Shown: in pieces, positions 1 through 64,000 of the stretch
Layout: every line of letters begins with the position of its first letter
Numbering within the stretch: position 1 is the stretch's first letter
Source: Oceanibaculum nanhaiense
Lineage (GTDB): Bacteria; Pseudomonadota; Alphaproteobacteria; Oceanibaculales; Oceanibaculaceae
Reading direction: 5' to 3'
DNA length: 64,000 bases
NCBI RefSeq assembly: GCF_002148795.1
Contig: NZ_MPOB01000005.1
Span: 1 to 64,000 of the forward strand
Program-made: the position numbers and the translations under genes
Notes under the pieces: model-generated
Told to the model about the DNA's origin: nothing
Databases searched by the model: none
Seen by the model: the letters and a program-made list of their open reading frames with translations, nothing else

Positions 1-891
1 ACGCGCGGGCAGGCGGAATTCGAAGCAGCAGCCCTGCGGCGTGTTCTCCGTCAGGACGATATCCCCGCCATGGGCCCCTACGCATTGCCAAGCCCCAGTT
101 CCACGCCGACGGTGTTCGATCCGGGCTTCCTGGCGACAGTTGGTGGCAGCGGTGGCACCACGGCGGACGCGCACGAGAACATGATGCCGACCATGGCGCT
201 GAACTACATCCAGGCACAGAATGGCTATTTCCCTGATCGCTACGACGGTGATGTTGTCTGTAAGGTTTTTGGCGAACTGGATGATGCCTATGTCGGAGAA
301 ATCCGCCTTGCCTGCCTGCCCTTCACGCCGGATGGCTGGCTGCCCTGCGATGGCCGGCTGCTGCCAATGCCCAGCCAAAGCGATCAAAGGATGGCGATGC
401 TTTTCACGATACTGGGCTGGAATTTCGGCGGCAGCGTCAATGACAAGACATTCGGCACCCCCAATCTGGGTTCCACGGCGGTGATGGGCATTGGCCAGGG
501 GGCTGGCCTCAGCAACCGGACGCTGGGCCAGACGGCAGGCGACGCGAGCGTTACACTGCAGATCAACGAGCTGCCGCCGCATTCGCACAGCTTTACCGGC
601 TATGTTCCGCCGGATTCCGGCGACCTGTTGCCGGGACCGCGGCAGGGCGTGGCCCTGGCCTACAGCCCCGGACAACGGCTTTTTTCCAATGCCGATCCGG
701 ATGGCAGCATGGCCCCGCAATCCATCGGCGAAACCGGCGGCGGGGAGGCTCATGAGAACCGGCAGCCCGGCCTGACGCTCGCCTATTTCATCTGCTACAA
801 GGGCGTGTATCCGATGCGCAGCGGCCAGGAGCATGAAAGCGAGGCCGCCGCGATCGAGGCCGCGCTGGCGGCAGCGGGAATTGCGGTCTGA
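1..891 (+). CDS. Phage tail collar / microcystin-dependent-type protein, 5' end cut by window edge
   Basis: The reading frame is open from base 1, so the gene probably starts outside the window. The ATG at 70 is only an internal candidate. Around residues 58-80 of the open frame, the stretch with HENMMPTMALNYI and GYFPDR matches the end of a tail-collar (MdpB-type) domain. A complete second copy follows, running from EIRLACLPFTPDGWLPCDG to AHENRQPGLTLAYFICYKGVYP. The protein therefore appears to carry tandem collar domains, the first one truncated here. Family members are tail-fibre or surface-exposed proteins in phage-derived structures. No other phage genes are visible downstream, so the context cannot separate a prophage remnant from a stand-alone surface protein. 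Confidence 0.75.
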   Translation, partial: TRGQAEFEAAALRRVLRQDDIPAMGPYALPSPSSTPTVFDPGFLATVGGSGGTTADAHENMMPTMALNYIQAQNGYFPDRYDGDVVCKVFGELDDAYVGEIRLACLPFTPDGWLPCDGRLLPMPSQSDQRMAMLFTILGWNFGGSVNDKTFGTPNLGSTAVMGIGQGAGLSNRTLGQTAGDASVTLQINELPPHSHSFTGYVPPDSGDLLPGPRQGVALAYSPGQRLFSNADPDGSMAPQSIGETGGGEAHENRQPGLTLAYFICYKGVYPMRSGQEHESEAAAIEAALAAAGIAV

Positions 892-1002
892 TTACGGGCT
901 GTCAGCACAGGTTTACCAAGGGCGGGCTACCCCACACCGTGGTCCTTGGGGCAGCGCCCTGATCCAGTTCGTTCGCAGTTACAGTCTGAATGGGAGGGAA
1001 AG

Positions 1003-1079
1003 TGGTGCACCCGACAGGATTCGAACCTGTGACCCCTGCCTTCGGAGGGCAGTACTCTATCCAGCTGAGCTACGGGTGC
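1003..1079 (-). tRNA. tRNA-Arg (anticodon CCG)
   Basis: On the minus strand a 77-nt cloverleaf folds. The acceptor stem is GCACCCG paired with CGGGTGC. The D arm contains AGCTCAGCTGGATAGAG, the anticodon stem-loop is CTGCC-CTCCGAA-GGCAG, and the T arm carries GGTTCGAATCC. The seven-base anticodon loop places CCG at positions 34-36, which decodes the arginine codon CGG. Discriminator A and a genome-encoded CCA are present at the 3' end (1003-1006). CGG is a common codon in a genome of this GC content. No tmRNA, rRNA or second tRNA lies alongside. Confidence 0.96.
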
Positions 1080-1178
1080 ATCCGGTGCCAACCTTGCAAA
1101 GCAGAGGCGGCCATCATTTTGCGAGGCGCACCATAGGCGAAACCGCGTGGCGATGCAAATAGGGAAGAAGGGGGCGGC

Positions 1179-2273
1179 TCACGAAGCCGGTGCCGCGCTC
1201 CGCTGCGCCCCGCACAGGCTGTCGGGCCAGCCGTCCGGTGCTTCGCTGCCCGATGGCAGGGGCGCCTCCCAGTCCTCCAGCCAGGCCATCACGTCACGCA
1301 GCACGACAGGCCCGTTCAGGTCGCGCAGCAACATGTGCCAGCCCTCGGGATAGAGCGCCATGCGCGGCTGGTTCGGGGCCTGCGCCCAGTCGCGGTCGAG
1401 CAGCCGGCACAGCGGCTGGGCCGGGACGATCTGGTCGTGCTGGCCATACAGGATGAGGCTGGGCACGGCGGTCGGCGGGCCGGCCTCCAGCGCCGCATCC
1501 ATCAGATTCACAAGGCCCCAGATCGCTTCAATGCGGGTCTCTTTCACCACCAGCGGGTCGCGACCCAGGCGGCGCAGCATGTCGAGATGATCGGAGGCCC
1601 AGCGCTTCAGACCGCGCCCGGTCAGCGTCATCCAGGGCACGGTATGGGCGCCCAGCCACAGCGCGGCGCGCTGGTAGAACGGCATGGTGGCGCGGCCCCA
1701 GACGGCGGGGGCGACGAGGATCGCGCGGTCGGCCGCCGGCGGCATCGGCGCCGCCAGCGCCGACAACACGACGGCACCGCCCATGCTGACGCCCAGCAGC
1801 GTGACCGGCGCGCCGGGGTGCTGCGTGCGCACCAGGTCGGTCATCTGCTTCAGATCGCCGGTCAGGCGCGCCGTTCCGGCCCAGCGGCCGCGGGAGGGCG
1901 CCTGGCCGAAGCCGCGCTGATCATAGGCATAGACCGCCTGGCCGGAGGCGGCCAGCAGCGGCCCCGCAGTGGCGAAGGCGTTGCGGTAGTCGTTGAAGCC
2001 GTGCAGCGCGAGGATGACGCCCTGCACCGGCTGTCCGGCCGGCAGCCAGCGCGTATAGGGCAGTTCCGCCCCGTCCGGCATGCGGGCCGCGCCCTGCGTT
2101 TCGGCGACGGGCAATGTGTTTGGCGGCGCGAGGGCGTTACCCGTTACCGGTAGGGCGTGCAGTGTGGGTTCGGTTGAAGCTCCGCCCGGCAGGGTGGCGA
2201 TTCCGGGCGTGCAGGCAGTCATGAAAAGCACAGGCAGAAGCGCGAGAAAGGGCAGGATCGCGCGCATCAGCAT
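1179..2273 (-). CDS. Alpha/beta hydrolase lipoprotein, monoacylglycerol-lipase-like
   Basis: The 364-residue protein starts with a lipoprotein signal peptide whose lipobox ends at Cys21 (FMTAC). It continues with a serine hydrolase fold of the lysophospholipase/monoglyceride lipase type (Hydrolase_4). An HGFNDYRNAF oxyanion-loop motif lies near residue 91. The nucleophile elbow GVSMGG has Ser163, and likely Asp280 (YGQHD) and His313 (GWHML) complete the triad. It is probably anchored in an envelope membrane and cleaves acyl esters; the substrate is unknown. It starts 11 bp after the stop of the upstream ABC ATPase gene on the same strand, so the two are probably co-transcribed. The start was chosen for the intact signal peptide. 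Confidence 0.85.
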   Translation of the reverse strand: MLMRAILPFLALLPVLFMTACTPGIATLPGGASTEPTLHALPVTGNALAPPNTLPVAETQGAARMPDGAELPYTRWLPAGQPVQGVILALHGFNDYRNAFATAGPLLAASGQAVYAYDQRGFGQAPSRGRWAGTARLTGDLKQMTDLVRTQHPGAPVTLLGVSMGGAVVLSALAAPMPPAADRAILVAPAVWGRATMPFYQRAALWLGAHTVPWMTLTGRGLKRWASDHLDMLRRLGRDPLVVKETRIEAIWGLVNLMDAALEAGPPTAVPSLILYGQHDQIVPAQPLCRLLDRDWAQAPNQPRMALYPEGWHMLLRDLNGPVVLRDVMAWLEDWEAPLPSGSEAPDGWPDSLCGAQRSAAPAS

Positions 2274-2284
2274 TGGCTTTCCGG

Positions 2285-3325
2285 TCAGGCCGCCGTGGCC
2301 GGCTTGCGCTGTCCCGAACCCTTACTGGCGGTCAGCTGCAGGAAAATATCCTCGAGATCGGTTTCCTCGGTCGAGAGATCGGCCACGGCCAATTTGCTGG
2401 CGGCCAGCGCGTCCAGAATGTCGCCGATGCGGATACGGCTCGGCCGGTATTGCAGCACCAGCAGCCGACCGCCTTCCTGCAATTCGGGCTCGAAGGGGCT
2501 AAGCGCCGGCGGCACCATCGCCACCGGCTCGGCCAGCGTGATCTTCAGCGTCTTGCCATCGATCCGGCGCAGCAGCGTTTCCTTGCTCTCGCAGGCGACC
2601 AGCTTGCCATGGTTGATGATGGCGATGCGGTCGCACAGCTCCTCGGCTTCTTCCAGATAATGCGTGGTGATGACCACCGTCACACCTTCGCGGTTCAGCT
2701 TGCGCACCTCGTTCCACAGCTGCTGGCGCAGTTCGATATCGACGCCGGCGGTGGGTTCGTCCAGCACCAGCACCGGCGGGTTATGCACCATCGCCTTGCC
2801 GACCAGTAGGCGCCGGCGCATGCCGCCCGACAGGCTGCGCGCATAGGCGTCCGCCTTGTCGGTCAGGCCGATGCGGGCCAGGATCTCGTCGGTGCGGCGC
2901 TCGGCTTTCGGCACGCCATACATGCCGGCCTGGATGTCCAGCGCCTCGCGCGCGGTGAAGAAGGCATCGAGGTTCAGCTCCTGCGGCACCACGCCGATGG
3001 CGCTGGCCGCCTGGCGCGGATGGGCGTCGATGTCGATGCCCCAGATGCGCGCGCTGCCCTCGGTCTTGCGCACCAGCCCGGCCAGGATGTTGATGAGCGT
3101 CGATTTGCCGGCGCCGTTCGGTCCCAGCAGGGCGAACAGGCTGCCGCGCGGCACGGCGAGATCGACATGGTCGAGCGCCAGCTTCTCGCCCGATTTGCCA
3201 CGGTAAAGCTTGGTCAGGCCCGATATCTCGATGGCATTCTCGGGGGCATTCTCGGGCTGATCTGTCGGCTTGCGGTCGGCGGAAACCGTCATCGGGTCAC
3301 TCGGTTGTTGATCGCGGGGCGGCAA
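2285..3325 (-). CDS. ABC-2-type transporter ATP-binding protein
   Basis: This is a 346-residue ATPase of the CcmA/YadG exporter class. Walker A is GPNGAGKST at 68-76, the signature LSGGM at 165-169, and Walker B VLVLDEPT at 185-192, followed by the H-loop in ITTHYLEEAEELCDR. The C-terminal tail of about 90 residues is typical of ABC-2 export ATPases. The matching membrane permease is not adjacent: the downstream gene is a lipoprotein hydrolase and the upstream neighbour is divergent. The partner must be elsewhere or the system has been split. The first 30 residues are polar and low-complexity, so a start at Met12 is possible. Confidence 0.88.
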   Translation of the reverse strand: MPPRDQQPSDPMTVSADRKPTDQPENAPENAIEISGLTKLYRGKSGEKLALDHVDLAVPRGSLFALLGPNGAGKSTLINILAGLVRKTEGSARIWGIDIDAHPRQAASAIGVVPQELNLDAFFTAREALDIQAGMYGVPKAERRTDEILARIGLTDKADAYARSLSGGMRRRLLVGKAMVHNPPVLVLDEPTAGVDIELRQQLWNEVRKLNREGVTVVITTHYLEEAEELCDRIAIINHGKLVACESKETLLRRIDGKTLKITLAEPVAMVPPALSPFEPELQEGGRLLVLQYRPSRIRIGDILDALAASKLAVADLSTEETDLEDIFLQLTASKGSGQRKPATAA

Positions 3326-3392
3326 TGGGTATCATCCGGCGAGCGAATGGGCAAATCATCGGGCCTTAGCCAGGCCTCGGAGTAGGCGGAAC

Positions 3393-3590
3393 ATGAACAT
3401 GGCGACGACCATGCAGCCTGTCGAGACCATCGACGTAACGGAAACCCGCGTGGCCTGCGATGGCGGCGGCGGGGCGCTGGGACATCCGCGGGTTTTTCTC
3501 AACCTTGGCGCGGATGGCAAGGTGGACTGCCCCTATTGCGGCCGCCGCTTCCAGATGAAGGCCGGAGCCAAGCCGCACGCCGGTCACTGA
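3393..3590 (+). CDS. Zinc-finger (zf-CHCC) domain protein, NDUFS6-like
   Basis: The 65-residue protein has the zf-CHCC signature: a Cys in VACDGGGGALGHPRVFLN, a conserved His in the same stretch, and a paired CPYCGRRF motif. This family is related to the complex I accessory subunit NDUFS6 and is widespread in alphaproteobacteria as a short stand-alone protein. The role in bacteria is presumed to be zinc binding linked to complex I, which is family knowledge and not shown here. It is divergent from the ABC-ATPase gene across a 67-bp spacer that must hold both promoters. Confidence 0.85.
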   Translation: MNMATTMQPVETIDVTETRVACDGGGGALGHPRVFLNLGADGKVDCPYCGRRFQMKAGAKPHAGH

Positions 3591-3609
3591 ACCGCGGCAT
3601 CCGCCCTTT

Positions 3610-3804
3610 CTAGAAGCCCGCTGTCGCGCAGAACGCGACCCAGAGCTGCTCCAGCAGCGCGCTTTCGGCTGCGTAGGGCAGGGCCAGCAGCCCGATCACG
3701 GCAAAGACCAGGAACACGGACAGCTGCACCAACGCCGTCGTCGAAACGCGATGGGTCGAGATGCGCTGTTTCGGTTGTTCCATGCCGTTCGTGCCTTTGC
3801 TCAT
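3610..3804 (-). CDS. Small single-pass membrane protein, unknown function
   Basis: The 64-residue product has a basic, polar N-terminus (about 20 residues) followed by one strongly hydrophobic helix (LVQLSVFLVFAVIGLLALPY). The short C-terminus contains ESALLEQLWVAF. No family was recognised. It is convergent with the zinc-finger gene and 55 bp upstream of nothing on its own strand except the DUF3253 gene. An internal Met at residue 8 is an alternative start. Its existence as a gene rests on length, a plausible topology and lack of a competing frame. Confidence 0.5.
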   Translation of the reverse strand: MSKGTNGMEQPKQRISTHRVSTTALVQLSVFLVFAVIGLLALPYAAESALLEQLWVAFCATAGF

Positions 3805-3832
3805 GGCCTGTAGATTAGCATTGTTGGGCAGA

Positions 3833-3865
3833 ATTCAAAGCTCAGGCCAGATTCAAAGCTCAGGC
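3833..3865. repeat. 15-bp direct repeat pair
   Basis: ATTCAAAGCTCAGGC occurs at 3833-3847 and again at 3851-3865, with a period of 18 bp. The second copy overlaps the 3' end of the DUF3253 gene, including its stop region. The duplication probably extended that gene or its trailing spacer. No function is evident. Confidence 0.75.
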
Positions 3866-4123
3866 GATGGGCCGGCGCAGCCGGATCACGCCGCGCACCT
3901 CGTCGGGCGCCACCGGCTTGCCCTTGCGCAGAATCTCGATCTCGCCGGATTCCGCCATCTGGATGGCGACGCGCCTTGTCTCGCTCATGAGGCGGTTCCA
4001 GTCTTCCGGCCGGACGGCGCGCGCGGCCTCCGTCGGGCAGATCGATTTGCCCGGTCCGCGCGCCTCGGTCAGCGTCAGGATTTCCTCCCGCAGCCTTGCG
4101 CGCAAATCCTTCGTTTCGGCCAT
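3860..4123 (-). CDS. DUF3253 domain protein
   Basis: The 87-residue protein matches the DUF3253 pattern. An N-terminal helix (LRARLREEILTLTEAR) leads to the hallmark ARGPGKSICPTEAAR, then WNRLMSETRRVAIQMAESGEIEILRKG and a final PDEVRGVIRLR. The arrangement looks like a small winged-helix fold, but no biochemical role is established for the family. It reads away from the NnrU gene, with about 50 bp of shared promoter space. The C-terminal stop lies inside a short direct repeat, so the last few residues may be a recent change. Confidence 0.8.
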   Translation of the reverse strand: MAETKDLRARLREEILTLTEARGPGKSICPTEAARAVRPEDWNRLMSETRRVAIQMAESGEIEILRKGKPVAPDEVRGVIRLRRPIA

Positions 4124-4173
4124 GTCCGTTCCCGTTATCGCTGCTGTAATCGGTTTACAGTATAGTCCATGCC

Positions 4174-4866
4174 ATGACCGGATCGATCGAGACTCTTTTC
4201 GTCGCTGCCGTGACCTTTGTCGGGGCGCATTTCCTGCTGGCCAGCCAGCCGGTCCGCGCCGGCGTCGTGCAGGCCATCGGCGAGCGCGGCTTCATGATCG
4301 CCTATTCCGCCATCTCGGGCGCACTGTTCGTCTGGATGCTGCTCGCCTATGGTGCAGCACCTTACGTCGATGTCTGGTATCCCGCACCCTGGACGCGGCA
4401 TGTCGTCTTCACGATCATGCCGTTCTCCGTGCTGCTGGTGGTGCTGGGCTATCTGACCCCGAACCCGACCGCGCTGGGCGGCGAGCGGGCCTTCGAGGCG
4501 CCCGACCCGGCGCCGGGCATCTTTCGCATCACCCGCCATCCGGTGATGTGGGGTATCGGCCTGTGGGCGCTGTCGCATCTGGCGGCGAATGGCGATCAGG
4601 CCAGCATCGTGCTGTTTGCCGGGCTGGCGATCCTGGCCTTTGGCGGCATGGTTGCGGTCGATGCCAAGCGCGCGCGGAAGATGGGGGCGAAATGGGGGCC
4701 GCTGGCGATGACCACCTCTATCCTGCCCTTCATGGCGATTCTGGAGGGCCGCACGCGGTTCGACTGGGCGGGCATCGGCTGGCGCCGTGTCGGCATTGCG
4801 CTGGCCGGCTTCCTGCTGTTGCTGCTGGGCCACCCTTATTTCGCCGGCGTCTCGCTGGTCCACTGA
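4174..4866 (+). CDS. NnrU family integral membrane protein
   Basis: The 230-residue polytopic protein has the NnrU features. The N-terminus is FVGAHFLLASQPVRAGVV, with the family GxRGF-type segment (IGERGFMIAYSAISGALFVWM). An ITRHPVMWG motif lies near residue 124, and further hydrophobic helices run to the C-terminus. NnrU proteins were first linked to nitric-oxide metabolism in denitrifiers, but many homologues lie in genomes and loci with no denitrification genes, as here. The last 31 bp overlap the 3' end of the convergent PAS gene. Confidence 0.88.
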   Translation: MTGSIETLFVAAVTFVGAHFLLASQPVRAGVVQAIGERGFMIAYSAISGALFVWMLLAYGAAPYVDVWYPAPWTRHVVFTIMPFSVLLVVLGYLTPNPTALGGERAFEAPDPAPGIFRITRHPVMWGIGLWALSHLAANGDQASIVLFAGLAILAFGGMVAVDAKRARKMGAKWGPLAMTTSILPFMAILEGRTRFDWAGIGWRRVGIALAGFLLLLLGHPYFAGVSLVH

Positions 4867-5396
4867 GTGTGAGGGATCGCGGTCCGGGTGATCGGCGGAT
4901 CGCCGTTCGGTGCGGTCCTCGGAATGGGATCGAAACGGTAGAGGGTCGCGCCGAAGATGAAGCGCGGCTCTGCATCGCCGTCCAGCAGCGGCAGCACCAG
5001 CCTTTCGCCGGTCGCCGACAGGCCGTATTCGCTCATCCGATAGACGAAGCCCTGCATGTGCAGGATTGTCGGCGTTCCGCCATCGAGACCCAGAACGTCA
5101 CGGTATAGCGGCTGAATGCGGGCCAGGGCCTGCGGCGACAGGAATTCGTCCATATAGCGCCCGAAGGCAATGCCCGGATGCACGCGCCGGATTTCCTCGC
5201 CCGACAGCCGGTAGAGGAAGCGGTCCTGCGCTGGCTCGTACTGCACCAGCCAGACATTGGGCAGAAGCCGCGGGAAATCCACGGGGTCGATATCGGCCCG
5301 ATAGGGGATGCTCCTGTCGCGGCGCTTGTCCTGCCAGTAATCGGCAAGCCGCACCAGACGCGGGTCCTGTATATGGCTGAGGTCGGTGCGCAGCAT
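4836..5396 (-). CDS. PAS domain (PAS_5 type) protein
   Basis: This is a single-domain sensory protein of about 186 residues. It has the PAS_5 pattern common in Rhodospirillales: DPRLVRLADYWQDKR, then DIDPVDFPRLLPNVWLVQYE, and a C-terminal beta-sheet. No output domain follows. The longest frame begins with a TTG at 5414, but the ATG at 5396 is preferred because it is preceded by GGGGA at useful spacing. It overlaps the convergent NnrU gene by 31 bp. A perfect 10-bp-arm palindrome lies just upstream. A second protein of the same type is at 24.6 kb. Confidence 0.8.
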   Translation of the reverse strand: MLRTDLSHIQDPRLVRLADYWQDKRRDRSIPYRADIDPVDFPRLLPNVWLVQYEPAQDRFLYRLSGEEIRRVHPGIAFGRYMDEFLSPQALARIQPLYRDVLGLDGGTPTILHMQGFVYRMSEYGLSATGERLVLPLLDGDAEPRFIFGATLYRFDPIPRTAPNGDPPITRTAIPHTQWTSETPAK

Positions 5397-5414
5397 GGGT
5401 TTCAGCGTCCCCAA

Positions 5415-5435
5415 GGCTGGCCGGACCGGCCAGCC
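5415..5435. repeat. Perfect palindrome upstream of the PAS gene
   Basis: GGCTGGCCGG at 5415-5424 and its exact complement at 5426-5435 are separated by a single A. It lies about 20 bp before the preferred PAS start and between that gene and the argG terminator. The near-zero loop and lack of a following T-run fit a protein-binding operator better than a terminator, but this is inference. Confidence 0.7.
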
Positions 5436-5440
5436 ATCGT

Positions 5441-5491
5441 GAAAAGGCAGGCCCGGCTTCCTGTCTGGAAGAGAATACCGGGCCTGCCTTT
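5441..5491 (-). terminator. Rho-independent terminator of argG
   Basis: A perfect 14-bp inverted repeat pairs 5443-5456 with 5478-5491 (arm CCGGGCCTGCCTTT on the plus strand). The loop is 21 nt, and on the minus strand the stem is followed by a short T-run. It begins 5 bp past the argG stop, so argG transcription should end before the PAS gene. Confidence 0.85.
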
Positions 5492-5496
5492 CATGG

Positions 5497-6708
<1,212 letters not shown>

Positions 6709-6850
6709 GGGAAACGCGCCTTCTGACGTAGATTAGGGGGATGCGGAAGTCGCCGGGAGTATAGGCAAAAGCCGATGCCCGGCAAGAGGCGATCAACGCG
6801 CTTTATGACGCATGAACGGGTACTATGAGCGTTCCCTTCTGTATTCGGCG

Positions 6851-6879
6851 TTGACAACCCCTTCCCCCGTCGGGAACAT
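6851..6879 (+). promoter_or_regulatory. Weak sigma-70-like promoter candidate for the Liv operon
   Basis: A perfect TTGACA at 6851-6856 lies 17 bp from GAACAT (6874-6879), which matches only half of the -10 consensus. A small hairpin (ACCCG-AAAA-CGGGT, 6905-6918) sits between it and the start of the first gene. The -35 element is convincing but the -10 is not. Confidence 0.35.
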
Positions 6880-6938
6880 GTTGCGCATAAACTAAATAAG
6901 CGAACCCGAAAACGGGTCGCAACATGGGAGGAATAACG

Positions 6939-8237
6939 ATGACCCTGCACAACAGGATGAAGGGCTATTGCGTGGGCGCCGTCGCGGCGGTCGCGTTGCT
7001 CGCCGCAGCCCCGGCCCAGGCCGATATCAAGATTGGCGTGATCTTCGACTATACCGGCCCGTTCGCGGCCGGCGGGTCGCAGGCCGCCGCCATCGGCACC
7101 AAGTCGGCCATCGACATCATCAATGAGCGCGGCGGTGTCGAGGGCCACAAGATCGTGGCCACCTACGCCGACGCGCAGTCCAAGGCCGAAGTGGCGATCA
7201 ACGAGATGACCCGCCTGCTGGAACAGGAGAAGGTCGATCTCATCATGGGCGTGTTCTCCAGCGCGCACTGCGTGCCGATGGCCCAGCGCGTCGATCAGCT
7301 GAAGAAGTTCATGTGGGCGAATGTCTGCGTCGCCTCGTCCGTGTTCAAGGGCAAGAACCTGCAATATGCCTTCCGCGCCCAGGTCCATTCCGACCAGTTC
7401 GGCGCGGCGTCGTGCATCTTCACCCATGAGAACGCCAAGGCGAAGTTGGGCAAGGACCCGAAGGACGTGCGCATCGCCATCATTTATGAGGATGGCCCCT
7501 ATGGCGCCGGCGTCGCCTCGGGCAATGAGGCGAAGTGCAAGGAACTCGGCATGAACATCGTGCTGAAGGAAGGCTATGCCGCGACCGCGCCCGACCTCTC
7601 CAGCCTGGTCACCAAGCTGCGTCGCGAGCGGCCGGACGTCATCCTGCACACCGGCTATAACCCGGATATCACCCTGTTCCTGCGCCAGGCGCGTGAGCTG
7701 GGCCTGAAATGGAGCGCGCTGATCGGCCATGGCGCCGGCTACGGCCAGATCGACAAGCTGCGCGAGGCCTTCGGCGACGACGCCAATTACATCTTCAATG
7801 TCGATCCGGTGGCGGCCCAGCTGCTCGACCCGAAAACACTGGCCCCGGGCCTGGGCGATGTGACCGCCGAGATGGTGAAGCGCTACAAGGCCGAGACAAA
7901 GGCCGACCAGGTGCCGCCGCACACCTCCCAGGGCTTCAACCAGACCTGGATCTTCCTGACCGACGTGCTGCCGCGCGCGATCAAGAAGTATGGCGGCTTC
8001 GATCCCGAGGCACTGCGTAAGGCCGCCCTCGATACCGACATTCCGGTCGGCGGCACGATCCAGGGCTATGGCGTGAAGTTCTTCGGGCCGGGCACCGAGA
8101 TGGCGGGCCAGAACGAGCGCTCCAGCCCGGTCGTCATGCAGTACATCGATGGCGACACCAAGGTGGTCTGGCCGGCGGCGATCAAGACGGTCGATCCGGT
8201 GCTGCCGCTGCCGAAGGGGCATGTGTACGCCCGCTGA
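6939..8237 (+). CDS. Branched-chain amino acid-type ABC transporter periplasmic substrate-binding protein
   Basis: This is a 432-residue LivK/AmiC-type (Peripla_BP_6) protein. A signal peptide ends in ALLAAAPAQA and the mature part opens with DIKIGVIFDYTGPFAAGG, the hallmark of the family. The ATG at 6924 lies inside the GGGAGGA ribosome site, so the start is placed at 6939. It is the first gene of an operon with two ATPases and two permeases. Substrates of this class include branched-chain amino acids, amides, urea and aromatic acids; this sequence does not decide which. ILRQARELGLKW and YAR at the C-terminus are typical. Confidence 0.92.
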   Translation: MTLHNRMKGYCVGAVAAVALLAAAPAQADIKIGVIFDYTGPFAAGGSQAAAIGTKSAIDIINERGGVEGHKIVATYADAQSKAEVAINEMTRLLEQEKVDLIMGVFSSAHCVPMAQRVDQLKKFMWANVCVASSVFKGKNLQYAFRAQVHSDQFGAASCIFTHENAKAKLGKDPKDVRIAIIYEDGPYGAGVASGNEAKCKELGMNIVLKEGYAATAPDLSSLVTKLRRERPDVILHTGYNPDITLFLRQARELGLKWSALIGHGAGYGQIDKLREAFGDDANYIFNVDPVAAQLLDPKTLAPGLGDVTAEMVKRYKAETKADQVPPHTSQGFNQTWIFLTDVLPRAIKKYGGFDPEALRKAALDTDIPVGGTIQGYGVKFFGPGTEMAGQNERSSPVVMQYIDGDTKVVWPAAIKTVDPVLPLPKGHVYAR

Positions 8238-8296
8238 GGCATTACACGACCTGCTTTCACCAGAGTTCGGATTTCCGTGGCAACGGCGGATGAATC

Positions 8297-9044
8297 ATGC
8301 TGACCGTGTCTAACCTTACCAAGCGGTTCGGTGGGTTCACCGCCGTTGACCAAGTGTCCTTCAGTCTGGAGCAGGGTGAAATATTGGGGCTGATCGGCCC
8401 CAATGGTTCCGGCAAGAGTACGACCTTCAACCTGATCGCCGGCACGCTGGCCCCGAGCGAGGGCAGCATCAGCTTCCTGGGGCAGGATATCGGCGGCCAG
8501 CGGCCGATGGATGTCTGTCATCTGGGCATCGCCCGCACCTTCCAGATTCCGCGGCCCTTCAAGCGGCTGTCGATCCTGGAGAATGTCGCGGTCGCTGCCT
8601 ATTACGGCCAGAATGGCCGGGTCTCGCGCCAGCAGGCCTGGGCGCAGGCGGAGGAGGCGCTGGGGCTCGTCAACCTGCCGACCGATGCGAAGGCGCCGGT
8701 CGATGGGCTGGGTGCGGCGGGGCTGAAAAAGCTGGAGCTGGCCCGCGCGCTGGCGACCCAGCCGAAGCTGCTGCTGGCCGATGAAAGCCTGGGCGGTCTC
8801 GACGAGCAGGAGATGGACCAGGCGGCCGACATGCTGAGCATGATCCGCCGCGAGAAGAACATCACCATTATCTGGGTGGAACACATCATGGGCGTGCTGA
8901 TGCGCGTCGTGGACCGGGTGATGGTGCTCGACCACGGCGAGAAGATTTCCGAAGGGCTGCCGCGCGAGGTCGCGACCGACCCCAGGGTGGTGGAGGTCTA
9001 TCTCGGCTCCGAGCAGGTCGAGATCGCGGAGACGGGAGAGGCCC

Positions 9045-9052
<8 letters not shown>
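8297..9052 (+). CDS. Branched-chain amino acid-type ABC transporter ATPase (LivG type)
   Basis: The 251-residue ATPase has Walker A GPNGSGKST at 34-42. An unusual signature region, GLGAAGLKKLELARAL, replaces the usual LSxGQ. Walker B reads LLLADES, with Ser replacing the Pro of DEP. The LivG-specific VARTFQ-like segment (IARTFQIPRPFKRLSILENV) is present. The degenerate signature marks a subfamily or reduced coupling and is worth noting because the companion LivF has a canonical signature. It overlaps the following gene by 8 bp, which implies translational coupling. Confidence 0.9.
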
Positions 9053-9749
<697 letters not shown>

Positions 9750-9765
9750 AGGGAAGGCACGGGCG

Positions 9766-10635
9766 ATGGAAATCTTCGATATCTTCCTTCTGGAAGCAAT
9801 TCTGAACGGCATTCTGCTGGGCGGGGTGCTGGCGCTGCTGGCGCTGGGCCTGAATCTCGTCTTCGGCGTCATTGACGTGGTCTGGATCTGCTACGCCGAG
9901 CTGGTAATGATCGGCATGTATGCGGTCTATTGGCTGTTCGCCTATTACGGCGTGCCGATCCTGCCGGCCTTCCTGGGCGGCATCGTCGTGGTCGCCGCGT
10001 CTGGCGCGCTGCTGCATTACCTTGTCATAAGGCCGATCCTGGGGGCGGCGCCGATCAACCAGCTGCTGGTGACCGGCGGCGTGCTGTTCTTTCTGCAGGC
10101 GCTGGCGACGCTGGTGTTCGGCGTGGAGTTCCGCAATATCGGGCTGCGCCTGCCGGTGCTGGAATTCGCCGATATGTATTTCAGCTTCGCCCGCGTGCTG
10201 GCCTTCGTGACGGCGCTGGCCGGCATGGTAGCGCTCTATCTGTTCCTCACGCGCACCTATATCGGCACCGCGATCCGCGCCATCAGCCAGGACCGCGAGA
10301 TCATGCCGCTGATGGGGGTGAATCCGCAGCGCGTCTATCTGATGACATCGGCCATCGGCGGCGGGCTGGCCGGCCTGTCGGCCTGCCTGCTGGTGCTGCA
10401 ATATGACGTGCATCCCGCCATCGGCCTCAGCTTCGGGCCGATCACCTTCATGATCTGCGTCATGGGCGGTCTCGGCAATATGATCGGCGGTTTCGTCGCC
10501 GCCTTCATCTTCAGCCAGTTCATCTCCATCGGCGGGTTCTTCTTCGCCATCGAGTGGGGCTATGTGATCGCCTTCGCCTTCTTCATCCTGATGATGTTCC
10601 TGAAGCCGCAAGGCATCCTGTCGAGGAGGCGCTGA
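9766..10635 (+). CDS. Branched-chain amino acid-type ABC transporter permease (LivH type)
   Basis: The 289-residue polytopic permease begins at MEIFDIFLLEAILNG. The family motif GLNLVFGVIDVVWICYAELVMIG lies near residue 30, and a coupling-loop region contains TAIRAISQDREIMPLMGVN. A longer frame extends to 9694 inside livF. The ATG at 9766 was chosen because it follows AGAGGGAAGG and gives the normal N-terminus. It sits 16 bp downstream of livF and one base before livM. Confidence 0.92.
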   Translation: MEIFDIFLLEAILNGILLGGVLALLALGLNLVFGVIDVVWICYAELVMIGMYAVYWLFAYYGVPILPAFLGGIVVVAASGALLHYLVIRPILGAAPINQLLVTGGVLFFLQALATLVFGVEFRNIGLRLPVLEFADMYFSFARVLAFVTALAGMVALYLFLTRTYIGTAIRAISQDREIMPLMGVNPQRVYLMTSAIGGGLAGLSACLLVLQYDVHPAIGLSFGPITFMICVMGGLGNMIGGFVAAFIFSQFISIGGFFFAIEWGYVIAFAFFILMMFLKPQGILSRRR

Positions 10636-10636
10636 G

Positions 10637-11632
10637 ATGCCGCGTATCCTGCCCTGGCTGATCGCCGTCGCGGTGCTTGCCACCATCCCGTTTCTCGGGC
10701 TGGGCAATTACTATCTGCATCTGCTGATCACCATCCTGATCTGGGGCTTCATCTATACCAGCTGGTCGCTGATGGGCCGGTTCGGGCTGGTGTCGCTCGG
10801 TCATGGCGCCTTTCTCGGTATCGGCGCCTATACGGTGACGCTGCTGTGGAACGATGCCGGCCTGTCGCCCTGGATCGGTATCCCGATCGCCATGGTGTTC
10901 GCCGGGATTGTGGCGGTGCTGATCGGCTATCCCTGTTTCCGCTTCCGCATCGTCGGGCATTATTTCGCGCTGGTGACACTGGCGCTCAGCGAGGTGGTGC
11001 GTCTGACCATTGTGGCCTTGCGCGACACTACGGGCGGATCGCTGGGCATAACGCCCCGCTCGGCGGATACGCCGAATTCGCTGATGGCGCTGCAGTTTTC
11101 CGACAAGGAGACGTTCTTTTACATCGCCCTGGCGGTGTGGCTGTTCGGCCTGTGGATATGGAAGCTGGTGGACCGGTCGATGGCGCGCTATGCGCTGGAG
11201 GCGATCTCCGAGGAGGAGGATGCGTCCGCCTCGCTCGGCATGAATGTGACCCGCACCAAGCTCACCATCACGGTCGTGAGCGCCATGATGACCGCGCTGG
11301 GCGGCGTGCTTTATGCGCAGTACCAGCTCTATATCAACCCGGAAACCATGTCGGGCATCGCCATCAGTCTGCAGATCGTGTTCGCGGTCATCGCCGGCGG
11401 CATGTATGTGCAGCTTGGGCCAACGGTGGGCGCGGTCTTCACCCTGATGCTGGCGGAATCGCTGCGCATCCTGGTCGGGCACGATGTGCACGGGCTGGAC
11501 GGCACGATCTACGGTTTGCTGCTGGTGCTGTTCATCATCTTCATGCCGAAGGGCATCCTTGGCGCGCTGCTGAGCTGGTGGGAAAAGCGCGGCGATTCCC
11601 GCGAGCAGGCGAAGCCCGCCCCGGCGGAGTGA
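10637..11632 (+). CDS. Branched-chain amino acid-type ABC transporter permease (LivM type)
   Basis: The 331-residue permease pairs with LivH. Family features are GRFGLVSLGHGAFLGIGAYT near residue 51, and a cytoplasmic coupling helix around LEAISEEEDASASLGMNVTRTK. The C-terminal MPKGILGALLSW ends the last helix. A strong GAGGAGG ribosome site lies in the end of livH. It is the last gene of the operon. No hairpin terminator is seen before the hicAB promoter, which starts 3 bp after the stop, so read-through into hicAB is possible. Confidence 0.93.
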   Translation: MPRILPWLIAVAVLATIPFLGLGNYYLHLLITILIWGFIYTSWSLMGRFGLVSLGHGAFLGIGAYTVTLLWNDAGLSPWIGIPIAMVFAGIVAVLIGYPCFRFRIVGHYFALVTLALSEVVRLTIVALRDTTGGSLGITPRSADTPNSLMALQFSDKETFFYIALAVWLFGLWIWKLVDRSMARYALEAISEEEDASASLGMNVTRTKLTITVVSAMMTALGGVLYAQYQLYINPETMSGIAISLQIVFAVIAGGMYVQLGPTVGAVFTLMLAESLRILVGHDVHGLDGTIYGLLLVLFIIFMPKGILGALLSWWEKRGDSREQAKPAPAE

Positions 11633-11635
11633 GGC

Positions 11636-11671
11636 TTCACAGACTCTTGCGCGTGTGTGATAATACACACA
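11636..11671 (+). promoter_or_regulatory. hicAB promoter with overlapping palindromic operator
   Basis: TTCACA (11636-11641) and GATAAT (11659-11664) are each 5/6 matches to the sigma-70 hexamers and are exactly 17 bp apart. A GTGTGT/ACACAC inverted repeat (11653-11658 and 11665-11670) wraps the -10 box, as expected for an antitoxin-repressed operator. Transcription should begin about 11671-11673, at or next to the hicA ATG (11673), and no ribosome site precedes it. Confidence 0.78.
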
Positions 11672-11672
11672 T

Positions 11673-11864
11673 ATGGATAGCCGTGAGATCATCGCCGCAT
11701 TGGAAGCTGCGGGCTGGCGTCATAAGCGCACGACGGGCAGCCACTGGCATTTCTGGCATGAGGAATTTCGCCGGCTGGTGACGGTGCCGCATCCGAAGCG
11801 GGACATGCCCATCGGCACGGTGAAGGCGATCGAACGGCAAAGCGGCGTGAAGCTGACGAGGTGA
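11673..11864 (+). CDS. hicA: HicA-type toxin (mRNA interferase)
   Basis: This 63-residue protein has the double-stranded-RNA-binding-like HicA fold. MDSREIIAALEAAGW is followed by the catalytic GSH motif (His24) in TTGSHWHFWH, and then VPHPKRDMPIGTVKAIERQSGV. HicA cleaves mRNA when not bound by HicB. The start codon has no Shine-Dalgarno sequence and coincides with the predicted transcription start, so the message may be leaderless, keeping toxin output low. The antitoxin gene starts 4 bp downstream. Confidence 0.92.
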   Translation: MDSREIIAALEAAGWRHKRTTGSHWHFWHEEFRRLVTVPHPKRDMPIGTVKAIERQSGVKLTR

Positions 11865-11868
11865 CGGG

Positions 11869-12252
11869 ATGACCTCTTATGTGGCCTATCTGCGCAAGGA
11901 TAAGGGAAGCGACTACGGAGTCGAATTTCCCGATGTGCCCGGCTGCGTGACCGCCGGGCACAGCATCGAGGAAGCGAAGGCCATGGCCGCCGAGGCGCTG
12001 GCCGGCCATCTGCAGATGCTGCTGGACGAAGGGTTGCCGGTTCCGGCGCCGTCGGACATGGACATGCTGGCCGGCGACCCGCACCGGGGCGATGCCGTCA
12101 TGCTGCTCGTCGAGGTCTCGCCCGATCTGCTGAAGGCGGAACGGGTGAATGTGATGATACCCCGTCATCTGCTGGGCCGCATTGATGCGGCGAGCGGCGG
12201 CAACCGCAGCCGGTTCCTGGCGGAAGCCGCCGAGGAGAAGCTCGCGGGTTAA
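11869..12252 (+). CDS. hicB: HicB-type antitoxin
   Basis: The 127-residue antitoxin has the N-terminal HicB partial RNase-H fold (YVAYLRKDKGSDYGVEFPDVPGCVTAGHSIEEA). The C-terminal ribbon-helix-helix-like DNA-binding part contains VNVMIPRHLLGRIDAASGGNRSRFLAEAA. It should neutralise HicA and, with its DNA-binding tail, bind the palindrome around the -10 box upstream of hicA. Unlike hicA, it has nearby purine-rich sequence (GAGGTGACGGG) that can act as a ribosome site, favouring antitoxin synthesis. Confidence 0.92.
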   Translation: MTSYVAYLRKDKGSDYGVEFPDVPGCVTAGHSIEEAKAMAAEALAGHLQMLLDEGLPVPAPSDMDMLAGDPHRGDAVMLLVEVSPDLLKAERVNVMIPRHLLGRIDAASGGNRSRFLAEAAEEKLAG

Positions 12253-12303
12253 CCGGCCAGTTGCTCTTGATTTGCGGCTGATTGCAGGGCAGCTATAGCG
12301 GCC

Positions 12304-13299
12304 ATGGACGTGCTCTTCGCTGCCGCTTTCGGCAACCTCCTCTCCCCGCTGGTCCTGAGCTTCGTGCTCGGTCTGGTGGCTGGCCTCGTGAAATCCGACC
12401 TCGACATGCCCGAGGCGGTGGGCAAGGCCATTGCCATCTACCTCATGCTGGCCATCGGCATGAAGGGCGGGGTGGAGATGGCGCAGGCCGGTGTTGGCCT
12501 TGCCATCCTGCCGGCGCTGCTGGCGGCCTTGCTGCTCAGCTTCGGCATGCCGTACATCGCCTATCCGCTGCTGCGCCGCCTGGCCGGCGCGGACCGGGTG
12601 AACGCCGCTGCCGTGGCGGCGCATTACGGCTCGGTCAGCATCGTCACCTTCGTTGCCGCGACGCAGATGCTGGCGCGCGACGGGATCGGCTATGAGGGCT
12701 ATCTGGTCGCCATGCTGGCGGTGATGGAGACGCCGGCGATCATCGCCGGACTGCTGCTGGCCGGTCGCGCGCTGGCGCTGGAAGGCGATCCGGCGGCGGG
12801 GCCGGATCACGGCGACCGCCGCGAATTGCTGCGCGAGGTGCTGGCCAATGGTTCGGTCATGCTGCTGGTTGGCGGTTTCTTCATTGGTTGGATCAGCGGC
12901 GGCGACGGCTATGCCGCGGTGAAACCCTTCTTCGACGCGCCCTTCAAGGGCGTGCTTTGCCTGTTCCTGCTGGAAATGGGGCTGCTGGTTTCGCGCCGGG
13001 TCTCCGGCTTCCAGATGCTGCGGCCCGGGCTTATCGCCTTTGGTCTCTACATGCCGCTGATCGGCGCCGTGCTGGGCCTGTGTGTCGCCTGGATGCTTGG
13101 TCTTTCAGTCGGCGGCGGCACGCTGCTGGTGACGCTGGCGGCCAGTGCTTCCTACATCGCCGTACCGGCGGCAATGCGTCTGGCCCTGCCGCAGGCCGAT
13201 CCCTCGCTCTATGTTACCCTGTCGCTGGGGGTGACATTCCCCTTCAACCTGATCGTCGGCATCCCGCTCTATGGCGCGATGGCCCGGCTGATCCTCTGA
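12304..13299 (+). CDS. SbtA-type sodium-dependent bicarbonate permease
   Basis: The 331-residue polytopic protein of the SbtA family (PF05982) begins FGNLLSPLVLSFVLGLVAGLVKSDLDMPEAV. It has the family segments YLMLAIGMKGGVEMA, HYGSVSIVTFVAA and the PAAMRLALPQADPSLYVTLSLGVTFPFNL end. About ten helices in two inverted halves are separated by a hydrophilic linker (residues ~160-180). SbtA imports bicarbonate with sodium in cyanobacteria. In heterotrophs the same transporter may feed carboxylases. The next gene encodes a PII-like protein as in cyanobacterial sbtAB, which supports the call. Confidence 0.88.
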   Translation: MDVLFAAAFGNLLSPLVLSFVLGLVAGLVKSDLDMPEAVGKAIAIYLMLAIGMKGGVEMAQAGVGLAILPALLAALLLSFGMPYIAYPLLRRLAGADRVNAAAVAAHYGSVSIVTFVAATQMLARDGIGYEGYLVAMLAVMETPAIIAGLLLAGRALALEGDPAAGPDHGDRRELLREVLANGSVMLLVGGFFIGWISGGDGYAAVKPFFDAPFKGVLCLFLLEMGLLVSRRVSGFQMLRPGLIAFGLYMPLIGAVLGLCVAWMLGLSVGGGTLLVTLAASASYIAVPAAMRLALPQADPSLYVTLSLGVTFPFNLIVGIPLYGAMARLIL

Positions 13300-13312
13300 C
13301 GCGAAGGCCGCC

Positions 13313-13633
13313 ATGACCGACGAATTGCCGACACACAGGAAAAAGAAGGTCGAGATCGTGGTCGAGGTGGCGCGCGCCCCGCGCATCCTGCGGATGCTAA
13401 CGGAGAAGGGGGCGACCGGCTATACGGTGGTGCCCAATCTCGGCGGCAAGGGGCGGCGCGGCATGCGCGGCGGTGCCGATGTGGTGCAGGTGTTCGACAA
13501 TGTGATGATCATCGCGGTCACCACCGAGGAGATCGCCCGCGCCATCCTCACCGAATCGCAAAGCCTGCTGAAGGATTATGTCGGCATCGTCTATATGTCC
13601 GATGTCGAGGTGGTCCGGGACGAGCATTTCTGA
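13313..13633 (+). CDS. PII-like SbtB-type regulator
   Basis: The 106-residue ferredoxin-like-fold protein follows the permease gene by 13 bp. The segment KKKVEIVVEVARAPRILRMLTEKGATGYTVVPNLGGKG with the flexible T-loop region (residues ~44-62, GGKGRRGMRGGADVVQVFDN) fits the PII superfamily. By analogy with cyanobacterial SbtB it should bind an adenine nucleotide and gate the permease. The C-terminal disulfide motif (CGPxGC) of many SbtB proteins is absent; the protein ends VEVVRDEHF and contains no cysteine. Its stop codon overlaps the next start codon. Confidence 0.82.
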   Translation: MTDELPTHRKKKVEIVVEVARAPRILRMLTEKGATGYTVVPNLGGKGRRGMRGGADVVQVFDNVMIIAVTTEEIARAILTESQSLLKDYVGIVYMSDVEVVRDEHF

Positions 13634-14415
13634 TGGCGGGCCGCTACTGGCGCGATCTTTCGACCGCCGATATCGCGGCCCTCGACAGGGCGCGCGCCAT
13701 CGCCGTGCTGCCGGTGGCAGCCATCGAACAGCACGGACCGCACCTGCCGCTGTCGGTCGATGCCGATCTGAATGCCGGCATCCTGGCGCGGGCGCTGGCG
13801 CAGCTGCCGGCCGATCTGCCGGTGCTGGCCCTGCCGATGCAGGAGATCGGCAAGAGCAACGAGCATCAGGCCTTCCCCGGCACGCTGACGCACTCCGCCG
13901 AGGGGCTGATCCGCGGCTGGACGGAAATTGCGGAATCGGTGCACCGCGCCGGCATCCGCAAGCTGGTGATCTTCAATTCGCATGGCGGCCAGCCGCAGAT
14001 CGTGGAGATCGTCGCGGTCGATCTGCGCGTGCGCCTGTCGATGCTGGTGGTCGGGCTGAACTGGTTCGATCTGGGATTACCTGAAGGACTGTTCCCGGAA
14101 GAGGAACTGGCCTATGGCATTCATGGCGGGGCGGTCGAGACCTCGATGATGCTGCATCTGCACCCGGAGAAGGTGCGCCGCGCACTGCTGGCCGATTTTC
14201 CCTCGCGCTACCGCGATCTGGCGGCAACGCATCCGCTGGTGCGGCAGACGGGCTTTGCCTGGATGACGCAGGATCTGAACGCCAGCGGCGCCATCGGCAA
14301 TGCGGCGCTGGCCGATACGGAAAAGGGGCGGCGGATCGTCGAACATGCGGCGGAGAGGCTGGCAGCATTGCTGGCGGAAATCGACACGCTGCCCGCCGAC
14401 CTCTTGAAACAATAA
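13633..14415 (+). CDS. Creatininase family amidohydrolase
   Basis: The 260-residue metalloenzyme fits the creatininase family. Metal ligands appear in IEQHGPHLP (Glu, His), DADLN (Asp), NSHGGQPQ (His) and GGAVETSMML (Glu). Members hydrolyse cyclic or linear amides (creatinine, mycofactocin precursor, formamidopyrimidines); the substrate here is not predictable. The ATG overlaps the sbtB-like stop (TGATG), so its translation is coupled to the bicarbonate regulator. That suggests a shared physiological role, possibly around a reaction releasing or using CO2 or ammonia. Confidence 0.87.
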   Translation: MAGRYWRDLSTADIAALDRARAIAVLPVAAIEQHGPHLPLSVDADLNAGILARALAQLPADLPVLALPMQEIGKSNEHQAFPGTLTHSAEGLIRGWTEIAESVHRAGIRKLVIFNSHGGQPQIVEIVAVDLRVRLSMLVVGLNWFDLGLPEGLFPEEELAYGIHGGAVETSMMLHLHPEKVRRALLADFPSRYRDLAATHPLVRQTGFAWMTQDLNASGAIGNAALADTEKGRRIVEHAAERLAALLAEIDTLPADLLKQ

Positions 14416-14433
14416 CGAAACGGGAGACGCTCC

Positions 14434-15222
14434 ATGGCTGCTTACGAGACCCTGCTGGTCGATGTCGCGGACGGCGTGATGACGATCACGCTGAACCGCC
14501 CGGACAAGCTGAATGCCTTCACCTCCGTCATGCTGGCCGAGATGACGGTGGCGCTGGATTCGTCGGAGAAGGAGGAGGCGGTGCGCGCGATCCTGATCAC
14601 CGGATCGGGGCGCGGCTTCTGCGCCGGGCAGGATCTGGGCGACCGCAAGGTGATCTCCGACGATATCGATCTCGGCGCCTCGCTGGAGGAACGCTATAAC
14701 CCGCTGGTGAAGCGGCTGCGCGCCCTGCCGAAGCCAGTGGTCTGCGCGGTGAATGGCGTGGCCGCCGGGGCCGGGGCCAATTTCGCGCTGTGCTGCGACA
14801 TCGTGCTGGCTGCCGAATCCGCCAGCTTCATCCAGGCCTTCGCGCGCATCGGGCTGGTGCCGGATTGCGGCGGCACCTGGCTGCTGCCGCGTCTCGTCGG
14901 CCATGCCCGCGCCATGGCACTGGCGCTGACGGCGGAGAAGCTGGAGGCCACGCGCGCCGCCGAGTGGGGGCTGATCTGGAAGGCGCTGCCCGATGCCGAG
15001 CTGATGCCGGAGGCGGCGAAACTCGCCCGCCATCTGGCGACCCAGCCGACCAAGGCGCTGGGCCTCATCAAGCAGGCGATCCAGGCCTCAACCGGGCATT
15101 CGCTGGACGGCCAGCTCGATCTGGAGCGCGACCTGCAGCGCGAGGCTGGCCGTACCGCCGATTACCGTGAGGGTGTGGCCGCCTTCCTCGCCAAGCGTCC
15201 GCCGGCCTTTCAGGGGAAGTAG
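14434..15222 (+). CDS. Enoyl-CoA hydratase/isomerase, PaaG-like
   Basis: The 262-residue crotonase-fold protein has MTITLNRPDKLNAF at the N-terminus. The oxyanion-hole motif is GSGRGFCAGQDLGDRK, and the segment VCAVNGVAAGAGANFALCCDIVLAAESASF follows. GLVPDCGGTWLLPRLVG is characteristic of PaaG, the ring-1,2-epoxyphenylacetyl-CoA isomerase. No other paa genes are in the window, so it may act on another 2,3-enoyl-CoA or epoxide. It follows the creatininase gene by 18 bp with GGGAG before the start and probably belongs to the same transcript. Confidence 0.82.
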   Translation: MAAYETLLVDVADGVMTITLNRPDKLNAFTSVMLAEMTVALDSSEKEEAVRAILITGSGRGFCAGQDLGDRKVISDDIDLGASLEERYNPLVKRLRALPKPVVCAVNGVAAGAGANFALCCDIVLAAESASFIQAFARIGLVPDCGGTWLLPRLVGHARAMALALTAEKLEATRAAEWGLIWKALPDAELMPEAAKLARHLATQPTKALGLIKQAIQASTGHSLDGQLDLERDLQREAGRTADYREGVAAFLAKRPPAFQGK

Positions 15223-15300
15223 GGGGCAGGGGAAGTAGGGGTTGCCCCGGCGGGTTTGCCGCCGCATAAGGGCGATACCCGTAATCGACGAGCCTGCAAC

Positions 15301-16485
15301 ATGGACCAGATGACACAGATTCCGCCTGCCGGTATCCGCCCCGGCATCCTGCGCTTGGACGATTCACGCATCCGCGAGGTTGCGCATTTCGGCATGAAGC
15401 TGGGCGGCGTGGTGCCGCTGTGGTTCGGCGAGCCGGACGAGCCGACTCCGGATTTCATCTGCGAGGCGGCGGCCGAAGCGCTGCGCCAGGGCCATACCTT
15501 CTATACGGAGAGCGCCGGCGTGCCGGAACTGCGCGATGCGCTGGCCGAGTATCTGACGCCGCTGTGCGGGCGACCGATCTCGTCCGACCGCATCGTCATC
15601 ACCGCCTCGGGCATGAATGCCATCCAGATCATTATGCAGTCGCTGGTCGATGCCGGGACCAATGTCGTCACCACCAGCCCGCTCTGGCCGAATTGCGCCG
15701 AGACGGTGCGCATTATGGGCGGCGAGGTGCGGCCGGTGCTGCTGTCGATGGGCAATGATGGCTGGCAGCTCGATATCGAGCGGCTGATGGATTCCTGCGA
15801 TGCGGACACCCGCGCGCTGTTCATCAACTCGCCGAACAACCCGACCGGCTGGGTAATGCCGCGCGACCAGCAGCAGGCATTGCTCGATTTCGCGCGCGAG
15901 AAGGGCATCTGGATCATCGCTGACGAGGTCTATGACCGCATGGTGTTCGAGGGTACCCGGGCGCCCTCCTTCCTCGATATTGCGGGCGAGGACGACCCGG
16001 TGCTGGTGCTGAACAGCTTCTCCAAATCCTGGAGCATGACCGGCTGGCGCATGGGCTGGATCACCGCCCCGCCCGGCATGATCCCGACGCTGCTGAAGAT
16101 GAACGAGTTCAATACGGCGTCGGCCGCCACCTTCGCGCAGCATGCCGGTGTGGTGGCGGTGAAACAGGGCGAGCCCTTCATCGCCCGCTCGGTCGCGCGC
16201 TACAAACAGGGCCGGGATCTCGTGTTCGACCGGCTCTCGCAGCATCCGCGCGTGCGCATCGTGCAGCCGAAGGGCGCCTTCTACCATTTCTTCGCGGTGG
16301 ACGGCATGACCGACAGCCTGGATTTCACCAAGCGGCTGGTGGCGGAGCATCGCGTCGGGCTGGCGCCGGGCAGCGCCTTCGGGCCGGGCGGCGAAGGGCA
16401 TCTGCGGCTCTGTTTCGCCAACAGCTCGGAGATTCTGAATCACTGCCTCGACCGGATCGAGACGATGCTGGACACAGCGCGATAG
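15301..16485 (+). CDS. PLP-dependent aminotransferase, class I
   Basis: The fold-type I aminotransferase has 394 residues from the ATG at 15301. An upstream TTG at 15256 is in frame but adds non-conserved sequence. Active-site residues are visible: NSPNNPTGW (Asn180), ADEVYDRM (Asp208, Tyr211), PLP-lysine Lys242 in NSFSKSWSMTGWR, and Arg250. GYPEDxPxPDF-type opening (WFGEPDEPTPDFICEAA) resembles AspC/AlaA-type enzymes. The amino donor and acceptor cannot be read from sequence. It follows the PaaG-like gene by 78 bp. Confidence 0.87.
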   Translation: MDQMTQIPPAGIRPGILRLDDSRIREVAHFGMKLGGVVPLWFGEPDEPTPDFICEAAAEALRQGHTFYTESAGVPELRDALAEYLTPLCGRPISSDRIVITASGMNAIQIIMQSLVDAGTNVVTTSPLWPNCAETVRIMGGEVRPVLLSMGNDGWQLDIERLMDSCDADTRALFINSPNNPTGWVMPRDQQQALLDFAREKGIWIIADEVYDRMVFEGTRAPSFLDIAGEDDPVLVLNSFSKSWSMTGWRMGWITAPPGMIPTLLKMNEFNTASAATFAQHAGVVAVKQGEPFIARSVARYKQGRDLVFDRLSQHPRVRIVQPKGAFYHFFAVDGMTDSLDFTKRLVAEHRVGLAPGSAFGPGGEGHLRLCFANSSEILNHCLDRIETMLDTAR

Positions 16486-16564
16486 GTGCCACCCGCAACC
16501 ATTTCTTGCGTTTTCGCGTTGATTTTACGCAATATGCGGTGGCGCCGCGACGATTCGGGAAGCA

Positions 16565-17245
16565 ATGCGTACCCTCTATCACCTCTGGTTATCCCCCTTC
16601 AGCCGCAAGGTTCGCCTGGTCCTCGCCGAGAAGGACCTCGCCTTCGAGATGAGTGTCGAGAAGATCTGGGAAAGACGCCCGGATTTTCTGGCACTAAATC
16701 CGGCTGGCCAGGTGCCGGTGCTGATTGATGACGAAGGGCCGGACGGGCCGGTCACGCTCTGCGATTCCGGTGCGATCTGCGAATATCTCGAAGAAGCCTA
16801 TCCGAAACGCGGGCTGATCCCCGGCATTCCGTCGGAGCGCGCCGAGGTGCGCCGCCTGGTCGCCTGGTTCGACTGCAAGTTCCAGGAGGAAGTGACGCGC
16901 AATCTGGTCGGCGAGAAGATCCTGAAGCGCTTCCTGGGGCTGGGCGAGCCGTCCAGCGAGGCGATCCGCGCCGGCCTCACCAACATCCATTACCATCTGG
17001 ATTATATCGGCTATCTGTGCGAGCGGCGGACCTGGCTGGCCGGCGACCATCTCAGCCTCGCCGATCTGGCGGCGGCGGCGCATCTGTCCTGTGTCGATTA
17101 TCTCGGCAATGTGCCGTGGGAGGATCATGCCGAGGCGACGGAATGGTATGCGCGGGTGAAGTCCCGTCCGGCCTTTCGCCCGCTGCTGGCCGACCGTATT
17201 CCCGGTATTCCGCCGCCCAAACACTACGCCGATCTGGATTTCTGA
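16565..17245 (+). CDS. Glutathione S-transferase family protein
   Basis: The 226-residue two-domain GST has an N-terminal thioredoxin fold with SPFSRKVRLVLAEKDLAFE. NPAGQVPVLID carries the cis-Pro, and DSGAICEYLEEAYP is the Ser-x-x-Ile contact region. The all-helical C-terminal domain has the N-capping motif (LSLADLAAAAHLSCVDYLG). The catalytic residue is likely the Ser or Tyr near the N-terminus, as in beta/zeta-like bacterial GSTs. The role is unspecified detoxification or isomerisation. Confidence 0.88.
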   Translation: MRTLYHLWLSPFSRKVRLVLAEKDLAFEMSVEKIWERRPDFLALNPAGQVPVLIDDEGPDGPVTLCDSGAICEYLEEAYPKRGLIPGIPSERAEVRRLVAWFDCKFQEEVTRNLVGEKILKRFLGLGEPSSEAIRAGLTNIHYHLDYIGYLCERRTWLAGDHLSLADLAAAAHLSCVDYLGNVPWEDHAEATEWYARVKSRPAFRPLLADRIPGIPPPKHYADLDF

Positions 17246-17248
17246 CGG

Positions 17249-18052
17249 CTACTCGACGCGCACATCCATCGCTTCCAGGTTGAGCCGCGCGGCATCGCCC
17301 GCCGGGCCTTCCGAGGTAAGCTTCAGCACCGTCAGGAAATCCTGGCGGGCGGCATTCTTGTCGCCGGCGGCGCGGGCAATCACGCCGCGTTCCAGCAATG
17401 CATCCGGATGCTCCGGATCGATGGCCAATGCGCGCTCCACATCGTCGCGGGCGAGATCGAGCTGGTCGAGATAGCGGTAAGTCGAGGCCCGCACCAGCAG
17501 CGCATCGATCCGCCTCGGTGACAGGTCGAGGGCGCGGTTCAGATCGTCGATCGCCTCGAAATACTGCTCCAGCGCCACGCGCGACAGCGCCCGATCGATA
17601 CGCAGATCGACATTGTCCGGGGTGATCTCCAGCGCCTTGTCGCGCGCGCTTGCCGCCTTGCGCTCATCGCCGGCCAGGACCCAGGCGAGGCCTGCCTGGG
17701 CCAGCAGTCCGGCTCTGGTCTCCGGGCGCGGGGCGAGGGACTCGTCTCCGGCCACCCGCTCCAGCCGCGTGGCGGCCTCCGCATAATCGCCCAGCTGCAG
17801 CAATGAGACCGCGATGCAGTGCTCGGCCGCGCTGCCGCCGCCCTTCTCGAACCAGGCGACGCCGCTGCGGTAGCCATCGGCGGGTGCTTCCTGCGCCAGG
17901 CGCATGCAGGCGGCATATTCCGACTCGTGATCGATGGCGGTCTGGCCAGCGGTCTGGGCGAGCGCGGGAAAAGCCAGCGCGGTCAGCACGCCCGCCAGAG
18001 GCAGGGCGCGGCGCAGGGAAATTATGAAGCAGACGGGGGGCATGAAGGGCAT
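17249..18052 (-). CDS. Periplasmic tetratricopeptide-repeat protein
   Basis: The 267-residue secreted protein has a signal peptide ending around ALAFPALAQ. At least four TPR units follow, with the motif recognisable in ALEQYFEAIDDLNRALDLSPR, DQLDLARDDVERALAIDPEHPDALLERG and the repeat before them. TPRs form protein-protein interaction scaffolds. No enzymatic domain is present. It is convergent with the GST gene and stops 3 bp after it. No clear ribosome site precedes the first ATG, so a start at the Met four codons later is possible. Confidence 0.8.
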   Translation of the reverse strand: MPFMPPVCFIISLRRALPLAGVLTALAFPALAQTAGQTAIDHESEYAACMRLAQEAPADGYRSGVAWFEKGGGSAAEHCIAVSLLQLGDYAEAATRLERVAGDESLAPRPETRAGLLAQAGLAWVLAGDERKAASARDKALEITPDNVDLRIDRALSRVALEQYFEAIDDLNRALDLSPRRIDALLVRASTYRYLDQLDLARDDVERALAIDPEHPDALLERGVIARAAGDKNAARQDFLTVLKLTSEGPAGDAARLNLEAMDVRVE

Positions 18053-18140
18053 GGCGAACAGATATGGGGTGCGGCCACTCTCCGCAAGGCCGGATGCGTC
18101 AGGCCGGATGGAGCGCCCGCCAGGCGCGCCTGGGGATGCT

Positions 18141-18168
18141 GCGATGCGGCAACAATATTGTGCATCGC
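18141..18168. repeat. 28-bp composite palindrome (operator candidate)
   Basis: Outer arms GCGATGC (18141-18147) and GCATCGC (18162-18168) are exact complements. They enclose GGCA plus a perfect inner palindrome ACAATATTGT (18152-18161). A 10-bp AT-rich perfect palindrome inside GC-rich arms, in a divergent promoter region, is a likely transcription-factor site for one or both neighbours. Confidence 0.6.
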
Positions 18169-18266
18169 GGGATGGTTTTGATGCGAAATTTCATTGCGGC
18201 CAGATGGCCCCATTCGAAAAGCAGGGCAGCTTATCCGGATGCCTAATGAAGGGTTCGTTGCTTTTT

Positions 18267-18304
18267 TCGCAACCCTGCCTGTGGGCGATTGTCGCAACCC
18301 TGCC
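18267..18304 (+). repeat. 13-bp direct repeat pair
   Basis: TCGCAACCCTGCC occurs at 18267-18279 and 18292-18304, with a 25-bp period. The pair lies about 180 bp before the indolepyruvate oxidoreductase start, a normal position for activator half-sites. No function is proven. Confidence 0.6.
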
Positions 18305-18479
18305 GGCTCACTACCATCTATTACCAAAGGCAGAAAAGCCGATCCGGTCCCTGGCCGGACGATAATCACACACCGTATCCAGTTGGGCCGGACCCGGCTG
18401 GAGCGGACGGGAGGTTCATCCGGGCAAGGCAGGACGTCAGGCGACGTCCCACCCGCAATCGGATGCAGGAGATGATGTC

Positions 18480-21400
18480 ATGACGCTCGCTGCGGTTACC
18501 CTCGACGACAAATACACGCTTCAGCAGGGCCGGCTGTACCTGACCGGGACACAGGCGCTGGTGCGCCTGCCGATGATCCAGCGCCAGCGCGATGTGGCAG
18601 CGGGGCTGAACACCGGCTGCTTCATCTCCGGCTATCGCGGCTCGCCGCTGGGCGCGCTCGACCAGCAGCTCTGGAAAGCCAAGAAGTTCCTGAAGAACAA
18701 CCACATCAATTTCCAGCCCGGCGTGAATGAGGAGATGGCGGCCACCGCCATCTGGGGCAGCCAGCAGCTGAACCTGTTCCCCGACGCGCTCTATGACGGC
18801 GTGTTCTCCATCTGGTACGGCAAGGGGCCGGGGGTGGACCGCACCGGCGACGTGTTCAAGCATGCCAACAATGCCGGCACCTCGCGCCATGGCGGTGTGC
18901 TGGCGCTGCTCGGCGACGATCATGTCTGCAAATCCTCAACCCTGCCGCACCAGTCCGAATTTGCCTGCATCGATGCGATGATGCCGGTGCTGAACCCGGC
19001 CGGCATCCAGGAAATCCTGGATTACGGGCTGATTGGCTGGGCGATGTCGCGCTATGCCAGCGTGTGGGTCGGCATGAAGTGCGTGGCCGACACGATGGAC
19101 AGTTCCGCCTCGGTCGAGGTCGATCCCGACCGGGTACGGATCGTGCTGCCCGAGGGCGTCGAGAGTCCGGAAGGCGGGCTCAGCATTCGCTGGCCGGACG
19201 AGCCGATGGCGCAGGAATACCGGCTGCACACCCACAAGATGCCGGCGGTGCTGGCCTTCGCGCGGGCCAACGGGCTGGACCGCATGCTTATCGACAGTGC
19301 CGCACCGCGTCTCGGCATCGCCACCACCGGCAAATCCTATCTCGATGTGCGCCAGGCGCTGGACGCGCTGGGCATCGACGAGGCGCGGGCGTCGGCACTC
19401 GGCATCCGGCTGTACAAGATCGGCATGCCCTGGCCGCTGGAGCCGGAAGGCGCCGCTGCCTTCGCCGCCGGCCTGCCGGAGATTCTGGTGGTCGAGGAAA
19501 AGCGTGGCCTGATCGAACCGCAGCTGAAGGACATTCTCTACGATGTGCCGGCCGACCGCCGGCCGCGCATCCTGGGCAAGCAGGGCGAGGATGGCCGCAC
19601 CCTGTTCCAGGCGCCGGGCGAGCTGTCGCCGAACCAGATCGCGCTGGCCATCGGCGAGCGGCTGCTGAAACAGGCAGACGATGCCGATCTGCGCGGCCGG
19701 GTGATGCGGCTGCGCCAGCAGGAGGCGGGGCTGTCCGCGCCGACCCATGGCTTCAAGCGCACGCCCTATTTCTGCTCCGGCTGCCCGCACAACACCTCGA
19801 CCCGCGTGCCCGAAGGCAGCCGCGCCATGGCCGGCATCGGCTGCCATTACATGTCGCAATGGATGGACCGCTCGACCGAGACCTTCACCCAGATGGGCGG
19901 CGAGGGCGCGCCCTGGATCGGCCAGGCGCCCTTCACGAAGACGCCGCACATCTTCGCCAATCTGGGCGACGGCACCTACAATCATTCCGGCTCTCTGGCG
20001 ATCCGCGCTGCCGCCGCGGCCGGCGTGAACATCACCTACAAGATCCTGTTCAACGACGCGGTGGCGATGACCGGCGGCCAGCCCGCCGACAGCCATTTCA
20101 CCGTCGATCAGATCGCCCGGCAGGTGCTGGCCGAGGGCGCGAAGGCGGTGCGTATCGTCACCGACGACCCCGACAAATACCCGCTGAATATCTTCCCGGC
20201 CGAGGCGACGATCTCGCATCGAGACGAGCTGGATGCGGTGCAGCGCGATCTGCGCGAGGTGCCGGGCCTCACCGTGCTGATCTACGACCAGACCTGTGCG
20301 GCGGAGAAGCGTCGCCGGCGCAAGCGCAAGCTGATGGTCGATCCGCCGAAGCGCGTCTTTATTAACGAGGCGGTGTGCGAAGGCTGCGGCGATTGCGGCG
20401 TGCAGTCGAACTGCGTCTCCGTGCTGCCGGTCGAGACCGAATATGGCCGCAAACGCGCCATCGACCAGTCGGCCTGCAACAAGGATTACTCCTGCCTGAA
20501 GGGGTTCTGCCCCAGCTTCGTCACCGTGGTCGGCGGCAAGGTGCGCAAGCAGGCGGGCCCAGAGAACAAGGCTGGTAAGGCTGAACAGACCGGCCCGCGT
20601 CCGGTGTTCGGCGACCTGCCGGAGCCGATCCTGCCGGCGCTGGATCAGCCCTACAACATCATGATCGGCGGCATCGGCGGTACCGGCGTCGTCACCATCG
20701 GCGCGCTGCTCGGCATGGCCGCACATCTGGAGGGCAAGGGCGTCAGCGTGCTCGACATGGCCGGCCTCGCCCAGAAGGGCGGGCAGGTGCTCAGCCATGT
20801 CCGCATCGGCGCCACGCCGGGCGATCTGCATGCCGCGCGCATCTCGCATGGCGGCGCCGACCTGATGCTGGGCTGCGACATCGTGGTGTCGGCCAGCGCC
20901 GAGGGGTTGGCGACGCTGAATGCCGCGCGCAGCCACGCGGTGGTGAACACGCAGGAGACCATGACCGGCGACTTCACCCGCAATCCGAACCTGGCCTTCC
21001 CGGCGGCGAAGCTGCGCGACGCCATCCTGCAGGCGGTCGGCGGGCAGAAGGCGGATTTCGTCGATGCCTCGAAGCTGGCCACCGCGGCGCTCGGTGATTC
21101 CATCGCCAGCAACCTGTTCATGCTGGGCTTCGCCTGGCAGCGCGGGCTGGTGCCGGTGACAGCAGAAGCCATCGACAAGGCGATCGAGATGAACGGCGTG
21201 GCCATCGCGTTCAACCGCGAGGCCTTCCTGTGGGGCCGCCGCGCCGCGCATGATCTGCCGTCGGTCGAGCGTGTGCTGGCCCCCGCCGAAGCAACCGTGG
21301 CGCCGGAACGCAGGATCGCGGCCACGCTGGAGGAGAGGGTGGCAAAGCGCGCCGCCTATCTGACGGCGTATCAGGATGCCGCCTATGCGAAGCGTTACAC

Positions 21401-21983
21401 CGATATGGTGGCGCGTGTCCGTGCGGTGGAGCAGGCGCAGACGCCGGGGCAGGCCGCCCTCACCGAGGCCGTGGCGCGCTATTATCACAAGCTGCTGGCC
21501 ATCAAGGACGAGTATGAGGTGGCCCGGCTCTATACCGATGGCAGTTTCCAGCGCCAGTTGGCGCAGCAGTTCGAGGGCGATTACAAGCTGGAATTCCATC
21601 TGGCGCCGCCGCTGTTCGCCGAGCGCGATCCGCAGACCGGTCACCTTAAGAAGCGCGCCTATGGGCCATGGATGATGGCGGCGTTCCGCACCCTGGCTGG
21701 GCTGAAGCGGCTGCGCGGCACCGCCCTCGATATGTTCGGGCGGACCGGGGAACGCCGCATGGAGCGCCGGCTGATCGCCGAGTATGAGGCGCTGCTGGCG
21801 GAGATTCTGGAGACTCTCTCGCCGGACAATCACCATCTGGCGGTGGCGCTGGCCAGCCTGCCGGACAAGGTGCGCGGCTACGGCCATGTGAAGGAGGCGA
21901 ATGTCGCGACGGCGAAGGTCGAGGAGGCGGAACTGCTGGCCGCCTTCCACAAGCCGCAGGCGCCGGCCCAGGCGGCGGAGTAG
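18480..21983 (+). CDS. Fused indolepyruvate:ferredoxin oxidoreductase
   Basis: A single 1167-residue chain replaces the IorA and IorB subunits. It oxidatively decarboxylates aryl-pyruvates (or branched 2-oxoacids) to acyl-CoA using thiamine diphosphate. Order: a PYR-like domain (1-~240), then a TPP-binding domain with NLGDGTYNHSG near residue 494 and NDAVAMTGGQP. A cysteine-rich segment near 630-680 (CEGCGDCGVQSNC, CNKDYSCLKGFC) likely holds an Fe-S centre. The POR-gamma domain begins GGIGGTGVVTIGALLG near 727, and a C-terminal helical extension runs to the end. The length fits the fused alphaproteobacterial/betaproteobacterial form found in aerobes. Start ATG follows GGAG. Confidence 0.93.
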   Translation: MTLAAVTLDDKYTLQQGRLYLTGTQALVRLPMIQRQRDVAAGLNTGCFISGYRGSPLGALDQQLWKAKKFLKNNHINFQPGVNEEMAATAIWGSQQLNLFPDALYDGVFSIWYGKGPGVDRTGDVFKHANNAGTSRHGGVLALLGDDHVCKSSTLPHQSEFACIDAMMPVLNPAGIQEILDYGLIGWAMSRYASVWVGMKCVADTMDSSASVEVDPDRVRIVLPEGVESPEGGLSIRWPDEPMAQEYRLHTHKMPAVLAFARANGLDRMLIDSAAPRLGIATTGKSYLDVRQALDALGIDEARASALGIRLYKIGMPWPLEPEGAAAFAAGLPEILVVEEKRGLIEPQLKDILYDVPADRRPRILGKQGEDGRTLFQAPGELSPNQIALAIGERLLKQADDADLRGRVMRLRQQEAGLSAPTHGFKRTPYFCSGCPHNTSTRVPEGSRAMAGIGCHYMSQWMDRSTETFTQMGGEGAPWIGQAPFTKTPHIFANLGDGTYNHSGSLAIRAAAAAGVNITYKILFNDAVAMTGGQPADSHFTVDQIARQVLAEGAKAVRIVTDDPDKYPLNIFPAEATISHRDELDAVQRDLREVPGLTVLIYDQTCAAEKRRRRKRKLMVDPPKRVFINEAVCEGCGDCGVQSNCVSVLPVETEYGRKRAIDQSACNKDYSCLKGFCPSFVTVVGGKVRKQAGPENKAGKAEQTGPRPVFGDLPEPILPALDQPYNIMIGGIGGTGVVTIGALLGMAAHLEGKGVSVLDMAGLAQKGGQVLSHVRIGATPGDLHAARISHGGADLMLGCDIVVSASAEGLATLNAARSHAVVNTQETMTGDFTRNPNLAFPAAKLRDAILQAVGGQKADFVDASKLATAALGDSIASNLFMLGFAWQRGLVPVTAEAIDKAIEMNGVAIAFNREAFLWGRRAAHDLPSVERVLAPAEATVAPERRIAATLEERVAKRAAYLTAYQDAAYAKRYTDMVARVRAVEQAQTPGQAALTEAVARYYHKLLAIKDEYEVARLYTDGSFQRQLAQQFEGDYKLEFHLAPPLFAERDPQTGHLKKRAYGPWMMAAFRTLAGLKRLRGTALDMFGRTGERRMERRLIAEYEALLAEILETLSPDNHHLAVALASLPDKVRGYGHVKEANVATAKVEEAELLAAFHKPQAPAQAAE

Positions 21984-22052
21984 CGGCCGGCGGAGTAACG
22001 GCGGCGTATCGGCCCCCTTGGCGCGGCGGGTTCTGCGACCCATACTCTTCTT

Positions 22053-22616
22053 ATGAAGCGCCTGCTTGCCGCCCTGCTGATCCTGTTCGCCGCTGGTGCC
22101 GCACCGGCGCTGGCGACCGGCGCCAATTCGCGGAACGACGCCCGGCTGGAACCGCTGTTCGAGCAGCTGAAGGCCAGCAAGGATCCGGCGGTCGCGCAAA
22201 TCCTCGAAGCGCAGATCTGGCATATCTGGACCTGGACCAGCAATGAGGACGCGAACATGCTGATGCGCCTCGGCCTCGGCGCCATGGAGCGCAAGGATTT
22301 CGAGGCGGCGCTGCTGCATTTCGACGAGCTGGTGGAGATTGCGCCGGATTTCGCCGAGGGCTGGAACAAGCGCGCCACCGTCTATTACCGGCAGGGCAAT
22401 TTCGCCGCCTCGGTCGCCGATATCGAGCGCGTGCTGGCCATCGAGCCCAAGCATTTCGGCGCGTTGTCCGGCCTCGGCATGATCTATCTGGAGCTGGACG
22501 AGAAACGCGGCGCGCTGCGCGCTTTCGAGAAGGCGCGGGACATCCACCCCAACCTGCCGAATGTGGACAGCGTCATCCGCGATCTGCGCCGCGATGTCGA
22601 GGGGCGCGGGACGTGA
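22053..22616 (+). CDS. Periplasmic tetratricopeptide-repeat protein
   Basis: The 187-residue protein has a signal peptide (MKRLLAALLILFAAGAAPALA) and at least two to three TPR motifs (DFEAALLHFDELVEIAPDFAEGWNKRATVYYRQGNF, then FAASVADIERVLAIEPKHFGALSGLGMIYLEL). It resembles many small alphaproteobacterial TPR proteins of unknown role. It is the second periplasmic TPR protein within 5 kb, on the other side of the large oxidoreductase gene, and stops 6 bp before the stop of the convergent hydrolase. Confidence 0.82.
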   Translation: MKRLLAALLILFAAGAAPALATGANSRNDARLEPLFEQLKASKDPAVAQILEAQIWHIWTWTSNEDANMLMRLGLGAMERKDFEAALLHFDELVEIAPDFAEGWNKRATVYYRQGNFAASVADIERVLAIEPKHFGALSGLGMIYLELDEKRGALRAFEKARDIHPNLPNVDSVIRDLRRDVEGRGT

Positions 22617-22622
22617 GGCTAT

Positions 22623-23447
22623 CTATCTGAAGAAGGACAGCGCCGCCGCGACGATGGCCTCCGGCGCATCCTCCTGCATCAGATGCCCGGCCCCGGCGAT
22701 TTCCCGGTAAGCGCAGTTTGGCAGCAGCTGCGCCAGCTGCCGGCCGCGCTCTACCGGTATCCACTCATCCTCCTGGCCCCAGAGCAGCATCACCGGGCAA
22801 CGCACCGAGCCATAATGCGGTTCCACCTCGTCTGTATGGCGCATGTCCATCTGCGCGATCTGGCGATAGAAGGCCGGCTGGCCGGTCTCGCCAAGCCAGG
22901 GCGCCAGATAGGGTTCCAGTTCGGCGTCGGTCATCTCGCGGTGAACAGCGCCCCGGATATAGGCCCGCAATATGGCGCGCTGCAGATAGTCGGGCACGCC
23001 GGCGAAGGCGGCCTCGTGATGGCGTACATGCTGCACGAAGGGCGAGCCCCAGGGGCGCAGTGCCACCGGATCGACCAGCAACAGCTTGCGATAGTCGCAC
23101 CTGTCGATCAGATGCGCGCGCAGCGCCGTGGCGCCGCCGAAATCATGCGCCAGCATGAAGGGCGCGGTCAGACCCCAATGCTTCAGCAGGGCCGCCAGCA
23201 GACCGTTCTGGACCCCGAGCGACACATCCTGCCCCGCGCGCTTCTCCGACTGGCCATAGCCCAGAAGGTCGTAGAGATGCACTGTGTAGTCACGGGCCAG
23301 CTCCCGCGCGATGTTGCGCCAGACATAGGAGGAGAAGGGCGTGCCGTGGACCATCACCAGTGGCGGGCCGTCGCCGATGATATCGTAGGCGACTTCCTGT
23401 CCCCGGAAATCGAAGCGCTTTGTCAGATTCCAAGCGGTGTTTGCCAT
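22623..23447 (-). CDS. Alpha/beta hydrolase
   Basis: The protein is 274 residues from the ATG at 23447, chosen for its GGGGG-containing ribosome site and normal N-terminus. Upstream codons in the longer frame look non-coding. Haloalkane-dehalogenase/epoxide-hydrolase-like features are VMVHGTPFSSYVWRNIA (HGTP oxyanion loop) and YDLLGYGQSEK. The nucleophile elbow reads AHDFGGA, giving an Asp nucleophile typical of the dehalogenase/epoxide hydrolase branch. WGQEDEWIP and GAGHLMQED supply the acid and His. It is divergent from the DapA-like gene. Confidence 0.83.
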   Translation of the reverse strand: MANTAWNLTKRFDFRGQEVAYDIIGDGPPLVMVHGTPFSSYVWRNIARELARDYTVHLYDLLGYGQSEKRAGQDVSLGVQNGLLAALLKHWGLTAPFMLAHDFGGATALRAHLIDRCDYRKLLLVDPVALRPWGSPFVQHVRHHEAAFAGVPDYLQRAILRAYIRGAVHREMTDAELEPYLAPWLGETGQPAFYRQIAQMDMRHTDEVEPHYGSVRCPVMLLWGQEDEWIPVERGRQLAQLLPNCAYREIAGAGHLMQEDAPEAIVAAALSFFR

Positions 23448-23573
23448 ATCCTGCCCCCTTCCATGTCTTTCCGACTTAGGCGGCAAGGTGCTGCGATGCA
23501 ACCCGGTGCGGCCTTGACCCCAATTCGTCGGCGCGCCATCGTTGCGAATGATTTTCGCTGAAGGAGGCCCCCG

Positions 23574-24509
23574 ATGAAGACCATGCCCGTCACGCCCGAC
23601 GATCTCGCGCGCTCCGTGCTGGCCGTGCCGCCGCTGGCGCGCAATGCCGATCTCAGCCTGAACAAGGCGGCGAACCAGGCGCTGGTGACGCATCTGGAGG
23701 CCGGCGGCGTCTCCACGCTGATGTATGGTGGTAACGCGAATTTCTACAATATCGGCGTCGGCGAGTATCCGGCGATCCTCGACATGCTGGAGGAGATCGC
23801 CGGCCCGCAGAGCTGGATCATCCCCTCAATCGGGCCGGATTTCGGCCGCGCCATCGACCAGGTGAAAATCCTGCGCGACCGCGCCTTCCCGACCGCGATG
23901 GTGCTGCCGCTGCAGTTCCCCTCGACACCGGCGGGGGCGGAGGCGGGCATCCGCCGCATCGTCGAGACCTACGCGAAGCCGGTTATCGTTTACATCAAGA
24001 ATGAAGGCTTCCTGGAGCCCGAGAATGTTGCCCGCCTGTTCGAGGCCGGCATGGTGGCAGGCGTCAAATACGCCATCGTGCGCGACGATCCGCGCCGCGA
24101 CGACTATCTGTCCGAACTGGTGAAGCTGGTTGACCCGCGCCACATCGTCAGCGGCATCGGCGAGCGGCCGGCCATCGACCATCTGCGGCATTTCGGGCTG
24201 GCCTGCTTCACCTCCGGCTCGGTCTGCGTCGCACCCGCCGGCTCCATGGCGCTGCGTGCCGCACTGAAGGCGAAGGATTACGAGCAGGCCGAAAACATCC
24301 GCACGCATTTCATGGGGCTGGAGGATCTGCGCGACGGGCTGTCGCCGATCCGCGTGCTGCACGAGGCGGTGACGCTGGCCGGCATCGGCGACATGGGACC
24401 GATGCTTCCCATGCTCTCCAACATTCCCGAACAGCACCACGCGGCAATCCGCAAGGCCGCCAAGGATTTAATGGAGTACAATGCGCGCCTGCTTTCCAGG
24501 GCGGCCTGA
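23574..24509 (+). CDS. DapA-like (dihydrodipicolinate synthase family) aldolase, divergent active site
   Basis: The 311-residue TIM-barrel protein of the NAL/DapA family keeps a lysine at 165 in AGVKYA, the expected Schiff-base position. The usual YNxP tyrosine block is replaced by YIKNEG (around 140), and the PYYxKP region by LPLQFPS (111-117). The substrate therefore differs from pyruvate plus aspartate semialdehyde. It could be another lyase or hydratase of the family acting on a sugar acid. It is divergent from an Asp-nucleophile hydrolase with a 126-bp shared spacer. Confidence 0.78.
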   Translation: MKTMPVTPDDLARSVLAVPPLARNADLSLNKAANQALVTHLEAGGVSTLMYGGNANFYNIGVGEYPAILDMLEEIAGPQSWIIPSIGPDFGRAIDQVKILRDRAFPTAMVLPLQFPSTPAGAEAGIRRIVETYAKPVIVYIKNEGFLEPENVARLFEAGMVAGVKYAIVRDDPRRDDYLSELVKLVDPRHIVSGIGERPAIDHLRHFGLACFTSGSVCVAPAGSMALRAALKAKDYEQAENIRTHFMGLEDLRDGLSPIRVLHEAVTLAGIGDMGPMLPMLSNIPEQHHAAIRKAAKDLMEYNARLLSRAA

Positions 24510-24592
24510 GGGGTTTTAAATTTGGCTTGAAGCAATGGTGGGTGGTGCCATATAGGGCGCAATTTCCCCGTTGCTGAAAGCCTATCGTCATT

Positions 24593-25081
24593 TTGCGTGA
24601 ACAACCGCCGTCTCTCGACACGCGAAGCTGGGATGCGCGTGTCCGGGCGCTATACGACTATTGGCAGGCACGATGCCGCGATGGCCGTCCGCCCCGTCGT
24701 TCCGATATCGACCCGGTCGATCTGCCGAACCTTTTGCGCTGGCTGTGGCTGGTGGATGTGGCGCGTGACGCGCCCGGCTGGCCGATGCGCTTCCGCTGCC
24801 GGCTGATGGGCACCGAGCATGTCCGCACCATGGGCCATGACCCGACGGGCAAATGGATGGACGAGGCCTTTCCGACCTTTCTGACCAATCCCACCTATGC
24901 GGATTATGTGCAGGTGGCCGAGAAAGGTGTCCCCAGTTACCGGGCTGGTGTACCTCTCTATCATCTGAACAAGGGCCATGTCCGGATGGAACGGATCATG
25001 CTGCCGCTGCTTGGAACCGGGAAAACCATCGACATGATGCTCGCCATTACGGTTTATTTGCGCGGCATCGTCGCCAGTTAG
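24593..25081 (+). CDS. PAS domain (PAS_5 type) protein, second copy
   Basis: The ~162-residue protein has the same layout as the PAS_5 protein at 5.4 kb: DARVRALYDYWQARC, then RSDIDPVDLPNLLRWLWLVDVA and RCRLMGTEHVRTMG. It has no output domain. The start is uncertain: the frame opens with TTG at 24593 and has no ATG nearby or convincing ribosome site. It ends 15 bp before dihydroorotase, which has its own GGAGG site, so the two may be co-transcribed. Confidence 0.72.
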   Translation: MREQPPSLDTRSWDARVRALYDYWQARCRDGRPPRRSDIDPVDLPNLLRWLWLVDVARDAPGWPMRFRCRLMGTEHVRTMGHDPTGKWMDEAFPTFLTNPTYADYVQVAEKGVPSYRAGVPLYHLNKGHVRMERIMLPLLGTGKTIDMMLAITVYLRGIVAS

Positions 25082-25095
25082 CAGGAGGATAAGCC

Positions 25096-26433
25096 ATGAC
25101 CGATTCTCTCGACCTCGCCGTCACCGGCGGCACAGCCGTCACGCCGAACGGGCGGGAACGGATCGACATTGGCATCAGCGCCGGGCGCATCGTGGCGCTG
25201 GGCGACCTCGGCAAGGTGAAGGCGGCGCAGATATTCGACGCCACCGGTCTGACCGTGCTGCCCGGCGTGATCGATACCCAGGTGCATTTCCGCGAGCCCG
25301 GCAACGAGCACAAGGAAGATCTGGAATCCGGTACGCGTGGCGCGATTCTGGGGGGTGTGACGGCGGTTTTCGAGATGCCGAACACCAAGCCGTCCACCAC
25401 CGACGAGGACGCGCTGGCCGACAAGCTGAACCGGGCGCGCGGCCGTGCCTGGTGCGACCATGCCTTCTTCATGGGGGCGGCACCGGAGAATATCGGCAAC
25501 CTGTCCAGCCTGGAGCGGCTGCCCGGCTGCTGCGGCGTGAAAGTGTTCATGGGCTCCTCCACCGGCTCTCTGCTGGTCGAGGATGACGCCACGCTGGAGG
25601 CGCTGCTGGCCGATGGCGTCCGCCGCGTCGCCGTGCATGCCGAGGACGAGATGCGGCTGCGCGAGCGCGCCTATATCGCGAAGGAGGCCGGCCATCCGCG
25701 GGCCCATCCCGACTGGCGCGATGTGGAGACGGCACTGAACGCGACCAAGCGGGTCTGCGCACTGGCGCGCAAGACCGGCCGGCGGGTGCATGTGCTGCAC
25801 ATCACCACGGCGGAGGAGATGGAATTCCTCGCCACCCAGAAGGATTACGTGACGGTCGAGACCACGCCGCAGCATCTGACGCTGGAGGCGCCTGACTGCT
25901 ATGACCGGCTGGGCAGTTTCGCGCAGATGAACCCGCCGATCCGTGATGCGCGGCATCGCGCCGGGCTGTGGCGCGGCATCACGGCGGGCGTGGTCGATGT
26001 GCTGGGCTCCGACCATGCGCCGCACACGCGGGAGGAAAAGGCCAAGCCCTATCCCGACAGCCCGTCCGGCATGCCCGGTGTGCAGACCATGCTGCCGCTG
26101 ATGCTGAACCATGTGAATGCCGGCAATCTTACCTTAGAACGGCTGGTCGATCTGCTCTGCTCCGGCCCGCAGCGGCTTTTCGGTATCGCCGGCAAGGGGC
26201 GCATCGCGCTCGGCTATGACGGCGATCTGACGCTGGTCGATCTGCAGGCGAAGAAGACCATCACCCACGCCATGATGGCCAACAAGTCGGGCTGGACACC
26301 GTTTGATGGCATGGAGGTCACCGGCTGGCCGATGGCCACCATCATCCGCGGCAATATCGTCATGCGCGACGGCGAGGTGCAGGACAAGCCCCTCGGCAAG
26401 CCGGTGCGCTTCACGGAGACGCTGAACGGCTGA
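25096..26433 (+). CDS. pyrC: Dihydroorotase, class I
   Basis: The 445-residue amidohydrolase-fold enzyme catalyses the reversible cyclisation of carbamoyl-aspartate to dihydroorotate in pyrimidine synthesis. Metal-site motifs are QVHFREPG near residue 62, Lys in GVKVFMGSS near 148 (the carboxylated bridging lysine), HAEDE near 179, HITT near 233 and GSDHAPHT near 304. Class I enzymes are monomeric or partner with ATCase and are about 430-450 residues, matching this length. pyrD is also in the window at 32.7-33.8 kb but not linked. Confidence 0.93.
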   Translation: MTDSLDLAVTGGTAVTPNGRERIDIGISAGRIVALGDLGKVKAAQIFDATGLTVLPGVIDTQVHFREPGNEHKEDLESGTRGAILGGVTAVFEMPNTKPSTTDEDALADKLNRARGRAWCDHAFFMGAAPENIGNLSSLERLPGCCGVKVFMGSSTGSLLVEDDATLEALLADGVRRVAVHAEDEMRLRERAYIAKEAGHPRAHPDWRDVETALNATKRVCALARKTGRRVHVLHITTAEEMEFLATQKDYVTVETTPQHLTLEAPDCYDRLGSFAQMNPPIRDARHRAGLWRGITAGVVDVLGSDHAPHTREEKAKPYPDSPSGMPGVQTMLPLMLNHVNAGNLTLERLVDLLCSGPQRLFGIAGKGRIALGYDGDLTLVDLQAKKTITHAMMANKSGWTPFDGMEVTGWPMATIIRGNIVMRDGEVQDKPLGKPVRFTETLNG

Positions 26434-26499
26434 CGGCTGGACGAAAGGCAATTCCGCGCCACTTTCCTGCTGACTGTTTTCCGGCAAGGGAGGTGTGCG

Positions 26500-27078
26500 A
26501 TGCGCCTTGTATTCTCATTTCTGTTCGCCCTTTTTGTCGCCCTGCCGGGCGCTGCCCGTGCCGAGATGCTGGAAGGCGACGCGCTGTGGCAGGCGCTGCG
26601 CGACGGCGGCCATGTCGTGCTGTTCCGCCACGCCATTGCACCGGGCGGTGGCGATCCGGCGAGTTTCCAGCTGGGTGACTGCTCCACCCAGCGCAATCTG
26701 GACGAGGCGGGGCGCCGGCAGGCGCGCGCCATCGGTGACGCCTTCCGGCAGCGTGAGGTGCCCGTCGCCCGCGTGCTGGCCAGCCGCTGGTGTCGCTCGA
26801 CGGAGACGGCGGAACTCGCCTTCGGCACTGCCGAACCCTTCCCGGCCATCGACAGCTTCTTCCAGGACCGGGCGCGTGGCCCCGGCCAGACCGAGGCGGC
26901 CCGCGTGCGCATCCAGACCTTCGAGGGACCGGGCAATATGATGATGGTCACGCATCAGGTGAACATCACCGCGCTGACGGACATTTTCCCGGCTTCCGGC
27001 GAGGGCGTGGTGCTGCGACCCCTGCCGGACAATCCGAAAGGCTTTGCCGTGGTCGGGCGGTTGCGCGCCTGGGACTGA
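26500..27078 (+). CDS. Histidine phosphatase family protein, exported
   Basis: This 192-residue protein has a signal peptide (MRLVFSFLFALFVALPGAARA). It also has the histidine phosphatase core: RHA at Arg43-His44 (in place of RHG), CSTQRNLDEAGRRQA, SRWCRSTETAELA and the second catalytic His in MVTHQVN near 149. The exported location suggests a periplasmic phosphomonoesterase. The RHA substitution for RHG is seen in some family members. It starts 67 bp after dihydroorotase with GGGAGG. Confidence 0.88.
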   Translation: MRLVFSFLFALFVALPGAARAEMLEGDALWQALRDGGHVVLFRHAIAPGGGDPASFQLGDCSTQRNLDEAGRRQARAIGDAFRQREVPVARVLASRWCRSTETAELAFGTAEPFPAIDSFFQDRARGPGQTEAARVRIQTFEGPGNMMMVTHQVNITALTDIFPASGEGVVLRPLPDNPKGFAVVGRLRAWD

Positions 27079-27188
27079 ATGCCGATATCGAAAGAACGCG
27101 CATGAATAGGCTTCCGGCCTCTGCCGCGCCTCTGCTAGGGTGCGCTGCAACAGGACAGTGAAGTCCGCAGCAAGAGGGAGTTACCGTC

Positions 27189-28355
27189 ATGAGCGCCTGT
27201 ATCGTCGGCTGGTCGCATATGCCGTTCGGCAAGCACGAATCGGAGGATGTCGAGAGCCTGATCGTCAAGGTCGCCGTCGCCGCGCTGGAAGATGCCGGTC
27301 TCGGTCCCGACGAGATTGACGAAATCTATCTCGGTCATTTCAATGGCGGCTTTGTGCGCCAGGAATTCACTTCCTCGCTGGTCTTCCAGGCTGATGAGCG
27401 CTTTCGCTTCAAGCCGGCGACGCGCATCGAGAATGCCTGCGCCACCGGTTCCGCCGCGATCCATATGGGGCTGAACGCGATTGCCGCGAAGAAGGCAAAG
27501 CGCGTGCTGGTGGTCGGCGTCGAGAAGATGACGGAGGTCTCCGGCCAGCAGGTTGGCGATATCCTGATCCGCGCCGGCTATCTGAAGGAGGATAGCGATA
27601 TTCAGGGCGGTTTCGCCGGTGTGTTCGGCCAGATCGCGCAGAAATATTTCCAGAAGCATGGCGACCAGACCGATGCGATGGCGCGGATCGCCGCGAAGAA
27701 CCACAAGAACGGCGTCGGCAATCCCTATGCGCAGCTGCGCAAGGATCTGGGCTATGACTTCTGCAAGACCGTCTCGGACAAGAATCCGCTGGTCGCCGGG
27801 CCGCTGAAGCGCACCGATTGTTCGCTGGTGTCCGATGGCGCGGCGGCGCTGGTGCTGGCCGATACCGACACGGCGCTGTCGATGAAGAAGGCCATCGTGT
27901 TCCGCGCCGCCGAGCAGGTGAATGATTTCCTGCCAATGTCAAAACGTGACATTACCCTGTTCGAGGGCTGCGAGACTGCCTGGAAGCGGGCTTTCGCCGC
28001 CTCCGGCCTCGGCCTTGACGATCTGTCTCTGGTGGAGACGCATGATTGTTTCACCATCGCCGAGCTTCTGGAATATGAGGCAATGGGCCTGACGCCGCGC
28101 GGCAAAGGCCATGTCGCCATCGAAGAAGGCTGGGTGGAGAAAGATGGCAAGCTGCCGGTGAACCCATCCGGCGGGCTGAAGTCCAAGGGCCACCCGATTG
28201 GCGCCACTGGTGTCTCCATGCATGTGCTTTCCGCCATGCAGCTGACCGGCACGGCCGGTGACATGCAGGTGAAGAACGCCAAGCTGGCCGGCATCTTCAA
28301 CATGGGCGGCGCCGCTGTCGCCAATTACGTCTCGATCCTGGAGCCGCTGCGCTAA
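27189..28355 (+). CDS. Acetyl-CoA acetyltransferase (thiolase), SCP2-like branch
   Basis: The 388-residue thiolase carries nucleophilic Cys84 in RIENACATGSAAIHMG. ETHDCFTIAELLEYEAMGL, near residue 285, is typical of the SCP2/degradative-like branch. NPSGGLKSKGHPIGATG has the catalytic His. It condenses or cleaves acyl-CoAs; the chain length is not determined. The gene stands alone, between a GGGAG ribosome site and a strong terminator at 28382-28411. Confidence 0.92.
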   Translation: MSACIVGWSHMPFGKHESEDVESLIVKVAVAALEDAGLGPDEIDEIYLGHFNGGFVRQEFTSSLVFQADERFRFKPATRIENACATGSAAIHMGLNAIAAKKAKRVLVVGVEKMTEVSGQQVGDILIRAGYLKEDSDIQGGFAGVFGQIAQKYFQKHGDQTDAMARIAAKNHKNGVGNPYAQLRKDLGYDFCKTVSDKNPLVAGPLKRTDCSLVSDGAAALVLADTDTALSMKKAIVFRAAEQVNDFLPMSKRDITLFEGCETAWKRAFAASGLGLDDLSLVETHDCFTIAELLEYEAMGLTPRGKGHVAIEEGWVEKDGKLPVNPSGGLKSKGHPIGATGVSMHVLSAMQLTGTAGDMQVKNAKLAGIFNMGGAAVANYVSILEPLR

Positions 28356-28381
28356 GCAGCGTTCGCCATCGGATTTAGCAG

Positions 28382-28411
28382 CAGCCCGGCTTCACGCCGG
28401 GCTGTTTGTTT
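28382..28411 (+). terminator. Rho-independent terminator after the thiolase
   Basis: A 9-bp GC-rich stem CAGCCCGGC (28382-28390) pairs with GCCGGGCTG (28396-28404). The loop is 5 nt (TTCAC) and the stem is followed directly by TTTGTTT. It separates the thiolase from vapBC. Confidence 0.92.
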
Positions 28412-28419
28412 ATGCGTTA

Positions 28420-28465
28420 AAATCATATATATCTACGTATAGAAAATATTATACCCAGGTAGAAA
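28420..28465 (+). promoter_or_regulatory. AT-rich vapBC promoter/operator region
   Basis: A 45-bp AT-rich stretch in GC-rich DNA precedes vapB. It contains a -10-like TATTAT (28447-28452), a TCTA-CGTA-TAGA inverted repeat (28432-28443), and two TAGAAAAT copies exactly 20 bp apart (28440 and 28460). AGGT at 28457 serves as ribosome site. No good -35 is seen, which suggests dependence on a regulator, most likely VapB itself. Confidence 0.5.
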
Positions 28466-28720
28466 ATGGCGCTCAGCATCAAGGATCAGGAAACCGATCG
28501 GCTGGCCCGGGAAGTCGCCCGCCGAACCGGCACAAGCCTGACCGAAGCGGTCACCCAGGCGTTGCGGGAGAAGCTGCTTCGCCTGAAAGCCCGACAAGTT
28601 TCCCCCGCTCTGACCGAGGAGCTGGATGAGATTGCACGCCGTTGCGGCAGCCTGCCGGTGCGTGACGGGCGCAGTGCGGAGGAGATTGTCGGCTATGACG
28701 AAGCCGGGTTGCCGCGCTGA
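28466..28720 (+). CDS. vapB: VapB-type antitoxin
   Basis: The 84-residue antitoxin belongs to the Rv0623-like (PF07704) family. The N-terminal [37 protein letters not shown] forms a ribbon-helix-helix DNA-binding unit. The C-terminal tail with [16 protein letters not shown] wraps the partner toxin. The stop codon overlaps the vapC start by one base (TGATG), so toxin translation is coupled to antitoxin translation. Confidence 0.9.
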
Positions 28721-29109
28721 TGGTGATCGACACGTCCGCTTTGGTGGCGATCCTCTCCGATAAGCCGGAACGGCGCGCTTTCAATGAAGCGATTGCGGCC
28801 GATCCGGTGAGGCTCGTCTCTGCAGGCACCTTGATCGAGGCGGGAATCGTTCTGGAGGCCCGCTATGGCGAGATTGCCGGGCGGGAACTGGATCTGTTCC
28901 TGCATCGGGCGGGGTGTGAAATCGTACCGGTCGATGCGGAGCAGGCCGAACTGGCGCGGAGGGCGGCGCGCCGATACGGAAAGGGCCGCCATCCTGCCGG
29001 ACTGAATTATGGCGATCTGTTCGCGTATGCTCTTGCAAAGGCAACAGAGGAAAAACTGCTCTTCAAGGGGCAGGATTTTACCCAGACGGATATTGCCGCC
29101 GCGGTCTGA
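28720..29109 (+). CDS. vapC: VapC-type PIN-domain toxin
   Basis: The 129-residue PIN ribonuclease has all four acidic residues: Asp4 (VIDTSA), Glu40 (GTLIEAG), Asp99 (LNYGDLFAYALA) and Asp119 (FKGQDFTQTD). It is full length and likely active, probably cutting a tRNA or rRNA as other VapCs do. It ends immediately next to the stop of the convergent methyltransferase gene, with no intervening base. Confidence 0.93.
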   Translation: MVIDTSALVAILSDKPERRAFNEAIAADPVRLVSAGTLIEAGIVLEARYGEIAGRELDLFLHRAGCEIVPVDAEQAELARRAARRYGKGRHPAGLNYGDLFAYALAKATEEKLLFKGQDFTQTDIAAAV

Positions 29110-30471
29110 TCAATCCTCGACCTGTTCGTCTGCCGGCTTAGCCTCCGCTTCCGGCGCGCGCTCCAGAACGGCGGCGGTGAAGCCGTCGGTGCCATGAAGG
29201 CCGGGGGTCAGCCGCAGATAACCCTCGACGATTGAACCTTCCGGCGGCGCTTCGGTGCCGACCGCTTCTGGCCATATGTCAAAGATTGACAATTGCCGGA
29301 AATCGGCATGATCCGCCAGGAAGGCAGCGATGCGATCCTCATTCTCGGCAGCCAGCAGCGAGCAGGTGGCATAGACCAGTCGTCCGCCCGGCTTTACCAG
29401 GCGCGAGGCACTGTCCAGGATGGAGGATTGCAGGGCAGTCAGCTCGGCCAGGTCGATGCCGCCGCGGCCCCATTTGGCGTCCGGGTTGCGCCGCCAGGTG
29501 CCGGTACCGGTGCAGGGCGCATCGACCAGCACACGGTCGAACTTGCCCTTATGCCGCTTCACCCAGGGATCGCGCTCGCTCGCCAGTGGCCGGCGCTCGA
29601 TGTTGTGCGCCTGGGCACGGCGCTGGCGGACGGTCAGTCGCTCCAGCCTTTTTGCATTCACATCGCAGGCGACGATGCGGCCCTTGTTCTGCATCAGCGC
29701 CGCCATCGCCAGCGTCTTGCCGCCGGCCCCGGCGCAGAAATCCACCACCTGCATGCCGGGTTGCGCGCCGACCAGCAGCGCCAGCAGCTGCGAGCCTTCA
29801 TCCTGGATTTCGATCAGTCCGGATTTCAGCGCCTCGGTGCCGCCCAGCGCCGGCCGTCCGCCCAGCCGCAGCCCGATCGGTGAATAGAGGGCGGGCTTGG
29901 AGAAGATACCGTCGCGTTTCATCGCTGCGATGGCGTCTTCCTGCGTGCCTAGCAGCAGGTTGACGCGCAGGTCGGTCGTGGCCTCGTCGTTCAGCGCCCG
30001 CAATTCCTCGGCGAAGCGCTCGCCCAGGGCGGCGCGCAGGCCGGCCTCGGCCCAGTAGGGGCATTCCAGCAGCACCGCTTCCGACATGTGCGGATGCTCC
30101 AGCGTGTGGGTGACCAGCCGGTCCGCGAGCACGATCTCGCCATCCTCCAGCGGGTAGGGGTCATAGTGCCGGCCGTCGAACAGGCTGCGCAGCTCCGGCC
30201 CGGTCAGTTTCTCCACCAGCAGCAGATAGGCGATCAGCAGGTTGCGCGGCAGCGCCTTCGCCTTCGCATGCTCCAGCCACCAGCCGAGCCGCGCGCGCCG
30301 GCGGAAGATGCCATAGACCAGCGCCTGGATGGCGGTGCGGTCCTTGCTGCCGATATAGCGGCGCTGTTTCAGATAGGCGCCCACCGCGGCATCCGCCGGC
30401 GCCGGGGTGTCGCCAGCCTGGATCGCCTCGAAAATCTCGATGGCGGCGGTGATGCGGGCGCCGGGAGTCAT
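29110..30471 (-). CDS. RsmB-type RNA (cytosine-5) methyltransferase
   Basis: The 453-residue SAM-dependent methyltransferase of the RsmB/NOP2/Sun family starts at the ATG at 30471. The longer frame to 30627 adds Arg/Trp/Pro-rich non-conserved codons. An N-terminal NusB-like helical part (IGSKDRTAIQALVYGIFRRR) is followed by the methylase domain: FCAGAGGKTLAMAALMQNKG, VDAPCTGTGTWRRNPDAKW (Cys for product release) and YATCSLLAAEN (Cys nucleophile). Expected target is C967 of 16S rRNA or another rRNA cytosine. It starts 4 bp after the upstream HAD gene's stop. Confidence 0.9.
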   Translation of the reverse strand: MTPGARITAAIEIFEAIQAGDTPAPADAAVGAYLKQRRYIGSKDRTAIQALVYGIFRRRARLGWWLEHAKAKALPRNLLIAYLLLVEKLTGPELRSLFDGRHYDPYPLEDGEIVLADRLVTHTLEHPHMSEAVLLECPYWAEAGLRAALGERFAEELRALNDEATTDLRVNLLLGTQEDAIAAMKRDGIFSKPALYSPIGLRLGGRPALGGTEALKSGLIEIQDEGSQLLALLVGAQPGMQVVDFCAGAGGKTLAMAALMQNKGRIVACDVNAKRLERLTVRQRRAQAHNIERRPLASERDPWVKRHKGKFDRVLVDAPCTGTGTWRRNPDAKWGRGGIDLAELTALQSSILDSASRLVKPGGRLVYATCSLLAAENEDRIAAFLADHADFRQLSIFDIWPEAVGTEAPPEGSIVEGYLRLTPGLHGTDGFTAAVLERAPEAEAKPADEQVED

Positions 30472-30475
30472 TTTC

Positions 30476-31393
30476 TTACCAGGTAAAGGCGGGAACGGTC
30501 GCTGTCGGGGTGAGGCCGTATTCCCCGTACAGCGCGGCGAGGCGCTGCGGGTCGGGGCGGTCGCCCATGGTGATCTCCAGCCGGTCGCAATGGATGCCGC
30601 CGGCCACCAGCAGCGTGCCGGTGCCATGCGCCCGGCCGCCCTTCACATCGGTTTCCAGATTATCGCCGACGGCGAGGATGCGGCTGCGATCCTCGATGTT
30701 CATCAGGCGCAGGCAGGTGGCGTACACCGCCTCGTGCGGCTTGCCGTAATAATGCACGAAGCCGCCCATCTGCGCGTAGCGCGCGCCGATGGAGCCGGCA
30801 CAGAGATGGCGGTCGCCCTTGTCCAGCACTTCCAGGTCCGGGTTGGCGCACAGCATCGGCAGGCCGCGCTCCAGGCAGCGCGACAGCAGATCGTCATAGC
30901 GTTCGATCGGGTCGGTGCCTTCCAGCGGGCCGGTGGCGATCACGAAGGACGCCTCTGCCGGATCGCCGACGACCTCCACACCGCTGCCGTCCAGCAACCC
31001 GAGGAAGCGGTCGCCGCCGGTATCGACACAGGTGCGGCCGAGCGAGCGGTGGAACTCGTCGGTGCGGTCGCGCAGCGACAGGAAGGCCTCCTCGCCGGAG
31101 GTGTGCACCTCGTCATAAAGATGCCGGCCGATGCCCAGATTGGTCAGCCGGTCCACCACCACCTGCGCGCGGCGCGGCGCGTTGGACAGGACGACGATGC
31201 GCTTGCCGGCCTTCTTCAGTTGCGTGAGGCACTCGGCAACGCCCGGATAGGCGGCGCCGCCATCATACAGCACACCCCAGACATCGAGGATATAGCCGTC
31301 ATATCCGGCGGCGATCTCCGCAACGCCGGAGAGAAGCGGCGGCTGCCGATCAGCAGGCTGAGCGGCGGCAGGCTGCGTGGGGGAGGCGGACAT
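30476..31393 (-). CDS. HAD-IIA-type hydrolase (TIGR01459-like) with altered motif I
   Basis: The 305-residue NagD-like HAD protein reads YILDVWGVLYDG at motif I. It keeps the nucleophile Asp37 but has Trp39 where the general acid/base Asp normally is. That DVWG form is characteristic of this alphaproteobacterial subfamily. Motif II is VLSNAPR and motif IV is VGDNLETDVKGG. The Trp in place of Asp suggests altered or reduced phosphatase chemistry. It lies 4 bp upstream of the methyltransferase start on the same strand; the ribosome site GGAGGGAC precedes the ATG. Confidence 0.88.
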   Translation of the reverse strand: MSASPTQPAAAQPADRQPPLLSGVAEIAAGYDGYILDVWGVLYDGGAAYPGVAECLTQLKKAGKRIVVLSNAPRRAQVVVDRLTNLGIGRHLYDEVHTSGEEAFLSLRDRTDEFHRSLGRTCVDTGGDRFLGLLDGSGVEVVGDPAEASFVIATGPLEGTDPIERYDDLLSRCLERGLPMLCANPDLEVLDKGDRHLCAGSIGARYAQMGGFVHYYGKPHEAVYATCLRLMNIEDRSRILAVGDNLETDVKGGRAHGTGTLLVAGGIHCDRLEITMGDRPDPQRLAALYGEYGLTPTATVPAFTW

Positions 31394-31429
31394 GTCCCTC
31401 CGTATTCCTTCTAAAATGCGGTCGGAAAA

Positions 31430-32653
31430 TCAGCGCGGGCGGCGCCCTTCGACCATCGGGCCGCCAAAGAGGTAGCCCTGCCCGAAATCCACCGGATGGT
31501 CAAGCAGGCGCAACAGCATGTCGTCGTTTTCGACATGCTCCACGATCAGGTCCATGGCGACGCGGTCCAGGGCGCCCTTCAGCAGGCCGATATCCAGCAA
31601 TGGCGGCTCGTGCTCGGCATAGGACAGCAGCAGCGAGGCATCGATCTTCAGGAATTTGAAGCCCAGTGCCGCAAACTCCTCCGGGTCGATGTCGAGGTCG
31701 GTGATGTGGTCGAGCGAGAAGCGGTAGCCGGCTTCCGCCAGCACCAGCAGCTTGTCGCGGATGGGCGAAGGGTCGGCCGGGAAGCCTTCCTGGGCGAATT
31801 CGAACACGATGGACTGCGCCAGCGAGGCATTGGCGGTCAGGAAATCGCTGAATTGCTCGAAGAAGGCGGAATCCTCCAGCGACCGGTTCGAGATGTTGCA
31901 GAAGAAGCGGCTTTCCGCCATCGGTCCGCGATGGCGGCGAACATGCTGCACCAGGCGGAACAAGGTCATATTATCGATGGCGCCGATCAGCCCTTCTTCT
32001 TCCGCGATGCCGATATAGTGATCCGGGGTAATCAGCAGGCCGGTCTTGGTGCGGATGCGCGACAGGCATTCGTAATGGATCACCCGGCGCTGCGGCAGGG
32101 TGACGACGGGTTGCATCATGATTTCGATGCGGTTGTCGCGCAGCCCCTCGCGCACGATCTCCAGGATCTCGCGCGGGTTCAGCATCGGGTCGTCAGTATC
32201 CCGCGCTGCCGACAGGACGCGCTTGCCCCTGGCTGCCGGCGGCAGGATTTCGGCTTCGGCCAGCTCGGCCTCGTCCAGTTCCCCGCCAGCAGGCTCATCG
32301 CCGCGCTTGGTCCACAATTCCTCGATCAGCGTCTGCAGCACGCGGACTTCCGCCACCACTTCCGACAGATCGCGGGCAGGCGTTTCCTCGCCGCCGAGAC
32401 TGATGAGTTCATCCATCCGCTGGCCCAGAATATCCAGCGTTTCCCGCATGTCCCGGTGGTCACGCGCCAGATAGGCCATCTGCCGTGCCAGCCGGCGGTT
32501 GCGCGAGGATATCAGCAGCGTTGCCTGCAGCCCGAGGCCGAACACCAGGATGAGGGCTGCACCCAGCAGCGACAGCGGGGCCGGGTCGATGGCCATCGGC
32601 ACATAGACCGGCAGGAGCAGGGCGGCGGCGCCGGCGAGGGCGGCGATGCACAC
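31430..32653 (-). CDS. Membrane-anchored degenerate EAL-domain protein
   Basis: The ~407-residue protein has one or two N-terminal hydrophobic helices, a coiled-coil-like stretch (residues ~50-115) and an EAL domain from about 160. The signature reads ECL (Glu195). Lys336, Glu372 and Gln392 positions are kept. The metal-binding DDFG block is replaced by DHITDLDID (Asp315, His316), so c-di-GMP hydrolysis is doubtful and a binding or scaffolding role more likely. The frame opens with GTG. In-frame upstream codons extend the hydrophobic helix (IVLQTLIAV) to a stop without ATG, GTG or TTG, so the true start may be a rarer codon. Confidence 0.82.
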   Translation of the reverse strand: MCIAALAGAAALLLPVYVPMAIDPAPLSLLGAALILVFGLGLQATLLISSRNRRLARQMAYLARDHRDMRETLDILGQRMDELISLGGEETPARDLSEVVAEVRVLQTLIEELWTKRGDEPAGGELDEAELAEAEILPPAARGKRVLSAARDTDDPMLNPREILEIVREGLRDNRIEIMMQPVVTLPQRRVIHYECLSRIRTKTGLLITPDHYIGIAEEEGLIGAIDNMTLFRLVQHVRRHRGPMAESRFFCNISNRSLEDSAFFEQFSDFLTANASLAQSIVFEFAQEGFPADPSPIRDKLLVLAEAGYRFSLDHITDLDIDPEEFAALGFKFLKIDASLLLSYAEHEPPLLDIGLLKGALDRVAMDLIVEHVENDDMLLRLLDHPVDFGQGYLFGGPMVEGRRPR

Positions 32654-32719
32654 CGCTATCAGCGTTTGCAGAACGATTGTCCGATCCCCCTCGCCGTGGC
32701 GGGCCGCTTGCCCACTGTA

Positions 32720-33787
32720 CTACACCCGATCCCGGTCGGTCCCGACGGCTTCTGCGACGCTGGAAAACCCATCGGCGCGCAGTCGCTCCGCCAGATCGTG
32801 CTTGATCCGCCCCAGAAGCCCGGGGCCATGATAAACCAGCGCGGAATAAAGCTGTACCAGCGATGCACCGGCCCGGATCTTGGCATAGGCCTGTGCGCCG
32901 CTGGAGATGCCGCCGACACCGATCAGCGGCATCTGCCCGTTCGTCAGCCGGGCGATACGGCGCAGCACGTCAGTCGAGGCTTCGAACAACGGCGCGCCGC
33001 TCAGGCCGCCGGCTTCCGCGCGGTACAGCGAGCGCAAGCCTGCCGGCCGGGCGATGGTGGTGTTGGAGATGATCAGCCCCTCTGCCGGCGCGGTCATGGC
33101 CACCTCCGCGACATCCTCGATCTGCGATTCGTCCAGGTCAGGGGCGACCTTCAGCAGCAATGGCGGTGGCGCCTTGCCGGCCGCGGCGCAGGCCGCATCG
33201 CGGGCCGCCCGCACCGCGCGGGCCAGTTCCAGAAATGGCTCGCGGCGCTGCAGGTCGCGCAGTCCGGGCGTGTTGGGGGAGGAGACATTGACCACCAGAT
33301 AATCGGCCAGCGGCGCGAAGGCGGCCGCCCCCTTCACATAATCCTCGACCGCGTCGGTACTGTCCTTGTTCTTGCCGATATTGATGCCGAGGATGCCGGA
33401 ACGCGCGCCTTGCAGGCGCGGCAGCACGGCGTCGATCCCGTCATTGTTGAAGCCCATGCGGTTGACGACCGCCGCATCCTCGGAGAGGCGGAACAGCCGG
33501 GGCTTCGGGTTGCCGGCCTGCGGGCGGGGGGTGACCGTGCCGATCTCCGTCAGGCCGAAGCCCAGCCCAAGGATTGCCCGGTAGGCTTGGGCGTTCTTGT
33601 CGAAGCCGGCAGCCAGCCCGACCGGATTCGGGAAGTCGAGTCCCCACAGACGGGTCGCCAGGATCGGGTCGTCGCCGGCGCGGGACCGCGGCGCCAGGCC
33701 GCAGGCCAGCAGCCGGATCGTCAGATCGTGCGCGGTTTCGGGCGGCAGCCGCCGCAGCAGCGGCATCGTCAGGGACGCGGCGTCCAT
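32720..33787 (-). CDS. pyrD: Dihydroorotate dehydrogenase (quinone), class 2
   Basis: The 355-residue membrane-associated FMN enzyme oxidises dihydroorotate to orotate using ubiquinone. The N-terminal helix extension (LLRRLPPETAHDLTIRLLACGL) inserts in the membrane and is specific to class 2. FMN/substrate motifs are LAAGFDKNA, NRMGFNNDG, INIGKNK and NVSSPNTPGLRDLQ, the last with the catalytic serine. It starts 3 bp after the stop of the DUF952 gene, so the two are co-transcribed. Confidence 0.95.
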   Translation of the reverse strand: MDAASLTMPLLRRLPPETAHDLTIRLLACGLAPRSRAGDDPILATRLWGLDFPNPVGLAAGFDKNAQAYRAILGLGFGLTEIGTVTPRPQAGNPKPRLFRLSEDAAVVNRMGFNNDGIDAVLPRLQGARSGILGINIGKNKDSTDAVEDYVKGAAAFAPLADYLVVNVSSPNTPGLRDLQRREPFLELARAVRAARDAACAAAGKAPPPLLLKVAPDLDESQIEDVAEVAMTAPAEGLIISNTTIARPAGLRSLYRAEAGGLSGAPLFEASTDVLRRIARLTNGQMPLIGVGGISSGAQAYAKIRAGASLVQLYSALVYHGPGLLGRIKHDLAERLRADGFSSVAEAVGTDRDRV

Positions 33788-33790
33788 CTT

Positions 33791-34159
33791 TCAGCTTTCT
33801 TCGGCTGGGCTGTTGTCGAGCGGCGGGAAGACATGCAACCCGTCCGGCCCCAATGGCAGCGTGACGGCGCTGTCCACCAGTGACAGCTGAAGCGGGGCAT
33901 AGAGATGCGGGAAGAGCTGGCCGCCGCGTGCCGGCTCCCATTTCAGGGCCGCACCCAGCCGGGCGGCCTCGACCGCGACCAGCATCAGGTCCGTTTCGCC
34001 GCGCCGGTGCTTGGCGGCGCTGCCGGGCAGTTGCCCGGCGGTCGAGAAATGCAGAAAGCCGTCGGCCTTGTCGTTTGCCGATCCGTCATATTGTCCGGTC
34101 GATTCGGCACTGCGCCAATCCGCCGCACGCACCATGGTGTAAATCATTTTCGTCTGCAT
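33791..34159 (-). CDS. DUF952 domain protein
   Basis: The 122-residue cytoplasmic protein matches DUF952: the opening IYTMVRAADWRSAESTGQYDGSANDKADGFLHFSTAGQ and the central LMLVAVEAARLGAALKWEPARGGQLFPHLYAPL. The conserved His/Glu/Arg residues resemble ADP-ribosyltransferase-like folds, but the family function is unknown. It is directly upstream of pyrD (3-bp gap), an arrangement that is conserved in several alphaproteobacteria as far as recalled, and suggests co-regulation only. Confidence 0.85.
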   Translation of the reverse strand: MQTKMIYTMVRAADWRSAESTGQYDGSANDKADGFLHFSTAGQLPGSAAKHRRGETDLMLVAVEAARLGAALKWEPARGGQLFPHLYAPLQLSLVDSAVTLPLGPDGLHVFPPLDNSPAEES

Positions 34160-34381
34160 GGGCAGGACAGTAGGTCAAACCGGCGGTGGCCGGCAAGCGG
34201 CGGTATCACGCGGTGAGAAGCCATGCAGCGGTGCCGAGGCTGATGCGCGGGTCATGCCGGTCCGGCATGTCTTGGCCTCGCCGTAAAAGCCGGGCTATGC
34301 TGTTCGCACAGAAACGATCAGAAGGATGCCGGCCCCGTATCGGGCGACCGGTATTTCGCTTGCCCACCAGGAGTTAGAAAG

Positions 34382-35221
34382 ATGCAGGCTTACAGCTATG
34401 TGGATGGCAAATGGCATGACGGCAACCCGCCGGTGCTGGGGCCGCTCAGTCACGCCACCTGGCTGTCCGGCATCATCTTCGATGGTGCGCGCGCCTTCGA
34501 GGGCACCACGCCCGATCTCGCCCTGCATTGCGAACGCTCGATCCGCTCGGCCAAGGCGCTGGGTCTGCGCGCACCGCTGACCGCCGGCGAAGTGCATGAG
34601 CTGTGCCTGGAAGGCGTGCGCAAATTCCCCAGCGGCGCGCAGCTCTATATCCGTCCGATGTTCTTCGCCGAAAGCGGCTGGATCGATCCCGATCCCGAGA
34701 CCACGCGCTTCATGCTGTCGGTCTATGAATCGCCGATGCCGGACCCGACCGGCAATTTCCGCGCGATGATCTCGCCCTATCGCCGGCCGACGCCGGAGAG
34801 CGCGCCGACCGACGCCAAGGCGTCCTGCCTCTATCCGAACAGCGGCCGGGCGATGCGGCTGGCGCGCGAGAACGGCTTCGAGAATGCGGTGATCCTCGAC
34901 CAGATCGGCAATGTCGCGGAATTCGCCACCTCCAACCTGTTCATGGTGAAGGACGGCACGGTGATGACCCCGGCGCCGAACGGCTGTTTCCTGAACGGCA
35001 TCACCCGCCAGCGCGTCATCAAGCTGCTGCGCGATGCCGGCACCCCTGTGGTTGAATGCCAGGTGACGGTGAACGACCTGGTGAATGCTGACGAGATTTT
35101 CTCGACCGGCAATTATGCCAAGGTGCAGCCCTGCAACGGCATCGGCGAGCGCAGCCTGCAGCCGGGGCCGGTCTATAGCCTGGCCCGGAAGCTGTACTGG
35201 GAGTTCGCCCACAAGGGCTGA
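34382..35221 (+). CDS. Branched-chain amino acid aminotransferase (class IV)
   Basis: The 279-residue fold-type IV PLP enzyme has PLP lysine Lys146 in PTDAKASCLYPNSGRA. The region AVILDQIGNVAEFATSNLFMVKDG contains the cofactor-binding Glu. GCFLNGITRQRVIKLL and NADEIFSTGNYAKVQP near the end fit BCAT/aminodeoxychorismate-lyase-type members. BCATs move the amino group of Leu/Ile/Val to 2-oxoglutarate. A second class IV aminotransferase is only 1.8 kb away but divergent in sequence. No operon partner; a repeat-rich spacer follows. Confidence 0.85.
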   Translation: MQAYSYVDGKWHDGNPPVLGPLSHATWLSGIIFDGARAFEGTTPDLALHCERSIRSAKALGLRAPLTAGEVHELCLEGVRKFPSGAQLYIRPMFFAESGWIDPDPETTRFMLSVYESPMPDPTGNFRAMISPYRRPTPESAPTDAKASCLYPNSGRAMRLARENGFENAVILDQIGNVAEFATSNLFMVKDGTVMTPAPNGCFLNGITRQRVIKLLRDAGTPVVECQVTVNDLVNADEIFSTGNYAKVQPCNGIGERSLQPGPVYSLARKLYWEFAHKG

Positions 35222-35271
35222 GGCTGGCGGGGCTGTCCGCTTTCAGGCGGCGGCATTCGATCTTCTCTTTC

Positions 35272-35369
35272 TGTCATTGCCGGGCTTGACCCGGCAATCC
35301 AGGGCGGCAGACCGAGAGGTCGCAGGCAGGCATTGCCCCTGGACCCCCGGGTCACGCCCGGGGGTGACG
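35272..35369. repeat. Intergenic palindromic repeat element
   Basis: TGTCATTGCCGGGCTTGACCCGGCAATCC-type sequence at 35272-35300 forms an inverted repeat (GCCGGG/CCCGGC). It is partnered by CCCCCGGGTCACGCCCGGGGG around 35344-35363, followed by GTGACG. The paired inward-facing halves and the GTCATTGCCGGGCTTGACCC wording are typical of extragenic palindromic repeats dispersed in Rhodospirillales genomes. Only one copy is in this window, so dispersal cannot be shown here. Confidence 0.6.
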
Positions 35370-35410
35370 GGTTGGGGTATAGAGTTGGAAAACCTTTCCC
35401 CCTCTCCTCC

Positions 35411-36973
35411 TCAGCCCGGCAGGACGGTGATCGCCGCCGCCGCCGGGGAATGCGGATGGGCGGCGCCGTAATTCACGCCGCCTTCGCGTAGCACCACCTG
35501 CGGTGTGGCATAGCTGGTCGGCACGATGGTCGGCTCGGTCAGCGTCACCGGGGCCACCTCCTCCAGCTTCGCCAGCGCGGCCGCGTCGAGATCCGGGTGG
35601 GCCTCGATCCTGTCCGGCCCATCGACATTGATGCGCGGCGTATGCATCGCCGTATCCAGATCCATGCCGCGTTCCGCCAGGAAAAGGCTCAGCTGGAACA
35701 CCGCCGGGAAGATGCGCCGCCCGCCGGACGCGCCAATAGCGAACCAGCCCTCGCCATCCTTCGTCACCAGCGCCGGCGACATGTTGCACAGCGGGCGCTT
35801 GCCGGCGGCGATGGAATTCGCCCGGCCGGGGCGCGGGTCGAACCAGTTGACGCCGTTGTTCATCAGCACGCCGGTCTTCGGCAACACGACCTTGGAGCCG
35901 AAGACCGAGAGCAGCGTGTTGGTCAGGCTGACCATGTTGCCCTCGGCATCGACCACGCAGAAATGCGTGGTGCAGCCCTGGCCCGCCATGTCGCCATCAT
36001 GCCCCATCGATTCCATGCGGCGCTGGTAGGCGGCGGTCAGCGCCCTGGCATAAGCGGCGAAACAGTCGGCGTCGCTGGCGCCCTTGCCGAGATCGGCGGG
36101 CAGCCGCGCCAGCGTGTCGGCGAAGGTCGGCCCGGCATTCAGCCCCGGCAGCAGATGGATGGTGCCCTGGCCGCGTTTGTGCTGCGTCGGTGTGGCGAAA
36201 TGCGCCTTGTAGGAGGCAAGATCGTCACGGTCCAGGAAGCCGTCCATCTCCTTCATATCGGCGGCGATGCTGCGGGCGATCTCGCCTTCGTAGAAGTCAC
36301 GGCGCCCGGCCTCGGCGAGGCGGGAAATCGTCTCGGCCAGATTCCCCATATCGAGACGCAGCGGGGCGCCTTCGCCCTGTGCCGGCGGCAGGCCGTTCGG
36401 CAGATAGACGGCGCTGGTCGCGGGGAACTCGCGGATCGTCACCGCCTCGCCGGCGACGCGCAGCGTGGTCCACCAATCGACCGGATGGCCGGCTTTCGCC
36501 GCGGCGATGGCGGGCTGCAGCAGCTCCGCCCAGGGCTTGGAGCCGAAGCGTTCATGCGCGAGGCCGAGACCGTCCACAGCCCCCGGCACGGCGATGGAGA
36601 GCGGGCCTTTCAGGTTCCGCCCGTCCTTCACGGCGGGCCAGTTGAAAAAGTCCGAATCGGTGCCGCCCGAGGCCATCGGATAGGCGGCGGGGTCCAGCTT
36701 CCCCGGCGAGATCGCGGCGAAGTCGATGGCGTGGACCTTCTTCTCTTTCGCGCTGTAGATCAGCATGTAGCCGATGCCGCCCAGGCCGCTCATCCAGGGT
36801 TCAAACACCGACAGCGCGAAGGCGGTGGTCACCGCCGCATCGACGGCGTTGCCGCCATCGGCCAGCACCTCGGCCCCCAGTCGCGCGGCGCGGGCGCTCT
36901 GCGATGCGACGATGCCGCCTTTCGAGCGGATGGCGGGCTTGGATATCTGCCAGTTTTCGATACGCGGCTGCAT
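35411..36973 (-). CDS. Gamma-glutamyltransferase family protein
   Basis: The 520-residue Ntn-hydrolase-fold protein has SQSARAARLGAEVLADGGNAVDAAVTTAFALSV at the N-terminus. The autocleavage/nucleophile site is Thr335 in CTTHFCVVDAEGNMVSLTNTLLSVFGS. GKRPLCNMSPALV and GASGGRRIFP in the small subunit follow. No signal peptide is evident, so it is probably cytoplasmic, unlike classical Ggt. The substrate may be a gamma-glutamyl amide other than glutathione. It starts 9 bp after the class IV aminotransferase stop, so both likely act in one pathway. Confidence 0.87.
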   Translation of the reverse strand: MQPRIENWQISKPAIRSKGGIVASQSARAARLGAEVLADGGNAVDAAVTTAFALSVFEPWMSGLGGIGYMLIYSAKEKKVHAIDFAAISPGKLDPAAYPMASGGTDSDFFNWPAVKDGRNLKGPLSIAVPGAVDGLGLAHERFGSKPWAELLQPAIAAAKAGHPVDWWTTLRVAGEAVTIREFPATSAVYLPNGLPPAQGEGAPLRLDMGNLAETISRLAEAGRRDFYEGEIARSIAADMKEMDGFLDRDDLASYKAHFATPTQHKRGQGTIHLLPGLNAGPTFADTLARLPADLGKGASDADCFAAYARALTAAYQRRMESMGHDGDMAGQGCTTHFCVVDAEGNMVSLTNTLLSVFGSKVVLPKTGVLMNNGVNWFDPRPGRANSIAAGKRPLCNMSPALVTKDGEGWFAIGASGGRRIFPAVFQLSLFLAERGMDLDTAMHTPRINVDGPDRIEAHPDLDAAALAKLEEVAPVTLTEPTIVPTSYATPQVVLREGGVNYGAAHPHSPAAAAITVLPG

Positions 36974-36982
36974 GGAATTTCC

Positions 36983-37906
36983 TTAGGCGAGGTGACGGAG
37001 ATACTGGGCCATGAAGTCGAAATCGACCGACTTCGCATAGGCCTCTATGAGCTTTTTCGTGACCGGGCCGGGCACTGTTCCATCGCCGATCGTGCGGCCG
37101 TTGATGCTGCGCACCGGGCAGATGCACAGGGAAGTAGAGGTCAGGAACATCTCGTCGGCGGTATAGGCATCGTACAGGTCGATATCGGCTTCCGCGAAGG
37201 GGATGCCGAGGCTCTCCGCCGCCTCGATGGTGTGGCCCCGGCTGATGCCCGGCAGCACGAAGCGGCTGCGCGGCGTGAGCAGCCGGCCTTCGGTGACAAC
37301 GAAGACATTGCTGCCCAGCCCCTCGCAGAGATTGCCGTCCTGGTCCAGCAGCACGGCCCAGGCCTCGGCATCCTGGGCGCGAGCCTCCAGATCGGCGAGG
37401 ATCAGGTTGATGTAATTATGCGTCTTGGCGCGCGGGCTCATCGCATCGGGCGGGGTGCGGCGCACCGAGGGCACGATGACGTCAATGCCGTCGCGGTACA
37501 GCGGCGCGCGGTTCTTCAGCGGCAGCGGCAGGCATTCGACGATCACGGTCGGGCCGCTGTTCTGCGTGCCGGAGAAGCTTTCGCCGACGCCGCGCGAGAT
37601 GCGCTGGCCGACCCAGTAATCCTCGTCCTTGTCAATCAGGTGCAGGTTGCGTTCCAGCACTTCCTCGGATATCCGCATCATCTCGGCGGGGGACATTTGC
37701 GGATCGATCTTCAGATAGGCGAGCGATTTGTAGAGACGGTCCACATGTTCCTTCAGCTTGAAGATGCGGTGGCCGAAGGTCCGTGTCATATCGAACACGG
37801 CATCACCATATTTGAAACCGCGGTCGCGGAACGGGATCAGCACCTGGCTTTCCGGGACGATCTGGCCGTTGAAATAGGCGACGCGTTCGTTGGCGAGGGA
37901 ATTCAT
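36983..37906 (-). CDS. Class IV aminotransferase (BCAT/D-amino-acid-transaminase-like)
   Basis: The protein is 307 residues from the ATG at 37906, which follows GGGGAGCTG. A longer frame to 38185 is rejected as antisense of the neighbouring gene. PLP-Lys161 lies in SPRAKTHNYINLILADLE. LCEGLGSNVFVVTEGRLLTP supplies the cofactor-phosphate region. FRDRGFKYGDAVFDMTR is the typical start of the domain. It reads into the gamma-glutamyltransferase gene, so a substrate such as an amino acid released by that enzyme is possible. Confidence 0.85.
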   Translation of the reverse strand: MNSLANERVAYFNGQIVPESQVLIPFRDRGFKYGDAVFDMTRTFGHRIFKLKEHVDRLYKSLAYLKIDPQMSPAEMMRISEEVLERNLHLIDKDEDYWVGQRISRGVGESFSGTQNSGPTVIVECLPLPLKNRAPLYRDGIDVIVPSVRRTPPDAMSPRAKTHNYINLILADLEARAQDAEAWAVLLDQDGNLCEGLGSNVFVVTEGRLLTPRSRFVLPGISRGHTIEAAESLGIPFAEADIDLYDAYTADEMFLTSTSLCICPVRSINGRTIGDGTVPGPVTKKLIEAYAKSVDFDFMAQYLRHLA

Positions 37907-38044
37907 GGGCAGCTCCCCGGTTTTGCGGCTTCTGTTTTGCGCCGACCCGTCCGGCTGGACGTCTGTCGGCAGGCCTTGGAAAATGTTAGGTATATTGAAG
38001 AGGAAGCAGCGGGGCCGCGCAATGCAAAGTCGGAGAATGTCGCC

Positions 38045-38722
38045 ATGACAATCGGTATGGCCGCCATGCGCCCGCTCGCTGTCGCGCTGATCGGCCTTGT
38101 CCTCGGCCTTGTCGGCCTGGTCCTGGCGGCCGAGGCGCTGGCGCAGGCCCAGCCTCAGGGCCAGCAGCAGGGGCAGGGGAAGCAAGCCAGGGAGCAGCCG
38201 GCGGTGGCCCCCGCACAGTGCGCCCGCTTGCCTGGCGGGAATGCCCCTGTCCAGCGTATCGCACGGCTGTCCGGCCAGCTGTCGATCAACAGCCTGCGCT
38301 TCACCTATTTCGACAAGCCGCTGGCCGATCTGACATCCGCCGATTTTGACGAAATCGAAGCGTTGACCGCGACCTGCCAGGGCAGTGCCGGCGAGGCGAT
38401 CAAGGAAATCCGTGCGTTCCGTTCGAAGGTGGAGGAGGCGAATGCCGCCCGCGGCAAGACCCTGAACTGGATCGAGAAGAGCCGTATCGAGATCGGCCGG
38501 ATGAAGGGCGGCGCCGCCGATCTGGAGCGGCTGCAGGAATTATGGGTGGAGATGCTGTCGCGCACCGAGGAAATGCTGCCGACCGACCGGTCGCCGCTGG
38601 CGCGCGACATTGTCCTGAAGCAGGAGGCGATCTACAAGGCAACCGAGCTGCCGCGGCAATCGCCGGTCTGGCCGCCAGAACCCAATACCGGCCAATCCAA
38701 TACTGGCCAGCCATCCCGATAG
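38045..38722 (+). CDS. Exported protein of unknown function
   Basis: The 225-residue protein has a clear signal peptide: a 22-residue hydrophobic stretch followed by EALAQAQ. A Gln-rich, low-complexity linker (PQGQQQGQGKQ) follows. The mature domain from about residue 60 has a Cys pair (CARLPG, TATCQG) and an alpha-helical region rich in Glu/Lys. Family not recognised. The ATG at 38045 was chosen with GGAGA 9 bp upstream. A much longer frame upstream is antisense to the two preceding genes and not coding. Confidence 0.72.
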   Translation: MTIGMAAMRPLAVALIGLVLGLVGLVLAAEALAQAQPQGQQQGQGKQAREQPAVAPAQCARLPGGNAPVQRIARLSGQLSINSLRFTYFDKPLADLTSADFDEIEALTATCQGSAGEAIKEIRAFRSKVEEANAARGKTLNWIEKSRIEIGRMKGGAADLERLQELWVEMLSRTEEMLPTDRSPLARDIVLKQEAIYKATELPRQSPVWPPEPNTGQSNTGQPSR

Positions 38723-38893
38723 AGCCGTCCCGGTAGAGACGCCGCCGGCACAGTTCACGGCTTGCGTAATTTTCCGGATAGGATGAATATCAACATTCCT
38801 GCGTGACTGACGCTGAAGATGGGGCACCATCGGGGAGCGCGGGAGATAGCGGCCGCGCGTCTGGGCACTTCTCTATAGCGAACGGAGATTACG

Positions 38894-39526
38894 ATGCCCG
38901 ATACCGCCAGCCTGCTTGCCTTTGCCTTGATCGCCCTCGGCATGGTCCTGACGCCCGGACCGAACATGATCTATCTGATCTCGCGCTCGATCTGCCAGGG
39001 GCGGGTCGCGGGGCTGATCTCGCTGGGCGGCGTCGCGCTCGGCTTCGTCTTCTACATGCTGTGCGCTGCCTTCGGCATCACCGCCATCGTGCTGGCCGTG
39101 CCCTATGCCTATGACGCGCTGCGCTTTGCCGGCGCGCTCTATCTGCTGTGGCTGGCCTGGCAGGCGGTGCGACCGGGCGGCCGCTCACCCTTCCAGGTTA
39201 GGGCCCTGCCGGCGGACAGCCCGCGCAAGCTGTTCGCCATGGGCTTCCTCACCAATTTGCTGAACCCGAAGATCGCGGTGATGTATCTCTCCCTGCTGCC
39301 GCAATTTATCGATCCGGCACATGGCAGCGTGCTGACCCAGTCGCTGGCGCTGGGCGCCACGCAGATCGCCATCAGCGTTGCGGTGAACAGCGTGATTGCC
39401 ATTGCCGCAGGGTCGATCGCGGCGTTCCTGATCGCCCGGCCGGGCTGGATATTGGTGCAGCGCTGGCTGATGGGGACCGTGCTGGCGGCAATGGCGGTCC
39501 GGATGGCGACCGAGGCCCGGCGCTGA
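38894..39526 (+). CDS. LysE/RhtB family amino acid exporter
   Basis: This 210-residue inner-membrane exporter has the family opening IALGMVLTPGPNMIYLISRSICQGRVAGLISLGGVALG, and then AGALYLLWLAWQAVR. The characteristic FLTNLLNPKIAVMYLSLLPQFID lies near the middle. Five to six hydrophobic helices are present. LysE/RhtB proteins export amino acids such as threonine, lysine or homoserine lactone; this sequence does not say which. A GGAGAT ribosome site sits before the ATG. Confidence 0.92.
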   Translation: MPDTASLLAFALIALGMVLTPGPNMIYLISRSICQGRVAGLISLGGVALGFVFYMLCAAFGITAIVLAVPYAYDALRFAGALYLLWLAWQAVRPGGRSPFQVRALPADSPRKLFAMGFLTNLLNPKIAVMYLSLLPQFIDPAHGSVLTQSLALGATQIAISVAVNSVIAIAAGSIAAFLIARPGWILVQRWLMGTVLAAMAVRMATEARR

Positions 39527-39617
39527 CCGGTCTTGCACTTTCACGTGGCCTTGATTGGACGTGAGGATCGTTTCCGGTCACGCTGTCTTGCATCGGGGAA
39601 TTGTGGGGAGGGGTTCT

Positions 39618-40088
39618 ATGCGCCGGTTCATTCTGCTGGCCATCACGCATGGCGGCGCGCTGGCCATTGGCTTCGCGCTCGGCATCTACATGCTGCCGAT
39701 CCTGACCGCGCCGGCCTCGCCGGATGCTGGCATCCTCAGCGAACAGGCGCAGGGCGCCAGCTTCACGGCGGACTTCACGCGCGATCTGCGCGGCAGTGAC
39801 TTCCTGCACTGGGGCGAGGGCAAGGTGAGCCTCACGCCGACCCGCATCGTGCATGAGGGAAAGCTGGCGCCGGGGCCGGACTACAAGCTCTATCTGCTCG
39901 ACCGCTTCGTCGAGCATGAGGAGGAGTTCCTGCCGGTCAAGGCCACCGCCCGCCTGATCGGCGATGTGAAGAGCTTCGACGGTTTCGTGCTCGACCTGCC
40001 GCCGGGTGTCGATCCCGCCGCCTACACCACCGTGCTGATCTGGTGCGAATCCTTCTCCGAATTCATCACGGCGGCGAAGTACAGGTGA
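39618..40088 (+). CDS. DM13 domain protein, membrane-anchored
   Basis: The 156-residue protein begins at the ATG following GGGGAGGGG. An N-terminal hydrophobic anchor (FILLAITHGGALAIGFALGIYMLPIL) leads to an extracytoplasmic DM13 domain. Its pattern is FTADFTRDLRGSDFLHWGEGKVSL, GPDYKLYLL and YTTVLIWCESFSEFITAAKY. DM13 domains are thought to resemble cytochrome/DOMON-type electron-transfer folds; a Cys (WCESF) is conserved. The gene ends before a strong terminator. Confidence 0.85.
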   Translation: MRRFILLAITHGGALAIGFALGIYMLPILTAPASPDAGILSEQAQGASFTADFTRDLRGSDFLHWGEGKVSLTPTRIVHEGKLAPGPDYKLYLLDRFVEHEEEFLPVKATARLIGDVKSFDGFVLDLPPGVDPAAYTTVLIWCESFSEFITAAKYR

Positions 40089-40139
40089 GGGGACAGGGAT
40101 GCAGCGGATTAAGCGGCGAGAACAGCGATTTGCGATAAT

Positions 40140-40169
40140 GGTTTCTGAGTAAAATCAGAAACCGTTTTT
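40140..40169 (+). terminator. Rho-independent terminator after the DM13 gene
   Basis: A 9-bp stem, GGTTTCTGA (40140-40148) with TCAGAAACC (40155-40163), has a 6-nt loop. It is followed by GTTTTTG and a further T-run. Confidence 0.92.
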
Positions 40170-40477
40170 GCTTTTTAACTATCTAATATTTAGAAATAGT
40201 CTGCCGATAATCATCGAACGGGATTGATATTTTTTAATTAAACTTGAATATTATTATATAATTCACCATCTGCATTCTATATAGGCGCCCTGTCGCCGGT
40301 ATTCTCCCTGGCATAGACAGGGCTTCCTTTGAACCTGACCTGGGCTTCCTTTGAACCTGAATCGCCATGCGGGCGCGGGTTTCCGGGCGGGTTCTGACAG
40401 CTTTCCAGGACTCTTCTCGCTGAGACCGGCACTGACCGTCTCGTCTGAATAATAATAAAAACGGTGGAAAATAAATA
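40170..40477 (+). promoter_or_regulatory. AT-rich leader region of the RTX gene
   Basis: About 40170-40262 is strikingly AT-rich compared with the rest of the window and contains TTGATA (40224-40229) with TATTAT (40249-40254, 19-bp spacing) plus a perfect TATAAT at 40257-40262. A message from here would have a leader of about 200 nt. GGTGGA upstream of the ATG is the ribosome site. The A/T tracts near 40230-40240 could act as an UP element. The actual start site cannot be fixed by reading. Confidence 0.5.
40320..40360 (+). repeat. Two perfect 19-bp direct repeats
   Basis: GGGCTTCCTTTGAACCTGA occurs at 40320-40338 and 40342-40360, with a 22-bp period (two helical turns). The copies are downstream of the predicted promoter in the RTX leader. 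They could be a regulator-binding pair or an RNA element. Confidence 0.85.
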
Positions 40478-43400
40478 ATGGCAACGATCATTGGTATGGA
40501 CGCCAGCGATTTCCTCCTCGGCACTGCCGACGGCGATCTCGTCAATGGCGGGCTCGGGAACGACACCATCCGCGGCCTTGGCGGCAACGACACGCTGAAC
40601 GGTGCCGAAGGCAATGACGATATCGATGGCGGCGACGGCAATGATCACCTGATCGGCGGCGCCGGCAACGACACGCTGCAGGGCGGCATGAACGCCGACA
40701 CGCTGGAAGGCGGCGACGGAAATGACGTGCTGCGCGGCGGCAAGGGCTTCGACTCAATCAATGGCGGTGAAGGCGACGACACCCTCTATTCCGGCCTCGG
40801 CAACGACACGCTGACCGGCGGCGCCGGTGCTGACGTGTTTGTCGTGCGCGGCGCGGATGCCAACTTCCCGGGTGCGCTGAAGACCCCGACCATCACCGAC
40901 TTCGTAGCCGGCACCGACAGCATCACCATCGAGGGTGCGACCGATGCCGACATCACCGCCGCGCTGGCCGCGCAGACCACGGTCGATGGCGGCGTCTCGG
41001 TCTCGATCAACGGCGCGACCATTGTCGTGACGGGCACCGGCCTGACCTCGCTGACCTCGGCCAACGTGTCGAACACGGTTCCGACCTCCAATCCGGGTGA
41101 GACCTTCGCCCTGACCACCGGCGTGGATAACATTGTGGGCACGACTGGTGATGACATGTTTATCGCCGATAACACGGGCGGCACTGCTTATCTGACCATC
41201 GGGGATCAGATCAATGGCGGTGACGGTATCGATACGCTGAAGATTTTTGGCACGGCCACTGGCAACAACCTGCTGACTGGCGTCTCGAATGTCGAAATGC
41301 TGAACCTGGTGAGCCCGGGCAACGTCGATATCAACCTGACCACCATCGCCGCGCCCTCCGGCCTGACCACGCTGAAGGTCGATCAGGTCAACGCGACCGG
41401 CACAAAGGCCTTCACTACGACCGGCCACAGCGGCGTGACCCTCGACCTCGCCACGCTGAACAACGCCGATGCCGGCGGCGCGCTGACCTGGGCAGCCAGC
41501 ACCACCGACACCACGCTGAACCTGGAGCTCTCGGGCTACAGCAACACCGGTACTGCGCGAGACCTGACCATCACCGGTGCGGCGGCGACCACGCTGAACA
41601 TCACCACCGACACGGCGGCCAGCAAGGTCGCCACGCTGACCGGCCCGGCCACGGCCACCACGGTGAACATCGCAGCGGCAACCGACCTGTCGTTCAGCAC
41701 CTCGCTCACAGCCGTCGCCGCCAACACGATTAACATCTCCGGCGCCGGCACTGTGTTTATGGGCGGTACCGATTTCGCTGACACCATCACGGTCGATGGC
41801 ACGGGCAACACCGGCGGCGTACACTATGCCATCGAGGGCGCAAACACGGCCCTGACCTTCAAGGGCGGCGCTGGCGGGGATAAACTATTCTATGTCAATG
41901 CGAACCTGGCGAAGGCCGTCTCTCTGGATGGCGGTGCGGGGACCGACGCCATTGTGTTTACCGACGCCACCACCCTTACGGCTCCGGGAACCCTGGCAAC
42001 TAATGTCAATGCCCTCAAGAACTTCGAGGTTCTGCACTTCGTGGCGACAGGCAGCAGCCTTAACGTGTCGGTGATCGAGAACGGAATCAACAGCTTCCGG
42101 GTCGGCTCGGTCATTCCTGGCGCCGGCAACAACACCAGCTTCACGGCGAGCAATTCTCTGTCCACCAGCACCTACACCATCGACACCACCACTGATAATA
42201 CGGGCACGGTGTCGATCGGCAACAAGGTGGGCGAGACCGGCACCACGGTGACGCTGGATGCCAGCACTGCGACCGCCAACCACACGCTGGCCGGATTGAC
42301 CGTCACCGGCGTGACCACTGTGAACCTGGTCTCGACCGGCACCGGCACGGGGTCGGCGAACGTGATCACCACGCTGGCCAATGCCGACAACTCGGTGATC
42401 ACCATCACCGGCTCGAAGGATCTGACCATCACCAACGCCATTGCCGGCACGGCGACCGGCTCTAGGGTGGATGCGTCTGCCCTCACCGGCAAGCTGGTCC
42501 TCACCGGCTCGGGCCAGGCCGATGTGATCACCGGCGGCTCGGCGGCGGACTCGCTGCTGGGCGGGGCCGGCGACGACACCATCAGCAGCGGCGACGGCAA
42601 TGACTATATCTCCAGCGGGGCCGGCGCCGACGTGATCACCACCGGGGCGGGCAACGACCTGGTCGAGATGACGGCGAACGCCTCGGTGCTGACCTTCGCG
42701 ACGGTCAGCGACTTCGCGGCGGGCGATGCGCTGTCCTTCGCCAACAAGGGCACGGAGGTCTTCACCACGGCAGCCGTCAGCCTGGGCGGCGGCTCGACGC
42801 TGACCGACTATATGAACGCGGCCGCGGCCGGCAATGGCGGTACCAACGGCATCGTCCGCTGGTTCCAGTTCGAGGGGAACACCTATGTCGTGCAGGACCT
42901 CTCCGCCGGCGCCACCTTCGTCGCCAACACCGACCGCGCGATCAAGCTCAACGGCCTGATCGACCTCTCCACCGCCACGCTGAGCACTGCCGACAACACG
43001 CTGACAAACGGCAGCGGTGCCACCGGCACCACCGCCCTCATCGTCAACCAGACCCTCACCGGCACCGCCGGCGCCGACAATCTCTCCGGTGGTGCGGGCA
43101 ATGACACCATCACGGGCCTGGGCGACAACGATACGCTGAGCGGCGGCGACGGCAATGACAGCATTGACGGCGGCACCGGGGCTGATTCGATAAGCGGCGG
43201 CGACGGTAACGACACCATCACGGGCCTGGGCGGTGTCGATACGATGGATGGCGGCGGCGGCGTGGACACTTTCGTCTATACGGCGGTGGACGAGGGTGGT
43301 CCCGTCGGTGCCGCCGGTGTCTTCGGGGCCGGCGATACCATCAACGGCTTCACCGCGCCTGGCGCGGCCGGGGCGGTCGAACGGCTCGACTTCACCGGCA

Positions 43401-43753
43401 TCACCAACATCCAGAATGTGGTCGGTGGTCAGGCCTCGTTCGAATCGGTTTCCTCCGGCGGCGCGACCGGCACCAACACGGTCATCTACATCAATAACGC
43501 GACGGCGTTTGCTCTTACCGATACGGGTAACGTTATTGGCGCCATCGGCAATTTCGCTGCGGCCGGCTTCGCAGCGGGCGATGTGCATATCTTCATCGTC
43601 GGCAATGGCGCCGGCACGACGTTCGGCATCTATGCCTATACGGAAGCCGATGGCAATGCGACGCTTGACCAGGCGGATTTCCGCCTGCTGGGACTGTGGA
43701 TAACAGCGTCACCGGCTTCGACGGCCACAATATCGTCTAAGCGGTTTCCGTAA
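40478..43753 (+). CDS. Large RTX / S-layer-like secreted protein, C-terminus probably frameshifted
   Basis: The 1091-residue Thr/Gly/Asp-rich protein has no Sec signal. Calcium-binding GGxGxDx nonapeptide repeats form blocks at about 20-120, 682-730 and 867-934. Between them is a long Thr/Ala/Val-rich beta-strand region (GVDNIVGTTGDDMF, INGGDGIDTLKIFG) like S-layer proteins of the RsaA type. It should leave the cell by type I secretion, but no HlyB/HlyD/TolC-like genes are in the window. The annotated frame ends in an unlikely tail after LLGL. A -1 shift there gives VDNSVTGFDGHNIV and a stop at 43740, a plausible type I C-terminal signal. Few natural cysteines, as usual for this class. Confidence 0.86.
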   Translation: MATIIGMDASDFLLGTADGDLVNGGLGNDTIRGLGGNDTLNGAEGNDDIDGGDGNDHLIGGAGNDTLQGGMNADTLEGGDGNDVLRGGKGFDSINGGEGDDTLYSGLGNDTLTGGAGADVFVVRGADANFPGALKTPTITDFVAGTDSITIEGATDADITAALAAQTTVDGGVSVSINGATIVVTGTGLTSLTSANVSNTVPTSNPGETFALTTGVDNIVGTTGDDMFIADNTGGTAYLTIGDQINGGDGIDTLKIFGTATGNNLLTGVSNVEMLNLVSPGNVDINLTTIAAPSGLTTLKVDQVNATGTKAFTTTGHSGVTLDLATLNNADAGGALTWAASTTDTTLNLELSGYSNTGTARDLTITGAAATTLNITTDTAASKVATLTGPATATTVNIAAATDLSFSTSLTAVAANTINISGAGTVFMGGTDFADTITVDGTGNTGGVHYAIEGANTALTFKGGAGGDKLFYVNANLAKAVSLDGGAGTDAIVFTDATTLTAPGTLATNVNALKNFEVLHFVATGSSLNVSVIENGINSFRVGSVIPGAGNNTSFTASNSLSTSTYTIDTTTDNTGTVSIGNKVGETGTTVTLDASTATANHTLAGLTVTGVTTVNLVSTGTGTGSANVITTLANADNSVITITGSKDLTITNAIAGTATGSRVDASALTGKLVLTGSGQADVITGGSAADSLLGGAGDDTISSGDGNDYISSGAGADVITTGAGNDLVEMTANASVLTFATVSDFAAGDALSFANKGTEVFTTAAVSLGGGSTLTDYMNAAAAGNGGTNGIVRWFQFEGNTYVVQDLSAGATFVANTDRAIKLNGLIDLSTATLSTADNTLTNGSGATGTTALIVNQTLTGTAGADNLSGGAGNDTITGLGDNDTLSGGDGNDSIDGGTGADSISGGDGNDTITGLGGVDTMDGGGGVDTFVYTAVDEGGPVGAAGVFGAGDTINGFTAPGAAGAVERLDFTGITNIQNVVGGQASFESVSSGGATGTNTVIYINNATAFALTDTGNVIGAIGNFAAAGFAAGDVHIFIVGNGAGTTFGIYAYTEADGNATLDQADFRLLGLWITASPASTATISSKRFP

Positions 43754-43781
43754 AGCTGGTTACTCGAAGCGACGAAAGACG

Positions 43782-43818
43782 ATCCCCGTCTCCGGCAAGG
43801 AGGCGGGGATTTTCTTTT
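43782..43818 (+). terminator. Rho-independent terminator after the RTX gene
   Basis: ATCCCCGTCTCC (43782-43793) pairs with GGAGGCGGGGAT (43799-43810) across a 5-nt loop. There is one G:T wobble, and TTTCTTTT follows. Confidence 0.93.
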
Positions 43819-43914
43819 GCCGGCGGGCATGGCGCAGCGTCCCACCCGCTTCCCTCTGGCCGCGAAAAGCTCTAAGAGCTTTGGCGAGAAACGGATCAGA
43901 GGGAGCCACCAGAG

Positions 43915-44988
43915 ATGCGCCAGTACAAGATCGCCGCCATTCCCGCCGATGGCATCGGGCCGGAAGTCATCGAGGCCGGTGTCGCGGTGCTGCAGGCGCT
44001 GGCGCAGCGCGCGGGCGATTTCGCGCTCGCCGTCGAGAGCTTCGACTGGGGCTCGGACTATTACAAGAAGCATGGCGTGATGATGCCGGCGGACGGGCTG
44101 CAGCAGCTGAAGCCGTTCGACGCCATCTATTTCGGCGCGGTCGGCGCGCCCGACGTGCCGGACCACATCACCCTGTGGGGGCTGCGCCTGCCGATCTGCC
44201 AGGGCTTTGACCAGTATGCCAATGTCCGCCCGACGCGCATCCTGCCGGGTATCGCCTCGCCGCTGCGCAATGTCGGCGTCGGCGATCTCGACTGGGTGAT
44301 CGTGCGCGAGAATTCGGAGGGTGAATATTCCGGCCATGGCGGGCGGGCGCATAAGGGCCTGCCGGAGGAAGTCGGCACGGAAGTCGCCATCTTCACCCGT
44401 GTCGGCGTGACCCGCATCATGCGCTACGCCTTCAAGCTGGCTCAGGCGCGGCCGCGCAAGCTGCTGACCGTGGTCACCAAGTCGAACGCGCAGCGCCACG
44501 GCATGGTGATGTGGGACGAGATCGCCGCCGAGGTGGCGAAGGAATTCCCGGACGTGACCTGGGACAAGATGCTGGTCGATGCGATGACCGTGCGCATGAC
44601 GCTGAAGCCGCAGAGCCTGGACACCATCGTCGCCACCAATCTGCACGCCGACATATTGTCCGATCTGGCCGGTGCGCTGGCCGGCAGCCTGGGCGTGGCG
44701 CCGACCGCAAATATCGACCCGGAGCGGCGCTTCCCCTCCATGTTCGAGCCGATCCACGGCTCCGCCTTCGACATCACCGGCAAGGGCATCGCCAACCCGG
44801 TCGCCACCTTCTGGACCGCAGCGCAGATGCTGGAGCATCTGGGCGAGACTGCCGCCGCCGCACGGCTGATGACAGCGGTGGAGCAGGTCTGCGCGGCGGG
44901 CATCCTGACGCCGGATGTCGGTGGCAATGCCACCACACGGGACGTTACCGACGCGGTGATCGGCGCGATCCGCGGGGCGAATGCGTAA
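43915..44988 (+). CDS. Tartrate dehydrogenase / D-malate dehydrogenase family
   Basis: The 357-residue decarboxylating beta-hydroxyacid dehydrogenase fits the isocitrate/isopropylmalate superfamily, TtuC/DmlA branch. IPADGIGPEVIEAG lies at the N-terminus. GLRLPICQGFDQYANVRPTR replaces the Ser of isocitrate dehydrogenases. WVIVRENSEGEYSGHGGR, KSNAQRHGMVMWDE, the metal Asp in VDAMTVRM, and EPIHGSAFDITGKGIANPVA complete the set. It acts on tartrate, D-malate or isopropylmalate with NAD. leuC/leuD are not nearby, so a catabolic role is favoured over leucine synthesis. Confidence 0.9.
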   Translation: MRQYKIAAIPADGIGPEVIEAGVAVLQALAQRAGDFALAVESFDWGSDYYKKHGVMMPADGLQQLKPFDAIYFGAVGAPDVPDHITLWGLRLPICQGFDQYANVRPTRILPGIASPLRNVGVGDLDWVIVRENSEGEYSGHGGRAHKGLPEEVGTEVAIFTRVGVTRIMRYAFKLAQARPRKLLTVVTKSNAQRHGMVMWDEIAAEVAKEFPDVTWDKMLVDAMTVRMTLKPQSLDTIVATNLHADILSDLAGALAGSLGVAPTANIDPERRFPSMFEPIHGSAFDITGKGIANPVATFWTAAQMLEHLGETAAAARLMTAVEQVCAAGILTPDVGGNATTRDVTDAVIGAIRGANA

Positions 44989-45064
44989 GGACCGGGCGCC
45001 GCTACACTTTCCCGTGACACTTGGTCGCTCGGAATGCCAATGACTTGCACTATCGCTGCGGCGG

Positions 45065-46855
45065 GTGCTATTCGGCTGGGATAAGACGGGCGCCGGCCCG
45101 CCTTTCCGTTTTCCCCTGTCTTCCCGTTTTTCAGGGCAAGTGCAATTGACCGAAGGCATCGCGCCAGACCGGATTGTTCCGACCAGCACGCTTGCGCCGC
45201 AGGGCCGCACAGGCCGGCTGCGCGGCAGCCTGTCGGTATGGCCGGTGATCTCGGTCGTGATCGCGCTGCTGGTGGCGGTGCCGGTCCTTGTGGTCGGCGG
45301 GCATGTGTTCCAGCCGGCCGGCGAGGTCTGGCGGCATCTCGCCAGCACCGTGCTGTGGGACTATGTGCGCAACACGCTGGTGCTGCTGCTGGGGGTCGGG
45401 GCCGGCGTCGCGGTGATCGGCGTCGGCACGGCCTGGCTGGTCACCATGTGCCGGTTTCCGGGCGGGCGTGTCTTCGAATGGCTGCTGCTGCTGCCGCTGG
45501 CCTTTCCGGCCTATGTGCTGGCCTATGTCTATACCTACCTGCTGCAGTCTGGCGGGCCGGCGCAGATTGCGCTGCGCGAGATGACCGGCTGGCGTTATGG
45601 CGAGTACTGGTTCCCGGAGGTCTATTCCATCGAGGGCGCCATCGCGATGTTCGCGCTGGTGCTCTACCCCTATGTCTATCTGCTGGCGCGGGCCGCCTTC
45701 CTGTCGCAGTCGATCTGCGTGCTGGAGGTCAGCCGCACGCTGGGTTGCGGCCCCTGGCGCAGCTTCGTCCGCGTGGCGATCCCGCTGGCCCGCCCGGCCA
45801 TCATCGGCGGTGTCACGCTGGCGCTGATGGAGACCATGGCGGATTTCGCCACCGTGCAGTATTTCGCGGTGAACACTTTCACCACCGGCATCTACCGCAC
45901 CTGGTTCGGGCTGGGCGACCGGGTGGCGGCGGCGCAGCTGTCGGCGGTGCTGCTGGCGCTGGTGCTGGGGCTGCTGCTGCTGGAGCGGCTGTCGCGCGGC
46001 GAGGCGCGCTATCACCACACCTCGGGGCGCTACACGCATATCTCCCAGGTCCAGCTTCGCGGCTGGAAAGCGGCGCTGGCGGCGCTGGCCTGCGCCCTGC
46101 CGATCCTGCTGGGCGCCGTGCTGCCGGCCGCCGTGCTGGTGGAGATGCACCTGTCGGTCGGCGATCCCTATTTCGGCAGCCGCTTCATCGGCTATACCGT
46201 GAACAGCTTCGTCATCGCCGGCCTGGCGGCGGTGCTCGCGGTCATCCTGTCGCTGCTGATCGCCTATGGCCAGCGCCTGAAGCCGTCGGCGCTGGTGCGC
46301 GGGTCGGCGCGGGTGGCGGCGCTTGGCTATGCCGTGCCGGGCTCGGTCATCGCGGTCGGCATCCTGATTCCGCTGGCCGCCTTCGACAATGCGCTGGATG
46401 GCTGGATGCGTTCTTCCTTCGGCATCTCGACCGGGCTGTTGCTGAGCGGCACCATCGCGGCGCTGCTCTATGCCTATGTGGCGCGCTTCCTGGCGGTGTC
46501 GCTGAATGCGGTGGATGCCGGCCTCGCCAAGGTGACGCCCAGCATGGACCAGGCGGCCCGCACGCTGGGCAAGGGGCCGGCGCGCACGATCTGGCAGGTA
46601 CATGTGCCGATGATCAGCGGCAGCGTGCTGACCGCCGGGCTTATCGTCTTCGTCGATGTGATGAAGGAACTGCCGGCGACTCTCATCGTCCGGCCGTTCA
46701 ATTTCGATACGCTGGCGATCCGGGTGTACAGCCTGGCCTCGGACGAGCGGCTGGAGCAGGCCTCCACCGGGTCGCTCGCCATCGTGCTGGTCGGCATGGT
46801 GCCGGTGATCCTGCTCAGCCTGATGATCGCGCGCTCCCGGCCGGGGCAGCGGTAA
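45065..46855 (+). CDS. Ferric-iron-type ABC transporter permease, fused double-domain
   Basis: The ~596-residue permease of the FbpB/FutB/SfuB type has two six-helix BPD_transp_1 halves. The two EAA loops, VSRTLGCGPWRSFVRVAIPLARPAIIGG and AARTLGKGPARTIWQVHVPMISGSV, contact the ATPase. The N-terminal ~65 residues before the first helix look non-conserved. The GTG at 45065 is the frame limit, and a later start near 45140-45146 (GTG or TTG) may be the real one. The binding protein gene is convergent downstream. No ATPase (FbpC) gene is present here. Confidence 0.88.
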   Translation: MLFGWDKTGAGPPFRFPLSSRFSGQVQLTEGIAPDRIVPTSTLAPQGRTGRLRGSLSVWPVISVVIALLVAVPVLVVGGHVFQPAGEVWRHLASTVLWDYVRNTLVLLLGVGAGVAVIGVGTAWLVTMCRFPGGRVFEWLLLLPLAFPAYVLAYVYTYLLQSGGPAQIALREMTGWRYGEYWFPEVYSIEGAIAMFALVLYPYVYLLARAAFLSQSICVLEVSRTLGCGPWRSFVRVAIPLARPAIIGGVTLALMETMADFATVQYFAVNTFTTGIYRTWFGLGDRVAAAQLSAVLLALVLGLLLLERLSRGEARYHHTSGRYTHISQVQLRGWKAALAALACALPILLGAVLPAAVLVEMHLSVGDPYFGSRFIGYTVNSFVIAGLAAVLAVILSLLIAYGQRLKPSALVRGSARVAALGYAVPGSVIAVGILIPLAAFDNALDGWMRSSFGISTGLLLSGTIAALLYAYVARFLAVSLNAVDAGLAKVTPSMDQAARTLGKGPARTIWQVHVPMISGSVLTAGLIVFVDVMKELPATLIVRPFNFDTLAIRVYSLASDERLEQASTGSLAIVLVGMVPVILLSLMIARSRPGQR

Positions 46856-46865
46856 GGCCATAAGA

Positions 46866-46912
46866 AAAGGGCGCGCCCCCCTGGGGAGAAACCCTGGGAG
46901 GACGCGCCCTTT
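46866..46912. terminator. Bidirectional terminator between the iron permease and binding-protein genes
   Basis: AAAGGGCGCG (46866-46875) is the complement of CGCGCCCTTT (46903-46912) around a GC-rich 27-nt middle that can itself fold (CCCTGGGG/CCCTGGG). A-tract on one side and T-run on the other let it stop transcription from both convergent genes. Confidence 0.85.
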
Positions 46913-46934
46913 CCGGTGGCGTAGGCCGGGTGGC

Positions 46935-47972
46935 TTACTTCCAGTCGGCCTGATCGGTGATCTGCAGCGCCTTCGAATTGTTCATCGCGAAGGTGTCCGC
47001 GTTCAGCTTGTCTTCCTTGAATTCGCCCCAGCTCTTCAGCGTGTCGTTCCACGCGACGCCCGGGACCGCCGGATATTCGTAATTGCCCTCCGCGAAGTAT
47101 TTCTGGGCTTCCGGCGTGGTCAGGTATTCCAGGAACTTGATCGCGTTTTCCTTGTTCGGCGCGGTCTTCACGATGGCGGCGCCGCTGATGTTCACATGGG
47201 TGCCGCGGTCGTTCTGGTTCGGGAAGATGACGCCGACCTTGGCAGCCGCTTCCTGATCCGCCGGCTTGCCGTTGATCATCTGGCCCAGATAGTAGGTGTT
47301 GGAGACCGCGATATCGGCCTCGCCGGCGGCGACGGCGCGAATCTGGTCACGGTCGCCGCCCTTCGGCGCGCGCGCCAGGTTGGCGACGACGCCCTTCGAC
47401 CATTCCAGCGTCTTTTCCGGGCCGTGTGCGGCCAGCATCGAGCCGACCAGCGACTGGTTGTAGATGTTGGTGGAGGAGCGGATCGCCAGCTTGCCCTTCC
47501 ATTTCGGGTCGGCCAGATCCTCGTAACTGGAGATATCCGACGGCTTCACCCGGTCCTTGGCGTAGATGATGACGCGGGCGCGCTTCGACAGGCCGAACCA
47601 GTGGCCCTGCGGGTCGCGCAGATTGGCGGGGATCGCCTTCTCCAGCACCTCGGACTTGATCGGCTGCAGCACGCCAGCCTCCTCGGCACGGACCAGCCGG
47701 CCGGCATCGACGGTGATCAGTAGATCGGCCGGGCTGTTCTGGCCTTCGGCCTTAATACGCTCGATCAGCTGGTCGGCCTTGGCCTCGATCAGGTTCACCT
47801 TGATGCCGGTCTGCTTGGTGAAATTCTGGTACAGCGCGTCGTCCGTGTCGTAATGGCGCGCGGAATAGACATTCACCTCGGCGGCCTGCGCCAGGGATGG
47901 CGCGAAGCCGGTTCCCAGCGCCACGAGGCCAACGCCGGCGCCCAGCGCCAGCTTGTGGAAGAGCATTCGCAT
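46935..47972 (-). CDS. Ferric-iron ABC transporter periplasmic binding protein (FutA/FbpA type)
   Basis: The 345-residue protein starts at the ATG 9 bp after GGAG; the longer frame to 48059 is rejected. A signal peptide ends near LAQAAE. The mature protein opens VNVYSARHYDTDDALYQNFTKQTGIKVNLIEAKADQLIERI. The adjacent tyrosines of NTYYLGQM are the iron ligands expected in this class. GDRDQIRAVAAGEADIAV and NISGAAIVKTAPNKENA are family blocks. It serves the permease encoded convergently. The promoter region holds an iron-box-like palindrome. Confidence 0.9.
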   Translation of the reverse strand: MRMLFHKLALGAGVGLVALGTGFAPSLAQAAEVNVYSARHYDTDDALYQNFTKQTGIKVNLIEAKADQLIERIKAEGQNSPADLLITVDAGRLVRAEEAGVLQPIKSEVLEKAIPANLRDPQGHWFGLSKRARVIIYAKDRVKPSDISSYEDLADPKWKGKLAIRSSTNIYNQSLVGSMLAAHGPEKTLEWSKGVVANLARAPKGGDRDQIRAVAAGEADIAVSNTYYLGQMINGKPADQEAAAKVGVIFPNQNDRGTHVNISGAAIVKTAPNKENAIKFLEYLTTPEAQKYFAEGNYEYPAVPGVAWNDTLKSWGEFKEDKLNADTFAMNNSKALQITDQADWK

Positions 47973-48052
47973 CTGGCAGGTCTCCTTCGTCCCGTCTATC
48001 ACCCGCTGCTTGCGAGTGACTTTCAGTATCCTATAAAGGTGCTCCCAGTGCG

Positions 48053-48077
48053 AATGCAAGCGCTATTCACTTGCGTT
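48053..48077 (-). promoter_or_regulatory. Iron-box-like palindrome and promoter of the iron-binding-protein gene
   Basis: GCAAG (48056-48060) and CTTGC (48070-48074) are exact arms around a 9-bp centre, and extended arms AATGCAAG/CTTGCGTT match 7 of 8. On the minus strand TTGCAT inside it is followed, 18 bp later, by TATAGG, a fair -35/-10 pair. The palindrome overlaps the -35, as expected for a Fur- or Irr-type repressor of an iron-uptake gene. Confidence 0.5.
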
Positions 48078-48172
48078 CTCGATATCTCTTGTTGCCGCTG
48101 TGCCCCACCGTGCCTATCTCAGGAAAATGCTGCGGGGGCTTTCCCGTTTGGTAGCAGGGAGATGGTAGGAGG

Positions 48173-48904
48173 ATGCAATCCAAGTTCTGGCTCTCGGGCG
48201 TCGTTCACGTTTTCGTGATCGGCTTGCTCGCCGGGTGTGCCTCGACCGGTCCGACGGATAACCCGATTCGCCGCAGCCTGACCTGGTTCAGCTATCTGGG
48301 CGGCGATGATCTCCGGGCCAGCTGCCAGCCCGGATCGCCGGAGCGCTACCGGTTCATCTACAATGCCCGCGCGGATGAGCAGATCAGAACCTACGACATC
48401 ATCGTCAACCCGTCGGGCGCCCCATCGGCAGGGGGCCGGCTCGAGTCCCATGTCATCACCAATGGCGATCTCGACAGGCTGTCGGTGGTCGATCCGCTGC
48501 GTCCCTGGCGCGGGGAGGAGGCGGAAATTTCCATCAGCGCGGCGGATGTCGCGGCCCTGCGTTCTGCCCTGGCGGCCAGCGGTTTCGATCAGCCGGCGCC
48601 GCGCGGGACCTTCCTGCGCTCCGACGATTTCTACTGGATCGTCAGTGCCTGCCGGGATGGTGTCTTCCGGTTCAACGCCTACAGCCGCGATATGCCGTCC
48701 TTCCAGGCCATTCGCTTCGATGCGCCGCTCTACGCGATGGACCCGCTGACCGCACAGGTGGCGGTCAATCCGCCGCGCGAGCTGCATCTCGGGCCGTTCC
48801 TCAGCGCGCAGCAGATGTCCCGCCTGGCGCCGGGCATGTATGGCCCGCCGCCCTGGCAGGTGCAGGTTGGCGAGAACGGGCTGAAGACCGGCCTGTTCGA
48901 ATAG
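48173..48904 (+). CDS. Lipoprotein of unknown function
   Basis: The 243-residue protein has a signal peptide with lipobox GLLAGCAS (Cys22), so it is anchored in an envelope membrane. The mature part has a pair of cysteines (RASCQPG, IVSACRDG) and a beta-rich character. No family was recognised. It stands alone between the iron-binding-protein promoter region and azlC. Start ATG follows GGTAGGAGG. Confidence 0.75.
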   Translation: MQSKFWLSGVVHVFVIGLLAGCASTGPTDNPIRRSLTWFSYLGGDDLRASCQPGSPERYRFIYNARADEQIRTYDIIVNPSGAPSAGGRLESHVITNGDLDRLSVVDPLRPWRGEEAEISISAADVAALRSALAASGFDQPAPRGTFLRSDDFYWIVSACRDGVFRFNAYSRDMPSFQAIRFDAPLYAMDPLTAQVAVNPPRELHLGPFLSAQQMSRLAPGMYGPPPWQVQVGENGLKTGLFE

Positions 48905-48989
48905 GCCTGTTCGACTGGAGGGCCGCGCATCCGCGCCATGCAGCGGGAGGGGTTCGACAGGCTCCGGCTTTTGCGCTATCGCATCCCTC

Positions 48990-49784
48990 GTGTCAGATTC
49001 ATCCTCCGATAGACCCGCCGCGGCGGAGACCCAGTACCGGCCCTACGGGTCCGGTGCGCGTGCGTTCCGGGGCGGCGCCATCGATGCGCTGGGATTGCCG
49101 GCGCTGGTGCTGGGAGCCTCCTATCTGGGATTCGGCTCGCTGGTGCGGGAAAGCGGCTACAGCCTGACCCTCGGGCTGTTCTCCACGATGACCGGCTGGG
49201 CATTGCCCGGCCAGGTGGTGCTGATCGAGCTGATGGCGCTGGGCAGTTCGCTGTTCGCCATCTGCCTTGCCGTGGCGATGACCAACATGCGCCTGCTGCC
49301 GATGGCGGTGACGTTGACGCCGATGCTGCGCGTGCCGGGGCGGCCGGGCTGGCGCTATTATCTGGCGGCGCATTTTTGTGCGGTAACGGTGTGGGTCTTC
49401 ACCATGCGGCGGGCGCCCAGCTTGCCGATGGAGGAGCGGCTTTCCTATTTCCTCGGATTCGCGGTAACGATCTGGGGCGCGTCCATGCTGGGCACGGCAA
49501 CCGGCTATCTGCTGTCCGCTACCGTGCCGATGCAGGTTTCGCTGGGCCTGGTGTTCCTCAACCCGATCTATTTCATGCTGATGTTCATGGGCGATCTGGG
49601 CCAGCGCTCGCGCGTGCTGGCACTGCTGATCGGCCTGGCGGCGGGGCCGCTGCTGTTCCAGGTCGATGCCGATTGGGGACTGATGATCGCCGGCCTGGGG
49701 GCGGGGACGCTGGGCTTCTATCTCGACCGCTGGCTGCCGCGAAAGGGCAGCGGCAAGCGTGGATCAGGGGGCACCCATGGCTGA
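48990..49784 (+). CDS. azlC: AzlC family amino acid exporter subunit
   Basis: The 264-residue permease starts with GTG at 48990. AzlC hallmarks are ALGLPALVLGASYLGFGSLVRESG near residue 32 and MTGWALPGQVVLIELMALG. AVAMTNMRLLPMAVTLTPMLR follows. AzlCD pairs export branched-chain amino acids (or analogues). It overlaps the azlD gene by 8 bp, so translation is coupled. Confidence 0.93.
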   Translation: MSDSSSDRPAAAETQYRPYGSGARAFRGGAIDALGLPALVLGASYLGFGSLVRESGYSLTLGLFSTMTGWALPGQVVLIELMALGSSLFAICLAVAMTNMRLLPMAVTLTPMLRVPGRPGWRYYLAAHFCAVTVWVFTMRRAPSLPMEERLSYFLGFAVTIWGASMLGTATGYLLSATVPMQVSLGLVFLNPIYFMLMFMGDLGQRSRVLALLIGLAAGPLLFQVDADWGLMIAGLGAGTLGFYLDRWLPRKGSGKRGSGGTHG

Positions 49785-50124
49785 GGCGATGGGCACATAC
49801 TGGCCCTATTTCGTGGTCGTGGCTGGCGGCCTCGTCACCTATGGCATCCGCGTGTTCGGCGTGGCGCTGGCCGGGCGGATTTCCGTTGATAGCCAGGTGT
49901 TCCAGTGGGTCGGCTGCATCGCCTATGGGCTGCTGGCGGCGCTGATCGCGCGGATGATTCTGTTGCCGGTGGGCGTGCTGCAGGAAGCGCCGACCGCCTT
50001 CCGCATTGCCGGTGCCCTTGTGGCACTGGCGGCGTTCTTCCTGGTCCGGCGCAATGTGTTCGCCGGCTGCATCGCCGGCGTGGGTACGCTGATCGCGCTC
50101 ACCGCCATTTTCGGCCTGGACTAG
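49777..50124 (+). CDS. azlD: AzlD family amino acid exporter subunit
   Basis: The 115-residue small polytopic partner of AzlC begins MAEAMGTYWPYFVVVAGGLVTYGIRVFGVALAGRI. About four hydrophobic helices cover the rest. The frame is open upstream to a GTG at 49759, but the ATG at 49777 has a G-rich ribosome site and gives the usual N-terminus. The MFS gene follows by 3 bp. Confidence 0.9.
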   Translation: MAEAMGTYWPYFVVVAGGLVTYGIRVFGVALAGRISVDSQVFQWVGCIAYGLLAALIARMILLPVGVLQEAPTAFRIAGALVALAAFFLVRRNVFAGCIAGVGTLIALTAIFGLD

Positions 50125-50127
50125 CCC

Positions 50128-51291
50128 ATGCCCTCGGCGCTCGCGCTGCGCATGGCGGCTTTCTACGGCGTCTATTTCACGGTGGCCGGCATCTATCTGC
50201 CGTTCTGGCCGGTCTGGCTTGCCCATCGCGAGATGAATCCGACGGAGATCGGCGTGCTTCTGGCTGTTGGCTCCATCGTGAAGATCGTCGCCAACCTGTT
50301 CTTCGCGCGCATTGCCGACCGCACCGGCCGGACGAAGCTGGTGGTCATCGGGCTTGGGCTTGCCAGTGTGCTGACGCTGGCCGCCTTCGGGCTGGTCGGC
50401 GGGTTCGCCGCCTTCCTTATCCTGTCGCTGCTGGTGGGGGCGGTGTTCTCGCCGATGATGCCGCTGGGCGAAAGCATCACCATCCGGCAGGCGCGCGCCG
50501 GGCGGATCGATTATGGCCGGGTGCGGTTGTGGGGGTCGATCACCTTCATGATCATCACGGTGATCGCCGGCTGGCTGATCGGCTTGTACGGGGCCGGTGT
50601 CATCCACGCGTTGGTGGTGGCTGCTGCCATCGCCACCTTCCTCACCACCCTCTCGCTGCCGGCCGATGCCGGACGGATGGCCGCGCCGCGCAAGGGCGCA
50701 GCACTGGCGCTGGCCCGGCACCCGGCCTTCCTGCTGTTCCTGCTGGCGGCCTCGATGGCGCAGGCCAGCCACGCCGTCTATTACGGCTTCTCGGCGCTGC
50801 ACTGGCGGGCGAGCGGCCTGTCGGAGACGGTCATCGGGCTGCTCTGGGCCGAGGGCGTGATCGCGGAGATTCTGCTGTTCGCGGTCGGGGCGAAGGTGAC
50901 CGGGCGGATCGGCCCGGCGGCGCTGCTGGCGCTGGCGGGGGCGGCCGGGATGCTGCGCTGGGGTGTGTCGGCGGAGACCACGGAACTCTGGGTGCTGGCC
51001 ATCGTGCAGCTGCTGCACGCCGTCACCTTCGGCGCGGCGCATCTGGCGGCAATGGCGTTCCTGACACGGGCGGTTCCCGATGCCCTGTCGGCGACGGCGC
51101 AGAGCCTCTATGCCGGCATGGTGTCGGGCGTCGCCTTCGGCATGGCGATGCCGCTGTCCGGCTGGCTGTACGGGCAGGTGGGTGGCGGCGCCTTTTACCT
51201 GCCGGTCGCGCTCTCGCTGCTGGCGCTGCTGGCGGCGCTCGCCCTGCACCGCCGCTGGGATGGCGGTGTGCTGCTGAAGGACACCGCCTAG
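50128..51291 (+). CDS. MFS transporter, HcaT/phenylpropionate-permease-like
   Basis: The 387-residue 12-helix transporter fits the MFS_1-like (HcaT) group: FYGVYFTVAGIYLPFWPVWLAHREMNPTEIGVLLAVGSIVKIVANLFFARIADRTGRTK. The loop-2 pattern RIADRTGRTK is typical. GRVRLWGSITFMI and a hydrophilic linker near residue 190 divide the two halves. Known HcaT-like proteins import phenylpropionate or similar aromatic acids, but specificity is unproven. Three bp after azlD, same strand. Confidence 0.86.
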   Translation: MPSALALRMAAFYGVYFTVAGIYLPFWPVWLAHREMNPTEIGVLLAVGSIVKIVANLFFARIADRTGRTKLVVIGLGLASVLTLAAFGLVGGFAAFLILSLLVGAVFSPMMPLGESITIRQARAGRIDYGRVRLWGSITFMIITVIAGWLIGLYGAGVIHALVVAAAIATFLTTLSLPADAGRMAAPRKGAALALARHPAFLLFLLAASMAQASHAVYYGFSALHWRASGLSETVIGLLWAEGVIAEILLFAVGAKVTGRIGPAALLALAGAAGMLRWGVSAETTELWVLAIVQLLHAVTFGAAHLAAMAFLTRAVPDALSATAQSLYAGMVSGVAFGMAMPLSGWLYGQVGGGAFYLPVALSLLALLAALALHRRWDGGVLLKDTA

Positions 51292-51297
51292 CGGGCG

Positions 51298-54123
51298 CTA
51301 ATGCGCGGCTTCCCAGTCATCGCCGATGCCGGCCTCGGCAACCAGCGGCACGGAGAGCTCCAGCACCGGATGGGTTGCGCCCTCCATCACCTCGCGCACC
51401 AGCGCCGAGGTCTTCTCGATCTCGGCCTCCGGCACCTCGAACAGCAGCTCGTCATGCACCTGCAGCAGCATGCGGGCGGACAGCTTCGCCTTCTCCAGCG
51501 CGGCGGGAATGCGGATCATCGCGCGTTTGATGATGTCGGCGGCGGTGCCCTGGATCGGCGCGTTGATCGCCTGGCGTTCGGCGAAGGCGCGCCGCGCCGG
51601 GTTCTTGTCGGTGATGCCGGGCACATGGCAGCGTCGGCCGAACAGGGTGGTCACATAGCCCTGCTTCTTCGCTTCCGCCTTGGCCTTGTCCATATAGTCG
51701 CGGATGCCGGGATAACGCTCGAAATAGGCGCGGATATAGGCCGCCGCCTCGCCCTGCTCGACGCCGAGCTGGCGCGCCAGGCCGAAGCCCGAAATGCCAT
51801 AGATGATGCCGAAATTGATCGCCTTGGCCTTGCGTCGCGTCATCGGGTCCATCTGGTCGAGCGGCACGCCGAACACCTGGCTGGCGGTCATGGCGTGGAT
51901 GTCGATGCCGTCGCGGAAGGCCTGGCGCAGCGCCTCGATGCCGCCGATATCGGCGACGATGCGCAGCTCGATCTGCGAGTAATCGACCGACAGCAGCTTA
52001 TGCCCCTTCTCGGCGACGAAGGCGCGGCGGATGCGCCGGCCTTCCTCGGTGCGGACCGGGATGTTCTGCACGTTCGGGTCGGAAGATGAGAGGCGCCCTG
52101 TACTGGTTGCCGCCATGGCGAAGGCGGTGTGGACGCGCCCCGTCTGCGGGTTGATCTGCTCGACCAGCGTGTCGGCATAGGTGGATTTCAGCTTGGCGAG
52201 CTGACGCCATTCCAGGATTTTCGCCGGCAGATCATGCTGCGTGGCCAGCGCCTCCAGCACCTCGGCGCCGGTGGCGTAGGCGCCGGTCTTGCCCTTCTTG
52301 CCGCCCTGCAGCCCCAGCTCGTCGAACAGGATCTCGCCGAGCTGCTTGGGCGAGCCGATGTTGAATTCGCGCCCTGCCAGCTTGTAGATATCCAGCTCGT
52401 ACTCGCCCATGCGGCGCGCGAAATCCTTCGACAGATCGGCCAGCACCTCGCGGTCCACCTTGATGCCGGCGCGTTCCATCTCGCCGATGATCGGCACCAG
52501 CGGGCGTTCCACCGTCTCGTACAGCGTCAGCACCTGCGATTCGCGCAGGCGCGGCTTCAGCAGCCGGTACAGCCGCCCGGTGATGTCGGCATCCTCGGCG
52601 GCGTACTCGGTTGCCTTGTCCAGCGGCACCTTGTCGAAGGTGACCTGATCCTTGCCGCTGCCGGCGACCTCCTTGAAGGGGATGGTCTTGTAGTCGAGGT
52701 GCAGTTCCGCCAGCTCATCCATGCCGTGGCCATGCAGCCCGCCTTCCAGCACGTAGGAGATCAGCATGCTGTCATCCACCGGCGCTACCTCAATGGGCAC
52801 ATCCGGGTCGTTGCGGAAGATCAGCCAGTCATATTTCATATTGTGGCCAACCTTCAGGACCGACGGGTCTTCCAGCAGCGGCTTCAGCAGCTCCAGCGCG
52901 CGCTTCTTGTCGACCTGCTTCGGGCGCTCAGTTGGTGCGTCCAGCAAATTGCCCTGATCCGCGCCATCGCCGGCCCCGTGCCCGACCGGGATGTAGCAGG
53001 CCTTGCCGGCCTCGACCGACAGCGAGATACCGACCAGCTTCGCCGACATCGCATTCAGCGAGGTGGTCTCGGTATCGACCGCGACTGTGCCGGCTTCCAT
53101 CGCCGCCTCGATCCAGCGTTTCAGATCGGCTTCCTCGACCACTGTCTCGTAGGCGGTCTCCTGCGGGGCGATCTCGGCCGCTACGCCGACGCTGGACGGG
53201 GCCTCGCCCTCCTGCACTTCCAGCGCCTGCAGCCGGGCGACCAGCCGCTTGAAATTATTCTCGATGAAGAAGGCCAGCAGGGTGGCGTGCTCGGGGTCCT
53301 GCACTTCCAGCTTGTCCACGCCAATTTCCAGCGGAACGTCGTCTCGCAGCCGCACCAGCTGGCGCGAGATGCGGGCCTGCTCGGCAAACTCGATCAGGCT
53401 TTCGCGGCGTTTCGGCTGCTTGATCTCCGAGGCGCGCGCCAACAGCGTGTCAAGGTCGCCATATTCGCCGATCAGCTGCGCCGCCGTCTTCACGCCGATA
53501 CCCGGCACGCCCGGTACGTTGTCCACCGAATCGCCGGCCAGCGACTGCACATCCACCACCTTGTCCGGGGCGACGCCGAACTTCTCCATCACCTCGTCCG
53601 GGCCGATCTGCCGGTTCTTGATCGGGTCCAGCATGGACACGCCGTCGCGCACCAGCTGCATCAGATCCTTGTCGGAGGAGACGATGACGACATCCATCCC
53701 CTTCGCCCGTGCTTCCTTTGCATAGGTGGCGATCAGATCGTCTGCCTCGAAGCCGGGCATCTCGATGGACGGCACGTTGAAGGCGCGCACCGCATCGCGG
53801 ATAATCGCGAATTGCGGCCGCAGATCTTCCGGCAGTTCCGGGCGCTGCGCCTTGTAGGCCGGATAGATTTCGTTGCGGAAGGTTTCGCGCGCCGAATCGA
53901 AGATCACCGCCAGATGCTGCGCGTCGATCTCCTCCACCAGCTTCATCAGCATGGCGGTGAAGCCGAACACCGCGTTCACCGGCGTGCCATCGCCCCGGTT
54001 CATCGGCGGCAGCGCGTGGTAGGCCCGGAAGATGTAGCCCGACCCGTCGATCAGGTAGAGCGTGTTCTTCACGGCCTCGGGCGAGAGGATTTCGGGCGTG
54101 GTCTCGGTCGGGGCGTCGGTCAT
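51298..54123 (-). CDS. polA: DNA polymerase I
   Basis: The 941-residue three-domain enzyme starts at the ATG at 54123. A 35-codon longer frame to 54228 is rejected. 5'-3' exonuclease: LIDGSGYIFRAYHALPP, SDKDLMQL, GVPGIGVKTA. 3'-5' exonuclease: VDTETTSL, GHNMKYDW and YAAEDADITGRL keep the acidic residues, so proofreading looks intact. Polymerase: motif A DYSQIELR, motif B RRKAKAINFGIIYG, motif C VHDELLFEVP. Fills gaps in replication and repair. Its stop lies 6 bp from the convergent MFS stop. Confidence 0.97.
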   Translation of the reverse strand: MTDAPTETTPEILSPEAVKNTLYLIDGSGYIFRAYHALPPMNRGDGTPVNAVFGFTAMLMKLVEEIDAQHLAVIFDSARETFRNEIYPAYKAQRPELPEDLRPQFAIIRDAVRAFNVPSIEMPGFEADDLIATYAKEARAKGMDVVIVSSDKDLMQLVRDGVSMLDPIKNRQIGPDEVMEKFGVAPDKVVDVQSLAGDSVDNVPGVPGIGVKTAAQLIGEYGDLDTLLARASEIKQPKRRESLIEFAEQARISRQLVRLRDDVPLEIGVDKLEVQDPEHATLLAFFIENNFKRLVARLQALEVQEGEAPSSVGVAAEIAPQETAYETVVEEADLKRWIEAAMEAGTVAVDTETTSLNAMSAKLVGISLSVEAGKACYIPVGHGAGDGADQGNLLDAPTERPKQVDKKRALELLKPLLEDPSVLKVGHNMKYDWLIFRNDPDVPIEVAPVDDSMLISYVLEGGLHGHGMDELAELHLDYKTIPFKEVAGSGKDQVTFDKVPLDKATEYAAEDADITGRLYRLLKPRLRESQVLTLYETVERPLVPIIGEMERAGIKVDREVLADLSKDFARRMGEYELDIYKLAGREFNIGSPKQLGEILFDELGLQGGKKGKTGAYATGAEVLEALATQHDLPAKILEWRQLAKLKSTYADTLVEQINPQTGRVHTAFAMAATSTGRLSSSDPNVQNIPVRTEEGRRIRRAFVAEKGHKLLSVDYSQIELRIVADIGGIEALRQAFRDGIDIHAMTASQVFGVPLDQMDPMTRRKAKAINFGIIYGISGFGLARQLGVEQGEAAAYIRAYFERYPGIRDYMDKAKAEAKKQGYVTTLFGRRCHVPGITDKNPARRAFAERQAINAPIQGTAADIIKRAMIRIPAALEKAKLSARMLLQVHDELLFEVPEAEIEKTSALVREVMEGATHPVLELSVPLVAEAGIGDDWEAAH

Positions 54124-54278
54124 GGTGCGGCCGGCTTTCGGTCTTGCGGGTAGTCTTGCGCTCAGGGCGTCCGACACTTTAGTCCGCGTGCCGCCACAGG
54201 CAAGCCGCGCATGCAGTCGCGTACCCATTCGCGATCTGCTATGAACGGCGCATCATTCAATCAGGGAGGAGGGGAGCG

Positions 54279-55040
54279 ATGCATCCCAAGGGGCATGTGG
54301 CGCTGGTGACCGGCGGCGGTTCGGGGCTTGGTGCGGCGACCGCGCGGCTGCTGGCGAAAGAGGGTGCCAAGGTCGCGGTGCTGGACGTGAACGCCGAGGG
54401 CGCGGCTGCGGTCGCCAAGGAGATTGGCGGCATCGCGGTGGCCTGCGATGTATCCAGCGCGGAGAGCGGCGAGAAGGCGGTGGCCGAGGTTGTCGCCAAG
54501 CTGGGCGCGCCGCGCATCGTGGTGAATTGCGCTGGCATCGTGCGTGGGGCGCGCATCGTCGGCAAGGATGGCCCGTCCGACCTGGACACCTTCCGCAAGG
54601 TCATCGAGGTCAATCTGATCGGCACCTACAACATCATCCGGCTGACAGCGGCGGAGATGGGGAAGCTGGAGCCGCTGGTGGATGGCGAACGCGGTGTCAT
54701 CACCATGACTTCCTCGGTCGCGGCCTATGACGGGCAGATCGGCCAGGCGGCCTATTCCGCCTCCAAGGGCGGCATCGCCGGGCTGGTGCTGCCGGCGGCG
54801 CGCGATCTGGCGCGCAGCGGCATCCGCGTCATGGCGATCGCGCCCGGCCTGTTCCAGACGCCGATGATGGCCAGCCTGCCGGCCGAGGTGCAGGACAGCC
54901 TGGGCAAGTCCACGCCGTTCCCGCAGCGTCTGGGCACGGCGGAGGAATATGCCGACCTCGTTCTGGCGATCTGCAACAACATCATGCTGAACGGCGAGAC
55001 CATCCGCCTCGACGGCGCGGTACGCCTCGCCCCCCGCTGA
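54279..55040 (+). CDS. SDR oxidoreductase, 3-hydroxyacyl-CoA dehydrogenase type II-like
   Basis: The 253-residue classical SDR has TGGGSGLGAATARLL (dinucleotide motif), DVNAEG (NAD-type Asp after beta-2) and VVNCAGI. The catalytic residues are in TSSVAAYDGQIGQAAYSASKGG. The C-terminal NGETIRLDGAVRLAPR and the insert with MGKLEPLVDGERGVI resemble HSD17B10/HADH II. It oxidises secondary hydroxyls of acyl-CoA or related compounds. First gene of a catabolic locus, behind GGGAGGAGGGG. Confidence 0.9.
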   Translation: MHPKGHVALVTGGGSGLGAATARLLAKEGAKVAVLDVNAEGAAAVAKEIGGIAVACDVSSAESGEKAVAEVVAKLGAPRIVVNCAGIVRGARIVGKDGPSDLDTFRKVIEVNLIGTYNIIRLTAAEMGKLEPLVDGERGVITMTSSVAAYDGQIGQAAYSASKGGIAGLVLPAARDLARSGIRVMAIAPGLFQTPMMASLPAEVQDSLGKSTPFPQRLGTAEEYADLVLAICNNIMLNGETIRLDGAVRLAPR

Positions 55041-55049
55041 GTCTTAGCG

Positions 55050-55814
55050 TTACGTCATCAGCCAGCCGCCGGCGACATCGACGGTCTGGCCGGTGACGAA
55101 GCGGGCCTGGTCGGAGGTGAGGAACAGCGCCATATCGGCCACCTCCGAGGGCTGGCCGAGGCGGCGCAGCGCGGTCTCGTCAGCGATGGCCGCGTTCACC
55201 GCTGGGTCAATGCCGCGCATCAGCGGCGTATCGATGCGGCCGGGGGCGATGGCGTTCACGGTGATGCCGTAGGGGCCAAGCTCCCCCGCCAGATGCCGGG
55301 TGAAGCCCATAACGCCGGCCTTGGTCGTGGAATAATGCACACCGACGAAGTCGCAATAGGATTTCCCGGCGACCGAGGCCATGTTGACAATGCTGCCGCG
55401 CCCGCGCTGCTTCATGCCGGGCGTGACCAGCCGGGCGAGGTTGAAGCAGCCGGTCAGGTTGACATCCAGCACGCGGCGCCATTCTTCCGGGTCCATCTCC
55501 CAGATTTCATGGCGGCGACCCTCATGCTTGGGCGAGATGCCGGCATTGTTGACCAGAATATCGACCGGCCCGAGCGCGCCCTCGATCTCCGTCACCGCCG
55601 CCTGCATCGCCTCGAAATCGCCGACATCGCCGGCCAGCCCGATGGCGGTAGCACCAGCCGCCGCCAGCTTTCCAGCCGCTGCCGTGACATCGTCCTTTCC
55701 GAGATCGACCAGCGCCACCTTCGCGCCCTGCGTGGCGAACGCCTCCGCAATGGCGAAACCGATGCCGCGCGCCGCCCCCGTCACCAGTACGGTGCGGTTC
55801 TCGTGACTGCCCAT
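55050..55814 (-). CDS. SDR oxidoreductase (FabG-like)
   Basis: The 254-residue SDR begins at the ATG after GGAGGAAGGGG. TGAARGIGFAIAEAF is the cofactor motif, LVDLGKDDV carries the NAD-selective Asp, and NNAGISPKHEG follows. NMASVAGKSYCDFVGVHYSTTKAGV contains the Ser-Tyr-Lys set. VTGQTVDVAGGWLM ends the protein. It is convergent with the preceding SDR (9 bp apart) and divergent from the 3-hydroxy acid dehydrogenase, so the spacer 55815-55958 is a shared control region. Confidence 0.92.
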   Translation of the reverse strand: MGSHENRTVLVTGAARGIGFAIAEAFATQGAKVALVDLGKDDVTAAAGKLAAAGATAIGLAGDVGDFEAMQAAVTEIEGALGPVDILVNNAGISPKHEGRRHEIWEMDPEEWRRVLDVNLTGCFNLARLVTPGMKQRGRGSIVNMASVAGKSYCDFVGVHYSTTKAGVMGFTRHLAGELGPYGITVNAIAPGRIDTPLMRGIDPAVNAAIADETALRRLGQPSEVADMALFLTSDQARFVTGQTVDVAGGWLMT

Positions 55815-55958
55815 TTTTCCCCTTCCTCCCGATCTGTCTGCCGCGCCTACCGGCCCCGCTTGACGCGCGGTTGTGCGGATTCGTTCAATCGGTTTAGCAT
55901 CGCCTCCATAAGCGCTACCCCTCAAGAGAAGAAAGCAAGCGCGATGGGAGGACAGGGA

Positions 55959-56897
55959 ATGACAATCGCCGTGATCGGCAGCGGGCTGATCGGGAGGGCC
56001 TGGTCGATCTGCTTCGCGCGGGCCGGCCACAGCGTAAAGCTCCACGATGTCAGCAAGCCGGCGCTGGATGCCGCCCTCGGGCTGATCGATGGCGCGCTGA
56101 AGGAGCTTCACGACAGCGGGTTGCTGGACGATCCGGCCGCCGCGAAGGCGCGGATATCGACCGCCGCGACGCTGGAGAAGGCGCTGGAGGGTGCGTCCTA
56201 TGTGCAGGAAAATGTGAAGGAGACGGAGGAGGCGAAGCAGGAGATCTTCGCCGCGATAGACCGTATCGCCGATCCCGCCGCCATCCTTGCCTCCTCCTCC
56301 TCCAACATCCGCGCCTCGCTGTTCACGGAAGACCTCAAGGGCCGGGCGCGCTGTCTGGTGGCGCATCCGGCGAACCCGCCGCATCTCGTGCCCATCGTCG
56401 AGCTGTCGCCGGCCCCCTGGACCGATCCCGGGGTGGTGGCGCGGGCCCGCGCGCTCTATGAGCAGGCGGGCATGGTGCCGATCCTGGTGAAGAAGGAGAT
56501 TCCCGGCTTCATCCTGAACCGGCTGCAGGGCGCCCTGCTGGCGGAGGCCTTCAAGCTGGTCGCTGACGGCTATGCCAGCACCGAGGATGTGGACAAGACG
56601 ATCAAGGACGGGCTGGGCCTGCGCTGGTCCTTCATGGGGCCGTTCGAAACCATCGACCTGAACGCGCCGGCCGGCGTGGCCGACTATATCGCGCGCTATG
56701 CCCCGATGTACTGGGACATGCAGCATGAGCAGGCGCAGCCCCGGCGCTGGGACCAGGCGCTATCCGACGTACTGGAAGGCGAACGCCGGCAGGCGCTGCC
56801 CGCTGATAGGCTGGGCGACCGCCAGGGCTGGCGCGACCGCAGGCTGATGGCGCTGATTGCCCACAAGCGCGACGCGGCGAAGAAGATAGGCAACTGA
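55959..56897 (+). CDS. 3-hydroxyacyl-CoA dehydrogenase family, lambda-crystallin/L-gulonate-dehydrogenase-like
   Basis: This is a 312-residue NAD enzyme, start chosen behind GGGAGGA. GSGLIGRAWSICFARAGHSVKLHDV is the Rossmann motif. Blocks VQENVKETEEAKQEIF, CLVAHPANPPHLVPIVEL and GFILNRLQGALLAEAFKLVADG fit. GLGLRWSFMGPFETIDLNAP resembles CRYL1 (L-gulonate 3-dehydrogenase) and carnitine dehydrogenases rather than fatty-acid HADs. It should oxidise a free 3-hydroxy acid to a 3-keto acid, the substrate class of the next gene product. Followed by the beta-keto-acid cleavage gene after 28 bp. Confidence 0.87.
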   Translation: MTIAVIGSGLIGRAWSICFARAGHSVKLHDVSKPALDAALGLIDGALKELHDSGLLDDPAAAKARISTAATLEKALEGASYVQENVKETEEAKQEIFAAIDRIADPAAILASSSSNIRASLFTEDLKGRARCLVAHPANPPHLVPIVELSPAPWTDPGVVARARALYEQAGMVPILVKKEIPGFILNRLQGALLAEAFKLVADGYASTEDVDKTIKDGLGLRWSFMGPFETIDLNAPAGVADYIARYAPMYWDMQHEQAQPRRWDQALSDVLEGERRQALPADRLGDRQGWRDRRLMALIAHKRDAAKKIGN

Positions 56898-56925
56898 AGC
56901 TTAACGAACAGGGAATACAGGAACC

Positions 56926-57861
56926 ATGGCCAACGCCAAGAAAGTCATCATCACCTGCGCTGTCACCGGCTCGATCCATACGCCGACGATGACGCCGCAT
57001 CTGCCGATCACGCCGGACAAGATCGCCGAGAACGCCATCGGCGCGTGGGAGGCGGGCGCCTCGATCCTGCATCTGCATGCGCGCGACCCAAAGGATGGCC
57101 GCCCGACCCCGGACCCGAAAGTGTTCATGGAATTCCTGCCGCGCATCAAGCAGGCGACCGACGCGGTGGTGAATATCACGACCGGTGGCGGACAGGGCAT
57201 GAGCGTGCAGGAGCGCCTCGCCGGGCCGTTGCAGGCCAAGCCGGAAATGTGCTCGCTGAACATGGGCTCGATGAATTTCGGCCTGTTTCCGATGCTGGAC
57301 CGCTATCCCAGCTTTCAGCACCAGTGGGAGGTCGATCATCTGGAGAACAGCCGCGACGCGATCTTCCGCAACACCTTCAAGGATATCGAATTCATCCTGA
57401 AGGAGCTGGGCGAGGGCTGCGGCACGCGCTTCGAGTTCGAATGCTACGATGTCGGCCATCTCTACAACCTCGCGCATTTCGTGGATCGCGGGCTGGTGAA
57501 GCCGCCCTTCTTCGTGCAGACCATCTTCGGCATTCTGGGCGGCATCGGCGCCGACCATAAGAACCTGATGCATATGCGCGAGATCGCCGACAAGCTGTTC
57601 GGCGACGATTATCAATGGTCGATCCTGGCTGCGGGCCGGCACCAGATGTCGATGTGCACCATGGGCGCCATCATGGGCGGCAATGTGCGTGTCGGGCTGG
57701 AGGATTCGGTCTATGCCGGCAAGGGCAAGCTGGCCGAGAACAATGCCGAGCAGGTCGCCAAGATCCGCCGCATTCTGGAGGAACTCTCGCTGGAGATCGC
57801 CACTCCGACTGAGGCGCGCCAGATGCTGGACCTCAAGGGCGGCGACCAGGTGAATTTCTGA
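56926..57861 (+). CDS. BKACE family beta-keto-acid cleavage enzyme (DUF849)
   Basis: The 311-residue TIM-barrel Zn enzyme uses acetyl-CoA to cleave a beta-keto acid into acetoacetate and a new acyl-CoA. Metal/catalytic residues are visible in ILHLHARDPKDGRPT (His49, His51) and VRVGLEDSVYAGKG (Glu). Other family blocks: CAVTGSIHTPTMTPHLPIT, NITTGGGQGMSVQER, FEFECYDVGHL and SILAAGRHQMSM. BKACE subfamilies act on substrates such as 3-keto-5-aminohexanoate, dehydrocarnitine and 3-oxoadipate; this one cannot be assigned. The stop overlaps the next start (TGATG). Confidence 0.9.
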   Translation: MANAKKVIITCAVTGSIHTPTMTPHLPITPDKIAENAIGAWEAGASILHLHARDPKDGRPTPDPKVFMEFLPRIKQATDAVVNITTGGGQGMSVQERLAGPLQAKPEMCSLNMGSMNFGLFPMLDRYPSFQHQWEVDHLENSRDAIFRNTFKDIEFILKELGEGCGTRFEFECYDVGHLYNLAHFVDRGLVKPPFFVQTIFGILGGIGADHKNLMHMREIADKLFGDDYQWSILAAGRHQMSMCTMGAIMGGNVRVGLEDSVYAGKGKLAENNAEQVAKIRRILEELSLEIATPTEARQMLDLKGGDQVNF

Positions 57862-58655
57862 TGAACATCACCGGCAAGACCAAGCTGTACGGCATCATCG
57901 CCGATCCCATCGGCCATGTGCGCGCCCCGATGCTGTTCAACGCGCTGTTCGCGGAACGCGGCGTCGATGCGGTCATGGTGCCGTTCCATGTGAAGCCGGA
58001 GAAGCTGAAAGCCTGGGCGGACGGGCTGCGCGCCACCGAGAACTTCGGCGGCATCGTCATCACCGTGCCGCACAAGCTGGAGATCGCGAAGCTGTGCGAC
58101 GAGTTGGGCACCGCCGGGCGGCTGATCGGGGCGATCAACGCGCTCAGGCGCGACCCGGACGGGCGGTTGGTCGGCGACATGTTCGACGGCAAGGGCTTTG
58201 TTGCCGGCATGCGCCATCAGGGCTTCGAGGTGACCGGTAAGCGCGTGCTGCTGCTGGGCGCCGGCGGGGCGGCGCGCGCCATCGCCTTCGAGCTGGCGGC
58301 GGAGGGCTGTGAGAAGCTCACCATCCAGAACCGCACCCCGGCCAAGGCGGAGGAACTGGCGGCCGCCGTGAAGGCCGCCTATCCGAAGGTCGATGCCCGC
58401 GCTGGCAGCGACGATCCGGCGGGGCATGACACCATCGTCAATTCCACCTCGCTGGGGCTGAAACCGGGCGATGCGCTGCCGATGGATGTGTCAAGGCTCA
58501 CGCCGGACATGCTGGTCGCCGAAATCATCATGGACCCGGTGGAGACGGCTTTGCTACAAGCAGCCAAACAGCGTGGCTGTCCGGTGCATTACGGGCGGCA
58601 TATGCTGGACCAGCAGATCCTGCTTCTCGCCGATTTCCTGCATGTAGGAAAGTGA
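57861..58655 (+). CDS. Shikimate dehydrogenase-like enzyme with altered substrate pocket
   Basis: The 264-residue AroE-fold protein is coupled to the BKACE gene. Catalytic Lys72 (TVPHK) and Asp109 (DMFDG) and the NADP motif LLGAGGAARAIAFEL are kept. The two carboxylate-binding serines of shikimate enzymes (S-x-S, as in HSKSP) are replaced by Val20 and Ala22 in IGHVRAPM, and the NTDG block reads MFDG. It is unlikely to be the shikimate pathway enzyme. It probably reduces or oxidises a related cyclic or linear hydroxy compound in the same catabolic pathway. Confidence 0.85.
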   Translation: MNITGKTKLYGIIADPIGHVRAPMLFNALFAERGVDAVMVPFHVKPEKLKAWADGLRATENFGGIVITVPHKLEIAKLCDELGTAGRLIGAINALRRDPDGRLVGDMFDGKGFVAGMRHQGFEVTGKRVLLLGAGGAARAIAFELAAEGCEKLTIQNRTPAKAEELAAAVKAAYPKVDARAGSDDPAGHDTIVNSTSLGLKPGDALPMDVSRLTPDMLVAEIIMDPVETALLQAAKQRGCPVHYGRHMLDQQILLLADFLHVGK

Positions 58656-58720
58656 CCGCATTTAGGAAAGTGACTGGGGGCAGTCGTCACTCAACCCATG
58701 GGGATTAAGGACAGAGGTCC

Positions 58721-59188
58721 ATGAAGCAGGTCGTTCCGCTCGAAATCGGTATCTGCACGCCGGATATCGACCGGCTGCTGCCATTCTACACCAAGCTGCT
58801 GGGCTGCGAGCCGGTGGGCGATGTGACGGTGCCGACGGACAAGGCGAAGAGTGCCGGCCTGTCCACCGCCGGCTATCGCGTGGTGCGGCTGCAGACCCCC
58901 TATGGCGAGCGGATCAAGCTGCTGCAGCCGGAAACCCCGGCGGAGGCGCCGATCATCAGCGCCTTCGTGCTGGACCGCTATGGCATGGCCTACATGACCT
59001 TCATCGTCTCCGATCTCGATGCGGTGATGAAGAAGCTGCAGAAGGCCGGGGTGAACATCCTGTCCGGCGAGGAGAAGGTGGAGGTGCGGCCCGGCACCTT
59101 CCTGCTCTTCTGCGAGGATCCGGACGGCAATATCGTCGAATTCGTGCAGTATGATGATGTGAAGGCCTACCGCCCGGACGTGGGGTAG
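58721..59188 (+). CDS. VOC family protein (glyoxalase/methylmalonyl-CoA-epimerase-like)
   Basis: The 155-residue protein has paired beta-alpha-beta-beta-beta modules. PLEIGICTPDIDRLLPFYTKLLGCEPVGDV opens the first, and MTFIVSDLDAVMKKLQKAGVNI with FCEDPDGNIVEFVQYDD closes the second, giving likely metal ligands in Glu/His positions. VOC members include epimerases, extradiol dioxygenases and glyoxalases. The location after the AroE-like gene suggests a lyase, isomerase or dioxygenase step in the pathway. Confidence 0.8.
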   Translation: MKQVVPLEIGICTPDIDRLLPFYTKLLGCEPVGDVTVPTDKAKSAGLSTAGYRVVRLQTPYGERIKLLQPETPAEAPIISAFVLDRYGMAYMTFIVSDLDAVMKKLQKAGVNILSGEEKVEVRPGTFLLFCEDPDGNIVEFVQYDDVKAYRPDVG

Positions 59189-59202
59189 CCTACTCCACCG
59201 CC

Positions 59203-59982
59203 CTAATCCACCGATGACGCGTCGCCCGGCGCGCCATAGGCGATCCAGCCGCCATCGACCGGCAGGGCCGCACCGGTGACGTAGCCGGCCATGTCGGAGG
59301 CGAGGAACAGGATGGCCTTCGCCACATCGTCGGGCGTGCCGAGCCGGCCGGACGGGCAGCGCCGCGCCAGCACTTTCTCGTCCAGCTTGCCCTCAGCGAT
59401 CAGCTTCTCGACGAAGGGGGTCAGGATATAGCCCGGCGTGACGGCATTCACCCGCACGCCGCCCTGCGCCCATTCGCAGGCCAGCGCCCGGGTCAGGCCC
59501 AGCGTGCCGGTCTTGGCCGCGGTATAGCCATTGCGGCGCGGCAGCGCGGTCCAGCTTGCAATGGAACCAATATTCACGATGGCGCCAGACCCCTGCGCCA
59601 GCATCGGCTTCGCCGCGTGGCGGCACATCGCGTAGGTGCCGGTCAGGTGGATATCGATGAGCCGGCGGAACTGCTCCAGCGGCTGCTCCAGCGTCGGGGT
59701 GAAGCTGTCGGAAATGCCGGCGCAGTTCACCAGCACATCGATGCGGCCGTGGCGTTTCTCCACGGCAGCGACGAAAGCCTCGCCGCTCTTCTCATCGGTG
59801 ACATCCAGTGCCAGGCCCATATGGCCCGCACCTAAGCTGACCGCGGCGGCTTCCGCCGCACTGCCAGACAGGTCGCCGATGGCGATGTGCGCGCCGGCCC
59901 CGGAAAAAGCGCGGGCGGTGGCAAGCCCGATACCGCTCGCCCCGCCCGTGATGAGAATGACCTTGCCGGTGAAATCGATCAT
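59203..59982 (-). CDS. SDR oxidoreductase
   Basis: The 259-residue classical SDR has ITGGASGIGLATARAFSG, GDLSGSAAEA (Asp-type NAD selector) and VNCAGISDS. NIGSIASWTALPRRNGYTAAKTG contains the Ser-Tyr-Lys set, and VTGAALPVDGGWIAYG is the usual end. It is convergent with the VOC gene (15 bp apart). With the two SDRs upstream this locus has three SDR paralogues, which suits oxidation of several hydroxyls in one degradation route. Start is preceded by a weak ribosome site. Confidence 0.9.
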   Translation of the reverse strand: MIDFTGKVILITGGASGIGLATARAFSGAGAHIAIGDLSGSAAEAAAVSLGAGHMGLALDVTDEKSGEAFVAAVEKRHGRIDVLVNCAGISDSFTPTLEQPLEQFRRLIDIHLTGTYAMCRHAAKPMLAQGSGAIVNIGSIASWTALPRRNGYTAAKTGTLGLTRALACEWAQGGVRVNAVTPGYILTPFVEKLIAEGKLDEKVLARRCPSGRLGTPDDVAKAILFLASDMAGYVTGAALPVDGGWIAYGAPGDASSVD

Positions 59983-60014
59983 GCCGCCAACAATGCGGCG
60001 CTAATCGGCGAAGA

Positions 60015-60494
60015 TCAATCCTCCGCCGGCTTGGTGTGCAGCTGGATGTAATTCTGGATGCCCATGCGGCCGATCAGCTCCAGGTGGGTTTCGAGGAAGT
60101 CGATATGCTCCTCCTCGCTCTCCAGGATATCGACCAGCAGCTCGCGGCTGACATAGTCCCGCACTTCCTCGCAATGCTTGATCGCGTCGCGCAGGTCCGG
60201 CACGCCGGCCAGCTCCAGCTTCAGGTCGCATTCGAGGACTTCCTTCACATCCTCGCCGATCATCAGCTTGCCGAGATCCTGCAGGTTGGGCAGCCCCTCC
60301 AGGAACAGAATGCGCTCGATCAGCGCGTCGGCATGCTTCATCTCGTCGATGGATTCCTCGTATTCCTTCTTGGCAAGGTATTCCATGCCCCAGTTGCGCA
60401 GCATGCGGGAGTGCAGGAAGTACTGGTTGATCGCCGTCAGCTCGTTGAACAGAATCTTGTTCAGATGCTGGATAACTTTCTTGTCGCCCTTCAT
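60015..60494 (-). CDS. bfr: Bacterioferritin
   Basis: The 159-residue subunit of the 24-mer iron-storage shell starts at the ATG behind GAGGGGG; the longer frame to 60560 is rejected. Haem ligand Met52 in [28 protein letters not shown] is exactly at the canonical place. Ferroxidase ligands Glu18, Glu51 and His54 are present, with Glu/His in [20 protein letters not shown] completing the dinuclear site. It oxidises and stores ferrous iron. The Bfd gene, for iron release, is upstream on the same strand with 139 bp between. Confidence 0.97.
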
Positions 60495-60600
60495 GACGGC
60501 CCCCTCGCGTTCGGTGATGCGGCAGGAGGGCATTATACACGGACAAGCCGCCCCGGGCAAATTCGAGGGCGTGAAAGATCAATAAATTCAACAGTTAAGA

Positions 60601-60619
60601 GATAGTGATAATCAGTGCC
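60601..60619 (-). promoter_or_regulatory. Fur-box-like site between bfr and bfd
   Basis: GATAGTGATAATCAGTGCC matches 15 of 19 positions of the classical enterobacterial Fur consensus. It is 107 bp or more upstream of the bfr start and just after the bfd stop. If real, bfr has its own iron-responsive promoter here. Confidence 0.5.
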
Positions 60620-60633
60620 AAGGCAAGTGCGAG

Positions 60634-60846
60634 TTAGTCGCCGCCGGCCATGGCGAGAACCGGTTGCGCGAAGGCGGTGGCACCCGATTTCGCCTCGCCC
60701 AGCATCTCGCAAATGCTGGGCTTGCAGCGCCCGCATTGCGGCTGGCTGCCGCAGGCGCGGTAAATCTTGCCGACGGTCGTCGCCCCGCCGGCAATGGCGG
60801 TGCGGACATGGCGTTCGGAAATCGCATTGCAGATGCAGACATACAT
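60634..60846 (-). CDS. bfd: Bacterioferritin-associated ferredoxin
   Basis: The 70-residue [2Fe-2S] protein has cysteines at 4, 6, 38 and 41 (CIC and CGRC), the exact canonical spacing. It delivers electrons to bacterioferritin to release stored iron. The frame is open to 60897, but the ATG at 60846 gives the normal MYVCICNAISERHV N-terminus. The C-terminal ~15 residues beyond the usual length are Ala-rich. A Fur-type palindrome lies upstream at 60928-60946. Confidence 0.95.
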   Translation of the reverse strand: MYVCICNAISERHVRTAIAGGATTVGKIYRACGSQPQCGRCKPSICEMLGEAKSGATAFAQPVLAMAGGD

Positions 60847-60927
60847 GGCGATTCGGGTCCCCAGCGGGCACGTCTCTGGCGTGCAGGCCCCAATCATATG
60901 ATAAGACTGCGAATGAGTGTCAACGAA

Positions 60928-60946
60928 AATGCGAATCGTTCGTAAT
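60928..60946 (-). promoter_or_regulatory. Alphaproteobacterial-type iron-box candidate upstream of bfd
   Basis: AATGCGAATCGTTCGTAAT is a near-palindrome (GCGAA-TCG-TTCGT) about 80 bp upstream of the bfd start. A second half-site, TGCGAATGAGTG, lies at 60908-60919. The GCGAAT-type wording resembles Fur sites described in alphaproteobacteria. Confidence 0.5.
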
Positions 60947-61021
60947 ATTTGGCGCGCATAGCTCTGGTGGTCATGGCCGGTGGAAAGCTAGAGTGGATAA
61001 CGCATCTTTCGGAGCCGCCCT

Positions 61022-61420
61022 ATGAGCCTGGCACCCCTCGACGCCGCCTCCCTTGCCGTTCAGCTTCATGCCTGGGCGGCGATGGCCGCCTTCCTGCTGG
61101 GGCTCGCGGTGCTGTTCCGGCGGAAGGGAACGCCCCTCCACAAGGCGATGGGCCGCACCTGGGTCGCGCTCATGCTGGCGGTTTCGCTGTCCTCCTTCTG
61201 GATACACGAACTCAACCAGTTTATGGGATTCAGCTGGATTCACCTGCTGTCGATCCTGGTGCTCTATTCGATGACGACGGCCATCTTTGCAATCAGGCGC
61301 GGCGATGTGCGGGCGCATCGCATCGGCATGCTGTCCACCTTCGCAGGCGCGCTGCTCATCGCCGGGCTGTTCACGCTGATGCCCGGCCGCATCATGCATG
61401 CGGTGGTTTTCGGCGGTTGA
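61022..61420 (+). CDS. DUF2306 domain membrane protein
   Basis: The 132-residue polytopic protein has four hydrophobic helices. Family features are QLHAWAAMAAFLLGLAVLF, GTPLHKAMGRTWVALML, WIHLLSILVLYSMTTAIFAIRRGDVRAHRIGML and MPGRIMHAVVFG. The conserved His and Arg pairs (HK..GR, HR..G) in loops could bind haem or metal, but the family function is unknown. It reads away from bfd and shares its promoter region. Confidence 0.82.
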   Translation: MSLAPLDAASLAVQLHAWAAMAAFLLGLAVLFRRKGTPLHKAMGRTWVALMLAVSLSSFWIHELNQFMGFSWIHLLSILVLYSMTTAIFAIRRGDVRAHRIGMLSTFAGALLIAGLFTLMPGRIMHAVVFGG

Positions 61421-61441
61421 TCGTCAGGCCGGCCCGTATTG

Positions 61442-61900
61442 TCAGGCTGGCCATGTGACGATGTGGTCTTCCAGATCGTCCTCATCCACCAGCATTTCCG
61501 GGATGGCGCGGCGGCGCACCGAGATGCCTGCTGAATGCACGGTGCCGGCATCGCCGGAAACCAGCGGATGCCAGTCGGGCAGGTCCTTGCCCTCGTGCAG
61601 CAGCCGGTAGGCGCAGGTCGAGGGCATCCAGGTCAGGTGTTCCAGCTTGCCGGGCGACAGCAGGACGCAGCCCGGCACCAGCCGGTTGCGGTTCTTGTAG
61701 TCGCTGCAGCGGCAGGTCTCGGTGTTCAGCAGCTTGCAGGCGACATCGGTGTAATCGACGGCCCCGCTATCCTCGTCGAGCAGCTTCAGCAGGCAGCATT
61801 TGCCGCAGCCGTCGCACAGCGATTCCCACTCCGCGCGGTTCATCTCGCGCAGGGATTTACGTTTCCAGAAGGGCAGGTCCGTTTTCATCGGCTTCAGCAT
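61442..61900 (-). CDS. YcgN-type cysteine-cluster protein (UPF0260)
   Basis: The ~152-residue protein closely resembles E. coli YcgN, with PFWKRKSLREMNRAEWESLCDGCGKCCLLKLLDED near the N-terminus. Cysteines appear in CDGCGKCC, ACKLLNTETCRCSDY and PGCVLL, a likely Fe-S or zinc cluster of the CxxCxxCC type. WMPSTCAYRLLHEGKDLPDWHPLVSG and ISVRRRAIPE follow. Function unknown. The start may be the Met at 61900 or 61888; the former has AGGG upstream. A 13-bp tandem repeat lies between it and the divergent gene. Confidence 0.9.
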   Translation of the reverse strand: MLKPMKTDLPFWKRKSLREMNRAEWESLCDGCGKCCLLKLLDEDSGAVDYTDVACKLLNTETCRCSDYKNRNRLVPGCVLLSPGKLEHLTWMPSTCAYRLLHEGKDLPDWHPLVSGDAGTVHSAGISVRRRAIPEMLVDEDDLEDHIVTWPA

Positions 61901-61916
61901 AGCCGCTGGCCCTATT

Positions 61917-61968
61917 GGATGACAGGGGCGGATGACAGGGGTGGATGACGGGGGCCAGATGACAGGGC
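61917..61968. repeat. 13-bp tandem repeat (about four copies)
   Basis: GGATGACAGGGGC at 61917-61929 is followed by GGATGACAGGGGT (61930-61942), GGATGACGGGGGC (61943-61955) and a degenerate CAGATGACAGGGC (61956-61968). The array lies between two divergent genes, in their likely promoter area, so copy-number change could alter spacing. Confidence 0.92.
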
Positions 61969-62016
61969 AGGGCACTTGCGGTTACCTTGTATGCGTCGTT
62001 TCTGATGGAGGGGCCG

Positions 62017-62556
62017 ATGCGTCTTGCCACGATCCTGCTGCTGGCCGCACTTGCCGCGGCGCCGGCCTCACCCGCCGAGGCTGCCAAGCGCTTCACCGGG
62101 ACGGCGGCGCTGTCTGAGGCCGGGGCCTATATTTCCGCCAGCCTTGCCTATCCGGAGAGCTATTACGATCCCGGCCGTTTGGCGGTGCAGCTGGTGGAGG
62201 TCTATCGCGGCGCCTTCATGTCGAATGTGCGGTTCCGCCCCAGCCTTGGCCATCAGGTGGTGCTGAGCAAGGGGATGAACCAGCATGATGCGATGGAGGA
62301 TGGCCAGTGCGCCGATTTCCGGCTGACCGTCGAACGGTTCAGCGCGCACAGCCTCGGCGCGCTTGCCGCCGGCGAGACCGGGCCGCTCGCCATCGACAGC
62401 ACGGATACGATCTTCGGCAGCATCTGCCTGCGCAGCGCGCGCGATGTCACCGTCGATATCCGCAGCCTGTCGCTGGATCAGCCCGCTGAAGGGCGGAGCG
62501 CGTTCAACCGGCCCTTCGGCTTTGGCGGGGCAGGCGGCGACGAAGGGGGACGTTAG
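62017..62556 (+). CDS. Exported protein of unknown function
   Basis: The 179-residue protein has a signal peptide (MRLATILLLAALAAAPASPAEA). Start is the ATG after GGAGGGG; the frame also opens at 61987. The mature part has one Cys (DGQCADFRL) and another in GSICLRSA, possibly a disulfide. No family was recognised. It is followed by the DUF962 gene convergently at 18 bp. Confidence 0.72.
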   Translation: MRLATILLLAALAAAPASPAEAAKRFTGTAALSEAGAYISASLAYPESYYDPGRLAVQLVEVYRGAFMSNVRFRPSLGHQVVLSKGMNQHDAMEDGQCADFRLTVERFSAHSLGALAAGETGPLAIDSTDTIFGSICLRSARDVTVDIRSLSLDQPAEGRSAFNRPFGFGGAGGDEGGR

Positions 62557-62574
62557 ATGTAGCCGCCGGGTCTG

Positions 62575-62916
62575 TCAGGTCTGGACGCCGGCCTTCTCCA
62601 GTTCCGGGCGCAGCCGGCCTATGGCCCACAGCAAGAACATCCGGAAATCGCTGTACAGTGACCAGAGCGGATGGCGGAAGGTGGCCGGGCGGTTGCGCTC
62701 CACCCGGAAATGCGCCACCCAGGCGAAGAAGTAGCCGGAGAGAAGGGCGGCCAGGAAAAGCCAGGCCGTGCCGGTGAGGCTCCCGGCGGCCAGCAAAGCC
62801 AGCCCCAGCGCGGTCCCCAGATAATGCAGCGCACGGGTCAGCGGCCGCGCATGTTCGCGAAGATAAAACGGCCAGAACTCGGCGTAGGTCCGGATCGTCG
62901 CTTCAGGATTTTGCAT
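62575..62916 (-). CDS. DUF962 / Mpo1-like membrane protein
   Basis: The 113-residue protein with two to three helices has the Mpo1 signature [26 protein letters not shown] and [37 protein letters not shown]. The conserved His residues (EH, LHY, AHF, HP) match the iron ligands of yeast Mpo1, a dioxygenase that alpha-oxidises 2-hydroxy fatty acids. The bacterial role is presumed to be in lipid oxidation. Convergent with the preceding gene. Confidence 0.88.
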
Positions 62917-63022
62917 GACGCCTCCCTGCCATTTGCACTGCGGCTAATGTTGCAATGCGGCCGGTGAAAGCGTATTTCAACCAGTCCAGATGTTAACATG
63001 CTTTTTATACGGGAGTCCGGTT

Positions 63023-64000
63023 ATGGGCTATAAGGTTGCGGTTGTCGGTGCCACGGGGGCTGTGGGGCATGAATTGCTCACCACCCTGGCCGAGCGTAAC
63101 TTCCCGGCCGACGAGGTTGTCGCGCTCGCCTCGGAGCGTTCGGCCGGCCAGCAGGTGTCCTATGGTGAGGACACCGTGCTGAAAGTCCAGAATCTGGAGA
63201 CTTTCGACTTCAAAGGCACCGATATCGCGCTGTTCTCGCCGGGCGCGAAAATCTCCGCCGTGCATGCGCCGCGCGCCGCCAAGGCCGGGACCATTGTCAT
63301 CGACAACACGTCGCAGTTCCGCATGGACCACGATGTGCCGCTGATCGTGCCGGAGGTGAACCCGCAGGCGATTGCCGGCTACACCAAGCGCAACATCATC
63401 GCCAACCCGAACTGCTCCACCATCCAGATGGTGGTGGCGCTGAAGCCGCTGCATGACCGCTTCAAGATCAAGCGCGTCGTGGTCTCGACCTACCAGTCGG
63501 TGTCCGGCGGCGGCAAGGAGGCGATGGACGAGCTGTTCAACCAGACCCGTGGCATCTATGTGAACGACGCGATCACCAAGGAGGTCTTCACCAAGCAGAT
63601 CGCCTTCAATGTGATCCCGCACATCGATATGTTCATGGATGACGGCTCGACCAAGGAAGAGTGGAAGATGCGCGTCGAGACCAAGAAAATTCTCGACCCG
63701 GCCATCGAGGTGTTCGCCACCTGCGTGCGTGTGCCGGTGTTCATCGGCCATGCCGAGGCGATCACCATCGAGACCGAGAAGCCGATCGACGAGAACGAGG
63801 CGCGCGCCATCCTGCAGAAGGCGCCGGGCATCACCGTGGTCGATCACCGCGCCAATGAGGGCTATGTGACGCCGCAGGAAAGCGCGGGCGAGGACGCGGT
63901 CTATATCAGCCGTATCCGCAAGGACCCGACCGTGAAGAACGGCCTGGCCTTCTGGTGTGTCTCCGACAATCTGCGCAAGGGCGCGGCGCTGAACACGGTC
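63023..64000 (+). CDS. asd: Aspartate-semialdehyde dehydrogenase, 3' end cut by window edge
   Basis: Starting at ATG after GGGAG, 326 codons are open to the window end; the family is about 340, so little is missing. VVGATGAVGHELLTTL is the NADP motif. Cys131 in NPNCSTIQMVVALKPLHD is the catalytic nucleophile. STYQSVSGGGKEAMDEL and NVIPHIDMF are family blocks, and His in FIGHAEAI completes the active site. It makes aspartate semialdehyde for lysine, threonine, methionine and peptidoglycan. Confidence 0.96.
   Translation, partial: MGYKVAVVGATGAVGHELLTTLAERNFPADEVVALASERSAGQQVSYGEDTVLKVQNLETFDFKGTDIALFSPGAKISAVHAPRAAKAGTIVIDNTSQFRMDHDVPLIVPEVNPQAIAGYTKRNIIANPNCSTIQMVVALKPLHDRFKIKRVVVSTYQSVSGGGKEAMDELFNQTRGIYVNDAITKEVFTKQIAFNVIPHIDMFMDDGSTKEEWKMRVETKKILDPAIEVFATCVRVPVFIGHAEAITIETEKPIDENEARAILQKAPGITVVDHRANEGYVTPQESAGEDAVYISRIRKDPTVKNGLAFWCVSDNLRKGAALNTV

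Follow-up and report, generated by a model that had tools for sequence, protein, structure and literature searches.

The window, a stretch of 64,000 nucleotides from contig NZ_MPOB01000005.1 of Oceanibaculum nanhaiense, carries a classical toxin-first chromosomal HicAB pair between the permease gene livM and the gene of an SbtA-like bicarbonate transporter, with hicA lying a short distance ahead of hicB (Table 1). HicA aligned to the whole of its profile (positions 1–58 of 58) with 68.9 bits, where the curated cut-off is 27, and its GSH motif is formed by G22-S23-H24. His24, nearly invariant, is the putative catalytic residue, and both RNase activity and toxicity are predicted for the protein. 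HicB was likewise matched over its full profile (1–123 of 123; 98.7 bits), and its residues 6–125 matched the solved HicB 6g1n; for its C-terminal DNA-binding region we infer a ribbon-helix-helix fold. The SbtA-like gene is itself followed by a P-II-like gene, and the two resemble an SbtA–SbtB pair (12304–13633) that runs in the same direction as hicAB.

Table 1. Features of the hicAB locus, in positions of the window
Feature	Position	Strand	Remarks
livM, branched-chain amino-acid permease gene	10637–11632		upstream of hicA by 40 nt
-35 hexamer TTCACA of the predicted hicAB promoter	11636–11641	+	mostly TTGA(C/A) in homologues, at similar spacing
predicted HicB operator GTGTGT-GATAAT-ACACAC	11653–11670	.	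perfect palindrome centred on the -10 box
-10 hexamer GATAAT	11659–11664	+	TATAAA/TATAAT in homologues; stops 8 nt short of the hicA ATG
predicted transcription start	11671–11673	+	A11671 or A11673, from the -10 position and 27 + 22 homologous loci with a 4–9 nt gap
hicA	11673–11864	+	63-aa HicA toxin, PF07927, E 3.9e-19; PDB relatives 4c26, 6g26
hicB ribosome-binding site GAGGTGA	11858–11864 (exact limits approximate)	+	overlaps the end of hicA
hicB	11869–12252	+	127-aa antitoxin, PF15919, E 3.4e-28
SbtA-like bicarbonate transporter gene	12304–13299		PF05982; after hicB

Homology to a sister species ends at 11637 and restarts at 12266, and the same gap after livM holds in that species a HigB-like toxin (PF05015) with an HTH antitoxin (G003:C29:26200-28200, L178). 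By this comparison the hicAB module is an exchangeable cassette, and the gap after livM a toxin–antitoxin exchange site. In another species of the genus an apparent decayed hicAB remnant follows livM (G001:C12:206400-208600, L179), and the SbtA-like gene that follows hicAB in the window is absent from that locus.

The first-pass annotation had drawn attention to the hexamers TTCACA and GATAAT, 17 bp apart, to a promoter beginning 3 bp after livM, and to a GTGTGT/ACACAC palindrome flanking the -10, all of which were found exactly as it described them. The hexamers match the consensus at 10 of 12 positions, each departing from it, and a TG precedes the -10. Among sites of the sigma-70 type, the kind that was modelled, this is the only one in 11000–12800, where chance alone gives 0.3, and the promoter match, taken by itself, is therefore only suggestive; comparison across homologues raises the predicted promoter well above chance. 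An in-frame TAA (11661–11663) sits within the -10 box, so that hicA can have no upstream start and the ATG at 11673 is its sole possible one, and the conserved HicA residues begin at M1. Transcription had been proposed to begin at about the hicA ATG, and the near-start position stands, to be corrected to either 11671, with a leader of 2 nt, or 11673, with none. These two predicted positions appear equally likely, the gap of 8 nt lying at the long edge of the range. hicA combines an AUG start, no Shine-Dalgarno (SD) sequence and a -10 box 4–9 nt upstream.

The absence of a ribosome site before hicA and the presence of one before hicB had also been pointed out, and the pairing energies agree. 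Of 401 called genes, hicA falls in the weakest 16% by upstream anti-SD pairing (-3.5 kcal/mol) and hicB, with a strong -11.5 kcal/mol, in the strongest 1–2%, in a ranking biased towards strong SDs as gene starts are picked partly by SD. A second hicAB copy in the same genome (G000:C1:527638-528209; L002, L018) has a promoter that abuts the hicA ATG with a gap of 5 nt and again no SD, and a third, distant hicA-like match lies at G000:C8:51729-51917. A scan for the leaderless signature, run on the window and 400 kb of the genome, yielded no more than a faint -10 signal in genes with weak SDs.

When the hicB relatives in genome contigs were inspected, several alphaproteobacteria and one Aminicenantes genome showed a TGTGTATAAATACACAC-like sequence right next to the hicA ATG, with looser versions of the arrangement in one Rhodocyclaceae and one Holophagaceae genome. 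All loci were scored with a promoter matrix and an SD model based on E. coli. A first set of 108 non-redundant hicA upstreams, from several hundred genomes, contained 61 with a strong promoter, and among these the distance from the -10 to the start codon was bimodal: 4–9 nt at 27 loci, 10–21 nt at 6 and 22–34 nt at 26. For the shortest class, 200 shuffles gave a mean of 1.9 loci and a maximum of 5, and the gaps of these abutting loci cluster at 5–8 nt. Their hicA SD has a median of -2.0 kcal/mol against -2.2 in shuffled sequence, that is, none above chance, and the hicB SD of the same operons reaches -7.1 kcal/mol and is the stronger in 26 of 27. In the leadered class the hicA SD is -6.4 kcal/mol (Mann-Whitney p 9e-7 against the abutting class) and ATG starts number 15 of 29, compared with 25 of 27 at abutting loci (Fisher p 9e-4); both p values overstate the independence of the loci, since the tree described below offers few independent contrasts, and the ATG counts of both classes may be inflated, as ATG codons close to the expected position were favoured when starts were picked.

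The cut-offs had been chosen with the first set in view, so the same values were then applied to 63 additional non-redundant upstreams, drawn for the most part from viral contigs and from another class of the phylum. Gathered with the same HicA profile and query family, this later set is a fresh sample, not a fully independent one, and the samples centred on G483 and G153 contributed little. Here 22 of the 33 strong promoters abut the start codon (1.1 in shuffled sequence), hicB has the stronger SD in 21 of these 22 operons (-7.45 against -2.5 kcal/mol for hicA), and ATG starts hicA at 22/22 abutting and 6/10 leadered loci. Many distantly related bacteria, and viral contigs too, show the same predicted promoter-on-start-codon layout, which is a trait of the family, and the original prediction of a leaderless hicA with the operator on its -10 box now has the support of a comparison that spans more than 100 loci. 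At six close hicB relatives (L028, L029, L035, L036, L041, L042) no intact hicA was found, its 5' part being missing, degraded or frameshifted; this suggests that the antitoxin is often kept after loss of the toxin, with assembly errors as the alternative.

A tree of HicA and HicB from 52 loci needs nine changes of architecture, at least three of them forced by well-supported branches. Architecture clusters on this tree, none of 500 shuffles requiring as few changes, and the window locus joins three further abutting loci in a group with 99% support. Pair tests corrected for phylogeny had only three supported independent pairs to work with and did not reach significance. The position of the motif is still informative, given the deep divergence of the loci.

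The operator could be followed in the same comparison. In the window its arms (GTGTGT at 11653–11658 and ACACAC at 11665–11670) flank the -10 exactly, and with up to one mismatch allowed the sequence occurs only once in the 3.84-Mb genome, the window holding a single perfect copy. Arms with at least 7/8 matched positions lie on the -10 box at 20 of 66 loci, against 1.5% of shuffles, and such palindromes occur in abutting and leadered classes alike, in differing sequences (GTGTGTATAATACACAC, TGCGCATATATATACGCA and GGGTTACTATAACCC types). Since they sit on the -10 at both start-codon distances, the operator keeps its place on the promoter, and it is the start codon that moves relative to both. 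The palindrome of the window hicAB promoter is a predicted HicB site whose position is conserved in homologues. The upstreams of L088, L090, L119, L141 and L075 belong to other HicAB subgroups and carry other -10 palindromes (e.g., GGGTTACTATAACCC), and this variety provides a natural set for reading the operator specificity of HicB.

Several known systems bear comparison with the locus. The classical hicAB with a ribbon-helix-helix HicB (Class 4, PMC10865869), such as those of Burkholderia pseudomallei and Yersinia pestis (HicAB3), likewise have the toxin first and the antitoxin second, and the window HicB is homologous to the solved HicB 6g1n. In B. pseudomallei and Y. pestis the operator palindrome overlaps the -10 box (PMC11594946), as it does in the window, so the overlap itself was already known; what sets the window locus apart is a combined operator and promoter placed right against the start codon of a toxin gene that lacks a good SD, and the available portions of those accounts do not describe a leaderless hicA. 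In Sinorhizobium meliloti, an alphaproteobacterium like the present host, HicB binds the promoter region through its C-terminal ribbon-helix-helix domain, and the accessible part of that paper discusses neither leader length nor operator sequence (PMC6327479). E. coli K-12 differs in having a HicB with an HTH domain, a hicA that starts with GTG and has the SD GGGAGG, and a promoter P2 that acts beside an upstream P1 and whose transcripts yield no HicA. The nearest -10-like element there, TATACT, ends 19 nt upstream of the hicA start and by our own reading would be P2, which is expected to favour HicB over HicA. Leaderless toxin–antitoxin transcripts have been recorded for 32 of 37 pairs in Mycobacterium tuberculosis (PMC3898074), and also in Methylosinus sporium 5 (PMC12403871) and Synechocystis (PMC4963859), none of the leaderless Synechocystis loci in the part of the table covered being a HicA. 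With these the window would share an operon that begins at the start codon of its first gene; they come from genome-wide start-site maps, whereas here the trait is followed by sequence through a single toxin family that also has a leadered form. A literature search that covered papers readable without subscription returned none that calls hicA leaderless.

We consider it probable that the window holds a leaderless-toxin variant of HicAB, whose mRNA is leaderless (0–2 nt) for HicA and SD-led for HicB and comes from an autorepressed promoter. The single recognisable promoter would fire at, or no more than 2 nt from, the hicA AUG, giving an operon mRNA with a leaderless toxin cistron and an antitoxin cistron with a strong SD. 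HicB would bind the palindrome centred on the -10 and repress its own promoter, as the homologues indicate; when HicB drops, the promoter would open and one mRNA would serve both proteins, HicB by SD-dependent initiation and HicA only by initiation that depends on a 5' AUG and is independent of an SD. The likely effect would be that the first-placed toxin cistron is held below the antitoxin cistron, under a different translational control. It is from the DNA that we infer the transcript start, the binding of HicB and the HicA:HicB ratio. The layout suggests a selected way to separate toxin output from that of the antitoxin, probably below it. The further claim of the first-pass annotation, that leaderlessness makes toxin translation weak, is not established, given that Caulobacter crescentus translates leaderless mRNAs as well as leadered ones (PMC4117421). 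Leaderless starts in S. meliloti are all AUG (PMC3616915), and in E. coli and Caulobacter non-AUG leaderless starts are less efficient (PMC9031893), rules with which the ATG preference of the abutting class is consistent. Leaderless translation also falls with longer distance from the 5' end (PMC9031893), which fits the scarcity of 10–21 nt gaps.

Transcripts starting near hicA might also, as from P2 of E. coli, give only HicB, with HicA made from a longer message that begins upstream or reads through from the liv operon, a reading favoured by the stretch between livM and hicA, in which no terminator was detected. The longer E. coli transcript, however, can use the SD of hicA, whereas neither the window nor the abutting class has a hicA SD above chance for any transcript to use, and a silent hicA would need neither the 5–8 nt gap nor an ATG; we regard such an arrangement as quite unlikely. 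The related suggestion, that read-through from the transport operon supplies a leader that changes toxin output, is unsupported by the sequence: the leader would bring no good SD for hicA (-3.5 kcal/mol in the window, shuffled level in the abutting class), the message would carry a strong one ahead of hicB, and any gain from read-through should therefore be in HicB, not HicA. As RNA, the operator palindrome could form a 7-bp hairpin beside the hicA AUG; the idea that this blocks read-through messages was dropped, as opening the start region takes 9.7 kcal/mol in the window against 11.8 with shuffled upstreams, with a p of 0.11 for the class.

That the mRNA is a normal leadered one from an unrecognised start farther upstream, the hexamers near the ATG being merely part of the operator, seems scarcely credible. 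The hexamers are indeed imperfect, and the model covered only sigma-70-type sites, but 11000–12800 offers no second sigma-70-like site, correctly spaced -35 and -10 boxes recur in homologues, and the sole leader available has no good SD. It is very improbable, too, that a start at the AUG reflects no more than the compactness of inserted cassettes, which shed spare sequence, leaderless initiation being unselected and the toxin under no special control. Although the module is compact and lies in a toxin–antitoxin exchange site, compactness does not jointly predict the clustering at 5–8 nt, the few gaps of 10–21 nt, the loss of the SD and the keeping of ATG.

If the leaderless-toxin reading holds, the HicAB family may have a widespread architecture in which one mRNA is read by two initiation modes, from the 5' AUG and from an SD, and any condition that boosts leaderless translation, as (p)ppGpp is reported to do in E. 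coli, would shift the ratio to HicA without a protease acting on HicB; this extension is speculative and, on balance, doubtful. Toxin-first operons pose the standing question of how the antitoxin can outnumber a toxin that is translated ahead of it. A leaderless toxin that recurs, paired with a strongly SD-led antitoxin, would be a simple and testable answer, distinct from the two-promoter answer of E. coli, and a gene family that exists in matched versions, with and without a leader, would be useful for asking what purpose leaderless initiation serves.
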